DNA from: Oehlia diaphana
Lineage: Eukaryota; Glomeromycota; Glomeromycetes; Glomerales; Glomeraceae
Length of the DNA: 64,000 bases
Reading direction: 5' to 3'
NCBI GenBank assembly: GCA_003833135.1
Contig: QZLH01000378.1
Coordinates: 28,888 to 92,887 of the forward strand
Numbering within the stretch: the first letter of the stretch is position 1; every line of letters starts with the position of its first letter. The notes beneath the pieces are model-generated. The model ran no database searches. It was given only the letters and a program-made list of their open reading frames with translations, and was not told the origin of the DNA. This document shows positions 1 to 64,000 of the stretch, one piece after another. The position numbers were made by a program, and so were the translations under genes.

Positions 1-411
1 TTTTAAAACAATTTTTTAGTTTTGTTTTTTGGTTTAATTAATTTTTTTTTTTTTTTTTTTTTTGAAACGCGAGCTTTTTTTTTTTTTTTTAAAAAAAAAA
101 AAAGATTCTTTTTGGGACTTTAATAATATTTTTATACATTTTATACATTTTGTGGAAATTCCTTTTTTTTTAAAAAAAAAATTTTAATTTTTTTTTTAAG
201 ATCACTTTTTATCACCTATATTATATAACCATTTTTGTAATTTTGTAATTTTACCCTTTTTGAAAATTATTTTTCTTACTTTTTTTCACTTTAAAATCAG
301 AAAATTGAATAAACTCAAAAAAAGATCACAACATTCTTAAATAATGTATGGACATGTGATTTTAATTAACTATTCGTGCATAAATTATAAAAATGTATTG
401 TGATGTATGCA

Positions 412-447
412 ATTTCGGTATTTTCGGTATTTTCGGTATTCTCGGTC
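412..447. repeat. 9-bp tandem repeat
   Basis: Four near-perfect copies of a 9-bp unit (ttttcggta with one or two variants) lie in a row. This is a short microsatellite-like array with no coding content. Confidence 0.8.
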
Positions 448-714
448 AAAATTAAACATAACTACAAAATCAACCATACGTCACATACTTCTATTATGTA
501 GTGTATAGTGAAGGACGCATCTTTCAGGGCCGAATTACAATAATGTTGGTGAGTATTAAAAAAAACTCTGTCTGGCACTACCTATAAAAGGAAAGACCTA
601 CACAAATATTTTGGCTCACATGTAACCTTTTCATGTGTATTTTTCGGGGATCTGAGTCGAGGTAAAAAAAAAATTTTTTTTTATTTTTCCCCGAATTTAC
701 AATAGAAAATTATA

Positions 715-1030
715 TTACTTCTCCGATTATAATAAGAAATTTGTTTCTCCGTCCTTCTCCGATTATAATATAAAAATTTTTCTCCGTCCTCCTCCGCAAA
801 AAAAAAAAAAAATTTCTCCGTCCTCTTCCGCAAAAAATTTTTTTTTTTGAGTTTACAATGGAATTATAAAAGGAAATTTTTATTATTTCTCCGATTAAAA
901 AAGTTTTTTTATTTTAAGTTTACAATGGAATCATAAAAGGAATTTTTGTTATTTCTCCGACTAAAAAAAATTTTTTTTTAATTAATCAATAAATTAATTA
1001 TAAAAGGAAACTTTGTTATTTCTCCGACTT
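715..1030. repeat. Degenerate ctccg-containing repeat field
   Basis: The motif tttctccg, often followed by tccttctccg or tcctcctccg, recurs about nine times at irregular spacing, separated by A and T runs and by a repeated block (caatggaattataaaaggaa). It is a diverged minisatellite. I see no gene in it. Confidence 0.65.
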
Positions 1031-2009
1031 AACGTCAAAAAAAAAAAAAAAAAAAAAATTTTTTTTTTTTTTTTGAATTTTACAGTGGAAAATTATAAAT
1101 CCGGTTTAATATCAAGAAATTTCTATAAAAAAAAAATTTTTTTTGAGACATGCACCCTCTTTTTTAGGGTTTATCGTAAAGTTGCGGAATATAAAAATTG
1201 ATTCGGGCTAAGTAATTCTTGGCCTAACATTATAAGTATATATTATACCCGGTCGTTACTTTGTCGTATTCGGGTATCTGAGAGTTTTCCCCGTGTAACA
1301 ATTGTTTTTCTAAAGTTCTAAAAGAACATAAAAGCTTTTTTTAGATTATTCATTTAAAGAAAAAAAAATCTGTTGAACAAACAGATGTACTACTATAATT
1401 GATACGAAAAATTTTTAATAAAGGTATTTCTTGTTTGTTTCAAAATCTATAATAATCAATAATGGAAAAAATATTCATTCACTTTCATCTATTTCTTCTA
1501 TTGTTAAAAAATTCAAATCATGTTTTTTGTAATTCTTTACATGTAATCGAATAAAACTATTGATTATATACCGGCATACAGTATATCTTATTAATAAATT
1601 GTCATTTTTTTTTTCTTTCTTGTTTTAGTTTTAACTTTTACAAATCAACAATCGCAATTTCATTTTATTCCGCACGTGGCGCAGAGATTAAGCTGGCGTA
1701 ACCAAATTTTTTATTGGCTCTTCATTCCAACCTATAAATGGTTAGTAATTATGCACAATAGTACAAAATACACGAACAAAATTTCACGTGATTTTTCATC
1801 GTCGTGTCGCACCTCCTGTTTATGTTTTTTTAGTAGATCATATTCGGCACTCCCTATATGTCACATATACGCCATATTTACGGTAATCGTAATGTGACAT
1901 TTTTTCGTGGTCTGCATTGTTATGACTTGAGAATAAAAGTTAATTATTGTCTATTTAATATTAAAACAATAATTTTTTTTGCGATCGTGGTACTATGTGC
2001 AAAAAAATG

Positions 2010-2340
2010 TAAATGATCTGTGTGACCATATCCGCACTTACGAGTTACGAATTACGTTTCCCTTAAAAACTTCGATATGTTGAAGATACTTTTTCCAAAA
2101 TAATTTATCTATAATAGAGTTTAGCATTAAAGTATTTTCAACTAGATCACCAGAACTTTACGTGAATTATAAGTATAAAATAGATTTACGGAATGTCTGA
2201 ATGTACAACAGTAATAATTACACTACTACGACTATTTCTACTTTTGGCTGTGTATACTCATGTGCTAATTTTGTTATCTATTTCAAGTTTAATAATAATA
2301 TTTTATATAAATTGGACTAATTTCTATTCATAAAAATATC
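2010..2340. repeat. Duplicated upstream block, copy 1
   Basis: This block shares long stretches with 4,188-4,395. Shared segments include aatgatctgtgtgaccatat, a variant of gttgaagatactttttccaa, and a roughly 48-bp block starting tttggctgtgtatactcatg with one difference. It precedes the first GIY-YIG gene, so the duplication covered promoter and gene together. Confidence 0.85.
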
Positions 2341-2375
2341 CTAATTTAACTAATTCTATTCTGTAAAATTTTTTG

Positions 2376-2912
2376 ATGTTTATCGTTTATGTATTAAGAT
2401 GTTCTCGTGGTAAATATTATGTTGGTCGGACTATGGACCTCGGTATAAGAATTAATCAACATAAGAGTATAGGTACAATGTGGACAAGAAAATATCCTTA
2501 TATGGGCCTTCTGTGGCAGAAGAGGACAAATAATGAAGATTTAGAATTGTCGAAAACTCTTGAGTTTATGCATCTTCTTGGTATTGATAATGTAAGAGGT
2601 AGTATTTACTCCCGGCCTGAATTATCATCTAAGGAAAAGTTGGAAATTGTTCTTAATTTTATTAATAAATGTTCTCGCTGCGGTAGATTTGGTCATTCTA
2701 GCAATAATTGTAGATGTGACATTTGTGGTGAATACGGTCATTTGAGTTATCAATGTCGCAATTGTTATAAATGTGGGGGAGGACCCGATCATAATTTTGA
2801 AAGTTGTAATAAATGTTATAAATGCAAAAGTCCTTATCATTATTATTGGAATTGTAATAATTGTTACAAATGTGGTGGAAGCGGCCATTTCGCTAGAGAG
2901 TGTTATATGTAG
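2376..2912 (+). CDS. GIY-YIG nuclease domain fused to five CCHC zinc knuckles
   Basis: Intronless, 178 residues from the ATG at 2,376; a TTG three bases earlier is not a plausible eukaryotic start. The N-terminal half has the GIY-YIG layout: Tyr at residue 5 (IVYVL), the KYYVG motif near 13-17, Arg25, His29, a candidate catalytic Glu63 and Asn72 in NVRGS. Residues about 99-176 are five CCHC knuckles of the form C-x2-C-x4-H-x4-C; the third has one extra residue before its His. The fold suggests single-strand DNA nicking or cleavage, and the knuckles suggest nucleic-acid binding; both are inferred from family knowledge. A second copy lies 1.6 kb downstream. GIY-YIG proteins of this kind also occur in large DNA viruses, so an old transfer is possible but not shown here. 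Confidence 0.85.
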   Translation: MFIVYVLRCSRGKYYVGRTMDLGIRINQHKSIGTMWTRKYPYMGLLWQKRTNNEDLELSKTLEFMHLLGIDNVRGSIYSRPELSSKEKLEIVLNFINKCSRCGRFGHSSNNCRCDICGEYGHLSYQCRNCYKCGGGPDHNFESCNKCYKCKSPYHYYWNCNNCYKCGGSGHFARECYM

Positions 2913-4187
2913 AATTGTGGATGTCATAACGAAGTTCTTTGTATCTAAAAAAAATTCATCTTTCGTACTGACTTAGGGATCATATGGAATAGTAGTAAGA
3001 GAAATACAAGTGAAATGATGAAGTGACTAAACAAGAAAAAGGTTTAGTCCGTAACTGAATCTTTGAATGCATAATAGTTTGTTTGAAACTTTTGTAATTA
3101 TTGTATTTCATTTCCTAACTTTCTCATTATTTATTTATATTTTTAAACATTTATATTTATTATCTACATATCATTATGCAATTTTACATTTCACATTCTA
3201 TTTTATTATTTTATCATTTTGTTGTATTATTTATATATCGATCCGACGCGTCAAAAACAATGTACTGTACTGTACATAATTTTTATTAATGTGATTAATT
3301 CGTTAAATATATTAAAAGTTTCTATGCTTCGCTTTTATTTAGAATAGAGAAATATATATTTTTCTAATTTTTAATTGTCAACGGAAAGAAAATTTTTGTT
3401 TATACTGAGCGACAATATAGCAAGCCGCTCTTGTCAAAAGTCTGCCATACTTTGCAACGGGTAGACGTCCTGCTATTATTGCGGCGGTTACCCTTGTACT
3501 GACGGTTCAACGGTTCAACCCGTTGAAGTTAATTACAGGGTTAACCCGCCGCTTCTTATAGTCCATACAACATAATTAGTAAATCGGAACGTCACGCGTA
3601 CAGCGTCGCACCGCATACAGTACTGAGTACCCCTTGCAATAGTATCTCCCTTAAGCACTGCACAAGAATGACAAGATATTCCCCCTTGAGAGTACCACCA
3701 GTAGTAAGTAGGTCTCTTTAATTTCTAAAAATCTGCATATTTAAAAGGTTATTATAAATAAATAAAAAAAAAAATTCCACATATAAAATCTTTCTAGTAT
3801 TTTTTGTATTAACCTAGTTTTCTTAAGAACCGGTACTGTATGCAGCAGCGATATATTTCTAAGAATAGTCTTGTTCTTCGTTTAAGTTGATGTAACTTCT
3901 AGGCGGAGTGCTAATGACAACTGACAAGGAATAAATTTATAAGGACATTCTTCCCTTTCCCTTTATTAAAATCCTACAAATCAATTATTTTATAACGTAA
4001 CTTTTCAGAAAGAATCACGTTTCAGATTAATCGAATTACAAATTTTAATATCATGTTATAAAATTTTGTATAAATAATTTTGGGCCGAAGGATAAATATT
4101 TTGTCGATCACGATCAGGAATAAATTAATAATATGAATAGTTAGAATGAATTATTATAGAAGGAAAACATCAATCAAACATTGCAAC
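2913..4187. other. Intergenic, with a G+C-richer island
   Basis: No gene is supported. About 3,400-3,710 is clearly richer in G+C than its surroundings and contains the doubled word cggttcaacggttcaac followed by its partial complement gttgaa. It may be a relic of a mobile element, but I find no coding frame or clear terminal repeats. Confidence 0.55.
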
Positions 4188-4395
4188 GTAAAATGATCTG
4201 TGTGACCATATCCGCGTTCCGAATTATATTTTCCTTTGACATGTTGAAGATACCTTTTCCAAAATAATATATTTTTAGCAACATTTTACGTAATGTGCAA
4301 CACATTTGATATGACCATTTCTAATTTGGCTGTGTATACTCATGTGCTAATTTTATTATCTATTTCAAGTTTATAACAATATTTTTATATAAATA
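4188..4395. repeat. Duplicated upstream block, copy 2
   Basis: This is the partner of the block at 2,010-2,340, with the same order of shared words and some internal deletions. It immediately precedes the second GIY-YIG/zinc-knuckle gene. Confidence 0.85.
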
Positions 4396-4478
4396 GGGCT
4401 GCTCAATGTTTTATTAAACTATTTTTGCCTCATATACAGTTTAAAATAACAGATTCTACTTTGCAAAAATCTTCAAGA

Positions 4479-5036
4479 ATGTTTATCGTTTATGTATTAA
4501 AATGTCGTGATAATAAATATTATGTCGGTCGAACTATGGATCTCGATATAAGGATTGGTCAGCATGAAAATGGAAATACAAAGTGGACGAGAATTCATCC
4601 ATATGAAGAACTTATATGGGAAAAAAGAACAGCTAATAATGATTTAGAATTGGCGAAAACTCTTGAATATATGAAACGATATAAAATAAGAAATGTAAGA
4701 GGTAGTACTTACTCTCGGCCGTCTTTGTCGAATGACGAACTTGATAATATTAGATATCAATTGAAACATAGATGTTTTAGCTGCGGTAGATTTGGTCATT
4801 TTATAAATGAATGTAGATGTGACATATGTGGTGAATACGATCATTTGAGTTATCAATGTCGCAATTGTTATAAATGTGGGGGAAGACCTGATCATAATTT
4901 TGAAAGTTGTAATAGATGTTACAAATGCAAAAGACCCGGTCATAATTATAGTGAGTGCGATAGGTGCTACAATTGTTTTGATCGCGGCCATTTCATAAGA
5001 GACTGTCAGATGGAAATCAGTTATGGCTATAATTGA
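4479..5036 (+). CDS. GIY-YIG nuclease domain fused to five CCHC zinc knuckles (second copy)
   Basis: 185 residues from the ATG at 4,479, which aligns with the start of the upstream copy. An in-frame extension upstream begins only at a TTG and is rejected. It keeps the GIY-YIG signature (FIVYVLKC, KYYVGRT, Arg and His in DIRIGQH, the Glu in AKTLEYM, NVRGS) and five CCHC knuckles. The knuckle region is nearly identical to copy 1 in the middle (CGEYDHLSYQC), while the linker and ends differ. Both copies are open with all key residues kept, so both may be functional. The role is unknown; nucleic-acid cleavage is inferred from the fold. Confidence 0.85.
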   Translation: MFIVYVLKCRDNKYYVGRTMDLDIRIGQHENGNTKWTRIHPYEELIWEKRTANNDLELAKTLEYMKRYKIRNVRGSTYSRPSLSNDELDNIRYQLKHRCFSCGRFGHFINECRCDICGEYDHLSYQCRNCYKCGGRPDHNFESCNRCYKCKRPGHNYSECDRCYNCFDRGHFIRDCQMEISYGYN

Positions 5037-5905
5037 TCTTTCGTTCAGACTGGAAATAATATAAATATTGATATTATGTCATTTATCCGTATATATTTAT
5101 TATCATTACATTAGACGTATAAATTATTAATTTTATTAATTAAGTCTATAGCTGAAGTTTTCAAGACTTTAGAGAGATTCATAAGTTCTTGTTAGGATAT
5201 TAGGGTACCAGATTTATTGCTACAGTGGCAATTACTGTAGGTTATTTCATACAGAACTTTTTCATTATTTTATTGTTTATCTAATAAGATATCATCGCCC
5301 GAATTTTTACAAAATAATAATATTTAAAGAAACATTATTTTATCACGGATTAGTATACAATACCATAATCGGAGGTACTCATCTACTAGTACCATCTACT
5401 AGTACTATAAAAGATATACAATATTTATTTATTTAATATGCAGCTGTTAATTGCCAATGGCTAAATGTTTATGTATAAATAAAGTACTTTATAACGTTGC
5501 TAGCATTAAGACTAATTTAATCTGTTATTAAAATAGTTGATCTAATAAAGAATAATCATGTTCACAATTTTTTTTTTTTTTTTGCTCAGGTCTAATGTAA
5601 TATTCTCACAATTACAATAATCAGATCGCAGTAACACAACGGATCAGCTAGTAGCATCGTGCCTTTCGAGTAATATTTTGTGAAAAAGCAGGAAAACATG
5701 AACGTTAAAACGCATGCAATAGGGACGACCGTTCCATCATATTGCAATCATTTTTTTTTTGTTCCTGCATAAATACTCATAACACAAAAATTTTTGATAC
5801 TTGCAACTTGCATATGTTAATGATATATATAGAGTAATTAATTCCTTGGTATACGATCTCCTTTTTTTTTCCTCCCGTAGATTTGGAACAAAATTTCAAA
5901 TTAAA
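5037..5905. other. Intergenic
   Basis: No gene seen. It contains a short direct repeat (atctactagtacc twice near 5,390) and poly-T tracts. The last part is the upstream region of the decayed BTB gene. Confidence 0.6.
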
Positions 5906-7411
5906 ATGACTTTTCATCTACTTACCAAATTATCTCGTGACTTGGTTCAATTATTCGATACTTCAGCTTATTGTGATGTAATCATTCGCGTAGGTCAAGA
6001 AGAAAATGTGAAAGAACCGGCACATTCACTTATTCTTCGAGCAAGATCACCTTTGGTTCAAAGAGAACTTATCTGATAATAAAGTTAAAACCACATATGA
6101 CAAAATTATTCTTAGTAATAAAAATATTTCTCCTTCAACATTTGAAACAATTCTAAAGTAAGTGTTTAATTAAATTCTTACATGATACTTATTCTTATTG
6201 AACATGACGTTAAAAAATTCCATACTTACCAATTTATTTATTTATTTATTTTTTTATAGATAGATATACAGTATATATATAGTGGGAAAGTTGATCTATT
6301 AAATTGTAATTGAAATCAATCTTTTGATCTCCTTTTTGCAGCAGAAGAATTAAAATTAACTGAACTTTTAGAATATATTCAAGAAAATTTAATTCAACGA
6401 CAAATTGATTGGATGGATCAAAATTTTATTAAATATCATGAAAATATTTTTTAATTATGAATCTTTAAAAAAACTTAAAATTCATTATATTTCAAAAATT
6501 TCAAATAATCCTTTATTAATTTTTGAAACAAATGATTTTTCTCCTAATATTTTAATTTCATTAGATAATTATGATTATATATTAAATTAAGTGATTTCAT
6601 TATGGAGTTTTATTGTTAATTGGGCAAGATTTCAAATACCTAAATTAGGAAATCAAGTTTCAAGTTGGGATAAAAAAGATTGGCAAGAATTTAAATATAC
6701 TTTGAGTCAATGTATCTCTTGGAATAGTATAATGTCAATGAATTGTAATGAATTTCATGATTTATTAATTCCATGTGAGCCATTCTTACCTGAAGAAAAG
6801 GTTGATGTAGCATTAAAGCATCAATTAAAAAAAGCATGTGGATCTTCTACCGTAATCAATTCACTTATTTCAATTCAATTTAATGATACGATTCTTAATA
6901 TTTGTCATGCTACTTTACTTACAAGTTGGATTGATAGAAAGGATGATGTGATTTATAGACCAACGGAAATTCATTATGAATTTAAATTAGTTTTACGTGG
7001 TCGACGTGATGGTTTCTCTCCAGATTTATTTCATCAAATCTGTGGTGAAGTTCAAAGTATTTAAGATAAAAAATTCTAATGCAATATTTGGAGGGTATAA
7101 TCCTTTAGTTTGGAAATTTGATCGTACTACTAATGATTGTTTTGTCTTCAATTTTGATTATGAAAAAGCAGATTTTAATAGGTTATATAGATTCGCTATA
7201 CATAAAAAATTTGGTTATGGTCCTTGTTTTGGTGATGATGATTTATCAGCTTTTCCTGATGGAAAACGTTCTATATATTGGAAATCAATACATAATTCTA
7301 ACCCTAATATTTAGAAATTTTTCAAGTCGTTGATTATGAAGTATATCAGATCGTTGGTAAACTTCGTAAATCTAATTCTAATTCTCGCGTATTATCACAT
7401 AAAAAGAGATA
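5906..7411 (+). pseudogene. Broken BTB-BACK-TLDc gene
   Basis: The ATG at 5,906 opens a BTB/POZ domain (DTSAYCDVIIRVG, then AHSLILRARSPLV). Reading continues only by changing frame near 6,070 into DNKVKTTYDKIILSN, then through a plausible intron (gtaagt near 6,158 to tatag near 6,261), then into YIYSGKVDLLN, which meets an in-frame TGA near 6,308. A BACK-like stretch follows (AAEELKLTELLEYIQ; NWARFQIPKLGNQ) with a frameshift near 6,450. A TLDc domain comes last (KIKNSNAIFGGYNPL; YGPCFGDDDLSAF; VVDYEVYQIVGK) with shifts near 7,060 and 7,310. BTB-TLDc proteins are a large family in Rhizophagus, thought to be adaptor or oxidation-resistance-like proteins. With five lesions, sequencing error alone is unlikely. 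Confidence 0.85.
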
Positions 7412-7631
7412 AAATGAAAAATCTTTTTTAAGGTATGATTTAAATGATGATAATTTAACATACGATAATGTATATTTACTCTATATTAATATACTTGTAG
7501 ATTTGAATAGATAGTTTTTTTATTATAACTATTTTATTAATATAAATTTATTAACGAATACATTTTGACCCGATAAATTTATAAAACCTATCTGTAACAT
7601 CAAGAGTCATCTTTTTTTAAATCTCATAATT

Positions 7632-8600
7632 TTATTTTTCCTCCTGTTCTAATTCATTTTTAGGATCAACCAAGCCTTCTTTCAATAATAAGTCTTCTAA
7701 TTCCCCATTGTGATGCATATTAAGTACAATATCACAACCACCAATAAATTCTCCTTTAATATACACTTGAGGGACTGTTGGCCATTGTCTAAAAAAAAAG
7801 GAACGCGAAAGTCATAAATTAAAAAATTCGATCATGAATAGTCTTTGATAATTTATTGTACATACGAATATTCCTTAACGCCTTCTCTTAATTCATTATC
7901 CGCTAAAACATTGTATGTCTTGATCTTTGAGAAATCCAAACCTAAATTCAAATAATTATAGATTTAATAAAGTCGAAATAAATTTATCAAAGAATAGAGT
8001 AATATATTAAACCTTGCGCGGTTAAAATTTGAATGACAGCTCTACTAAATCCGCACTACATATATATTAATCAATTATTAAATGAATTCTCTGAAAATAT
8101 ATGTTAGAAAAAAAAAAGAGAAAAAATAATTTAAATATTTTTTTTACCTCTGGGCGATTAGGTGTACCCTTCATAAATAAAACAACATCATTTTTTTGCA
8201 CAGTCTATTAAAAATAATTAAAGAAAAAAATAATTAGCATTAAAATTAAAATATTTTTCGAAACTTTGTTAGAATCAATTAATAATTAAAATTACTTCAT
8301 CTAATGATTTCTTCAAAGAATCTGAAAGATATCTGCATAATATCGAAGAAACCAATGGACTTTTTATTTCATTATTTGCATTCTTTATAAATGATGATGT
8401 AAGTAATGTGTTAAAAGTAAATGGTCTACCTAGAATTGACTATAGTATAACAGACAAGAAAAAAAAAAGAACAAAAAGAATTATAACCTGAGAAAAAAAT
8501 ATATATAAATAAAAAAAGAATAAATTTATTCTAGTTATAGTGTATTTAATTATTATCCATTTATTAAACTTACTAGACGTGTTAATGATCGTAAGCTCAT
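7632..8600 (-). CDS. GRX5: Mitochondrial monothiol glutaredoxin, CGFS type (Grx5)
   Basis: Six exons on the minus strand: 8600-8574, 8439-8296, 8204-8148, 8055-8013, 7941-7866 and 7788-7632. All have GT...AG introns and matching phases, giving 167 residues. The first roughly 50 residues are basic and hydroxyl-rich (MSLRSLTRL...), as expected of a mitochondrial presequence. The glutaredoxin domain follows with [13 protein letters not shown] and the active site CGFS (Cys77-Ser80), then [25 protein letters not shown] and [10 protein letters not shown], the glutathione and partner-binding elements. Family role: transfer of [2Fe-2S] clusters in mitochondrial iron-sulphur assembly. Length and motif order fit Grx5. 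No lesion is seen. None of the exons is long, so the gene is easy to miss by frame length. Confidence 0.95.
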
Positions 8601-9679
8601 TGCAAAAAAAATATATATATATATATAAATAAATAAAGCGAAGTTTTACGAAAAAATTTTTTGCTGATTGATTTATAATCGATGGTGGAACATAATAATT
8701 TAATCATGTGACGCAAATATTTAGGTTAGGCACTTAGGCCGTTAGCTATTTGGGTGCAAAGTACTGTAGTACTGTACAAGTCAAATGACTGTGGTCGTAC
8801 AATACCATACTTTTGCTCATGTGACAAATTAGCAACTGAAATTCGTGCAACTCATTCTGCGTGGAAATTGAAACAATAAAAAAGCCACAAAGAAGCGGAA
8901 GGTTTATAGTTAGAAATTTTTGGAGTAGTTGATAGTTTCTCTGTATACTTGATATTACGATTTTCTACTATAAGAGAGAACATAAAACAACATATAAGTA
9001 CCGGTATAAATTTTGACATGACAATTTTTTAATTTCAATATATCTATCGTTATATCGGAGTTTGACTTTAAAAATGATAATTTTTTTATGTTCATTTACT
9101 CTTTGAAACAAAATAGCGACAATTAATCTAACCCGATCCAGACAATGATAATATATTTCTATTCTTAATAGATCGATAACGTAACACCGAAAGGAGAAAT
9201 ATTTTATGGTCCCTAAATAAGAATCATTACAAAGAGATTCCATAGAAGGTATTGAAGTACAAAATATGTATACGTAATCAATTTAAAATTTAAATTATAA
9301 AAAAAACAAAAGAGTAACCAAATAAGTTTTAAATTTGATTTGTTGTTTCACAAGAGAAAGTTATTGGATAACTTAAATTTTGAAATAATATTAAAAGAGT
9401 TCATTAACTTGGAACTAAAAAGAAAAAAAATAATCATTCTTTCATTGATACTTCTTTTCTTCGTTGATTTTTTAAGATTTTTTATATTTCATTGTGGACT
9501 TTTTGCGTCACTTTTTTCCCACACATTCATTTTTCAGTTCTCACGCCCCTTAAGATCTGCAATTTGCAATTGCGTGACCGATTTGTGTAAGTTTCAAAAT
9601 TATAAAAAAGACCTTCGATTGGGGTCTATACAAGAAATACAAGAAAGATCATAATTTTGAAATAAATCGGACCGTTAAG
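8601..9679. other. Divergent intergenic region between GRX5 and the LKR/SDH gene
   Basis: This 1.08-kb region separates two divergent genes and should contain both promoters. It includes runs such as (ta)n near 8,612 and a partly palindromic word agtactgtagtactgt near 8,760. I recognise no specific factor site. The open frame upstream of 9,680 is probably 5' untranslated sequence. Confidence 0.55.
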
Positions 9680-12600
9680 ATGAATCGTATCCCTGCTTTA
9701 TACCATTCAAATTCTCGTTACTTAAATCAAACTGTTATTAGAAGATTAAATACACTTGCGTTACGTCGTGAGGACAAAAGTCGATGGGAACGCAGAGTTG
9801 CATTGACGCCTGATGATGTTTCAAAATTAATCAAAGAAACAGGTGTAAAAGTATACGTGCAACCATGCAATAAACGTGTATTCAGCAATGAAAAATATGA
9901 ACAAGTACGTATTAAATATTTAACGGATACTTGCCACAGTGAGAAAGCCTTAGACATATCATGTGACCGTGGAAATATCACTTTGGGAAAATTTAATTAA
10001 ATCTTCGATTTTTAGGCTGGCGCAGTAGTTCAGGAAGACATTTCGATTGCAGATGTAATTATGGGGATCAAGGAAGTTCCAACTAAAAATTTAATCCCGA
10101 ATAAAACGCATATATTCTTTTCTCACACACATAAGGGACAAAGTTATAATATGAAAATGTTGCAGGATATTCTCGACAAGGTAAATATTTTATTCGAATT
10201 TTTATATGCAAAAAATTGTGTATTTAACTTTATTGCGCCACACTCTTTTTTTTTTTAAGAAAATACGACTGATTGATTATGAATTGATGACAAACGAGGA
10301 GAAAAAACGTCTGGTATTATTCGGAACTCACGCTGGTTACGCAGGTAAGAATAAATATTTAAGCACAAAACTTTTTTTTTTACTACAATTGTATTTATAT
10401 TAGGTGTTTTTTTTCGTAGGAATGATTGATGGACTTCATGGATTGGGATTAAGACTTTTGGGATTGGGTTATAATACGTCATTCATGGTATTTTGATAAA
10501 TTAATATTCCTTTTTCTACTTATTGTTGTCGATTAACAGTATTTTTAATCACTAAACAGCACATTGCAATGTCACATTCGTATAAATCTCTCGATTCTGC
10601 TTTATCGTCAGTCAAAAGCGTGGGTGAATCAATTGCTACTGAAGGATTACCTAAAGATTTAGGTCCGATGACTTTTGTGTTTACAGGAACTGGGAATGTT
10701 TCTAATGTAAGAAAAGCATTTTTTTTCCTTAAATAAATTTAATTTCTAAAGCTAATGGAAAGATATATGAATTTTAAAGGGGGCTCAAGAGATATTCAAA
10801 CACTTGCCACATGAGTACATAGATGCTAAGGATTTAAAAGAATGCACTTCAACACCGCGTAAGTAACAATTAATAATTCGAGTTAATATTGGTTTATTTA
10901 TGCTATAATACTTATACTTTGTTCAATATTTTAACAGATAATTATAACAACAAGAAAATTTATGGTTGTCAAGTTAAACTTCAAGATTATCTTGTTCATA
11001 AGAATTTGGGAAATTTTATATCAAAAAGTGATTATTATGCTAATCCCAACGAATACAAATGTGAATTTCACACAAAGGTAAATAAATAAATATATATATA
11101 TGGTGTGAAAAAAAAAAATTCTAAAGTTTATTATAATAGATTGCTCCATATACTACGATGCTCATACATGGATCTTATTGGGATACACGATATCCGAGGT
11201 TATTAACTAACGAACATTTGAGAGCTATTCAGGCGGATCCAAGTAACAAAAATAGACTATTAGCTATTTCTGACATAAGCTGTGATATAAATGTAAGAAT
11301 ATAATTGTCGTACAGTAAAATATAGTAATATGCAAATTTTTTAACTAATTTTACTTTTAGGGCGCGTTGGAATGTCTTTCTCATTCAACCACAATTGATG
11401 ATCCATTCTATTATGTGGATGCTGTTAATAATAAAGAACATAAAAAGTATGTAATTTAAAATATAGAATTGCGCCACTTGGATTTGAATTTAACAGTTTT
11501 TCCTAACTTTTTTATATAGTGATGAGGGAAGAGGAACGCAAATAATGGCAGTTGATATTCTCCCTACAGAAATTCCACTTGAAAGCAGCAAACATTTCAG
11601 CAAATCTCTTTATCCATTTATGAATGATTTGGTTAGTAAATAATAATACCAAGTTGATCGTAATTAAACATGACTAATTAATTCTTCCTTATTTGCCCCT
11701 ATTCGATTTAGATTAATGGAAAGATTGATCAGAATTCTGTACTTTCAAGAGCAACTATCGCAAAAGATGGAAAATTAACAGATTCACACACAGATTTATA
11801 TAATTTATTGCCAAGGAGCAACAATCCAATTTCATCTTTAGAGTCTCGAAAAGACAATAAGAAGATTTTATTACTAGGAAGTGGATTTGTAGCTAAACCT
11901 TTAGTGGATTATTTGAGCAAACAGGAGGATTTATCATTAATAATTGGTAAGTCACGTGCTATGTTTTTATATTAATTTTCTTTTTGTTCTTAATGTACTT
12001 AATTCTCTACTTTAGAAAAGAAGGAAAATTAATGTAGTTGTTATAAATAGTCCAATAGCTATAATAAAATAATAAAGTTTTACTTTAGCAGTCCGTATCG
12101 TTATTGTTAATAAAGTTACAAGAATTATGATAATAAAACTTTTTGTGCTTTGTGATTCTAACTCGTTATATTATTTAATTAGCTAGCAATATGCGAGCTG
12201 AAGCTATTGCTCTAACGCGTGGAAATCAAAATATTCAAACTGTCGATTTAGATGTGAACAAAAAAGAAGAGTTATCAAAATTAGTTCAAGGAGCTGATGT
12301 CGTCGTTAGGTAAAGTTTATTTAGAATAAATTAATCATATTACTATCTAGTAATATATTTATCTTTTATATTGTTATTAAATTATTTAATTTACAACGCA
12401 TTATATTCTTTTTAGCCTTCTACCAGCACCTTTACATCCAATTGTTGCAGAGATATGTATTACACATAGGAAAAATATGGTTACAGCTAGTTATATTTCA
12501 CCTGAAATGAAAGCACTAGATGAACGGTAAAAATAAAAATATTTGAAAATTCAGACAATATGATTCTTCTGCGTGATGTAGGAGTGTCGAGTAAATCGAA

Positions 12601-14365
12601 TAAATCAGATGCATATATTGATTTTATAATTAAATGTACCATTCTTTTTTAGAGCGAAACAAGCTGGGATTACGATTCTTAACGAGATAGGAGTTGATCC
12701 TGGAATCGATCATTTATCTGCCATGAAGATTATTGATGAAGTTAAAGCTGAAGGTGGAGAGGTAAGATATTATTAATAGAAATTTGCAAATATGGCAGTA
12801 TTTAAAATTAATTTCTTCTTATTTAAATAGGTAACGTCATTTATTTCATGGTGTGGAGGATTACCGGCTCCAGAAGATTCAGACGTCCCACTTGGATATA
12901 AATTTAGTTGGTCACCAAGAGGTACCCTTACAGCAACATTAAATGATGCAAGTTTCTGGATGGATGGAAAAGTATGAGTTAATATAAGGTTAATTCTTTA
13001 TTCTTTTTCGATCCTTTAATTATAGCGTTTATATATTTTCTTTCTTATGTTTTTATAATATAGCATCAAGAAATTCCAGGAGGAGCATTGTTAAAATCTC
13101 ATTTTCCAACAGTAACTATTTATCCTGGACTTGTGTTTGAAGGATTTGCAAATAGAGATTCCTTGTCATATATTAATACTTATGGATTGGCTCCTTTAGA
13201 AACAAAAAGTGCAATGTTTAGAGGAACATTAAGATACAAGGTATATAAATAATAAGTTCTTTTTTAAAATATTTTAATATTATGAATTATAACAAAATAT
13301 TTTTTTTTTTTTGTAGGGATATTCTGATCTTATGTATTCATTTTATAAACTTGGGTTTTTAGATACTAATGCTGAAGAAGTTAAATATTTTACATGGGTA
13401 ATTAATTAATATCATATATATATATATATAATAAATATATATTTTTTCTTAATTAAAATTAACAAATGTTTTATTTTTTTTAAAAAAAAAATACTGCAGT
13501 CAGATTTTCTCGATCATAAACTTTTCGGATCATATAATAACGAACCTACTGAAGCTTCAAGGATATCAGCAATTGCTGAAAAATTAAATTTATCAAAAAA
13601 TCATCAAATGGTTGAAAAAGTTGTAGATGCTTTGAAATGGTATTTAAATAATAATTTATATAATAAATATTTTAAATTTCAAAAAAAATAAATCAATAAA
13701 AAAAAAAAAAATTTAATTTCTTTTATAGGTTATCTTTAATTCCTGATTCAAATACATCATTATCATCATCATTGATACCATCTACAGCAAACACTTCAAC
13801 ATCACTTGATACATTTTGTTCATTACTACAACAAAAGTTACAATATAAGCCAGGAGAAAGAGATTTATTAGTATTACATCATGATTTCGGAATTAAATTG
13901 AAAAATGGAGAAGAGGTAATTTAAATAATTGTTATTTAAAGAATATCTATCATCTTTAAATATTAATTATAAATATTTTTTGTATTTTAATTAGCGAACT
14001 AAAACATCTACGCTAGTAAGTCTTGGATCTTTGGATACATACACGGCAATGGCACAACTTGTTGGATTACCGGCAGCTATAGCAACTGAAATGATTGTAA
14101 GAGGTAATTACATAAACATAATCATAAATCCTTTTTTTGATTTAAGTCACTTTTTTAATCAAAAATACTAATATTTGTTTAAATTTGTATATTTATAGGA
14201 GAAATTAGAGATACGGGAATTTTAGCGCCAACTTTACCACATATTTATAATCCTATCTTGCAAAATTTAGATCGTAACGGTGTTAAAATTGTAGAGAATA
14301 CAGTTAATAACAACAGAGGAATGAAAGGAAAATTAAATTGGAGTGGAAGTGGAATTTGGGAATGA
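9680..14365 (+). CDS. Bifunctional lysine-ketoglutarate reductase/saccharopine dehydrogenase (AASS-type)
   Basis: 21 exons, 947 residues, all introns GT...AG and in phase: 9680-9904, 10016-10180, 10260-10344, 10420-10487, 10560-10706, 10780-10858, 10938-11077, 11140-11292, 11361-11446, 11520-11631, 11712-11946, 12183-12309, 12416-12526, 12653-12761, 12831-12971, 13064-13240, 13317-13397, 13500-13639, 13729-13915, 13995-14103, 14199-14365. The first roughly 30 residues are Arg-rich without acids, like a mitochondrial presequence. The N-terminal half is the LKR domain ([39 protein letters not shown]). The C-terminal half is saccharopine dehydrogenase, starting with the Rossmann loop [10 protein letters not shown] near 473-482 and including [16 protein letters not shown]. 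Length and domain order match animal AASS and plant LKR/SDH, which degrade lysine. Dikaryan fungi usually have separate Lys1 and Lys9 for synthesis, so the fusion is notable. No lesions seen. Confidence 0.95.
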
Positions 14366-14554
14366 AAAATTATTATAATTACATATATTATTTTTTTCCC
14401 CCATCAATTTTATAATTTAATATTTTCATCATAATATATTAAATATTGAAATTTTTTTTTCTTTGATAATTCTAACAATTAAACTAAATAATTTATTATG
14501 ATTATTTTCTATTTAATTATTCTATGTTGCAATTATGATCGAATTATAAATAAA

Positions 14555-15868
14555 TTATTTATGGATTTTTTTCAATGTCTTCACTGAAGCTACGATGGAA
14601 ATAATCAATAATACTATATTAATTGAAAACCCAATTACACAACCGAATTTTATATCTGATTGACTAAACATTGTCTATTATAAAAAAAATTTTTTTTTTA
14701 AAAAAACATATATTTATATATTTATATATATAAAGAGAACAGTTAGTTAATAAGTAAAATTGGTTAGAAAGGACATTTATAATATTATTAAAAATTTACT
14801 TACAGCGTAAGAAGATCCTAAATGACTTAATAATACCCAAATAATATAAAAATTTCTTTTTGGATTTCTATATCCTTCAAAAGCAAGTATCATCCACGTT
14901 GTATGTAATAATATGGATAAACATGTTGTGATTGCTAAAAACATTAATGATACCATTGAAAAAGGAAAAAAGTAATGAATAAAATATTTAATATGCAAAA
15001 AATGTAAAAAAAGAAAAAGATTTTAATTTAAAAATTATTTTACCTCCGACAAAAAATAATGTTAAAGCAGGACATGACTTGCACATTATTACTCCAGGTC
15101 CAATCGAAATAATTAAAGGATTAATATACATAATCAACCCGTTCACAAATCCAAATCCTAATCCACTTACTAAACATTTTCATTATGAGTGAATGAAAAA
15201 AAGAAAATTAATAAAAAAGTTTTTTTTCTTAAAAAAAAGAGAGAAACCAATTATATCAAATATTAATCTTTACCGAAAGCAAAAGTAGATACATTATACG
15301 GTGATGTTGGATTAGCAGATGCGAGTATAAGCCCATTTTCAGCTCGACTGTATAATAAATTATTTATTTAATTAAACAAAAAAAAAAAAAATAATAATTA
15401 ATTATTGAAAATAAGTTTATAAAAATTTACCTTATTATTTTATAAAAAAACCAACGAAATAATTCTTGTAATAAAACGCTATATAATATTGTAATTGGAT
15501 TTTCTGTTGCATCCGATTTAGAAATAAACCAAATCGACGAAGCTAATAATATCGATATTAACCAAAAGAATGCACTATAAAAAAGAAATGAAATTATTTT
15601 CCGTGAAAATAATAAACAATAAATATATATTTTTTATTATTAAAAAGGTTTTATTTATTTACTTACCTAGATATCATTAAAATAACAAGTTGTGCATCTT
15701 TTGCAACAGTTAAAAAGAATAAAGCGAGCGAAGGACCAAATGCTATATAAATACAATAAATGATTTTTTTTCTCAATTTTTTGACTAGCGTAGAAGTTAA
15801 ATTTAATATATAAAAATATATTTATTTATACCCGTTAAAGCACAACCAAGGAATGTCAATATTGTCAT
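14555..15868 (-). CDS. APH1: APH-1 family subunit of gamma-secretase
   Basis: Seven exons on the minus strand: 15868-15832, 15742-15667, 15574-15431, 15347-15274, 15169-15044, 14934-14804 and 14674-14555. All introns are GT...AG and phases match, giving 235 residues (human APH1A isoforms are about 247-265). The product is a polytopic membrane protein. Hallmarks are LGCALTAFGPSLALFF at the N-terminus, LLQELFRWFFYK, the GxxxGxxxG helix motif (Gly113, 117, 121 in VSGLGFGFVNG), IGPGV, and two conserved membrane histidines, LLHTTW (His163) and LLSHLGSS (His190). In animals APH-1 scaffolds presenilin and nicastrin. The gene is tail to tail with LKR/SDH, 189 bp apart. Dikarya lack this complex, so a fungal copy is notable. 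I am confident of the family; complex function is inferred. Confidence 0.92.
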
Positions 15869-16699
15869 TATTTATTATTAATAAAATAAAATATTTAAAT
15901 ATAATAAAAATGAATAAAAATGACGGAAGACAGTTTTTTTGTGGACTATTTATGCAAAATAATGTTGATTTGCTTCATACATTTCGTGCGACAATGCAAT
16001 TTTTAACTCGCTTTACTGCGCAAAGCACGTGTCTATGGATTTATGGATTTCATTTGTATGTATTAAATATGGATAGAATTCTTTTTTAAAACAATTAAAA
16101 CAATTAATAACTTTAAACTATTATATTATTAGCTTTAGTCTGTGTCAATAGAAGATCGATATATTTCATTATGGGAATTATTTTGTAACATGTATTTACA
16201 GTAACATTTGGTGTTTGAATCTTCGAATATAACATTCAATTTTTTCTGTGTAAAAACTAAACACCCTGTTACTGTATTAAAGATTATTATGAAAAGCCCA
16301 GCGTAATTGGTTCTGAATGTACAGTATAGCCGAAATATGAAAACGAAGGGTAAAGATATGAAATATGGATAATGGATTTAATGGATTTTTGTTAAAAAAA
16401 TTAAATTATCCCGTTCAGTTATTTAAATATAGGTAATTTCATTAACATTTCAAAAAGCCCAATATTAGAATCTGCTGCTGCAAGTGCCTGCAACTGCAAG
16501 CAATGATCCAATACACTTAAGATCTACCCATCGTAAGGTCTAAAGTATCTTGGTAATTTGAAAATACTAAATAAGAGCTAGCCGTAAAAAATTATCATTC
16601 TACACCTACTTGCCAGAAATTTCGTAACACTCCTTTGAAGTAGGAGTCCTTTCCCGCAACGAATGCAGCTATGCTTATACCGATGACTTCAGATGACTT
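15869..16699. other. Intergenic upstream of APH1
   Basis: Contains the APH1 promoter side and no other gene I can support. A 60-70 codon plus-strand open frame over 15,853-16,089 overlaps the APH1 start on the other strand and shows no domain. The rest is ordinary A/T-rich sequence. Confidence 0.55.
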
Positions 16700-17760
16700 C
16701 TAAATATTAGTATAGAACAATCTATCCTTTAAACAATAGTAATGCAATTCTAAATATTATTAACTCAACAGATTACTCTGGAATAATATCAATTTATTAA
16801 AGTAGGAGTGGATTTGATGGAACTTATTATAATTCTACTTATAATTCTTTTTTTCTTGCGAATAGACAAGTTGCGATCGTAGATTATTCACCTATGATTA
16901 AAAGAGATATAATTGGTACATATTTATTTGGCCTTGAAAGTCGCGCGGAAAAGTATTCTTATATTGATTTTGGATGCACGCATGGACATATTGCCTTTGA
17001 GTTCATCTCAGAATACTATACAACTTGGCATAAGATAAGGTCACCAACTTATTCAATTTAGATGAATTTCATGCTTTTTTTTTCTTTATCGCCGTTTTCA
17101 AATGATGTACGCAGTTAAATTTGAATAAAAAAAAAAGAAAACCGAAACCGGACGAAACCCGGACAAAATATGGACAGAAAACCGGGCGAATATTAGTATT
17201 CGAATATACAATCACAAATAAACTGCGCACACCATTTTGAAAACGGCGATAATGAAAAAAAATAAAGATATAACGTAATTTTTTATCTTAATTTTTGGTT
17301 GATTCAATTAAAATTGGATTTTTCTCTTTTTTTTCCGGAGTCTTTATACTCTTTATTTGTAGCATCCAGAATAGCACCATGGTAAGTAAAATAATAATAA
17401 GAATAATATTTAATTTATATTAATGGTGTAACTTCTTTAGGGAATTTATGCAAAAGTATACATAACATGTATGACAATGACATATCGAAGAAGTTTAATA
17501 AAAAACGTCGCGAATTAAATGTATCAACTGCAGGAATTCCATTTGTCGAAAAAGTTAGTGAAATGCTGCAAGTGGTAATTTTGAAGATCGCGTTCAAATT
17601 ATCGAAACTTTGCTTAAAGAATATTATCTCGATGTTGAATTTTTAGAAATTTTAAAAAAAGAAAAAAAAACGATGTATCACAAAGCAATGAAAGCATCAT
17701 AAGAAAGGATTTAATTTATACATCAATTGATAAAGGTGATTATGATAAACATAAAGACGT
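16700..17760 (+). pseudogene. Decayed membrane-protein gene, copy 1 (transposon-interrupted)
   Basis: Homologous to the copy at 18,998-20,250. It lacks the N-terminal part and starts with NNSNAILNIINST. It keeps a central segment (NSFFLANRQVAIVDYSP, then GLESRAEKYSYIDFGCTHGH) that is largely deleted in copy 2. Lesions include an in-frame TAA near 16,797, a 161-bp transposon at 17,089-17,249, and a CAA-to-TAA change (17,700-17,702) near the C-terminus where copy 2 reads SQEKN. The downstream exons carry a membrane segment and the words KNRRELNVSTAGIPF-like and LEDRVQI-like in shifted frames. The family is a Rhizophagus-type hypothetical membrane protein whose function I do not recognise. Confidence 0.75.
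17089..17249. mobile_element. 161-bp TA-inserting MITE (mariner-like)
   Basis: Inverted ends beginning tcgccgttttcaaa run for about 29 bp with a few mismatches (left from 17,089; right ends 17,249). The element is flanked by TA on both sides (17,087-17,088 and 17,250-17,251). The paralogous copy at 18,998-20,250 has the uninterrupted target, ctttaatgaaaa, with a single TA. This empty site proves an insertion with TA duplication, the hallmark of Tc1/mariner elements. It has no coding capacity. Confidence 0.9.
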
Positions 17761-18046
17761 AATGATACATTATTAAAACTATGTACTGATTGATATATGA
17801 AAATTGCATTTTACATATTCTAACGTACAATGTTTTCGAATTATGGTCTATTTTTCATTTTTATCGCTCATTCCGCGATGATTAAAAAATTTGACAAAAG
17901 TGCAATGCGGTCAGCGCTGTCAAGCCGATCTACAAAAATTGCCTGATCGATTTTATAATAAACATAATAAACAACAACACATCTACGTGTTTTTACCAAT
18001 CCGATCAATCAAAAATTGTGCTCAATTGTAACTTCAGACTGATTGG

Positions 18047-18813
18047 TTATACATTTTTTCGGTCACCAAAATAGTTCTCTCTATAGTTAACCCCTTTATA
18101 ACCAAAATCGAAAAATTTGAAAAATTTGAAAAAATCGAAAATTTTATATATAATTATTCCTAATTCAAGAAAGCTTGCTATGTAAAATAAAATAAGCAAC
18201 AAAACTGACTCTTTTTCTATTGCTACTAAAACAATAGAAGTAGAAATAATTTTAATCATTGTAATTGGAAAAAATATTAAATTAAGTACATCATAAACAT
18301 CAGAATGTTCAAAACCAATTCCAGTATATACATACGTTAGGAATATCCATATTCCAAGAATTGAAACTGTCATTAGAAATAATGCTTTTTCAAACTGATG
18401 AATTTATATACTTTTTTCAATTTATCATCTAATTGATTTATTGGATCTGAAATCCATTTCCAAGACTTAATTTTGAACAATATAATACATAATATTAAGT
18501 AGTTAACTTGAAATATTCCTAAAATTATTATTCCAGTTATCATTTTATATTCAAATTTTCCAAATAGAATCACAATGAGAGTACGAATTATAGTTTTATA
18601 ATAAGCTGTGGTTAATCCAATTAAAAGAATGAATGAAAGTGTGGACCATAATGGAATTGGTAATTGAATTAATAATTCATTTAATTCATTTTCATTATGT
18701 GTAAGATTTTCATGCGTTGAATTTATAAAGTTAAGAGGGAAAATAACAAGAAAAATAGCTTCTCCGATAATCGTAAAAACAAATAAAAAATTTAATATTT
18801 TATTGACTTTCAT
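18047..18813 (-). pseudogene. Membrane-protein gene split by a frameshift
   Basis: Two minus-strand frames lie end to end: 18,813-18,373 (146 residues, ATG) and 18,373-18,047 (108 residues). They share a single junction. In the next frame over, the text upstream of the second ATG reads EKALFLMTVSILGIWIF, which continues the first frame across its last few codons. One ancestral gene of about 255 residues with a one-base shift near 18,385-18,400 is the simplest reading. The product has about seven hydrophobic segments, a long extracytoplasmic-type loop (NSTHENLTHNENELNE) and no domain I recognise. Two real overlapping genes or an assembly error in an A-run are alternatives. Confidence 0.6.
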
Positions 18814-18997
18814 ATCTAAAATGTGAACTTAAAAGAACGTAATATCCCGGTTTATAATTACTATGTCGCTCATAAGCCGTGGCTTTTCTTTTTTTGATAT
18901 TTCGCGGGACATATTTGATCAGTCTTAGACCGATTTCATATCAACATAATATATATATGCACAACATACGACATAAGTATGTTATTCAAATTTCAAA

Positions 18998-20250
18998 ATG
19001 TTTACAAGAAATAAGCCGACTGAATCGCTTTGTTTAATTTTGTTCAAAAAACTATGTTCTCTTTCTTTCATTATCTTTATTATTTTGTACGCGATTAATC
19101 AATTTTCAGATATTTCTTTTATTCCCAAACTTGATATCAGTATCAATCATAGTTTACCTATCGATGGTAAAATTACCATAGAATTTTGTAATGCAAACTC
19201 TATAAATGTTACATCCTGCCAATTATTTCGTAATGGGATGGATTATTCCGATCCTATTGGATGTAAATTTCAAAGGATCAATACTGATCGGATAATTTGT
19301 AATAAATACGAATTTGTACAACTTTCTGTAGGTTAAATATTAGTATAGAGCAAACTGGTCAACCTACTCTTTTAAATAATAGTAATGCAATTTTAGATAT
19401 TCTTAACTCAACGGGTGTTTACTCTGAAATATTATCAATTTATTTAAAAAGGGTTGAATTTGGTGAATCTTATAATAGTACTACTTATAATTCTTTTTTT
19501 CTTGCGAATAGACAAGTTGCGATAATAGATTATTCACCTATATTTTAAAAGAGAATATTTGGTACATCTTATGTTGATTTGGATGCATGAACATATTACC
19601 TTTGAGTTCTTCTCAAAATACTATACAACTTGGCATAAATCTAAGGTCACCAACTATTCAATATCAAAAAAGAAGTTTATCTGAATGGCAAGTATTAATT
19701 TAATTTAATTCTTTTTTTTCTTTAATGAAAAAAATAAAGACATAACGTATTTGTTTTTATCTTAATTTGTAGTTGCTTCAATTATATCTAAAATTGGTGG
19801 ATTTTTCTCCTTTTTATCCGGAGTCTTTATACTCTTATTTGGAACATCCAGAATAGCACCATGGTAAGCAAAATAATAATATTAATAATATGATTATATT
19901 TTAATTAATTTTATTGTGTAACTTCTTTAGGGGGTTTATGCAAAAGTATATTATTCCTTACATGACATGTATGATATGTCGAAAAAGTTTAATAAAAAAT
20001 GTTGCGAAAAAATATGTATCAACCGCAGGAATTCCATTTGTCGAAAAAGTTAGTGAGATGCCTTCAAGTGGTACTTTAGAAGATCGCGTTCAAATTATCG
20101 AAACTTTACTTAAAGAAGATTGAATTTTTAGAAATTTTAAAAAAAGAAAAAACAATGTACCGCAAAGCAATGAAAGCATCACAAGAAAAGAATTTAATTT
20201 ATACATCAATTGATATAGAAGATGATGATGATATGAAGGATAATGTTTAG
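18998..20250 (+). pseudogene. Decayed membrane-protein gene, copy 2
   Basis: The ATG at 18,998 starts a protein with an N-terminal membrane anchor (KLCSLSFIIFIILYAINQF) and a Cys-containing outer segment. The first frame stops at 19,334. Homology resumes one frame over (RLNISIEQTGQPTLLNNSN), so a frameshift lies near 19,320-19,335. A second break follows SPIF, where roughly 50 bp kept in copy 1 is gone. Two introns can be read downstream (near 19,690-19,773; then 19,864-19,930), giving a membrane segment (SGVFILLFGTSRIAPW) and a cytoplasmic tail (IPFVEKVSEMPSSGTLEDR). The tail is cut by a roughly 13-bp deletion relative to copy 1. Function is unknown. Its value is as the empty-site partner for the transposon in copy 1. 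Confidence 0.75.
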
Positions 20251-20599
20251 AATGAATATATCAAATATTAGTAAAGTTAAGAACAACATAAAAGTGGAAT
20301 GATAAATTATTAAAACTATGTATTGATATATGAGAATTGCATTTTACACATTCTATACGTAAAATATTTTCAAATTATGTTCTATGTTTCATTTTTATCG
20401 CTTATTTTGTAACGATTAAAAAAAATTTGACAAAAGTGTAACGGAAATGGGAACGACCAATCCAACAAGATCGGTAGTTTACTCCGACGGAAATTTCTAA
20501 AGGGGTTAAAACCTGTAGATTTTTCTCTTTTTAGTAAAGATGATTATTTTAGTAAAAAAAATATGCAGATCATGTGAGATCGAAAAGTCGCATTCCTGA

Positions 20600-20824
20600 T
20601 AGTGCTTCGATCCGTAGCGGTTTTATCCGGATTTTCATCCGGATTGAATTTCATTAAATTTCGCTGGAACTACGAGTTTGGCTAAAATTAGCATAAATTT
20701 TTGGGATAATAATACTTTAATGTTGATCTAAATTATAGTCTGTTTAAATCTTGAGATTCATAATCTTTCTCAGCCATAATCGTCGCATGAAAACATTCAA
20801 GTTTTCATCCGGATCGAAGCACTA
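20600..20824. mobile_element. 225-bp non-autonomous hAT-like element
   Basis: Perfect 15-bp terminal inverted repeats (tagtgcttcgatccg; right end cggatcgaagcacta) are bordered by a perfect 8-bp direct repeat, attcctga, at 20,592-20,599 and 20,825-20,832. An 8-bp target duplication and TAG/CAG-type ends are classic for the hAT superfamily. Inside, the word catccggat recurs. There is no coding capacity. Confidence 0.9.
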
Positions 20825-20832
20825 ATTCCTGA

Positions 20833-23012
20833 TTTCCGTGTCCGATTTCAATCGAGAAAAATCTCATGGAATTTCCGCATTGTTTAGGGTGATATTGCGA
20901 TATAGTGATAATTAAGAGTTATTATAGGATCATGCCTAATCATATGTGATTATTATATACTGTATATTAAAATAAATGGATCGAACGTTGAATAAAAGGT
21001 TGTTATAGAGACAATAGATAATTCATTTCTCATTATTTAAGAAAAAAAAAACAAAAAAGACACTTTTCTTTTTTGTAAAACAATGTTTGATTTAGGAATT
21101 TCTGCTATGAAGGGGAGTTTGTACCTCACAAGAATTAATATTAACCGGAATTACCGTAATTATAAGAATAATTGTAAACAAAAAAATAATTGATACGTCA
21201 TCTCATCGACAATCGAATTTATGACAATTCGTTTATAATAATTGATTATAGTTAATTATTATTATTATACTTAATTGTTGATTTTTTTGAAAAAGGATGA
21301 AAAATAATCAAATGTGATCATTTTCTTATGATTCATATGCACAAAAAAAAAATGGTATTTTTTAAGAGTATTTAGAATTTTACGATTTTTTGTTTATAAA
21401 ATCTTAAGATATAAAAATCTAACAAACAGGATCATTTACTAAATTTGCTAAAAAATCACAATATAATTATATATAGTACATATAGTAAATATCACCACAA
21501 TCAAAAGATCAAATCGAAAAGTAGATAACAAGAACAAGTAAACTAACTTGAAATATTAAACGAAAAAGGGAATGTATACGAAAACAAACATTTTTGTTTT
21601 TGAATAAAAATATTAATAAATCATTATTATTAAAATAAGTTTGTCTGAGATAGGCGTTGTTATTGAAGTGTAACACAATAAAATGTAAATCGGTTGGTTT
21701 TTCCCATTATTGAAAAAAAAAATAGAACAAATCTTCTGATTGACATTCTAATTACGCCGGAAAAAAACAGTAAACAATCTTTAAATAGATTAAAGATTCC
21801 AAATTTTCACAAGACGCAAGACGCAAGACTCAAGACAACGATTTATTGTTTTCTATAAATTTTGAAAATTCCTTCATAATACATTTACATGTGTTCCGTT
21901 GACTCAGGAAATCAGGGATATATAATTTGACAGTTATAAGTTGTTTCTTTAACATCTTTACCTGTCAAATCATCATTGCAGTTTTGTATTGTTATATTTA
22001 ATTGTTCTTAATTATTTTTTGATGATCAATAATCATATCGATTATTAAGATCTCAAAGAAAATTAACAAAATTGTGCTACAAGAATGACGTAATTAGGGA
22101 TTATGTTTTGATGTTTTGTAAACTCCCCATGTTTGTTTAACCAATAATAATTATTTTTAAAACAAGGAAAACAAAAACAAGGAAATGAATAACCAATTTT
22201 TTGACCACTTAAATATCAAATTATTTTAGTTGTATAATAATTAATTATTATTTATATTCTGTTTTTGTAAATGATTTTATTATAAATATTTATAATAAAT
22301 TGATTTATTAAAAAAATGTATTGTTATTATTACAAATCAAATAATAAAAAAATAAAAAGTTTTTTTTTTTTTTTTTAATTTGAATGAAATATCCATTGTC
22401 TCTCTCTCTTTTTTTTTTTAAAAAAAAAAAAGAGACGAAGAATGAAATATCTCTTATTGATGCAAGTTATGATAAAGTATTTTACTTTTTTTTTTTTTAT
22501 TACCATATCATTTATTACGAAATCTCGTAGCAAAAATGAAAAAATAAATCTTATAAATCTTAAATGATTAAGATACATTAAAAACTAAAACTTATTTAAA
22601 AAAATTGCATCTTTAAAAATGACGTGCGAACGTATAAATAATATAAAGTAAACAAACAATACAATAACATTTTTATTTGGGGGGGGGTTTTTTTTTATTA
22701 ATTAACATTAATTATAATTATAATATAGTATTATTCCTCATCATTAAAAATTAAATATATGTATATATATATATATTTTATTACACTTTTAACTTTTTCC
22801 ATTTTAGGTATTTATTAAATTATTATTATTACAATACTCACAAAAGATTATAAAAGCAGCACCACTGGATGAGGATGATTAGCAAAAAAATTCCATTAAC
22901 AATATACCGAATAAAAAAATATTCAATAATTTACATTAAATCGATTGGTCGCCACAATATTCGTATATAAACTCTTAAAAATATTCTTTATTCTTTTCTT
23001 TATATACAGTAA
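20833..23012. other. Long intergenic region upstream of the HMG-box gene
   Basis: About 2.2 kb with no gene I can support. It contains many homopolymers, a striking T-run/A-run junction near 22,408-22,430, a G8 run at 22,680-22,687 (rare in this A/T-rich window), and (ta)n near 22,760. Part of it should be the HMG-gene promoter. I recognise no discrete sites. Confidence 0.6.
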
Positions 23013-23726
23013 ATGAATCCATACGAGACTTCATCATTTCAATCTCCAATGATACCGGAATCTAGAATAGTTGAAGAAGTCATATCGGAGATGGACCCAC
23101 TAACTTACGCTAAAATTTTACAAAAAATAACCATGCCAATAGAATATTTGATAAGTCCCAAGAGGAAATCTCGTAAAGGAAATACTCCTCCAAGGCCACA
23201 AAACTCTTTTCTCATTTACCGTCGGGACTTTATGTCAAAGTTAACTACAAATTATGGTCCTGAAATTTCTTCAAATTTATCTTATGTTTCAAGTAATGCT
23301 GGAAAGTGGTGGAGTTCTGAGTCTCAAGAGGTTAAGAATATTTATAAATTAATCGCTGATTTAGCGAAAAAAGTTCACGAACGAACTTATCCTGGTTATG
23401 TATTCAAACCTAAAAAAAAGCGATCTCACAAACCTATTCTCAATCATGATTTTGATGACGACTTTCTCTTTGCTTCAAATACTTTTAATTATCAAGATGT
23501 ACAAAGAAAATTTGTTCCACAATTATTTAATTATCATCATCCTGGATTTTCTTCAATTTCTACTATTTCTACTACGAGTGGGTCTAATTCACCTACTTCA
23601 CAAATATACTCTTCTTATAATAGTAATAATTCTTCCTCCCAATTAGTTTTACCTTCCATCGATGCTATTTTATCAGAATCTGATAATTACGATAGATTTA
23701 TGTGTCGTTCTTTCCAAGGTCCATAA
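23013..23726 (+). CDS. HMG-box (MATA-HMG-like) transcription factor
   Basis: Intronless, 237 residues, ATG at 23,013. Residues about 58-133 form an HMG box: PPRPQNSFLIYRRDF at the start, then SSNAGKWWSSESQEVKN (Trp99-Trp100) and HERTYPGYVFKPKKK. This matches the MATA_HMG type found in fungal mating-type proteins. The box is preceded by a basic patch (SPKRKSRKG) and followed by one (KPKKKRSHK), likely nuclear localisation signals. The C-terminal third is Ser/Asn-rich and probably disordered. Expected role: sequence-specific DNA binding in the nucleus. R. irregularis has a greatly expanded MATA-HMG family, so this need not be a mating-type gene. No lesion seen. Confidence 0.92.
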   Translation: MNPYETSSFQSPMIPESRIVEEVISEMDPLTYAKILQKITMPIEYLISPKRKSRKGNTPPRPQNSFLIYRRDFMSKLTTNYGPEISSNLSYVSSNAGKWWSSESQEVKNIYKLIADLAKKVHERTYPGYVFKPKKKRSHKPILNHDFDDDFLFASNTFNYQDVQRKFVPQLFNYHHPGFSSISTISTTSGSNSPTSQIYSSYNSNNSSSQLVLPSIDAILSESDNYDRFMCRSFQGP

Positions 23727-24430
23727 AAATTTGTAATTATTATAAGGGGTTTTTTTTATCTATGATTTAATAGTTGTTTTTTTTATTGCAAAAGTTTTTT
23801 TTTCATTATGAAAAGAAAGAATTATCTTCTCCAATTTTTCTTTATAATTCTTATTCGGTATATATATACTGTATATATATATATATTTTTATTTTACTTT
23901 ATTTTAAGATAAGGATTTTAAGATAAACATTTAAGATAAATAGTTTTAAGATAAAAGAATATTGAATTATTCGTAAAATTTATTAAAATTATTTCATATT
24001 TTGTTAATATTATTATAATAAATAAATATTATATTGTATATCTAGCTAATGTAGTGAATGTTTAGTAAATATATCAAAATATTATTAAGATTGTATCTTG
24101 TACTGTAACTCGGAAAATTATTTTAAAAATTGGCATAATGTTTAATACAGTGGCTACAGTGGCTTGGGTGGTTTGAATTATACATCACACAAAGTAGGTT
24201 GATCTTACAAAAAGCCACATTAGTAAAAATACGCGATACACGAGAATCGGAGAATCAATTCAATGAAAAAATTTCTTTGCACAAAAAATTTTATTGAATA
24301 ATTATGTTATTTTCTGTATTCCGTTATAACAAGTCACCAATCAATCAAGAGTCTAAGATCTTATTATTAGTCACAATATAAAGGTTTATACACGCTCTTC
24401 AAAAGTTCAAATTTTTTATAAGCTTTCATC
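23727..24430. other. Intergenic, 3' of the HMG-box gene
   Basis: A/T-rich with (ta)n near 23,860-23,888 and a small cluster of the word taagataa repeated four times at 23,905-23,960. No gene seen. Confidence 0.6.
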
Positions 24431-24780
24431 AAAATTTCTCTTTAAACCAAGACTTTTATTTTACCTCTTTAAAATTTCTCTTTAAACCAAAACTTTTGTT
24501 TTACCTCTTCAAAATTTCTCTTTAAACCAAAACTTTTATTTTACCTCTTCAAAATTTCTCTTTAAACCAAAACTTTTATTTTACCTCGTCAAAATTTCTC
24601 TTTAAACCAAAACTTTTGTTTTACCTCTTCAAAATTTCTCTTTAAACCAAAACTTTTATTTTACCTCTTCAAAATTTCTCTTTAAACCAAAACTTTTATT
24701 TTACCTCTTCAAAATTTCCCTTTAAACCAAAACTTTTTTTACCTCGTCAAAATTTCTCATTAAACCAATTTTACCGCTTC
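24431..24780. repeat. 40-bp minisatellite, about nine units
   Basis: Seven units are exactly 40 bp and start at 24,431, 24,471, 24,511, 24,551, 24,591, 24,631 and 24,671. Two shortened or variant units follow to 24,780. Each unit begins aaaatttctctttaaaccaa and ends ttacctcttc. Divergence between units is only one or two bases, so the array is young. No coding frame runs through it. Confidence 0.95.
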
Positions 24781-24959
24781 AATATATATATATTAAATAA
24801 GTTTTATAAAATGATAGTATATAAATTAGAAATGTCATTAAATTGAGGTGACACATTTAACGGTATTTTTAAAGTTAATTAGTGACTTTACCATAATAGA
24901 TCCCAAAATGCTTATCCAATGTACGAAAAAGAACTTAAATAGTTCTGGCAGTATGAATC

Positions 24960-26301
24960 TTTGGAAAATTGAACTCAAAGACGAAATTTTCCGAAGAGGA
25001 ACAAATTAAAGAAAAGCTTGGTGGAATGAAGATGAGACCAATGACGAAATTTAGAGCTAAGGATAACTTTACACATGATTATCAACCTTCAAAGAGACTA
25101 GACGGCCGTCTTCAACAAGAGCGGAACTTGCTGCCATTTTTATAACACTACTCACGGCTCCTCTACATCGGTTCTTTGCATAACTTGTTAAAATATTACA
25201 CAAGGTTCTCCCGACTGCTAAAATACTGAAAACAGTGAAGGCCGGACCTTTACGCCCAACTCAACTGTCCATCATGTAACTCATCGGATACCGAAGATTT
25301 ATCGCTGCATTGCCCTAAATACCTCGCAGAATGGAAAACGATATACACCAATCTACGGGACGAAGCTGTGGAATTATTCTCGCGCACGTGCAACAAAAAT
25401 TCTATCACTGAGGACATAATACACCGAACCGTCATCAAATTGTTGGGAAGGGATGTTGAATCAAATGTTTTGATGATTTCCGTGACTTTGCAAGTCAAGC
25501 TCAAATACGACAGATCATGGTCGATAAAATTAGGAGATCTTTGAAATTATCAGCTACATCGGCGTAAATAGCAGCGGCGCAAAATTTACTCAAATTTATT
25601 CATTTCTTCAAAGATCTGATTTGGAAGAACAAGTGCGAACTCATCATCAGTTAGGAAAAAGCTCATAACATTATTCAAACGTCAAAGCACAACACTCGGG
25701 AGCGGGATGGTTCAAGTAGCCAAGATCAGAAACCGGCATTCTCGTTCATCTAGAGATGATGATGATATAGATGGTTATCAGCTGCGGTTACGTCACGACA
25801 GGAACGAACCGCTGCCAATTGACAGAACGATCTAGATTAAGGGCCGCGTATTCAATAATGGCGAGATCTTTAACAACATACATCAAATTGAATTTGATCC
25901 CGCATTGGGCATATCATGCAACGTCGAGTTTTAATCGACTGGCCATTACAGTCTAATCAATACTACACGGCCAACGCTCTAAAGGGATGAATTTTTTGGA
26001 GGAATAATTTTGGTCTAATTTTCATTTTCATTTTTATTTTTATATTTTATTTTTAAATTTATTCGATATGATATACATAGTAATGGAAATGGGTTATTTT
26101 CATTTTCATTGATATTTTTATTTTTGGTTTTAATATAGGCTTAGTATCATTTTTTAAATTTGTAATTCGTTAGCTTGGTAGCTATCCTTTTATTTTAATG
26201 TACGCATTTGGTTGGTCTTATGGGTGACCGTTAGTTGATAGAGCTTTTTGATGTATCAAAATCCTATTAATAAACGCGTCACGCGTACATTAAAAAAAAA
26301 A
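24960..26301 (+). mobile_element. Dead non-LTR retrotransposon (LINE), 3' part
   Basis: The plus strand contains a broken RNase H-like stretch (PSSTRAELAAIFITLL, from 25,106) and, after frame changes, a C-terminal zinc-binding segment CPSCNSSDTEDLSLHC followed by PKYLAEWKTIY and a longer tail to about 25,545. The rest, to about 26,290, reads as 3' untranslated sequence and ends in a short A-run at 26,292-26,301, the usual LINE 3' end. The reverse-transcriptase domain is missing and several frames are broken, so this is a truncated dead copy. Base composition over 25,080-25,960 is clearly richer in G+C than its neighbours. It directly abuts the 3' end of the Crinkler-like relic. Confidence 0.75.
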
Positions 26302-29056
26302 CTATATTTAAATTTACCAAAATCAACCCTATCATCAAGCTTCAACTTTTTAAGTCTCTCATCGCCAATGTTAAGCCCTTCTATCAAATCATCAACACTG
26401 TCAAAAGGACGTTCTCTGCGTTTAAGACATATGTTAGCACTCTCATTCTCATTGAAGCCAAGAAATGTAAGTGACTCAACAGGTGCCTGGATTAAGATAT
26501 ACTTTTCATTTGCTATGTAAAATAATAGAGAATACATTGGCAGATATTATGATCAAAAGAATTCCAATTACAAACATATCAGACGCAAATTGTGTTCGAC
26601 TTGCATATGTATATAGCAACAAATTTCTAGATTTTCGTCATTAAGAAACCCAAAGGTGTCCCAGCCGCATTAAGAAAGACACAAACAATGTATTTCTTGA
26701 TATTATCATTCTTCAGTAAATCAAGGTCAAGATAACCATTTCTTATTTCCTTCATGTTTTCATATTTCACTGGGTTTTTCTCGTAGGATTGAGAGACTAA
26801 ATAATATCAGATTGAAGTTTGAGATTGATGCGACTTTATATTAGACGAAATCTGTAAAACATAATACCTGGATATCGATGATTTAATTATACAATTTGAT
26901 ATCTTCAACATCAGGTAAGGCAACTTTAACATTCGGAATTGTATGGGAAAAAAGTGCACCCTTAAATAGGGTCTTTCAATCTTCTCATATCTAATAAACG
27001 AAAATGACTGAGGCGTAATGCCCCCAGTATTTGGCATTAAAATCCTCAAAATCCTGCCAATTCATCGGCTCATCATAACTTAACATGGATTTCCAATACA
27101 ACAATCCTTTATCACTAGAGTTATCAACGATTGCAGATGCCCATAAGTAAGGTAAGCGAATAAGGTAGTCATTATTCTTTATCGGAACCAGGTACACAAC
27201 TCCCATAGAACTAAGATCTTCATAGGTAAAGATCTTCTCTTCATTATACACATCATTTTTTTCCTCTGCTTTAACCACATCCATCTTTTTAACCGGCAGG
27301 CCCAATATGGCCTTTGCGAGAGGTACAGAAAAAGAACGTGAATTGTCAAGACCATATCTGAATTTGATATGAGCCATGATTTTCCAGATTTCCATGTAAA
27401 AGAGCTGTTTCTAGTTTTCCGCTTCTTATTCCTTTTATTTCTTCCGTCCTTTTTGATAATTGATCTTTAAAACGATCATAATAATTCTCCAATGTTCTCA
27501 CATGTCCGCCGACATCTTCAATACTTATTCGAAAATATGGATGCACGTCATCATCAAACAATTTCCTATTCTTACCAATATTGATTGAATCACTATCATT
27601 AAGTAAGCGTAGTGGAAGGAAAAGTGGTTCATGCACAGAACCTGAAATATAATTTTTTATGGGTCCTTTAATCGTTCCAGCCAGGATAGGAATGAAATAA
27701 ATGTTTGCAGGTGATTTACACATAGTTCCTCCAATGGATTTTATTAATTCATTACATGATTCATTTGCAAATCGTGCAAATGATTTAACTCGTCAATTCC
27801 AAGGACCAGAACCAGTAAAGGATAGAAGTTGCCCTTTGTTTAATAAAGTCAACATATACAACTCAGTGTCTAAGGTAAGTCAGCAACATTTGAACGTTTG
27901 CGAAGTGTATTAAAACTGGAAAAAGTGAAATTTCCAACAATGGGTAGCGGTTGGAAATACTCAAACAGAATACGTAGAGCAAGAGATGTATGGCCTTTCT
28001 CATCGCCAATTTTTCTAATTCTTATATCTTCAATATTAGCAGCGCTTCCATTCTCATAGGTGATGTTTATGACGACCAAGTTTGCAAGATTATTACGTAT
28101 TTTCTCTCAGATTCATTGATACAATGCCTAAGCAAGCTTTCGATTTCATCAAGAAATCTACTCTTTCCAGTTCAGTTCCACCAGATAAGACGAGAATCGG
28201 ATGAAAGTATTTATCATCCACATTACAATATTCAAATCGCTTCTTGATCCCAATTTTCGTTATGTTACCATTCCAGAGGGTATCGATGGAGCCTTCTTGT
28301 TGATGAAGTTCCAAAGGTTTTAAAGAGCTAAAATGTTTGTTCAATTTTAGCCAGAGGAGCCAAGAAACACATAATTGAAAAGATAACAAAGCTAAAAGAC
28401 ATACTCGGTTTTTACCACGTCCCAATGTGAATTGTTGTATTACTCGTAGATAGAAGTAACATCGTTCCAGTAATCCAGTTGGGACCTAGAACCAATAATA
28501 AGTAAGAGACTTGTTAGAGTTTTTTGATATCGTTCCAAACCAATAGATACTCGAAGTTATTTAACTAGAGATTATGTACCTTGTGAAACGCCTTACTGGG
28601 AGGGACCTGCTTTAACGCGAAAAAGAGATCAGACCAAATTCGATGCAAATATCTGGTTCGAGAGGTAAAACATTGGAAGACACTTACCAGTGGTGGGATT
28701 ATGGTGATGATGTGGATGTTAGATACTACAAAATTTTTATTGTCTAATTCATCTTTAAAATAGTCTTTAAACGGTTTATGAGGTTCCATTTCTTCTCCAT
28801 GAAGTTTTTGTACAATGTATTCTTCGTTAAAAACACTTTTTATATCTCTTCCTCACATTAACTTTCCAAAGTTTCATATCGCTAATATATTTAACATCTT
28901 CCTATCAGCGAGAAATTCCCTGAGAAGTGCAACGGGGAGTAATTCTTAGGGGGTATTTTATTTTACCAAACTCGACGAAACTTCCATTATCATTGTAAAT
29001 GGGAATTGGAATTAAACTATCGGTGTTTAGAAATAAACAATTGAATAATGCTTCCA
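26302..29056 (-). pseudogene. Decayed Crinkler-like P-loop protein gene, copy A
   Basis: Fragments in order on the minus strand: an N-terminal CRN-like start (ATG at 29,056; MEALFNCLFLNTDSL), KPFKDYFKDELDNKNFVVSN (near 28,700-28,790), SIDTLWNGN and VDDKYFHPILVLSGG (28,400-28,160) where the P-loop is lost to a frameshift, VVINITYENGSAANIEDIR, SLALRILFEYFQPL (28,079-27,870), NIYFIPILAGTIKGP, DVHPYFRISIEDVGGHVR (27,723-27,346), SFSVPLAKAILGLPVKK, YLIRLPYLWASAIV (27,395-26,991), then GFLNDENLEICC and ICLKRRERPFDSVDDLIE to 26,302. The family matches the RHS/Crinkler-type P-loop proteins expanded in Rhizophagus; Crinklers are secreted or host-targeted effectors in some organisms, though a role here is unknown. 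There are many frameshifts. The LINE abuts its 3' end. Confidence 0.7.
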
Positions 29057-30039
29057 TTACAGTGAGATTTCTATAAAAATGAACGAACGTAAGTTAAAAG
29101 AAAGAAGTAAGTTAAAAAGAAGTTTGAAAGAATTTTTTGAGGGTATATATAGTATATACTTACTGAATTTATCCTTGATTAGTAGCTTATAATGATACTT
29201 CGAAAAATAATTTAAAAAGTAAAAGAATTAATTTATCAAGTGATTAATATTGTTTGCATGAAAAATTCACTGAGTATTTATATCATGAAAAAGTAAATTA
29301 TGTTACGCAATTTTTCGGTACCTGATTTACTCATATAAGATAATCTTCAATTGTCCTCACCGTCGAAGTAGATTCTTCTGATAGTTTAGTTTGATTTTTT
29401 ATTTACTTTTTCAATATTGTATTGTTTATAAATTTTTGTGTTCGCTAACTATTACTGTTTAATAAAAATAAAAATAAAGATAATCTTCAATTGTCCGTTA
29501 CATAAAATATATATACATAAAGGTTTCTGTATCAATTATAAAATTTACTTTCACTTTATATCTACAATAAAACATCACTATACAATTTATTTAAATCTTT
29601 ATTATTTACTTTTTTTGATGATTCATAAATTAATGAAGAGAATTTATAATAGTGTCCTTGTTTAATTTATATTAGGGATAATCTTCTCTTTCGTAATAAA
29701 CTATGATGAAACATAATGAGAAGAGTCCACTTTTTTCACATGATTAATTTTCCAATATGTCTATAAAATTTTACAATTTACATCTTGTACGAGAGAAATT
29801 AAAAAAAAAAATTTTGTTAGCGTCACGCATAGATCTTTAATTTTGTCTATTTATTCATTTTACGTAATTTTTAAACTTGTTATTTTACACATGTCACGTA
29901 TTAATTTTATTACATACTAAAAACAACTGATAAATGAAGTACTATATATAATACATTTTATCAATTAACTCTTTCAGTAACATGAGTTTTAAATCGACGG
30001 GTCTTAGGTGCTAATAATAATTTGTCCTTATTGATGCTA
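29057..30039. other. Intergenic
   Basis: A/T-rich upstream region of the Crinkler-like relic. The phrase agataatcttcaattgtcc occurs twice (near 29,339 and 29,480). No gene seen. Confidence 0.55.
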
Positions 30040-30800
30040 TTTTTAGGGTATGTGTGGTAGCGAGTGCAGTTGCAGTTATGGTGGCAGTATTAGTTGTAGT
30101 AATCGACGAAATCCTTATTAATCAAGGTCTCGTTAAAGGAAACCATGATAGGACTTTTTCTTTCACTCCCAGGCCGTTTACATTTAATCAAACTAGAATT
30201 TAAGTTAGAAAATAATTTATAAGTATATAATTTTTGAATAAATAAATTAATGTAAAATAGCTTTTTTTTTCTCGATCATAAACTTGTTTTAAATCCTATA
30301 AAATTTTAACTCTTGAGAATTAATCCAAAGAAAATGACTTTCAAGATAATTTCGTCCTTTTTTTTTTTAATATATATATATATATATAAACTAAGTATGG
30401 ACTACGATTTTATTGAACTTATATTATCAGAAATTTTGTCAAGGAGAAAGGAATCGACAATTGGAAGTATACGTTAACGAAAAAAAGTATTTTAAGGAAA
30501 AGTGGATGAATGAACAATCTCCTTTTGAAAATACTTGAATGTTTCTTAGATAAAAATATATATTAAATCCTTTATTTATTATATGCATATATGATTCTAA
30601 GCGATATAAATGTAAGTTTCTGACGTGTTTAAACATGATGCTAATTTGCTTATGATTATGTATATTATTTGACCAATTATTTTTTAACGTCACTTTATTT
30701 ATTATAGTAGGCTAAACTCTAAAGTGTCCCAAGTCGAAATTTCTTTTCTTTAAAAATACTAACTTTCCTGTCAATTTATATTTTTTATATTATTGAAGAT
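30040..30800. repeat. Segmental duplicate A (Thr/Ala relic and flank)
   Basis: Shares long interrupted identity, in the same orientation, with 44,620-45,960. Examples are agttgcagttatggtggca, aatcgacgaaatcc, ccttattaatcaa, atttaatcaaactagaattt-like, atccaaagaaaatgactttc and gaatgaacaat. Read on the minus strand it contains the remnant of a Thr/Ala-rich tract that is longer in the second copy. The gene is too decayed here to define. Confidence 0.75.
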
Positions 30801-31538
30801 CAAAGACATTTAGGATTCATTTAATTCATTTTTAACATACATAACATACATGCATGATTGCAATTCTATTAATCTATTTTAGGCGGTAAAAAAAATTAAT
30901 GAAATTATTATATATTACATATACTGTATTACTATATTAGTACAATAAATACGAGCATAACAATTGCCCAGAAAATTCTTTTCATTGATTGGTGATTGAG
31001 TTGGTCAAAAACTAGTTAATTATCAAATATGGTAGTATTTATTCAGTCAGTATATAAAATATATTATATATTATGTATGATTTATATATATATATATCAT
31101 ATATGTATGTACAAATGATTCCCTTCAATCCTTCAATTATAATTTTATTTCTATTTAGAAAATCCGTAAAACTTAAATAAACTAGTTGGTGATGGTTATA
31201 TATTTGAAATAACTTTCCTTTGATAAGATGTTGTTACACATTCACTCCTGCGGCTCGGTTATATTTCAAAGCTTCAAAAATGCGATGGGATAGTAAATAG
31301 AAAAAATTATTAACCATTATGCGTCAACTTTTTCATCTTTTTTTTTTTTTTTTTTTATATATATATACATTCCTGTGCCCCTAATTATGTTCACTCTTTT
31401 TAGGAGCTCAAATTGTGTCAGAGAATTTGAGAATTTACGGTGGTTATTTTTTTTTTAACAAAAACTTTTTTTAAGGTAATTAGTTTTATATTAGCATTAA
31501 AAGATAAAAATTTCGCTATTACGTATAAATATTTAAAT
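30801..31538. other. Intergenic upstream of kinase-like copy A
   Basis: A/T-rich with (ta)n near 31,060-31,100 and a T-run near 31,338-31,356. No gene seen. It should include the former promoter of the kinase-like pseudogene. Confidence 0.55.
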
Positions 31539-32983
31539 ATGTCAACTTTTAGTCCACTTTTCAATTTAACAATGGAAGAAGATTATTGTCAAGAAAATAA
31601 ATTTATTCCAAGAGAACTTGAAATCTGTCCAGAATGTGGTAAACCTAGAATCTCTTGCAGATGGTGTAAAGATTGTGAAACAAATTCCATGAAGGAAAAC
31701 TTTCTTTATTGGACATCTGAGAATAAAGAGATTGATGAATTAATCCGTCATACTCAACTTAATGCCTCTCAAACTTGCGATTATTTGGAGTGGATCCCGT
31801 TCGAAAAATTTGATTTTGTAAAAAACATTGGTAGCGGTGGTGGATTTAGTAGTATTTATTCAGCAGTTTGGATGGAAGGGCCAAGATGGGTTTGGGCTGA
31901 TGATTTACAAGAATGGACTAGAGCCGGTCTGACAAACGTTGCTTTGAAACGTCTTGATAATTCACAGAATATTACAAGTTCTTACATTGATTAGGTAATT
32001 AATCATGTTAAATACGGTGGTATACCGGTTGCTATTACCGGTTGCTATTTTATTTTTTCATGAAAAAGAACATATAAATATCAAAGATTTTTATATATGG
32101 TAGTCGCTTCTTAAATCCTATCTGTAGAAAGTACAACGCCTCTTAAATTATACGATATTCATTGCATTTATTTTTAATTTTAGATTAAAGCATATCACAA
32201 GTGTTTACAATCGGTTTTATTGGCAGACACATTTGGAATTACGAAAGATTCAACATCTAATTATATGATTGTTATGAAATACTACAAAAACGGCAACTTG
32301 TATCAATACCTTGATCGTTCCAATGGAATCCTTTCTTGGATTAATATAATCGATATATTATGGGGAATCGCTAGAGGGCTTGAAAAGATTCATGCTGAAG
32401 GAAAAGTTCATAGAAACCTTCATGGAGGAAATTTACTTGTTGATGAAAAATTTTTGATAGGTACTCGTATTGCTGATGTGGGTCTTCATGGTCCATGTTA
32501 TTACCATGAAAATAAAAACATATATGGGGTTTTACCATATATTGCGCCAGAAGTTTACGTGGTGAAGATTATAATACTGCTTCTGATATATATTCATTTG
32601 GTATTATCATGAATACATTTTCAAATGGAAAAAGACCTTGGTATAATAGAGCTCATGATATTAATTTAGCGAAAAGCATTTGTGATGATGAAAGGCTTGA
32701 AATTCCAGAGGATACACCAAAATTTTATGCAGAATTAATGCAACAATGTTGGGACAATGATCCGGAAAAACGTCCAACTGCTTCTTACTTGAATGAAAAA
32801 TTAGGAGAATGGATCGCATTAGTTTGTAATAATCAAAATCCTTCAAAAATTTTTGATGAATATTCTATTGCTGAAAATAGGAGACAAATAATAATTTCTC
32901 AATTACCTAAAAAAAATACTCATCCAGAGATACATCCAGAAGCGTATTACACAAGTAGACATTTGTGCTTTTTGGATTCTTAG
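31539..32983 (+). pseudogene. Kinase-like gene, copy A, inactivated
   Basis: Exon 1 (ATG at 31,539, or 31,572 by alignment with copy B) encodes the N-terminal CPECGKPR...WCKDCE module, then the start of a kinase fold (KNIGSGGGFSSIYSAVW, with an extra Gly, and VALKRLDNSQ). The last codon before the intron donor is TAG (31,992-31,994) where copy B has CAG, a nonsense change. Exon 2 starts at 32,184 and reads well up to the APE motif. There, loss of one T near 32,557 shifts the frame, and the remainder (SFGIIMNTFSNGKRPW, CWDNDPEKRPTAS) resumes in the next frame to the stop at 32,983. The catalytic-loop sequence is VHRNLHGGNLL, with Asn in place of the HRD Asp, as in copy B. Confidence 0.88.
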
Positions 32984-33226
32984 TGATTATCAGTTAGTTA
33001 TAATTTAATTTTTTTGATTTGTATTTTACATATAATTTTATTAATAAAAAACATTAAAAAAGTTTATTTAATTCTCAATTGTGTAATAATTTTATATTTA
33101 ATTTTCTATAAGTACAATATGACATCGTATACAAAAAAATATCGTACTATAAAAATTTTCCAAATTGAGCTAAAATCATAAATGTTCTTGAAATGTGTAT
33201 TCATTTTTTTTGCTATGATGCCGATA
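32984..33226. other. Intergenic, 3' of kinase-like copy A
   Basis: No gene seen; ordinary A/T-rich 3' flank. Confidence 0.6.
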
Positions 33227-33694
33227 CTCGACAATCACGTGATTTTGTTTCAATTTTCTGAGCCGATTCCATTTCATGTGATCCGGAATTCAGCCAATAA
33301 AAAACCGGGATTTTTTTGAAAATTTTTTATTACAAACAAGAAGAAAAAGGAGATTTCAGCAATAAATCGCAACTACCATTTCATAAAAGTCATACATTGA
33401 TAAAAATTTTTTTTTTATATTTGATTCATTTATGATCATTCGGGCTGGCATTATTATCACAATGCATGGAGTCGGCCCGAATTATCATAAGTTCTGGCCA
33501 ACATATTTTGTTTCAAATTTGGGCCGATCATATGAAAATTATGCAATTTCAAATGCTTATTTTATGTAGTTCTTCTTTTAAAAATCTGACCGGTAATTTG
33601 ATAGAGCTTACCTCAGTTACCAGTTTATTTTTTCTAAATTGTATTTTTTTTAAGGAGTTGAAAGATTTTTGAGTGTCACATTTTTATTGTCGAG
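33227..33694. mobile_element. Possible 468-bp TA-flanked inverted-repeat element
   Basis: ctcgacaat at 33,227-33,235 and its exact complement attgtcgag at 33,686-33,694 are each bordered by TA. With the flanking TA the inverted match is about 12 bp. Inner homology between the ends is weak and there is no empty site to compare, so this is only a candidate. No transposase frame is present. Confidence 0.35.
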
Positions 33695-35953
33695 TATAGA
33701 CTTCCGGCAACATATAAAAAATTTTTTTATAATTTCGTTTTATGTTTTACTTGGTGTCCAGCGGTGATCTTACACATAAAATTTTAACGATTTTGTTTGT
33801 CTACTTTTATTTACAGCCTACATATTAACCCAAAGGTCAAGATATTTGTATACTTAAGATTCTATCAATTACATCATTTTATTTATGCGTGAACAAACTA
33901 CTCTCTCTGGTTCTACTATACGTTCATAGGCACGTGATTTATTTAATAATGATATAATGTAAATATCTGATTATTTGATTAATTGATAATGAAAATAAAT
34001 AAATAAATAATAAATGATAATAATAAAGCGCGGTAAAAGAAATTTTTAGGATCGACAAAAAAAATTTAAATTTATCCACGCGAAAAAAAAAAATCATACA
34101 CAAATACAATATTTGAATGGATACCATAGATCAGTTTAATAATATTAGAGAAAAATAAAAAATAATTAACCGTTACATTGAATTAACTTATAAAATTCAT
34201 ATTTTAATAAAATTAAATGAATTACTCGAGGCGATCTGCGTATTGTTACAAAAAAATAATTCAAATGTGATTTTATCCATACAGGTAATTTGACCTTCTC
34301 ACTTAACCATAAAAAGGTGATTGAATAAAGTAATGAAATTAAGAAAGAAAAAATTTAGTACTGCTTTTCTATATGAATACCGTACCTATCTAGCCTCATA
34401 AAAATTAAATGTGTATAATAGAGTAATTTTATATTAAAATGGTGCACTTAATTTGATAAAATCAAGAAATATTTAATATATTTAATAAAACTATTTTATT
34501 ATTATCATTATTTTATTAACTTGGATATCTTCGATTTACCTTTTTTGCTATTTGAGAAATTTGAGGCTGAAAAAAAATTTGCACATAATCATAATTTGGA
34601 TAGATTAAATTATTTTGTAATCTCGGACCAACCGTTTTAGAATATATTACATAAGAATATAGTTTAGATAGTGATTTAAATAGTACTCAAAGGTGATTAT
34701 TATAATAATTAAAAATTACGAATAATTTATATCTATTTCTATAGATTATTTTCGTTACTCAAAAATCCTTTAAGTAGAATTGATCTTGAATACAACCGTA
34801 AATTCTGCAATTTAAGAAAACGTAATTACAGATTTTAATTTGATAACTTTATTCTTTTTTTAACTAAAATGGGGAAGCATATAAAATTCAGATTAAAGAA
34901 CTAAATGAGTTTAAATTTGTTAATTTATCGAGAAAAATCTGATACTGAAAATTTAATATTGTGATACGAATCAACTTAGTTTTTTAACTAGATAAGTAAA
35001 CTCAATTGTGTTTATTTTCGTTTATATGTGTAAAAGCAAATAAAATACGATAAGAAATTGTGTTTTCTTTGTTCCATTTGAAAGTCAGTAACCATGATTT
35101 GGATTTTCCGAAATTGTTAACCAATAAAAATGCTTCATATTTAAATCACATGAATTTTAAATTACACAACGTAATGTTTTACATGAATCTTTTCAAGCCT
35201 TAACGCTCAACTACTATAGTAAGAAATAAACTATAATATGGTTCAAAAAAAAAAAATTCATATAAAGTTGAAGAAAGTATATCTTGACGACGGACGCGTT
35301 TTTAAATCTCATATTAACGATATTCTATTAGGACGCAATAAAAAAAGGAAACCCAAATGATAATTTAATTTCCAATATAATAATTGTACATGTCAAGATA
35401 CATGTTTGCTTTATAAATTCTTTTTTTTAAAAAATGAGACATTGCTCGAACCAAAATGAACTAACTTGATATATAAATAAATACACAATACAATTTATTT
35501 TTTAATATATGAAGGTTTGACGCTAAATTTTTTAAATTTTTTTATTATAGAAATCAAAATCCGCGCGCTGCATCAAATTAAATATGAGAACCAATTTCTT
35601 AACTTTAAAATATCGACTATTAAAAACTTTTTGAATTTAAATTTTAAATAGAATACTAAAGAAGGTTCTCATATCCAAAATCTTATTTTAACCCTAGATT
35701 CTAGATCTTAGATTCATCTTTTAATCCTTTTCAATAATTCTATCAAATAAATATTTAACAAAATTTCAATTTTTACCAATCATTTCTTATTATCTGTATA
35801 TACTAAAGTTTGTTAATTTAATAGTGAGAAATGTAAATAGGATAGTATTTATTTTGTGGATTTAAATTGAAATCCCAAATGTTTTTCGCCCTAAATCTGT
35901 TAAAAAGCCTCTTAATATTTTCAAAAAAAAAAAATTAAAATATGATTGTAAAG
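33695..35953. other. Long gene-free stretch
   Basis: About 2.3 kb of A/T-rich sequence on which I find no gene, RNA or clear repeat on either strand. Confidence 0.55.
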
Positions 35954-36011
35954 ATCTTAAACTAGAATCGAACTAGTCAAAGCATAGACATGCTCTCCAC
36001 CAGGATAAGAT
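35954..36011 (-). tRNA. Truncated tRNA-like relic (no usable anticodon)
   Basis: On the minus strand a perfect 5-bp T-arm (actag-ttcgatt-ctagt) is followed by ttaagat, which pairs in six of seven positions with atcttat at the 5' end, an acceptor stem. Between them lies ggtggagagca, the usual D-loop/D-stem wording. Only about 14 bases separate the D-arm from the T-arm, so most of the anticodon arm is missing and the total is 58 nt rather than about 73. A T-run (Pol III-type terminator) follows downstream on the minus strand at about 35,921-35,935. It could be a tRNA pseudogene or the head of a SINE. Confidence 0.4.
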
Positions 36012-36290
36012 TTAAAAAAAAATTCTGTTTGCTTAATCTTTTAAACATAGGAGAAAGAAAAAAAAACAGAAAAAGAAGAGAAACACCTTAAAATATGGAA
36101 GAAATCTAGAGATATGACCTCAAACGCCAATCGGCAAACTCAGAGGGATGCTATGGCTGACCAGCCGGAAGACAGGGGCATATGCTATGGGTTTATCACG
36201 TTTCCAATAAACCAAGGTCGTCTACAGTCACGTTATGTATATTATATTATACAATGGTCTAGAAAGTTCAACCATCTTCATTATACTGGT
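36012..36290. other. Sequence left of the assembly gap
   Basis: Contains a short open frame (36,114-36,302) with no domain I recognise. Its last part runs into the repeat that borders the gap. It is probably repetitive DNA rather than a gene. Confidence 0.5.
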
Positions 36291-36352
36291 GACCAGATGT
36301 AAAACCTAGACATCACCAGAAATAATGGGCGTTTTTACTAATAAAACTGCAA
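36291..36352. repeat. Direct repeat left of assembly gap
   Basis: A roughly 61-bp sequence starting gaccagatgtaaaacctaga recurs at 36,954-37,014 with about four differences. The gap between the copies is probably a tandem array that the assembler could not resolve. Confidence 0.85.
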
Positions 36353-36936
36353 NNNNNNNNNNNNNNNNNNNNNNNNNNNNNNNNNNNNNNNNNNNNNNNN
36401 NNNNNNNNNNNNNNNNNNNNNNNNNNNNNNNNNNNNNNNNNNNNNNNNNNNNNNNNNNNNNNNNNNNNNNNNNNNNNNNNNNNNNNNNNNNNNNNNNNNN
36501 NNNNNNNNNNNNNNNNNNNNNNNNNNNNNNNNNNNNNNNNNNNNNNNNNNNNNNNNNNNNNNNNNNNNNNNNNNNNNNNNNNNNNNNNNNNNNNNNNNNN
36601 NNNNNNNNNNNNNNNNNNNNNNNNNNNNNNNNNNNNNNNNNNNNNNNNNNNNNNNNNNNNNNNNNNNNNNNNNNNNNNNNNNNNNNNNNNNNNNNNNNNN
36701 NNNNNNNNNNNNNNNNNNNNNNNNNNNNNNNNNNNNNNNNNNNNNNNNNNNNNNNNNNNNNNNNNNNNNNNNNNNNNNNNNNNNNNNNNNNNNNNNNNNN
36801 NNNNNNNNNNNNNNNNNNNNNNNNNNNNNNNNNNNNNNNNNNNNNNNNNNNNNNNNNNNNNNNNNNNNNNNNNNNNNNNNNNNNNNNNNNNNNNNNNNNN
36901 NNNNNNNNNNNNNNNNNNNNNNNNNNNNNNNNNNNN
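36353..36936. other. Assembly gap (584 N)
   Basis: A run of N. Any reading frame crossing it is meaningless. The flanking direct repeats indicate unresolved repeats. Confidence 1.
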
Positions 36937-36953
36937 ACCTCGTTACGCGTGAC

Positions 36954-37014
36954 GACCAGATGTAAAACCTAGACATCGTCAGGAAATGGGCGTTTTTACT
37001 AATAAAACTGCAAA
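36954..37014. repeat. Direct repeat right of assembly gap
   Basis: Second copy of the 36,291-36,352 repeat, in the same orientation. Confidence 0.85.
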
Positions 37015-37036
37015 ACAAACTCTTTTTGTACGAGAG

Positions 37037-37220
37037 AGATACCTCGTTATAAAAAAAGAGACCTCGTTGTAATCAAAGAGACTTTGTTATAAAAGAAAAT
37101 GTCGTTATAAAAGTAAAAGAAAGATATTTAAATATAAAAAACGTCGTTATAAAAGTAAAAAAAAATATCGTTTAAAAAACGTTGTTAAAAAAAATATAAA
37201 AAACGTCGTTAAAAAAAAGG
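37037..37220. repeat. Degenerate gtcgttataaaa repeat array
   Basis: The words acctcgttataaaa, acctcgttgtaa, gtcgttataaaa and acgtcgttaaaaaa recur about nine times at 15-35 bp spacing. This is a diverged tandem array next to the gap. No gene. Confidence 0.75.
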
Positions 37221-37896
37221 GGAGCAAAAAGTAGTTTATTTATAAAAAAAAAAATAATTAGTGGGTTATACACAAAATGAAAGGCTGATTTTAAATTAGG
37301 ACAGATTGATTGATTTGAATTAAAAGAGCTGATCCGCAGGACTGGCCTTCAATTGTATGTTGCATAACAATTTTTACTTAACTATTATAAAAGTTATTCA
37401 AAATATGAGTAACTCAGTTTATCAAATATCAATATCAGCAGTTGCATCATGCACCATGACTAATAATATATTGATCAAGACCTAGGCACCTAGCACTTTT
37501 AAATAATATACGGAAAAATGATTACAATAAGCGTAATAAAGGTCTAATACTTCAATTTTAAATATATGTTAGAAATTTAGTAAGTTATTTAACAAAGTAA
37601 CGCGCGGGTGTTTAAAATTGCAATGACTCACTACACGATCATCAATAATTGTCATTGCGTAACAAATTATATGTGGTTTAGGCGGTAGTATTTTCTTGTG
37701 TATTTGTTACGGTATTGTGTTTTAGGTATGAAACTTTAAACGGTATCAGGTATACTTTCGATCTTAAAATTAGTATTAATTTACTGGTATTTCGGTACGA
37801 CCCATCGTACCTGTACATAATTAATAATACCTTACTTCTTTACTATATACTCATGTGGTTTACGCATTCTTCATAATAAAATGTCACAAATTATTA
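37221..37896. other. Intergenic
   Basis: No gene seen. This is where the rest of the truncated Crinkler-like copy B would be expected, but no homology to copy A is recognisable. Confidence 0.5.
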
Positions 37897-38734
37897 TTAT
37901 GGTTTTGAAATAAGGACTCCGCGGTAAATTTTCTTATCAGATTCATTGATACAATGCCTGAGCAATCTTTCGATTTCATCAAGAAATCTGCTCTTTCCAG
38001 TTCCAAGTCCACCGGCTAAGACGGGGATTGAATGAAAGTATTTGTCATCCACATTGCGATGTTCAAATCGCCTCTTAATCCCAAATATCGTTATGCTACC
38101 ATTCCAGAGGGTATCGATGGTGTCTTCTCGTTGATGAAGTTCAAATTCTTTACCAAAGGTTTTAACGAGCTGAAAGGTCAATTCAATTTTAGCCAGAGGA
38201 GCTAAAGAAACACATAATTGAAAAGATAACAAAGCTAAAAGACATACTCAGTTTTTACCACGTCCTGAATTGTAGTAACATCATTTCAGTTAGGACCTAG
38301 AACCAATAATAAGTAAGAGACTTGTTAAGGTCCCTCCCAGTAAGGTATCATAACCTCGAGCATCTATTGGTTTGAAACGGTGTCTAATGTGGATGTTAGA
38401 TACTACAAAATTTTTAGTAACTAATTCATCTTTAAAATAGCCTTTTAAACGGTTTATTTCTTCTCTATGAAGTTTTTGTACAATGTACAGTATTATTCGG
38501 TAGAAACACTTTTTATATCTTTTTTCTTGACATTAACTCTCTAAAGTATCATATCGCTAGTATTTTTAACATATTTTTTATCACTGAGAAATTCCCGAGA
38601 AGTGCAACGGTGAATAATTTTAAGGGGTATTTTAATCTAATAAACTCGACGGAACTTCCATTATCATTATTATAAATGGGAATTGGAATTAAACTATCAG
38701 TGTTTAGAAATAAACAATTAAGTAATGCTTCCAT
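37897..38734 (-). pseudogene. Truncated Crinkler-like P-loop gene, copy B
   Basis: The ATG at 38,734 starts MEALLNCLFLNTDSLIPI, matching copy A. After frame breaks a coherent segment at 38,232-37,897 keeps the nucleotide-binding loop GGLGTGKSRFLDEIERLL, which copy A has lost. Homology stops abruptly near 37,910 (after HCINES), so the C-terminal two thirds is absent. A block at about 38,330-38,390 is inverted relative to copy A. The family is probably Crinkler/RHS-type P-loop, as for copy A. It cannot make a full protein. Confidence 0.7.
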
Positions 38735-39890
38735 TGCAGTGAGAAATAGTTGCACATCTGTAGCAACTACACAGATTTCACATATTTTATTATAATATAT
38801 TTTTTAGATTCTTTTGAACTATTTATTAATTATTCACTTTGATACAAATTTTGTATAATAGTTAAATTTCTTATAAATAATCCAATAATTAAATTTATTT
38901 AAGTAAGATGATACATTTATTTAAAATAAAAAAAATTTGTCAACGTGAGACGACTGAGACATCAGAATGATCGTACTATATATGATGTAAATCTCACAAA
39001 CATAATATCCATTTTATCCATTTTCACTAAATTGTTTTGCATTTATTCCTTTACATGTATTCTACAAAATATATATTTTTAAAAAATGTTAATTTTTTTG
39101 TATAAAATGTATTTAAAAAAAATAGTTTATATGTATATTCTTTTATAAATAAAATTCTAATAAACTAGAAACAAAAAAAAACCTTTCATTTCAATCTTTC
39201 ATAATTTTGTAATCCCATTCTAAAAACTACATCTCCAGATTTTTTATCAACAAAATTGCTTTCTACTAAACAAAAAAAATCACTCATTGTTGTCACCATT
39301 TGAGAAGAAAAAATATTTCAAACTAAAAAAAGAAAACATTATTGAATAATAAGAAGTCAAATTCCCTTTTATATTCATATCATTATAAAAAAAATTCGTC
39401 TTTTTTTAAAAACTAGCGATTTATTTGGTTACAGCATGATTTCCCAACAGATGATTTCTTGACAAGACACTTGCTTTACAAAAGTTTGGGCAGAGGTGTG
39501 ATCAAACGTCAGCGTTAGGCTGTCTTCGTAAGCGATTTATATTTTATATGGCCCGATTTCATTTATTATCAGTTATAATTATAATTATAAACTAAAAAAA
39601 AACAATTATGTAAAAAGGAAAGAATCAAATTTCCTTTTATGTTTTATCATAAAACAAGTTCAAAATATATATTTTACATTTTATAGTCCTAACTCCCCTT
39701 TAAACATGAACTCTTGTTATGTATTAAAATATGTTGGTGTTGAATGGGTTTACATAATTAAGAAATGAAAATCGGGTATCAGAAAAAAATTACACAAATT
39801 TGTACCAAAATCATATATGAATTTTTTGCAGTTGACTCACGGATCACGAATTAAAACTTTTCATCAATACCCAATACATAAAAAAGTAAC
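38735..39890. other. Intergenic
   Basis: A/T-rich and gene-free on both strands as far as I can see. Confidence 0.55.
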
Positions 39891-40230
39891 AATACAAAGT
39901 TTAAAACGTGGCAAAAATTTTCATTTTAACATGTCGAAATACTGAAAAACGTGACAAAAATTCTTCTATACACGCACATAATTCACTCACCCTCATTCTC
40001 ACATTATTAATTTAAAGTGGCTTTGCTTTTCAACGCTAAAATTTTAACGTGGCGCAATACAGAAAACGTGGCAAAAATACTTTTATACATATCCTTTACT
40101 TCACCGGTTCACCTCATTTTTCACTTATTATTTAAAGTGGCTTTGCTCTTCAACAGTAAATTTCAACATGGCGCAATACAGAAAAACGTGGCAAAAATAC
40201 TCTTGTACACCTCATCATTTATAATAATAT
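39891..40230. repeat. About 120-bp tandem repeat, nearly three units
   Basis: The words taaagtggctttgct and gcgcaatacagaaaa...cgtggcaaaaatac recur exactly 120 bp apart (about 40,012 and 40,132), and a more diverged unit precedes them (from about 39,891, with gtcgaaatactgaaaaacgt). The array ends about 150 bp upstream of the small peptide gene and may belong to its promoter. Confidence 0.8.
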
Positions 40231-40284
40231 GAAAAATATAATTTTAAAGTACTTTTAAAATACGTACTATTAGAAAAATTTTCT

Positions 40285-40291
40285 TATATAA
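40285..40291 (+). promoter_or_regulatory. Candidate TATA element of the peptide gene
   Basis: tatataa lies 90 bp before the ATG at 40,381, between the tandem repeat array and the coding start. In such A/T-rich DNA this word is common, so the call rests mainly on position. Confidence 0.3.
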
Positions 40292-40380
40292 CCACTGAGA
40301 AAGAGAAGAAAAAAATTTTTCCAAAAAAAATTAACGAACAACTGAAAAATTAAAAATTATAAATAACACACTAATAAATC

Positions 40381-40616
40381 ATGCGATTAACACATTTATT
40401 GTTGATTTTCGCCTTTACTATTGCTTTAGCGAGTAAATAATCATATTTAAAAAAAATTTTTCTCTTTTTATTAATATTAATTATTAAATGAATTTTTAAC
40501 AATAATTTATAATTTGATTCGTTACTGACATAGATGCAGCACCTGGTTATGATAAACGTGATGCAGACGCAGAAGCATTGAATGATAAACGCTGGAGCCC
40601 GCTCATTCCGATTTAA
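40381..40616 (+). CDS. Kex2-processed secreted peptide precursor (pheromone-like)
   Basis: Two exons, 40,381-40,432 and 40,534-40,616, with a GT...AG intron of 101 bp and matching phase, giving 44 residues. Residues 1-17 (MRLTHLLLIFAFTIALA) are a textbook signal peptide. The rest holds two dibasic sites, each preceded by Asp (DKR, ending at residues 26 and 37), a DADAEA spacer right after the first site, and the C-terminal heptapeptide WSPLIPI after the second. Yeast alpha-factor precursors have the same layout: signal, Lys-Arg cut by Kex2, acidic-residue/Ala dipeptides trimmed by a Ste13-type peptidase, mature peptide. Only one mature copy is present. Function (mating, self-signalling or symbiosis signal) is inferred from architecture. 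Both exons are too short to be found by frame length. Confidence 0.8.
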
Positions 40617-41939
40617 AACTAATTTGTGTGTTTAAAATATGTAAATTTAAGTAATATTGTAGTAATCATACTTAATTTAGAGATTTTTTTTTAAAAAAAA
40701 TTTATTCATTTCAAAGTTGCCACTAGTATTAGTAAACACTACAATAAAAAAGCTTACTGGGATAAACTCTTACAATAGGAAATTAATTTGTAAAAACCAA
40801 TAAATTACCTATTATCGATCGTGTCTTTTGGCTGTAAAATATATAATGAAATTAAATGAGCCAGAAATATCAAGTCGCTAGATGAAAAAGTGTTAACTGG
40901 ATTAGTTAGCCGTGTACGCAAAATATCCCATTGCCCATGATATAAATGTCCACTTACTCGACTAGTCCTGTAATTGCAGTTTTCTTCACGTATTAATAGA
41001 CCCATCCTTTAATAATTATAATATTTTTTTTATCGGTAACTGTATATATTTCGAACCTGATGCAATGATAAAACAAATTTTTTATTTTTATTTTTAAATT
41101 CCATGTGAACAAAGCCACGATCGAGATTACAAGTAAGAACTACACGTAAGCCAGAAGCAATCTACACTAAAATTGTGAGCCAAATGCCATAAGACAGCGC
41201 CACCCTCCTAGGAGCGCCCCGCCCATAACACACTAGAGAAAAAAAAGGCTAGGGAATAAAAATAAAACGCAATCTATAAAAGACCTGTATTTTGCTTCAT
41301 CTCGAAAGTTGCCACCTGTCAATACTATTAGAGATGGATTGATTTATACTATTTTAAATTGTTTGAATGTCAATGTGGTAGTAAAGAAGACTACAAGTAT
41401 GTTATAAATGACTCATTAAATGTGATAAAAAAAAAGAACTAATTCTAATACGGTTTCGACGGTCCGGCGGCAGGCAAGTTATGTAGGGAAACTGGTGACG
41501 GACGCGTCTTCTTTGGTAGTATTCGTGATATGGAAGGGAGTAAGGTTAGTGTTAGTTTCGGAAATCCGTTTGTTGGGTCTTGATTCGAGCGCTTTCGAGT
41601 CATCAGACGTATCGGAATGATCCTTATAATAAATTCATGACGTCTAAGGTGCTACGTCAAAATAATCTAATTTAATGTAGCAATTTCTTTTTCTAATTAT
41701 TCAAGTTTTGAACCTTGTTTCGAAATTTTTTACGCCTAATTTCAAAGGTTTTCATTCGATCATGGTAACGTGTTAGATATAGTCATATAGACTGAGATCA
41801 TCTGTAAAGAGGCTCAGGCGTTAGAGTTTTTTAACACTCGTACCGTGAAATGAGGCTCTTTCTTTGAGTATTTGCTCATTTTTCAATTGTTGATTCCTGT
41901 TGTCAATTGCCCGCACTTTGTCCTTTTTCAGATTTGATA
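40617..41939. other. Intergenic, with G+C-richer relic
   Basis: No gene is supported. Around 41,100-41,330 and 41,450-41,600 the sequence is richer in G+C and resembles noncoding parts of a retroelement. It leads into the minus-strand relic that follows. Confidence 0.45.
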
Positions 41940-42560
41940 TGCTGTTTCTTTAAATGAGAGAACCATTGAGGCGAACCTGGAGGGTAATATATGTGGCCTG
42001 AATTAAATATATAGGTCTTTTAGGAATAAAGGGTATTAATTCAGTAGGAACATGTACACTGGAAGGTCTGGGATTAAAATTTTCAACCGTATGATATAAC
42101 GGTAAAATTGGCGACTCAGAGGAATTGAAAGAAAATTGAAAAGTGTTCATAGGAACTGTTGCCGAAAGGGTAACAGTATCAATTGCCCTGTCGATTTCTC
42201 TGTTTGTAGGTGTCATTTCTGACGCTGGCGAGTGTTCATCATGAGGAGCCATCGAAGGTGTTTGTGTATGTTTGTTGATTTCGTTACGCGTCTTATGTGA
42301 GAATGAAAAGTGAGGGACTAAAAAAGGATAATCTTGCACGTCAGGAAGTTTAGTCCATGTGGAATATTTCAGGTGCTGGATAGGTTTGTCAATATACTGT
42401 GACTCTAAGAATAAGAAACGAGATTGTTTTGCAGCTATTAATCTAAAGATGTGACGTCATCTTTTTTCCTAGTTTTGAAGATTCGTGCACAATGACGCTG
42501 AAATCTAGCTTTCTGTTTGCGCTTTGTACGAGTGTTTTTTCTTGGAACGTGTTAAATTTT
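41940..42560 (-). pseudogene. Probable retroelement-derived frame (decayed)
   Basis: The minus strand is open from upstream of 42,400 to the stop at 41,950 but has no ATG at its apparent start. It reads Pro/Ser/Thr-rich text (APHDEHSPASEMTPTNREI; SESPILPLY). Upstream, in another frame, is a strongly basic stretch (RTKRKQKARFQRHCARIFK). I recognise no domain. Higher G+C and the basic-then-low-complexity layout suggest a retroelement ORF1-like relic, but this is a guess. Confidence 0.35.
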
Positions 42561-44485
42561 TTCCTATACATGAACTGAGAACCGTAATTCAATATTGTTA
42601 ACATTTATAAATACATTCATTATCTTATCCAAGTGTATATTTATTAATACGGTAAATGATTGATTATCTATAATTATTATGTAATTTGTTACAGATTATT
42701 TCCAGTGAATAAATAAATATTATCATCAGTTATACCCGAATCAAAATATCTAATCCTTTTAACGATATTTCATAATAATTTAAATAATTGTCGTTTTAAT
42801 TGTCATTTTTGTTTCATTATGTTCGTCTCCTATGATTCTATATGTAATATTTCATTCATAAATAAAGATCTCGATTTAAAGAATATGAATGGATTCTAAA
42901 ACATTCAATTGATCTGATCATAATCTCTTGCATTTTGAGATGAAATAGCATAAATTGCATAAATTTAAATTTAAACTATTGTAATCATCATTGTATTTAT
43001 CTACTTTCAAGGTCATCTGTTAATTCGGCAAACATTTAGTGTAAATCTGTCATGTGAATCGGCTGAATCGCCGATTACTTTTTTCGGCACATATAAACTG
43101 CATGATTCGCATCACAATCGAAAAAAAAAAATGAATCTCACACCTGAACATCTGAACGATACAGATATTAAGATATAATTTTTGATAATTTAAAAGGGAT
43201 GAATATTATATAACTCTTTTAAAAAAAAAAAAGAAAATTTAGTTCGTTGTAACAGAATATTAAGTTTATGGTAAGAATATTTTATTATTATTATCATTAT
43301 TATTCTTTTTTAGTTTGATTATTTACAAATACTTGCATTTTACTTATCATTTAGGTCTTAGGTTAATTATTAGTATTTATAGTAGAGACATTAATAACGC
43401 TTAGGTTTGTTAGTTGACAAATTCAAAGAAAAAATTTTTTTCAGCCAAGGTTGAATAATTGGTTGTTGTGTTGAATTATTTTTATACATTGAGAAAAATT
43501 TTTTAATTTTTATTTTTATTTTTTACGTGCCATTAGGAAAAGGACAATCAACAAAAAATGCCGTTTGGATAATGGGTGAGATAACAAATTAAAGAAAATA
43601 TTCTTTTTTTCGATAATTATTCGACTAATATTGATATATTGTTACCAGTGGTGAATAAAACTATCAATGACTTGGGAACGCAACTCACATTCAACAATAA
43701 ATAAGATTTAAAATATATTGCAGTTAATAAGAGACAAAGTCGCATAAAAAAAAAAAAATATTTTTTTTTTTTTTAACTTAGTATATTTAAATTAAGAAGG
43801 ATTACATTTTATAGATATTGTTCTGGGAAAGAGAGTAATGTCGAAAATTTGTTGGAAATCGGAAGAGAAGATTTATTTAGAGAAGACTGCGTTAAAGAAG
43901 AAACGAGAAGAATAAGAAAATGAGAGAAAAAATAAATCAAAAGTAACATAATCATTTTATAGAATCATTAACATCTGAGTTAGTTTCTTATAAATTTCAG
44001 GAGTTCCTTTCTGAATCCATTATATATTTCTAACATTTTTTTTTATTTTATGAAAAGGTGGTTTTCCAGAAAATAATGTACCTATATGGTTCTCTATTCA
44101 AATTTTTTTTGACGTATAATCGATCACCTCGCGTATATTTCAATGAAAAAAAGCTATTATCAGATAATACATATTATTTTCTGAAGATTACGCTGGAGAA
44201 AGGGAGGAAGTAGGAATCTCAAATATACTCCCGAAACGAGAATGATCATGAGAATACAATCTAAGTTTATTATGCAGTATATCCACGAGAAACATGCAAA
44301 CTTATATTACGATTGGAAGTGGAGGTCTACTATATGCAAAAATATATGGACATTATGTAATTTATGTAAAAAAGGGTAAGATGATTTTTTGTTAAAAAGA
44401 AGATACAGTACATAAAGATGCATTTCATTTATTTATTGTTATTTCAATAACGCAATTATTAGAAGATTATTTAATACTCCTTTTG
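42561..44485. other. Gene-free A/T-rich stretch
   Basis: No gene seen. It contains a small perfect hairpin aatcggc-tgaatc-gccgatt at 43,058-43,077 and many homopolymers. Confidence 0.5.
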
Positions 44486-44880
44486 CTAACGCTTCATTGT
44501 CTTGAGAGGTGAAAATAATGATGATATTTCTTCTGACAGGTTATTATTCTGATACATAGAATTATCAAGTGGATCAAAAGGTGCGGTATGTGCGGTTGTT
44601 ACAGGTACAGTTGCAGCTATAGTAGCAGTTGCAGTAGCAGTTGCAGTTATGGTGGCAATATTGGTTGTAGTAGCAGTAGCAGTGGTAGTGGTGGTAACAT
44701 TTGCGGTGATAGTCGCTCGAGCTCTTTGAGATCCTGTTTCATTATCGTTGTTATATAAAATCGACGAAATCCTGTTATTATTCCTTATTAATCAAAGATT
44801 CTCATTAAAGTAAACCATAGGACCTAGCGCTCTATTTTTTCTTTCACTTTCAGATCGTTTACGTTTAGTCAAACTAGAAT
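44486..44880 (-). pseudogene. Thr/Ala-rich C-terminal coding relic
   Basis: On the minus strand, from about 44,800 to the stop at 44,486, one frame reads RISSILYNNDNETGSQRARA, then a Thr/Ala repeat (TATATATATIAATVPVTT), then a normal-looking C-terminus (FDPLDNSMYQNNNLSEEISS ... KTMKR). Just upstream an in-frame TGA follows FNENL, preceded by a basic stretch (KRKRSESERKNRALGP). A shorter, more decayed copy lies at about 30,040-30,200. I do not recognise the family. The Thr/Ala tract arises from ACT/GCT-type triplet repeats. Confidence 0.45.
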
Positions 44881-45960
44881 TTATGGTTAGAAAATTATTT
44901 TATATGTATATATAATTTTTGAATAAAAATTATTATAAAATAGACTTTTTTTTACCGACCATAAACTTGGTTTAAATCCTAGTAAACCTCATATTTTTTT
45001 TTAATTCCCTTTCCAATTTTATCCAAAGAAAATGACTTTCCAAGATCTGTTTGGTTGATAATTTCGTAAAATATTTTTCCGATTTTCAACAATCAAAAAT
45101 AAAAATAAAAATAAAAATAAAATAAAACTAATTATGGACTAATAAATTTAATTTTAAACATTTATTTTTATCGATTTCATTGAACTTACATTATCAAGAA
45201 TCGACGATTAAGAAATATACGTTATCAAAAAAAAAAAAAAAAAAATATTTTAAGGAAAAGTGAATGAATGAACAATATCTTTTTTGGAAATACTTGAATG
45301 TTTCTTTGATAAAAATAATTGCAATACGGATATAAAAAATAAAGTGGTTTAAAGATTCACTATCTAACATATTGTAATGTTTGCATTTCTATGTTTCTTT
45401 CTTGAAAAACTATTTTAGTAATAATGAATTGAATATATTAAATCTTATAAGAAAGTTCTTTATTATATGCATATATGATTTTAAAGTTTCTTTTGAAGGT
45501 TATAAAGTTCGAAGATTCGCAATGGTAATGTGTGACGAAAATAAACGCTTTCAAATCGAGGTATTTTCGTTGACAAACAAATATAGAAATTTTTTGAAAG
45601 AGAATATTTGATGATCTATCTGAATATTTATGTTGTGTTTACTTTTTTGATAACTTTATTTAAAAAGGAATACAAGCATTTCTCACGAATTTGGTTAAAC
45701 CTAAAAGCAAATTTTAATAGTGCTTATGATGCTTATGATTATGTATAATTTATTGACCTGTTAACTGTGGGCCGTTAACCTTTAATTGTATTTTTATTTC
45801 TCTTACCAAGTAGGTCAAGTAGGTTAAAATGTCTCAATAATTGAATGAACCTGATGAATAATCATAAGTTATCTTCAAAAATACTGACTTTCCTGGCCAA
45901 TTAATGGTTTCCGGTCAATTTATATTCTTTATATTGACTTGACCTCATAATTATTTAAAT
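44620..45960. repeat. Segmental duplicate B
   Basis: Partner of 30,040-30,800 in the same orientation, expanded by extra sequence, including an (aaaat)n tract near 45,093-45,128 and an A18 run near 45,228. Shared words extend to the phrase around caatttatattctttatatt near 45,915. Confidence 0.75.
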
Positions 45961-46496
45961 TTCTCATGATCGCACTTTTTTTTTGGATTGCCACTGTTCA
46001 TTTTATTCATTTTTATCTTGAGTTTGACAATAAAATATAATGTATATTTTAATAACGCTATTATTGTATTATTAAATAAAGCAAATATATTAATTACTCG
46101 GACTTTGTGTCGATTTTTAAAGTTTTGGTACGATGATAAAATTCTTCGTTCTCGAATAAATTAAGAAAGCACTGTTAAATAAAACAACAGTTTGATTGAT
46201 CTAATACAAACATAATTTTTATATTTTTCTAAAAGTATTTTTATTACTTCGTGATCTTGTTCGATTAATTTACATTCTTCATTGATAAAAAAAAAATAAA
46301 TAAAGATAATTGTTTGTTTTTGTTATAATTTCACGTCGCAGAAGACTAATAGACTGTTCCAAACGGCTTTTTAATGTTAACCCTATTAAAACCCAAACTT
46401 ACAAGTACAACCTGCAAACCCTTAATGAAGGATTATTGATTCTACAAAAGATTTTAACTTGATAAAATGAATCACATATAAAATAGTTCAGCTTCA
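45961..46496. other. Intergenic
   Basis: No gene seen. Confidence 0.5.
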
Positions 46497-47444
46497 AGCT
46501 TGGATAACAATGGTGACGGAGTTTATACCAGTTCTGCGTCTAATCCATATCAATATTGGTCATTGAGGTAAGCTGATTATAATAATATCGTAAGTTTAGA
46601 TTCCAGTAACGGTTAAAAAGCGTATATATCAGTACTCTTATTAATTATTAGTTATTTGAACCTAGAAATTATATAATATAAGCGCTCCAAATATAAGACT
46701 CGCGTTAACCTTTTAAGTGGGGATTTTGCTTTTGAATATTATGCAAATGCAACAAATAGAACAAACTATCGTTAGAATTGAACAAAATCAAAATTTATAC
46801 CTTGGAAATAAGAAATCGGTATTTACAAATCGGTTGGTATAGAATTTCATCTTTGGCATGCCTATTCTCTAATTATTGAAGATATGGGATATTTGTTGGT
46901 GAGATTCAAAGTATATTTCATTCAAATTATGAGAAAGTATACAGGGAATCCGTATCAGAAACGGTTTCATAACATGTTAGTCTAAAAATTACCGTGCCAC
47001 CTATATCACCTATACTTGCCGCCCAAATAAATGGGATGGTGCTATATTTTACCCACTACTACTCATAGTTCTCCCATTCCATTCTATCTCAAATCCCCAA
47101 AAACATCTGAATCCACCGACTACATCGATATTGATCGGCAAACAAGATTTTCTTTTGAAAAACCGTTTATAATCAAAATTTCCTTTTTAGAATTTTTGGA
47201 ATTTCGTATGACTCACGAGACATCACGTAAGATCACAGCGGGTACCCTAAAAGTTAACGAATAAGATTAGTATTTTATAGCAAAAAATTCGAATCAATGG
47301 AAAAGCAGACAGAATAGCTGATGTTGAGATTAATGCACTTGGATGTTATCTTCGAAAGGAAAATTATGAATCTGAAAGTATACTAGTTGAAGATAATTCT
47401 TTAGAAGTAGAAGGTTATGGATTTGATACAAGAATTGAAACATA
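46497..47444 (+). pseudogene. Decayed gene(s): ricin-B-lectin-like fragment and unknown C-terminus
   Basis: 46,497-46,567 encodes SLDNNGDGVYTSSASNPYQY followed by WSL and a GT donor. The LDNNGDGVYT...YQYW pattern with its Q-x-W fits a ricin-B (beta-trefoil) lectin repeat. Further on, frames change repeatedly (LWHAYSLIIEDMGYL near 46,850; WDGAIFYPLL-like text near 47,035). The final stretch, 47,283-47,444, is open and coherent (GKADRIADVEINALGCYLRK ... VEGYGFDTRIET) ending in TAA. The parts may belong to one broken gene or to two. The family of the second part is not recognised. Confidence 0.35.
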
Positions 47445-48741
47445 ACCTATCCCTAGGAGCCAGACTTCGAAACTCTTTTACTTTTTCATACTTTATGTCG
47501 CGTTGTGTCCTTTATGAAAACAAATTTATATAAATTGAACGAATCAGAAGGATCCGTTAGAATGCCACAGTGTAATTATAGTAGATTCCTACTGATTTTA
47601 AAATTTATGTATTTTTAACTCATTTATAAAAAATATATATATATACTGTATATATAAAATTTCTAATTTTTTTTCCAATAAATGTGCAAAATTCTCAATT
47701 TATTTACTCTGCTACAAATTTTATGAATGATAAATGATGAACGGGATTGGCTGCCAGAAAACCATTAACTATTATGTTATTGTACTATACGGAACAATTT
47801 TTTCCGTTCTTTTACGCCATTCCATTGTTAAGAGATTAAGATCAATATATATATATAGCAAATCAAATAAATTTCGTCTAACACAAACTAAACTAATAAA
47901 TATATTCATTTGCCATTTAAAATATCAGCCTACTATGGGTAATTGATAATTTTCCCATTTTCATTTAATCATTTTGCCATTACTGGATTAAGATAATTAT
48001 AAATGAAAAAGTTAAACCCGAATTAAAGATTCGTTTCAAAAAAAGTACTTTCTTTTTGATCTATATCAGTATCGAATTAAAATCTTTTTAATATGACTCA
48101 TAGTTCATACTGTATGCAGTGTAACGTCTTTTGAAAGATGTAACAATGTAACATATTTGATATGCAACACTTTGACATTTTTTTGATTTTTGCATGTGAC
48201 AAACTAATGGCTTTAATAAGGTTATCTAAATAATCAGATAAAAAATTGGCATTGTTCTGTCAAAACTTTCAAATTCGGATTTGTTATGGGTAATTGAAGT
48301 CCCATAATTTTCAGAGATTTTTTTTAAACTCCAATTTGTGTCTACGAGGCTCCACTTAGTTTTAGTGGTATTATCGCATACTTACAATGTAAAGTAGTCA
48401 TATTATTGTTACGTGTTTTATATAAAAGTAAGAATTTGTTTCTTAATTTAAATAAAAGATATTTTTACCTTGTTATCCAAATTTGCAAATTGAAATAAAA
48501 AAAATTTTGGTGATCTGCGGTCTACAACTAATTTAGTACTGATACTTGTATTATTTCATATTGTTATAATTTTTTTTCATTTTTTCCCACGTATGTTATA
48601 TTTTTTTAAATTGACGTATAATAGATTGTTCTTTGAATAAAATTTTTTGTTGTATCTAAAAAAAATCATTTTTTTTCATATCTGTATCTGTAATATCTGT
48701 AATTCTAAATTGGGTTGAAAAAATAAAATCAGATTTTAATA
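47445..48741. other. Gene-free stretch
   Basis: No gene seen. (ta)n repeats near 47,630-47,660 and 47,850. Confidence 0.5.
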
Positions 48742-49101
48742 AAAAGTCAAACTCCAATATAACGATATGTTGGGATCCATATGAAAATCTTTGAATAATA
48801 ACGTTATATTAGAATTATACCAATATCAGATATTTATATGTTCTATCGTATATATATATATAGTAGTAAGAAAGTAAAATTTTCGTTATATCGAGTTTTT
48901 AACGTACGGTTCACCGAATTTGTATATATAAATAACTTGCTATAATGAAGAAAAGTTCGTTCACAGATTTTTTATGTATAATAAAATGTATCTCAGTATA
49001 GCGAATTTCTTACTATAATGAATTAATGAATTTTAACCTCCAGCCCATGGGATTCACTATAGTGAAGGTGAATTGTGTATCGGTATATCGAGGTCTAACT
49101 G
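48742..49101. mobile_element. Decayed pogo/Tigger-like MITE
   Basis: The right end reads tatatcgaggtctaactg followed by TA. The left end (agtcaaactccaatataacg) is its diverged complement, preceded by TA. Inside are the words cgttatatcgag, tatagcgaat, tataatgaa and cactatagtgaa. This recurring set of cgatata/actatagtgaa variants is typical of short pogo-type mariner derivatives. There is no transposase. Ends match in roughly 17 of 24 positions, so it is old. Confidence 0.55.
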
Positions 49102-51974
49102 TAGGTATAAAAAGAGATCAATATTATTAACGAATTTCCTTTTCTTAAGATTTAAATTATCAATACTTTTTTTTAAAAAAAAATAATAAAATTGTCACCT
49201 AGAAAATTTTTCGTAACGAAATTATTGGAAAGAATAGTTTCATGGAATTTATCCCCTAATAAATAAAATTAGTCGCAATGAAATTTGGTTTTCATTAAAA
49301 TTTCCAAGTTAATTAATAATTCTCATTCTTATCGTCAATAAAAATAGGGTCAATGCTTTGTTTCCCGACATAGTACTTCATTCTCCAACCTTTTTAAGGT
49401 AATAATTTATTGACCGTAATGATAGTATTACATACATACTACAGTTACTATACTCCCTTATCTCACAAATCTGAATCATTTATCTTGAAAGCCTTATACA
49501 ATGGGTTGTATGGAGAATGCTATCGGCTTAGAAAATGAATTCCTTTATTTTTTTGCCAATTATAGACTAATTAATTAATTATTCAAAAATTTCCATAATG
49601 GTAATCTGTCGCACATGTCATTTTAAAACAATAACTGCAAAATTTTTATATTTTCATTGAACTTCGTTTTCGTTTTTCATTTAGAAAATAATTATTTCAA
49701 AGTATCTATCGATTTATCGATTTTCACATTTTTTATCTGCCCCAAAAAAATATTATTATTAGTACTATTTTTAGAATTCGATGAGTCATTATGGATCAGA
49801 AATTTTTTAACAAAATGTTTTAACTAATCATTTTCATCATCGTTTCCTTCTTCCGAAAAAGGATATTTTTTCGTATTCTTTAAGGAAAAATTATTATAAC
49901 GATAATAATTCTAAGATATATAAGAAATCTTTTAAATAAGAATATTTTGTATTTTCCAAAAAGAAGAAATTCAATGATTACAATCGTTGTCACACTATTT
50001 CTTGTTCTTCATTTTTAAGGTAACTGGCTTTTTTTTTTTTTTAAAAAAAAAATGTTCATTTACATTGAATCATTTCTAAAATATATTTATAATATTTTCG
50101 GATTTTTTTTCGGTATAATTCTTCGATCTATAAAAGATGGATTAATGATATCCCATTGATCTATTGTTACGTATATATGCAGATAAAAAAAGATTTATTG
50201 TAAGTTACCATTTATTCTATTAAAAGTATTTATTTGATTGTTTTTTTATTTACTTATTTACTTATAATTATTTATTTGATTTTGCTTCATTTAAAGTCTA
50301 AAGAATTTAATTATTATTTAATTTTTAATTGGATCGGTCTTTAAATAGCAATTTCAAATGATGAAAGAAAGTTTTAATGTTTAGAAATAATTCAAAAAGA
50401 TGGATATAATCTTTCTATATACGAAATTTTGATGATGGATTTGCTCATTTTCTCTTTCATTCTTTGTTAATGACAAAATTTTGTTGTTTTTTGTATATGT
50501 CGGTAAAAGTTCTCCACTTTGATAAGGTCAATTCGGTAATTACCGAAGTACCGAAAGTAACGGCGAAAACCGAAATCTACTGTTGCTCTAAAATGGTTAA
50601 TAATTACAGAATTTATTACGTGAAGTTATTTTCGTTTTTTGGCTTATAAATGGTAAACATTGTATATATAGAGACGTATTTGAAAATGAAAATAAAAAAA
50701 AAAAAAATTGTGACGACATCAACAAATTGTGATTTATTAATAAATCTAATATGTAACTGTCTACCTTAAAGATGTTGTTTGCTTATTAAATATAAATCAG
50801 TTTTTTGAATCAAAATTTTTTATTTTTGGTTGGTTTAAAAAGTTACGTCATCCCCAAGAAATCTTGGTACTGGTTGTACAGCACATAAGTGAAGAGCTGA
50901 CTAAACAAGAATTTTTGGACTAAATTTAGATATTAGCTTAGCTAATATTATTTCGAAAATAATAATTTCTTTTGTAAGATATAAAATATAAATAATTATA
51001 ATTTAAAAATCAGTATTTTGTAATTTTTTTTTTTTTTTCTCATTTCCAACCTTCATACATTCGGATTCGGTGATCAGTTCTAAATTCGGAAATAAGAAGA
51101 TTCTTAAGAATTTGGAATTGAGAATAATTAGAAGAATAACTGGAAGCAAGTTACTATACAATCTTCCTAATATATTTCAGCGTCTTCTATTAGTTGAATA
51201 TTCTACGGTTCTTGTGCTAAATTTTATTTTATCATGAACAAACATAAAGAAATTTTATTACCATAATTTTTACTATCTGAAAATTCTAAAAATATCTGAA
51301 TTCTTAATATTTCCATATATCTTTCATATTAGAAAAGCTTTTAAAAAGAAAAAAAAAAACAATAAAAACTGTTTTGAATTAACCATATTACCATTCAATA
51401 ATTTCCCAATATGTGCAAAACTAATAAATACCAAATCAAGGGACATGAAATGTGGGGAGGGGTTTGTTGCACGGGCTATTTTATTCAGTTGATACCTTTT
51501 TAATTCTCCTTGATAAACCTTATTCATTATCAATATTATCAAAAGAATTTTTAAATTTTATTTATTTATTTATTTTTTTTTTTAAAAAAAAAATGAAAAT
51601 GAATGAAGATATTACATAAATAAATATATACGAAAATCATTCAGCAAAGTGGTAAACAATGATTATTTATCCCCTGATCATCTATTTTAAATTACCATGA
51701 GATTTCCCGACTCCTTAAAAATGGCCATTTTTGGTTAGTGTTTTTTATAAGTTATAAATACACACTCCTTTCAAAAGAGTTCCCATTTATACTTTCAGTT
51801 ATTAATATAAAAAGCCTTCAAATTCCTTGATAAATTATTAAGGAATATTCTTAAAATTAAAAATAAGTTATAATTCCTTTTGTTGTTTGAAGAAAATATT
51901 TATTTGTAAGTTAAAGCTTAAAATTATTACTAATTTAATTAGTTTATAAAAGTATGATTTCTTTAATTTCTAAT

Positions 51975-51976
<2 letters not shown>
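49102..51976. other. Gene-free stretch
   Basis: About 2.9 kb with no gene I can support. It contains T-run/A-run junctions near 50,029-50,051 and 51,575-51,593, and the palindrome tcggtaattaccga near 50,533. Confidence 0.5.

Positions 51977-52016
<40 letters not shown>
51977..52016. repeat. Poly-T tract of 40
   Basis: An uninterrupted T40, the longest homopolymer in the window, 190 bp before the kinase-like gene start. It may act as a nucleosome-excluding promoter element; its true length is uncertain because long homopolymers assemble poorly. Confidence 0.8.
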
Positions 52017-52020
<4 letters not shown>

Positions 52021-52205
52021 TCAAATAAGTGACGATCCAATTAATAAGAATTTTAAGAAGAAAATAAATAATACGGTTTGTGAAGGTCTTTATTGTCAGC
52101 GGTATGAGTTTGTAATAGACAGAACCATGAATTCATGGTTACAAACCTGCAAATAAATATTTTTATAATGCAGGTCATATTTAATAATGCAGGTCATATC
52201 CCAAG

Positions 52206-53689
52206 ATGGAAGAGGACAGTTATCAAGGACATAAGTTTATTCCGAAAGAGTTAAAGAACTGTCCCGAATGCGGGAAACCTAGAATATCTTTCGGATGGTG
52301 CAAGGATTGTGAAACTAATTCCATGAAGGAAAACTTTCTTTATTGGACTTCTGAGAATAAAGAGATTGATGAATTAATTCGGCATACTCAACTTAATGCA
52401 TCTCAAACTTGCGATTATTTGGAGTGGATCCCGTTCGAGAAATTTGAAATGGTAAAATACATTGGTAGTGGTGGATTTGGTAGTGTTTACTCAGCACTTT
52501 GGATGGAAGGACCAAGATGGAATTGGGATGATGGTGCGCAAGAGTGGGCTCGAGCTGGCCCTATGACTGTTGCTTTGAAACGTCTTGATAATTCACAGAA
52601 AATTTCGAGCTCTTTCATCAATCAGGTAATGATAATAATAATATTATTAAGCACTTTTTCGGTAAAATTATTTTCCGATCTTTAGTAACGTTTTATCTCA
52701 TCTACAATCTATTGCATCTATGAAGATTTAAAGTTGTACTAGTTGTACTAATAATTTTTTGCATAATGGTGATAATCATTTATTTATAGATTAAAACGTA
52801 TCACAAATGCTTGCAATCGGCATCGTTAGCTGAGACATTTGGAATTACAAAAGATCCAACATCTAATTATATGATAGTTATGAAATATTACGAAAATGGT
52901 AACTTATATCAATATCTAGACCGTTCTAATGGAATTCTTTCTTGGAGGGATATGATTGATATGTTGTGGGGAATAGCTGGAGGTCTTGAAAGAATCCATG
53001 CTGAAGGTAAAGTTCATAAGAATCTTCACGGAGGAAATTTACTTATTGAGGACGAAAAAATTTCAACTGACGCACGTATTGGAGATGTGGGCCTTTATGG
53101 ACCAAGCTATAATATTAATAATATTAAAAATGAAAATCCCAATCAAATTTATGGGGTTTTGCCATACGTTGCACCGGAAGTTTTACGTGGTAAGAATTAC
53201 AGTACCGCTTCCGACATATTTTCATTCGGTATTATCATGAATACTCTTGCAACTGGGCAAAGACCTTGGTATAATAGAGCACACGACTATAATTTGGCAA
53301 ATGATATATGTAACGGTTTAAGACCTGCAATCCCAGATGATACACCAAAATTTTATGCAGATTTAATGGAACAATGTTGGAATGATGAACCAGAAAAACG
53401 ACCGACTGCTTCTTATTTAAATGAAAAATTAGGCGAGTGGATTACTTTAATTTGTGACGATCCGAGTCCTTCTCAAATTTCAGATGAAAGTTCTATTGCC
53501 GAAGAGAAAAGGTGGAAGATGATTTCACAATCGTCTAAAAAATATAGTCATCCAGAGAAGCATCCCGATGCATACTATACAAGTAGGCCTTTGTGGTTTC
53601 ATGGATTGTCAAGTAATATGACGAAATGCCATTCCAATTACAGTGGTAAGGTTTCTCTTTTTGACGAGTTTCGCATGATCAGAAGTTAA
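52206..53689 (+). CDS. Kinase-like protein, copy B (predicted pseudokinase)
   Basis: Two exons, 52,206-52,625 and 52,790-53,689, GT...AG intron of 164 bp, 439 residues. The N-terminus has a CPEC...CKDC four-Cys module (residues 19-35), probably zinc-binding. The kinase fold follows: glycine loop IGSGGFGSVY (about 86-95), the lysine of VALK (Lys125), catalytic loop VHKNLHGGNLL (215-225), metal-loop IGDVG (Asp239), APE (268-270), and the C-lobe (DIFSFGIIMNTL; CWNDEPEKRPTASYL). The HRD Asp is Asn218, while Asn223 and Asp239 are kept, so phosphotransfer is probably lost or very weak; the role may be scaffold-like. This is inferred. The four-Cys-kinase layout is common in Rhizophagus. Copy A at 31.5 kb has the same Asn. 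Confidence 0.92.
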
Positions 53690-56600
53690 TTACGTTGCTT
53701 TGGCTATACAGTATATTAGACTGTGTAAGTTGCGCTATTTTTTTTTTCCCATCTTTCGACCGTATATCACTATCAAAGCAAAAATTCGGAATTTATACCA
53801 AAAAAACCGGATAGAAATTTATGAATATTTTAAGCACTTTAACTAAGTTTATAAAATTATGCTAATTTTTATTATGTACCAAATTACAATTATATGATTA
53901 TCTGATTATTTTTACTTTTATTAGTTATCAAATTATAGTTTTTACAAATTGTTTATGTGATATGTGATTAGAAATCAATATTATTATTATTATTATTTAA
54001 AATTATGATACTTTTGGTTTTTATTAAGTTTAACTTATTACTAATTTTGGCTGCATTTTTTATTTATTTATTTTTTTTTTTAAAAAAAAAAATAGTTGAT
54101 GTTAATTACTATATACTGTAATTTAACTATATTATAACTTTGATGTATCAAGAAGCAGTTCGGAATTCCAAGGGTGCTAAAAAGTTGAAACGGACATTTT
54201 TCTGAATGTGTCCAAAATTTTCCGAACCTCTTTTTTTTTATATAAAACCTTGATTCTGGCATTATAAGTTTGGCCAAAATTAAGGAAAATGTACAAAAGT
54301 TAATCGGAAAATCGATGGTCCGAATTTCCTAAAAAAATAAAACCCCCTTAAAAACCCCTTCAATTGTAAAACAATTAAAAAAATTACCCCAACAAAAATG
54401 TCAAACAGAGAAGTTTCTTTCTTTGTCGAACTGTCTTTTTAAGCAAACTCCCATTATTTATTTAATATATGGTAAAGTTTTATTATATTGAAACACTAAA
54501 AATAGGGATTATTTAAAAATTTATTAATATTATTCAAAATATCCTATTGATGTACGAATTAGTATAAATTAATTAGGTTTACAAAGATATCTTGTAACAA
54601 AGATATCTTATCTCTTTATTATTTTATTATTTTTAAATATAAATAATGATTTACTTAAAATTATGTATAATAATATTTTTATGCAGATCGGAGCAGCGGA
54701 CTTTAAATTCCGTTTAATTACATATTTATACGAAAATATCCTATCAATTTATAATACAAAGCAAAGCACAAAATCATCATTCATTGTCAATGAATATATT
54801 TGTAACTCAAACTTATATATAGTGTTCCTTGCATCCCGAAATTTGAACCGAAATAAACATAGTCGATCGGCCCGTAATCTCGATCCTCTTATCAGATTAA
54901 GCCAAATTTAACCATTTTAGGTTAATTTGATATTGGCTGAATAGTTTACTTTCAAAAAAATTACTAATTCATCAAGGGAATAAATAATAATTATTATTAA
55001 TTCTTTCATTTTGACAGCATTTACGCCCCCAAAAAAATAATTAATCCCGAGAAAAAATTCGGCTCGTCGATTAAAAAAAATAATTATCGGTGAATCATAA
55101 ATCCGGTTTCGTAATCTTAATTTTTCATATTTTAACATCTTTGAATAAATGGTAAGAATGTAAGTAATATTTTTTTTTTTTTCTAAATATTTAGAAAAAG
55201 CTGCAAAAAAAAGTATTTACAGTACTATTTTCATAAATAATTTAATTCATTATGTTATATTAACATTCTAAGAAAAGAATTTTCAAGTTGAGTGTCAGCC
55301 GTTTTTTTGCTTAGTTTTGGGCATCGACCGAAGAAAATAATTTCTTATACAGTACAAATAATTAAGTTATTCGAAACCAAAAATTAAAATAAAATAAAAA
55401 AACGCGAACGAGTGTTCGATTCGGTATAAATTCAGATTCAAAAAAAAAAAAAGGAACAAACCGGATTCAAATTGAATTTACGAAAATACAAAGCGTTATA
55501 GAGTAGTCAAAAAAATCATATATTTTGGTTCTCCTTTCTTGATAAATATTACCTCCTCAAATCTCGATTACAAATCTGTTCAGCAATTTTATTTAAATAA
55601 TATATTCTTATCTGGATCATGTGCTTTATATCAAAAGACTCCGACGGAGTTTCTGACACAACACAATTTTATTACCAGTTCCGACAATAACAATTCTCAT
55701 AATTATTGGAAGGTCTATAAGAAATATATCTCTTAATTGGACGTAATGTGAAAGTTTAACTGATATATGCAAAATGCTATATTGCGTGCAAAATTATGTA
55801 AAAGAGCATCAAAATTGCCAAAATTGAAATACAGAACTTGATTTTCAGTTACTATCTGATACAAAACATAACGTGCCGCCTAAATAGGAATAAGCGCTCT
55901 CGTGTGATGTCAAATGTCATTTACATCATGAGATAACAATGAGGTCGGTTTGTATAACCGTAAGTCTTTTAATTAAATGTTATAGTAGCTATCTTTCATT
56001 GTTAATAGCCTCAAAAAGACAAATTAAAGTTCATGATTTGAAAGTGTAAATACGGATCAGCATATCAAATGACTCATTGTGAACGCAAATCAATTAGTTT
56101 CTAAAAAAGACTTTATTCATGTTTTTAGAAAGTTATTATCACATGTAAATTAGAGAGCTAAATAAAATGACTAAATCATGATTAAGCTCCTTTAATCTCA
56201 AGCCAAAATCATTCATTTATTCATTTAACGGTTAAAAGTAAATAAGTTCCAAAAATAAATAATTATTTTTAGTTTTTTTTCTTGAACTCCTTAATTTGGC
56301 TCGATACCTGTTAAAAATAGAATAAAGGGAGTTTCAGTTGAAAAGTGATGGGCGAGTATAAAGAGTATCAGGTTCAAAGTTATAGTTTATTACGTAAATC
56401 ACCCTGAAAATGGTTGATTACTTTTTTAAAAATGAAGAATAATAAAAACATTTCTGCTAGTATTATAAAAAAATTAACAATGACATGCTTTTTTTAGAGA
56501 ATAACAAAAAAACCACAATTTCCTTTTTTACTTGTTTGAAAGGGATTTTCATGTTGATTAACCAAAATTAATTATCGGAGTTTGTTTACCTTAAGGAGTA

Positions 56601-57479
56601 AATGAGTAATGAAACATTTACTGATCACGTGATCGTTTTGCCAAGAAAAATCTTAATTAGCAGATATGTATAACCAAAAACAGAATAATAATTTTCTCTA
56701 GCCTATTCTAATATAGTTCTGGCCATTAATTAACTTTTTTCAATGATCCGCATAATATCACCCATTCACGCTCTATTATACATTTAATCTCACCTATTTC
56801 GAAAAATTAAAAGCGCAATGGTGTTACTAAATTTATTTCGTAACTAAATGGTCGACTTTGTTGACTTCAAAGTTGCATACAAATTAGCTCAAATAAGAGC
56901 TTTTCTTTTCTTTTATTTTGCAAATCCAGATCAATGATTTTGTCCACATCATGAGATTTTTAGGTAGATCGGTCCATGTAATTTCACATGAATTAGTTCA
57001 GAAATATGTGGATTTCCATATATTCTCATATACCCTACGCGGATTCACATCGAATTTTCGTGTTTTGTCACAGGATATTTGGAAAATATTAGAACTATTC
57101 AGATTTACACATATTTTCACAATATTCGATGTGAATTTCCATGTGGATTTTAAGTGGAAAATGAATCAAAATACTAATGATTAGATCTAAAGTATATACT
57201 GTATACCTCGTATTAACGTAGCAAGGCATGCTAAATGATTATTGTTTTTTTTTTCTTCTCTCTTTTTTATAGCCACCAAGTACCAACTCTCGTTTATTCG
57301 ATCTGAAGTATCGTATTAAATAAGGTAATTTTTCTTTCTATAATAATTACATAAAGATTTATTGGAAATTAAAATGAGCCTGAACTTTTATTTAAAAAAA
57401 AATTTTCTTAATTTTTCATGACTCATAAAGTTTTGCGATCACTTTTTTCGCGCAGAATATTCATGATTTTATATTAAGG
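53690..57479. other. Long gene-free stretch
   Basis: About 3.8 kb. Open frames here (for example near 54,663, 55,539 and 56,918) are short and show no domain. Around 56,990-57,160 the words atgtggatttccatat and atgtgaatttccatgtggat recur, a diverged self-complementary repeat. A T-run/A-run junction lies near 54,068-54,091. Confidence 0.5.
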
Positions 57480-57820
57480 TAATAACAATTCCAATGCTTT
57501 TAATTCACGACCTCGTGACTGTAAGTCCTTATTGTATAATGATAGTCTTCGAGATGCTATACATACATATAATCTTTTGAATAATCGATCAATTAATAAA
57601 CTTATCACGTGGATAAAGGGTTAAATAGATCGATTCGATAAATTTAATTGCAAATATTTTACAAATGGATATAATGGTACATCTTTAAAAAAAATAATTG
57701 GAAATTTGTTGAAATGTGTAGAACTAGATAATTCCAACTATTATAAACTTACTGACATTATCGTTATTTCGACCCTGAAAAACGTCCAAACTAATATCTA
57801 AATCTTGTACTCACTAACAA
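57480..57820 (+). pseudogene. Unrecognised coding relic
   Basis: After an AG near 57,479 one frame reads NNNSNAFNSRPRDCKSLLYN and continues as SLRDAIHTYNLLNNRSINKL to a TAA near 57,622. The same frame continues beyond as a coherent, Lys/Asn-rich stretch (GYNGTSLKKIIGNLLKCVEL) to about 57,800. It reads like diverged coding sequence with one stop. I do not recognise a family. Confidence 0.3.
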
Positions 57821-58477
57821 TATATACTCCTGGTTTCATCTTATCAACAAAAAAATAAGGTTGTCCCGAAAGAATTAAAAGATTGCCTTTTTTTGCACTT
57901 ATGCCGGTCAAAGTCTTCATAATTTTGGCCAGAATCGCCATAATGCGGGCAAGGGTGAGAATTTCTTAATAACAGCAAAATACGATAATTTTTATAAAAC
58001 CCGAGCGATACATAAACAGGCTGTCAAACCTTTTTTGAATTTAGGATTCAAGAACTGTCATCAGCGCCTAACTAAAATAAAAAAATTTTTTATGCGACTT
58101 TATCATAAATTTTCAATAAAATGTAGTATTATATAAACAACCATTAAGGCCCTTTGCTAATATAAAAAAAAAAATTTTGTAAATACTTAATGTAAAAAAC
58201 AAAAGTTATCAAAATTTAAACTCAAATACTTCTATATAATTTATTTAAAACATAAAATTTGATTACATTCGTAAATTATAAGTAATTTCAGTTATTATCA
58301 TAGTACATATATAATCTTTATTGATTGAGATACTAGAACATACAGCTTAAAATTCTTATTTCATTTAAATATTTTTTTTTTTTTTTTTAGAAAAAAGTAT
58401 CTAATAAAATAAAGATTCAAGATATAGTTTAGCTTAATTAATTCTCACTTAATATCTTAATTGATGAATTTAAATTA
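57821..58477. other. Intergenic
   Basis: No clear gene. Near 57,862 the words for VPKELKDC resemble the start of the kinase-like genes' N-terminal module (IPKELKNC) but the match does not continue. Confidence 0.4.
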
Positions 58478-59146
58478 TTAATAATCATTTTGAGTCTGGG
58501 CTCCATCTTGCATATTTTCGGCGCTCATATTTTCATTATCTGAGTATACTTGAATACTCACAGTGTCGAAAGTTTGTTGTTGAGTGTTATTGTTGTAATT
58601 CTCAACAGATAACTGAAATTGTTGCTGAAGTGGTTGGATTAATGTATTATAATGATTTAAAAACTGAATAATACAATTATTATTTAAGAGTTGCGCGATT
58701 TCAAATGAATGTAATTCTGTGTACGTGACATGATAGATAAGCATATCATATGGCGAAGGCAAATAAAATTCAAATGTATTTTGAGGTGTAGGAGACACAA
58801 TATTTATGTGCGTACCATCGTTAATTAAAATGTTGGGTTCATTATTATTGTTATTTAAAGAGTTACTATCTGATGAATATACTTGAGAGTTAGATTGAAA
58901 CCCGAAAAATTGTTGTTGGATACCATTTGGTTGATAAATTTGAGATTCAACGAATTGTCGAATTAAAAATTGTATATTGTAATGATGTGGAAATTGATAT
59001 TCAGGGATATGAGATAAATTAATACCATTATTCAAGAGTTGAGCGATTTCAAATAGATTCAATGCGGTATATGTAACGCAGTATATACGTGTATCATTTG
59101 GTAAAGGCAAATAAAATTTAAATGTTTTATGAGTAGTAGAATCCAT
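58478..59146 (-). CDS. Two-module Asn/Gln-rich protein of unknown function
   Basis: Intronless, 222 residues, ATG at 59,146. The protein is an internal duplication of a roughly 100-residue module. Residues 8-40 (TFKFYLPLPNDTRIYCVTYT ... FEIAQLLNN) match residues 124-156 (TFEFYLPSPYDMLIYHVTYT ... FEIAQLLNN). Each is followed at similar spacing by IQFL, QQQF and QVYS..D. Linkers are rich in Asn, Gln and Ser. There is no signal peptide, membrane segment or known domain. The open frame and maintained internal repeat argue that it is a real gene. The name of the family is unknown to me. Confidence 0.75.
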   Translation of the reverse strand: MDSTTHKTFKFYLPLPNDTRIYCVTYTALNLFEIAQLLNNGINLSHIPEYQFPHHYNIQFLIRQFVESQIYQPNGIQQQFFGFQSNSQVYSSDSNSLNNNNNEPNILINDGTHINIVSPTPQNTFEFYLPSPYDMLIYHVTYTELHSFEIAQLLNNNCIIQFLNHYNTLIQPLQQQFQLSVENYNNNTQQQTFDTVSIQVYSDNENMSAENMQDGAQTQNDY

Positions 59147-61446
59147 TTTTAATTAAAAGATGAGAATTATTTCAAATTTGAATTTTTGAGAAAAACAAAA
59201 AGATAAGTCTTTATATACTGTAGTTGTCTGATAGGATAACTGAAATTATTAAGAATGTTTTTTTTTATGCGTCTTTTTATGTATAGTACTTATTTATTGC
59301 ATATTTGTTTTGGGCGTATTTGAAAAAAAATTGCATATTTGTTGTGGCATATGTCTAAATTTGGGTGTGATTTGAAAAAAACAAACTTTACCTCTTTTTT
59401 TCTGATCTAGATTTTAGTGGTTGAAAAAAATATGCGCACAAGATTCTTTAATTAGTTAGACAAATCAAATCAAATCATCACATTTATCACATGGGCTTTT
59501 ACTTACTGTGCCACATTGACTTCTTTCCGTGATATGAAAAAAATTTCGTACCACATTAATTTCCGATAACGGGATTATCTTCCGGTGATAATGCATTGCT
59601 AAAAAAGGCAACAAGATAGAAGAGTTGAAAACGTAAATATTTTGATGCTTACAAAATTTGACATTATCTAATTTCGTAAATGTTATTTAATCGCAATCAA
59701 ATATTGTTTTTTTTAGAAAAATTGTAACTAAAATTCTTCGGAAAATATTGGGTTCATTGAAAAAAAATTCGATGATTAGATAAAGCCATAAGGTGATCAT
59801 CATATGCAAATCAACTCTTTTTGTTTTGAAAATAAAAATGATCAATTCTAGAACAATAAATAAACAAGCTTATTTTGAAATAAATATTATTCTAATAAGG
59901 GAATAACAATTTTTCGAACCTCAATATAAAACATTCAATACAAAATTGACAATTTAGCTAAAAATAGGTTAATAAGAACCTAAAACTATGGAATCTTTTT
60001 TTAATTGGTTTTAAAAAAAATTAACCATCCCTTCAGATAAGAGATTAATAATTTGCCGCATGATGTTTAAATTTAATGTTTGGACTTTTAAGTGTAATTA
60101 CATACCAAAGATTCCTACAAATGCAAAATTATTATAATTCTAATCCTCTTAATGAGACAAATATAATAAATCTAAATCATGAAAATCCAATCATTGGATG
60201 ATTTTTAAATTTAAATTATATGAACTTACAAAGCTTCAAAGCTTGCATAATAGTTACGAACCTATAATTATAAAAATATTATTCTATAAAAACTTATGCA
60301 ATATTATACCTACTATAACATTAAATTTTATGATAAGAGTACTTGGGAAGAACATTGAAATCACATGGAAAATATTTTTTCTAGGATATTATAAAAAATC
60401 AATTACTAGCATATCTCAGAATTGATGCAGCCATTATTGCAAATAGAGAATATATTTAGCTTAAATTTTTATCTTTAATATATAATATATATGTAAATTT
60501 TTTTGCATTGAAACTTGGCCAGATCATTTAGACCACCAACTTATATTACACACAATACAAAACAATACACTACTTTTTTTATTTTTTATAGAGGTGTTTG
60601 TTTTTTTTTTCGAGAATCATATCTAAAATTTTAGATAGGAATTATGTATAAAAAAAAAAGTTTTTTATATGGGGGTGTTTTTTTAAACTTTTTTTTTTTA
60701 TCCGCAAAGAACTCAAAAAAATTGCATCAAATAACAGATTAAGATAAGAAAGGATCTAGATAATTAATTGCGTTAGGAATTTAATTGATTTAATCGCCGA
60801 TCCGTCTAAAATCGGCACTGCGTCACTAATAAAATTCGGGGTTAAATTTGCCGATTTTGTGCCACTAACTTCAAAAAAGGATATTTCATAATAGCTTTTT
60901 TTTTTTTTTTGAGTGGTCTCCCGGACTATCAATCTAACCAAAAAGAATATAATATTTTATAATAGATTAGTCAACTTTGGACATGATCAGCATTCACTAA
61001 TTAATTATTTTAACTATATAATATAGAGAGCCAAAAGAAATAAAAAACCTATAGTACACTTTTCAGGATGTCCCTTTATGGTAGGGATATTATTACGGAA
61101 TAGGTCAGGAGCAGACAAACCGCACATTACGCAATTCACAATTATTATTTAGGATAAATAATCTTTTAATAAATTTAATATACATTGCACAATTCAAAAT
61201 CATTTGTCTTTAGATACCCTTCCGTTATCCTTTAATAAATTTGATATGAATAACTTTTATCAAAAATTAATTGAATTAAAGATACTCACTATATTAATAA
61301 AGAGAATGAAGTTGTAAATCGCATCTTGTAAAAATATTTAAATAACGACACTTTTCTTCGTAAAATTATATACTAAAAACATTACATCATTTTACAAGAA
61401 CAGCCTAAAACACACTTTTATTTTTGCATTCTCTTTTCTCTTCACG
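59147..61446. other. Gene-free stretch
   Basis: No gene seen on either strand. An inverted pair aaaatcggca / tgccgatttt lies near 60,808 and 60,849 inside a minus-strand open frame (60,756-60,941) that I could not assign. The word gcatatttgtt recurs near 59,299 and 59,333. Confidence 0.45.
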
Positions 61447-61920
61447 ATGATAACATTTTCTGCTCAATTTTTTAAAATATGCACTTTCTTTTTAGTTGTT
61501 ATCATAACAACAACTGCAGGAGTATCTATTTCATCTATTTCCAAGAGAGAAACGGTTGGTAGCCAGATCGCAACTATCCTCAGTTTGTAAATTCCGTGTG
61601 CAGATCACTGACCTCAATGACTGTTCAATGTACCGATCCTAATAATAATAATGTAAGGACTAGTTACGAACAACAATGTAATCTAGGCGAAAACTGTGTT
61701 GATTTTCTTCTTAGCGATGAAGTACCATTTGCAATGTGTATCTCAGCAAACAAACTTTTGACTTGGACTAATGGCAATCATAATGATAGGAACTATTAGA
61801 TTTGATACAGGTGTTAGCGGTGAAAGTAAATCAATTGGAATTAATACATATGATACAAATGGAAACCCAATACAAAAAAGAGTGAATAAGAAATATGAGA
61901 AAAAAAATGAGACAAAATAG
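61447..61920 (+). pseudogene. Secreted Cys-containing protein gene, frameshifted
   Basis: The ATG at 61,447 starts a signal peptide (ICTFFLVVIITTTAGVS) followed by a Kex2-type site (SISKRETVGS). The first frame stops near 61,590. One frame over the text continues as NYPQFVNSVCRSLTSMTVQC, then SYEQQCNLGENCVDFLL and VPFAMCI, giving several regularly spaced Cys. It stops at 61,799, and one frame over again continues as TIRFDTGVSGESKSIGINTY to the TAG at 61,920. With single-base shifts near 61,570 and 61,790, this is most simply one secreted protein of about 155 residues that has decayed or carries sequencing errors. Small secreted proteins are candidate symbiosis effectors; no role can be assigned. 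Confidence 0.65.
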
Positions 61921-62999
61921 ATTTGATTTCAATAAAGAATTATTGCATACTTGTACGCGCAGATAATTACATTTGTGATACGTTAAAAAATTAAAAGTAA
62001 AACAGGCAACATGGTTTAGTATCCCGATCAAATAATTAAACATAATTATTCTTTTATTATAAGATATTAACAATTAAATAGAAAATGTTTAATTTAATAT
62101 GAAATATGAAACGAGTCTTAAAGATAAGATAATCAAAGGATCTTTTTACTTTTGTTAAACAATATTTATAGATCGGACATATTTGTTTCCCTTTTCGACA
62201 TAAATTACATAAATTATTAGCAAAAAAAGGTAGTTAATTAGACAAGATAGTGATAAGATAAAAAAAATATTTTTTTTTTTAAGCAATTTTCTTTAATCTT
62301 TCGTATCTTTCCTTTTTAAGAATATTCACGGGCATTCATTGAGTTTGTTTGGTTGCACAATATTCATTACACGTGCTGATAAGGGGAAATTACATAATGT
62401 GATATAAAATTTCTTCACAAAATTTTAATATTGGTGGCTGACAACAATAGTCCGAAATTATAATTGCCGCGTGTGTGTCGGCAAAAATTTTTTTTTGCTA
62501 TTATTACATGGAATTCTGTGGAATTTTTTAAAAGTCCGAAATTTTATGTTTATTATTGCTACTTATTAAAATTCTTATTAAATTCTACAAAATAACCCGA
62601 TAAAAATGTTCAGTACGTGTTGCTCTATCATTTTATTGGTTTAGTTTCTTCTCTTTACTATTCAATTTATAATTTATAAAAATTTGAAGTCACATAATAT
62701 TAGTGTGGTTTATAGGTAACAGCCACATATGACCTCCGAAAAATTCCGTGAACAGAATTAAAACTGTTCAAGTTGTAACTATATATTATCAAAGCGTGTA
62801 AAAGATAACGATAAACTCGTGATTCTGCATGTTTTATAATCATTCTTTTATAAGATAAACCCAAATTGGATATTTAAAGATTATTCGAATCATAATTTTT
62901 TTTTTTTCTTACAATAGGAAGTTACATTGATTCTCGATTTCATTGTTTGTTTACTTTGATGGATTGATTGATTTACAATGTGATAAACCTAAAAAGGAT
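61921..62999. other. Intergenic
   Basis: No gene seen. Confidence 0.5.
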
Positions 63000-63157
63000 T
63001 CATTTCTTTGGCGGAAAATCCGGTGTCCTATCATCATTTAATCGATCTCTTAAATCGAAACTTAATCTTCCTATAAAAACACGTTGTCCATAAATTATAC
63101 ATAATATAGCATAATTTGACCATATAATGTCTGGTATGTTCATCATTTGTTCATAAA
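63000..63157 (-). CDS. Isolated terminal exon of an unrecognised gene
   Basis: On the minus strand, ttcag at 63,162-63,158 is followed by a 158-bp exon in phase 2 that reads YEQMMNIPDIIWSNYAILC, then YGQRVFIGRLSFDLRDRLND, then DRTPDFPPKK and TGA. The residue mix is that of real protein, unlike nearby chance frames. Possible upstream exons at about 63,310-63,440 are short and uncertain, and no start was found, so this may be the surviving 3' end of a gene or a relic. No known family is evident. Confidence 0.4.
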
Positions 63158-63844
63158 CTGAAAGGAATTATATCTAAGATCCATGAAATATTCGTAAATT
63201 GAAAGGAATTATAAAATTATATTTTCTAAGATTTATAAAATGTACATTATTATTATAAACAAGAACTGGATGCTTATTTATGTGATAGGTGAAGGGCCAA
63301 TAAAATGTAAATATAAAATATTATAATGAACCTATATAGAGAATTAATAAATGCAAAATTTTATTACCAGAAATTTTTGATGGATTTTATACTATAAAAA
63401 AAATATTACCTGAGTTCAATAGAAAAGTCTTTTAATAAAATACTTTTTTAGTTACTTAATGACGTTATTTGACATAAGAATAATGAGAATGAAAAATTAA
63501 TTGTTAATTAATATACAGTAGATAGTTAGTACTCATAAATTATTCGTAAAAATGCATGTTAATATAGATGGCGATGGCCGAAAATTAGCTCGTAGCCCCT
63601 GTTACAGATTAAAAATTTATTATTTTTAAATACAAATAAATAAAAAATTTATGAGAAATCTGATAGGTTGGATGAGTGATGAATTAGTTCTAGGAAAATA
63701 TATTTAAATTACTGAAATTTTCTTTGATGAATGTAATTTTTAAAAAACCGATTAACCTTATGCACTAAGAGAAAAAACAAAAAAAAAAAATAGAAAGTAA
63801 AAAAATAAATACTTCAATAAGTTGCAACTCGTTATTTGCAAAAT
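63158..63844. other. Intergenic, or introns of the minus-strand gene
   Basis: Nothing definite. A few minus-strand pieces bounded by ag/gt could be small exons belonging to the 63,000-63,157 exon, but phases could not be confirmed. Confidence 0.35.
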
Positions 63845-64000
63845 ATGTCACACAAAATAACGCCTTCATATGCTCAGAAAGTTTTTTTTAATAGTAACAG
63901 CAGGAGAGTTGGGAGAAAATCTTCTAAGCTTTGTCCTGACTGTAAAGAAACAAGTGATAACGTTAAAATTTCTTCTAGTAAATTAAATAATCCATCTTCT
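63845..64000 (+). CDS. 5' end of a gene running off the window
   Basis: The ATG at 63,845 opens 52 codons without a stop to the window edge (MSHKITPSYAQKVFFNSNSR, then RVGRKSSKLCPDCKETSD). There is a CxxC motif (CPDC), resembling the four-Cys N-terminal modules of local kinase-like proteins but not close enough to assign. The codon mix looks coding. Product unknown; partial. Confidence 0.5.
   Translation, partial: MSHKITPSYAQKVFFNSNSRRVGRKSSKLCPDCKETSDNVKISSSKLNNPSS

Follow-up and report, generated by a model that had tools for sequence, protein, structure and literature searches.

A two-exon mini-gene of Oehlia diaphana is a probable short member of a Rhizophagus family of Kex2/Ste13-type secreted-peptide precursors with hypervariable cores

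In a stretch of 64,000 nucleotides of Oehlia diaphana DNA (hereafter the window), a tiny gene, which is real, encodes a precursor of 44 residues ending in the heptapeptide WSPLIPI. Judged by its sequence and by that of its relatives, it is probably a short member, with a hypervariable core, of a large and fast-changing Rhizophagus family of Kex2/Ste13-type precursors of secreted peptides, and it is likely to work like an alpha-factor precursor. Because the layout is alpha-factor-like but the peptides at the end are very different among relatives, the product would probably be a diversified signal or effector. A function as an alpha-pheromone is not supported, and several defining features of such precursors are absent. 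The gene, read by joining its two exons from the window sequence, is composed as follows.

40282..40291, forward strand: TATA-like stretch TCTTATATAA, lying some 90 bases ahead of the start codon and conserved across the aligned family members
40381..40432, forward strand: exon 1, 52 nt, encoding the signal-peptide-like MRLTHLLLIFAFTIALA and base 1 of codon 18
40433..40533, forward strand: intron of 101 bp, GT-AG, phase 1, running from GTAAATAATC to GACATAG (GTAAAT...CATAG)
40534..40616, forward strand: exon 2, encoding (N)AAPGYDKRDADAEALNDKRWSPLIPI and the stop
40554..40559, forward strand: first Lys-Arg (Kex2-type) site, aligned with relatives
40560..40577, forward strand: DADAEA, three Ste13-type x-Ala dipeptides, seen in the window sequence and by codon-motif search
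40587..40592, forward strand: second Lys-Arg site, followed by Trp-Ser and not by x-Ala or x-Pro
40593..40613, forward strand: C-terminal heptapeptide WSPLIPI, predicted to be released as the product, not conserved

The full product is MRLTHLLLIFAFTIALANAAPGYDKRDADAEALNDKRWSPLIPI, and the two-exon reading put forward in the original prediction is correct in its coordinates and its translation. The parts of the precursor had also been read correctly there, except that NAAPGY, the segment linking the hydrophobic start to the first DKR, was missing. On inspection, the start is strongly hydrophobic and shows A-N-A ahead of A-P. The DADAEA stretch precedes LND, not WSPLIPI, and no core is repeated, the precursor holding a single core of 7 residues. 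The TATA-like stretch may be a TATA box. The exon-2 peptide, used as a query, had the window as its sole match, and Rfam gave no match in the window at gathering scores.

The assertion that chance is an unlikely source of this arrangement was borne out by shuffling and by the existence of a homologous family. The window, with N bases removed, was scanned for an ATG with a hydrophobic start, a GT-AG intron, at least two KR sites and KR[DE]A[DE]A. Exactly one match was obtained, the gene described here, and none of 100 dinucleotide-shuffled windows contained such a layout. Likewise, the window contains AARMGNGAYGCNGA a single time and none of 100 shuffles contains this motif, while the looser criterion of two KR alone was satisfied by 3 of the 100. 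The frame is very short, as a chance artefact would be, but homologues with the same exon structure form a family and the layout is missing from every shuffle; a chance origin was rejected on the shuffle tests, and we consider it extremely improbable.

The search of the same genome (108.8 Mb) gave a total of at least 37 family loci, genes or remnants (22 + 2 + 12 + 1), 16 of which could be modelled as intact; the grouping into neighbourhoods and the verdict of remnant were made by eye, without a null. A DNA query covering 40300-40620 gave at least 27 matches, which fall into 22 neighbourhoods including the window, and a second DNA query added C668 and C140 among the matches listed. The upstream module described below led to 12 further family loci and a motif search to one more, C52. 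The codon motif KR-DA-xA-xA was matched 20 times in the genome and never in the reversed control; of the 20, 19 lie at known family loci, and the remaining one is a family-like exon 2 on C52, partly masked by N bases.

The intact models comprise the window gene, two genes at C93, and those at C50, C637, C950, C964, C478, C235, C821, C426, C420, C140, C40, C469 and C1397, whereas C668, read by hand, stands outside this set. Exon 1 measures 52 nt in 15 of the 16 models (55 nt in C1397), and the introns, of 64-111 bp, are all in phase 1 and share their position, which backs the splice model originally proposed. The window gene thus shows the leader exon of about 52 nt, the phase-1 intron and the KR sites by which the family is recognized. 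The spliced model at C426 equals the annotated R. diaphanus protein P0010 in 50/50 residues, an identity that would suggest R. diaphanus or a close strain as the source. In a tree of 20 rows, based on upstream DNA, exon 1 and intron, the window gene groups with three C93 copies with support of 100/99.

Other copies are seemingly broken, namely C351, C43, C280a, both C30 copies, two C426 copies, C50 near 168 kb, C89, C1501 and C861. The weakest of the remnant calls are C150 (exon 1 only), C89 (tail only), C861 and C50 near 161 and 167 kb. At C316 (L019), the intron-exon unit is apparently duplicated, leaving two candidate second exons in tandem. A shortened family form ending in GRGFINVK is found both at C93 near 28 kb (L004) and in R. 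irregularis P0028; given its presence here and in R. irregularis, it may exceed a mere broken copy.

Long members also exist. The paralogues at C50 (L006, 231 residues) and C950 (L008, 181 residues) carry many YGYKRDAEPEA-type repeats, predicted to free the tripeptide YGY, and C164 (L082), reached via the upstream module, has a longer frame with YGYKRDAEAEA repeats and a run of EEKRQ repeats. The C50 gene (L006/L029) is preceded, at a distance of approximately 400-500 bases, by a dispersed stretch with copies on many other contigs; the first 133 query bases alone, which correspond to this stretch, account for 21 of the at least 57 matches of the second query.

Many family members have a stretch of upstream DNA in common, here called the module, which is present in the window in two copies.

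40118..40213, forward strand: upstream module common to many family members
~39923-40089, forward strand: weaker second copy of the module, just upstream of the first

A query covering 40010-40225 gave at least 38 matches in the genome, which were grouped by eye into 32 neighbourhoods, and a family gene or remnant adjoins 28 of the 32 among the matches listed. When 16 of these neighbourhoods were fetched blind to their downstream content, 12 held a family gene or remnant. At the module sites C47, C124, C50 at ~158.9 kb and C426 at ~42.2 kb, neither was found. Conversely, the module matches listed cover 11 of the 16 intact genes, the window gene by construction of the query and 10 of the 15 others. 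Among the same matches, C50, C637, C950, C235 and C420 had none; the DNA upstream of C420 holds the exact 16-mer ACGTGGCAAAAATACT, the core of the module. The sharing of the module may reflect duplication and not function.

Relatives were also detected in other genomes, with at least 27 database proteins at E <= 1.6e-3, distributed across R. irregularis (24), R. diaphanus (1) and Glomus cerebriforme (2). An alignment of 14 rows used as the query, in which the C43 row is doubtful (splice read by hand, later out of frame) and the C668 row was read by hand, gave at least 38 proteins at E <= 10, while the window protein alone retrieved 2 proteins and a long-repeat query at least 4 at E <= 0.01, two of them from named R. 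irregularis entries. A weak match in Acaulospora colombiana (P0035, E 0.68) has the same style of KR followed by dipeptides, with YYYYY cores, and is taken as no more than a lead. Conservation of the KR sites and of the last seven residues had been proposed as a check, and its outcome was divided: relatives keep the KR sites but differ in the final heptapeptide. Among the matches listed, the closest R. irregularis relatives end in WWDLPMM and WWDFVTSTLQ, and another of the nearest relatives ends in WDPVLPWM, also unlike WSPLIPI.

What the intact members share is the leader exon, the intron position and the Lys-Arg sites, which in most cases lead into Ste13-type dipeptides, whereas the released peptides differ almost completely across the family. 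Likeness is 67% over the first 17 residues and 10% over the last eight, a crude comparison with unaligned ends made on 24 of a set of 27 proteins (the window protein and P0002-P0027), three being left out because the leader is missing at the annotated start. Within the 16 genes of the same genome, x-Ala or x-Pro follows KR in 35 of 41 unique contexts. The second KR of the window gene is one of the six exceptions, and the only one followed by an aromatic residue. The residue before KR is aromatic at 17 of 30 unique sites in these genes, against a background of 13.8%, a comparison given as plain counts with no significance computed. Under a simple trimming rule, the predicted cores often have 3-4 residues, such as YGY, QRLY, AVAF and GVGF.

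The ratio pN/pS was 0.58 for exon 1 (bootstrap 0.27-1.34; 15 genes, C1397 left out) and 0.32 for the KRxADAEA stretch in 14 of these genes (C93_36k dropped), the latter value being biased because the stretch was picked by its motif. Selection on the shared part of the family is thus weakly shown by these sequence comparisons. By eye, a Pro before Ile or Trp recurs in the cores, as in HWSPIW (P0017), VPPIW (C40), YVPIW (P0024) and WPPDW (P0025). A derivation of WSPLIPI from the tail of its sister C93_34k by deletion or frameshift was also considered, as W, P and P are in step by eye; no homology is claimed, because this offset scores 11/24 bases and two others score 12/24. A shuffle value of 6 in 1000 pertains to the top-ranked offset, which lies at the 3' end of the sister gene, and was set aside.

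Several candidate processing and receptor genes are present in the same genome. A kexin-type subtilase with a P-domain is encoded at C801, a piece of which matches the PDB entry for Kexin with an E of 2.6e-48, DPPIV-type (Ste13-type) peptidase genes are located at C285 and C229, and a search with PF02076 found a STE3-type receptor gene at C1422. The original prediction had called for such a search of the machinery. STE2 (PF02116) had no match in this genome or in the control genomes, so that the search lacked a working control and absence is not claimed; the same kind of search recovered STE3.

From these parts, we infer a path of secretion, cleavage, trimming, release and signalling. Signal peptidase would cut near the ANA-AP junction and the kexin of C801 behind every KR; this residue pair may be trimmed off by a carboxypeptidase, and the DPPIV/Ste13-type peptidase of C285 or C229 would remove DA-DA-EA, after which small peptides would be secreted. 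The terminal unit of the window precursor has no dipeptides; therefore, kexin alone would free WSPLIPI. This unit is atypical and may have drifted. Most likely, the peptides would act outside the cell, as a diversified set of signals or effectors between fungus and plant or between fungi, and family copies would presumably be gained and lost quickly.

The original prediction went further in proposing a pheromone-like role. Its alpha-factor-like, Kex2-type layout has support and is inherited across a gene family, and the order of leader, KR, Ste13-type dipeptides and short core resembles that of ascomycete alpha-factor precursors, with two KR sites that are kept in relatives. A true alpha-type mating pheromone, sent by one strain type to a GPCR of another to start fusion or mating, would also fit the STE3-type receptor gene, the presence of most of the downstream pathway in the list given by Halary 2013 for these fungi and, in the available portion of Mateus 2020, the rise of mating-like genes when isolates meet, in which no pheromone gene was seen to rise. 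The role itself finds no support, however. The family has approximately 37 loci with unlike, hypervariable cores and decayed copies, and the window core is not kept in the nearest relatives among the matches listed. It has 7 residues, compared with the 9-24 quoted for alpha-pheromones in the accessible text of PMC6339444, it is not directly preceded by dipeptides, and it is single where the cores of alpha-pheromone precursors are usually repeated, although that source notes one core per precursor in some yeasts. The lack of a STE2 match points the same way, with the limit that the control had none either. We therefore regard WSPLIPI as a mating pheromone as improbable. Only slightly less improbable is that tens of copies of one alpha-factor-like prepro-leader arose in Rhizophagus and exchanged their cores, so that the peptides, tiny and often aromatic-ended (WSPLIPI in the window copy), are private to strains and act as self/non-self or mating-type signals. 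The conotoxins and similar families, where the leader is kept while the cores are replaced, offer a comparison.

It is also conceivable, though rather unlikely, that the family is functional and the window copy a dying paralogue whose end has drifted and encodes no meaningful peptide. The C93 sister copies include a shortened one, several other loci are broken, and the terminal unit, devoid of dipeptides, has no convincing DNA kinship with the C93_34k tail. Yet the frame, the splice sites, both KR sites and the stop are intact, the layout does not occur in 100 shuffles, and an aromatic-type core following KR is also present in R. irregularis P0017 (KR-HWSPIW-KR). The repeat-bearing members, with YGY or HGY cores, call to mind dikaritin-like RiPP precursors, whose Tyr/Trp-rich cores would be cross-linked by UstYa-type oxidases, and cyclization was raised for Tyr-rich R. 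irregularis peptides by Le Marquer 2019 (PMC6339444, in its accessible text). The last unit of the window copy, however, lacks Tyr, and UstYa (PF11807, DUF3328) had no match in this genome, nor in the control genomes, so absence is not claimed; this origin appears more doubtful still than a mating pheromone. A short member of a diversified family of secreted signals or effectors remains our preferred reading of the window gene.

The alpha-factor-like layout as such is already known for these fungi. As far as the accessible text of Le Marquer 2019 (PMC6339444) goes, the KEX2-processed repeat proteins (KEPs) of R. irregularis mostly bear STE13 signatures, the deduced peptides are Tyr-rich, and the pipeline demanded at least 3 repeats. 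Like the present family, the KEPs have a signal-peptide-like start, KR sites and x-Ala or x-Pro after KR, and their repeats are also carried by the long relatives C50, C950, C235 and C164. The KEP definition, with at least three repeated motifs between KEX2 sites, does not describe the window gene, which would escape a screen of this type because it has no repeats. The leader, the intron and the upstream module, which link short and long members, are not mentioned in the accessible portion of that paper. According to the available parts of Kamel 2017 (PMC5293756), cleaved repeat proteins are expressed in roots and mycelium. The cleaved RiSP proteins of R. irregularis, SP7-like ones included, are expressed in roots or in the extraradical mycelium and, compared here by description only, are likewise secreted, KR-cut and from the same genus. 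Kex2-processed repeat proteins across fungi, including a type P-4 with Rhizophagus and Diversispora, are treated in PMC7329392 (2020), whose accessible text describes repeat-based proteins, unlike the window gene on a comparison by description only. KR sites also occur in other Glomeromycotina surface proteins in what is accessible of PMC8786786 (2022). For Halary 2013, the available text reports STE3 and no peptide pheromone gene in these fungi, with short genes possibly having escaped. Our literature search, whose coverage left out most subscription papers, found no paper treating these precursors as one family.

Little is known of how arbuscular mycorrhizal fungi signal to their hosts and among themselves. 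A fixed processing frame with freely changing cores supplies synthetic peptides that could be tested straight away, and members missed by repeat-based screens can be found in a simple way through the leader, the motif or the module. If any core were a strain-specific signal, the pheromone question in these fungi would become directly testable; the possibility of strain-private peptides, if true, concerns a fungus without observed sex.

Other features of the window were also recorded. A 237-residue open frame with an HMG box (PF00505) is located at 23013-23726 on the forward strand, 17 kb from the peptide gene. This nearness is probably due to chance, and it was set aside as a sign of a mating locus because HMG-box genes are described as numerous in these fungi. 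On the same strand, a frame at 2373-2912 has a GIY-YIG nuclease domain and a zinc knuckle, and a neighbouring frame at 4425-5036 looks like it by translation. The region at 36338-37018 contains a stretch of N bases, seen as X in translated frames. Two similar split kinase-like genes lie at 31440-32983 and 52206-53689, also on the forward strand; in a domain scan, the piece at 31440 had no family match, and the piece at 52811 matched the protein kinase domain.
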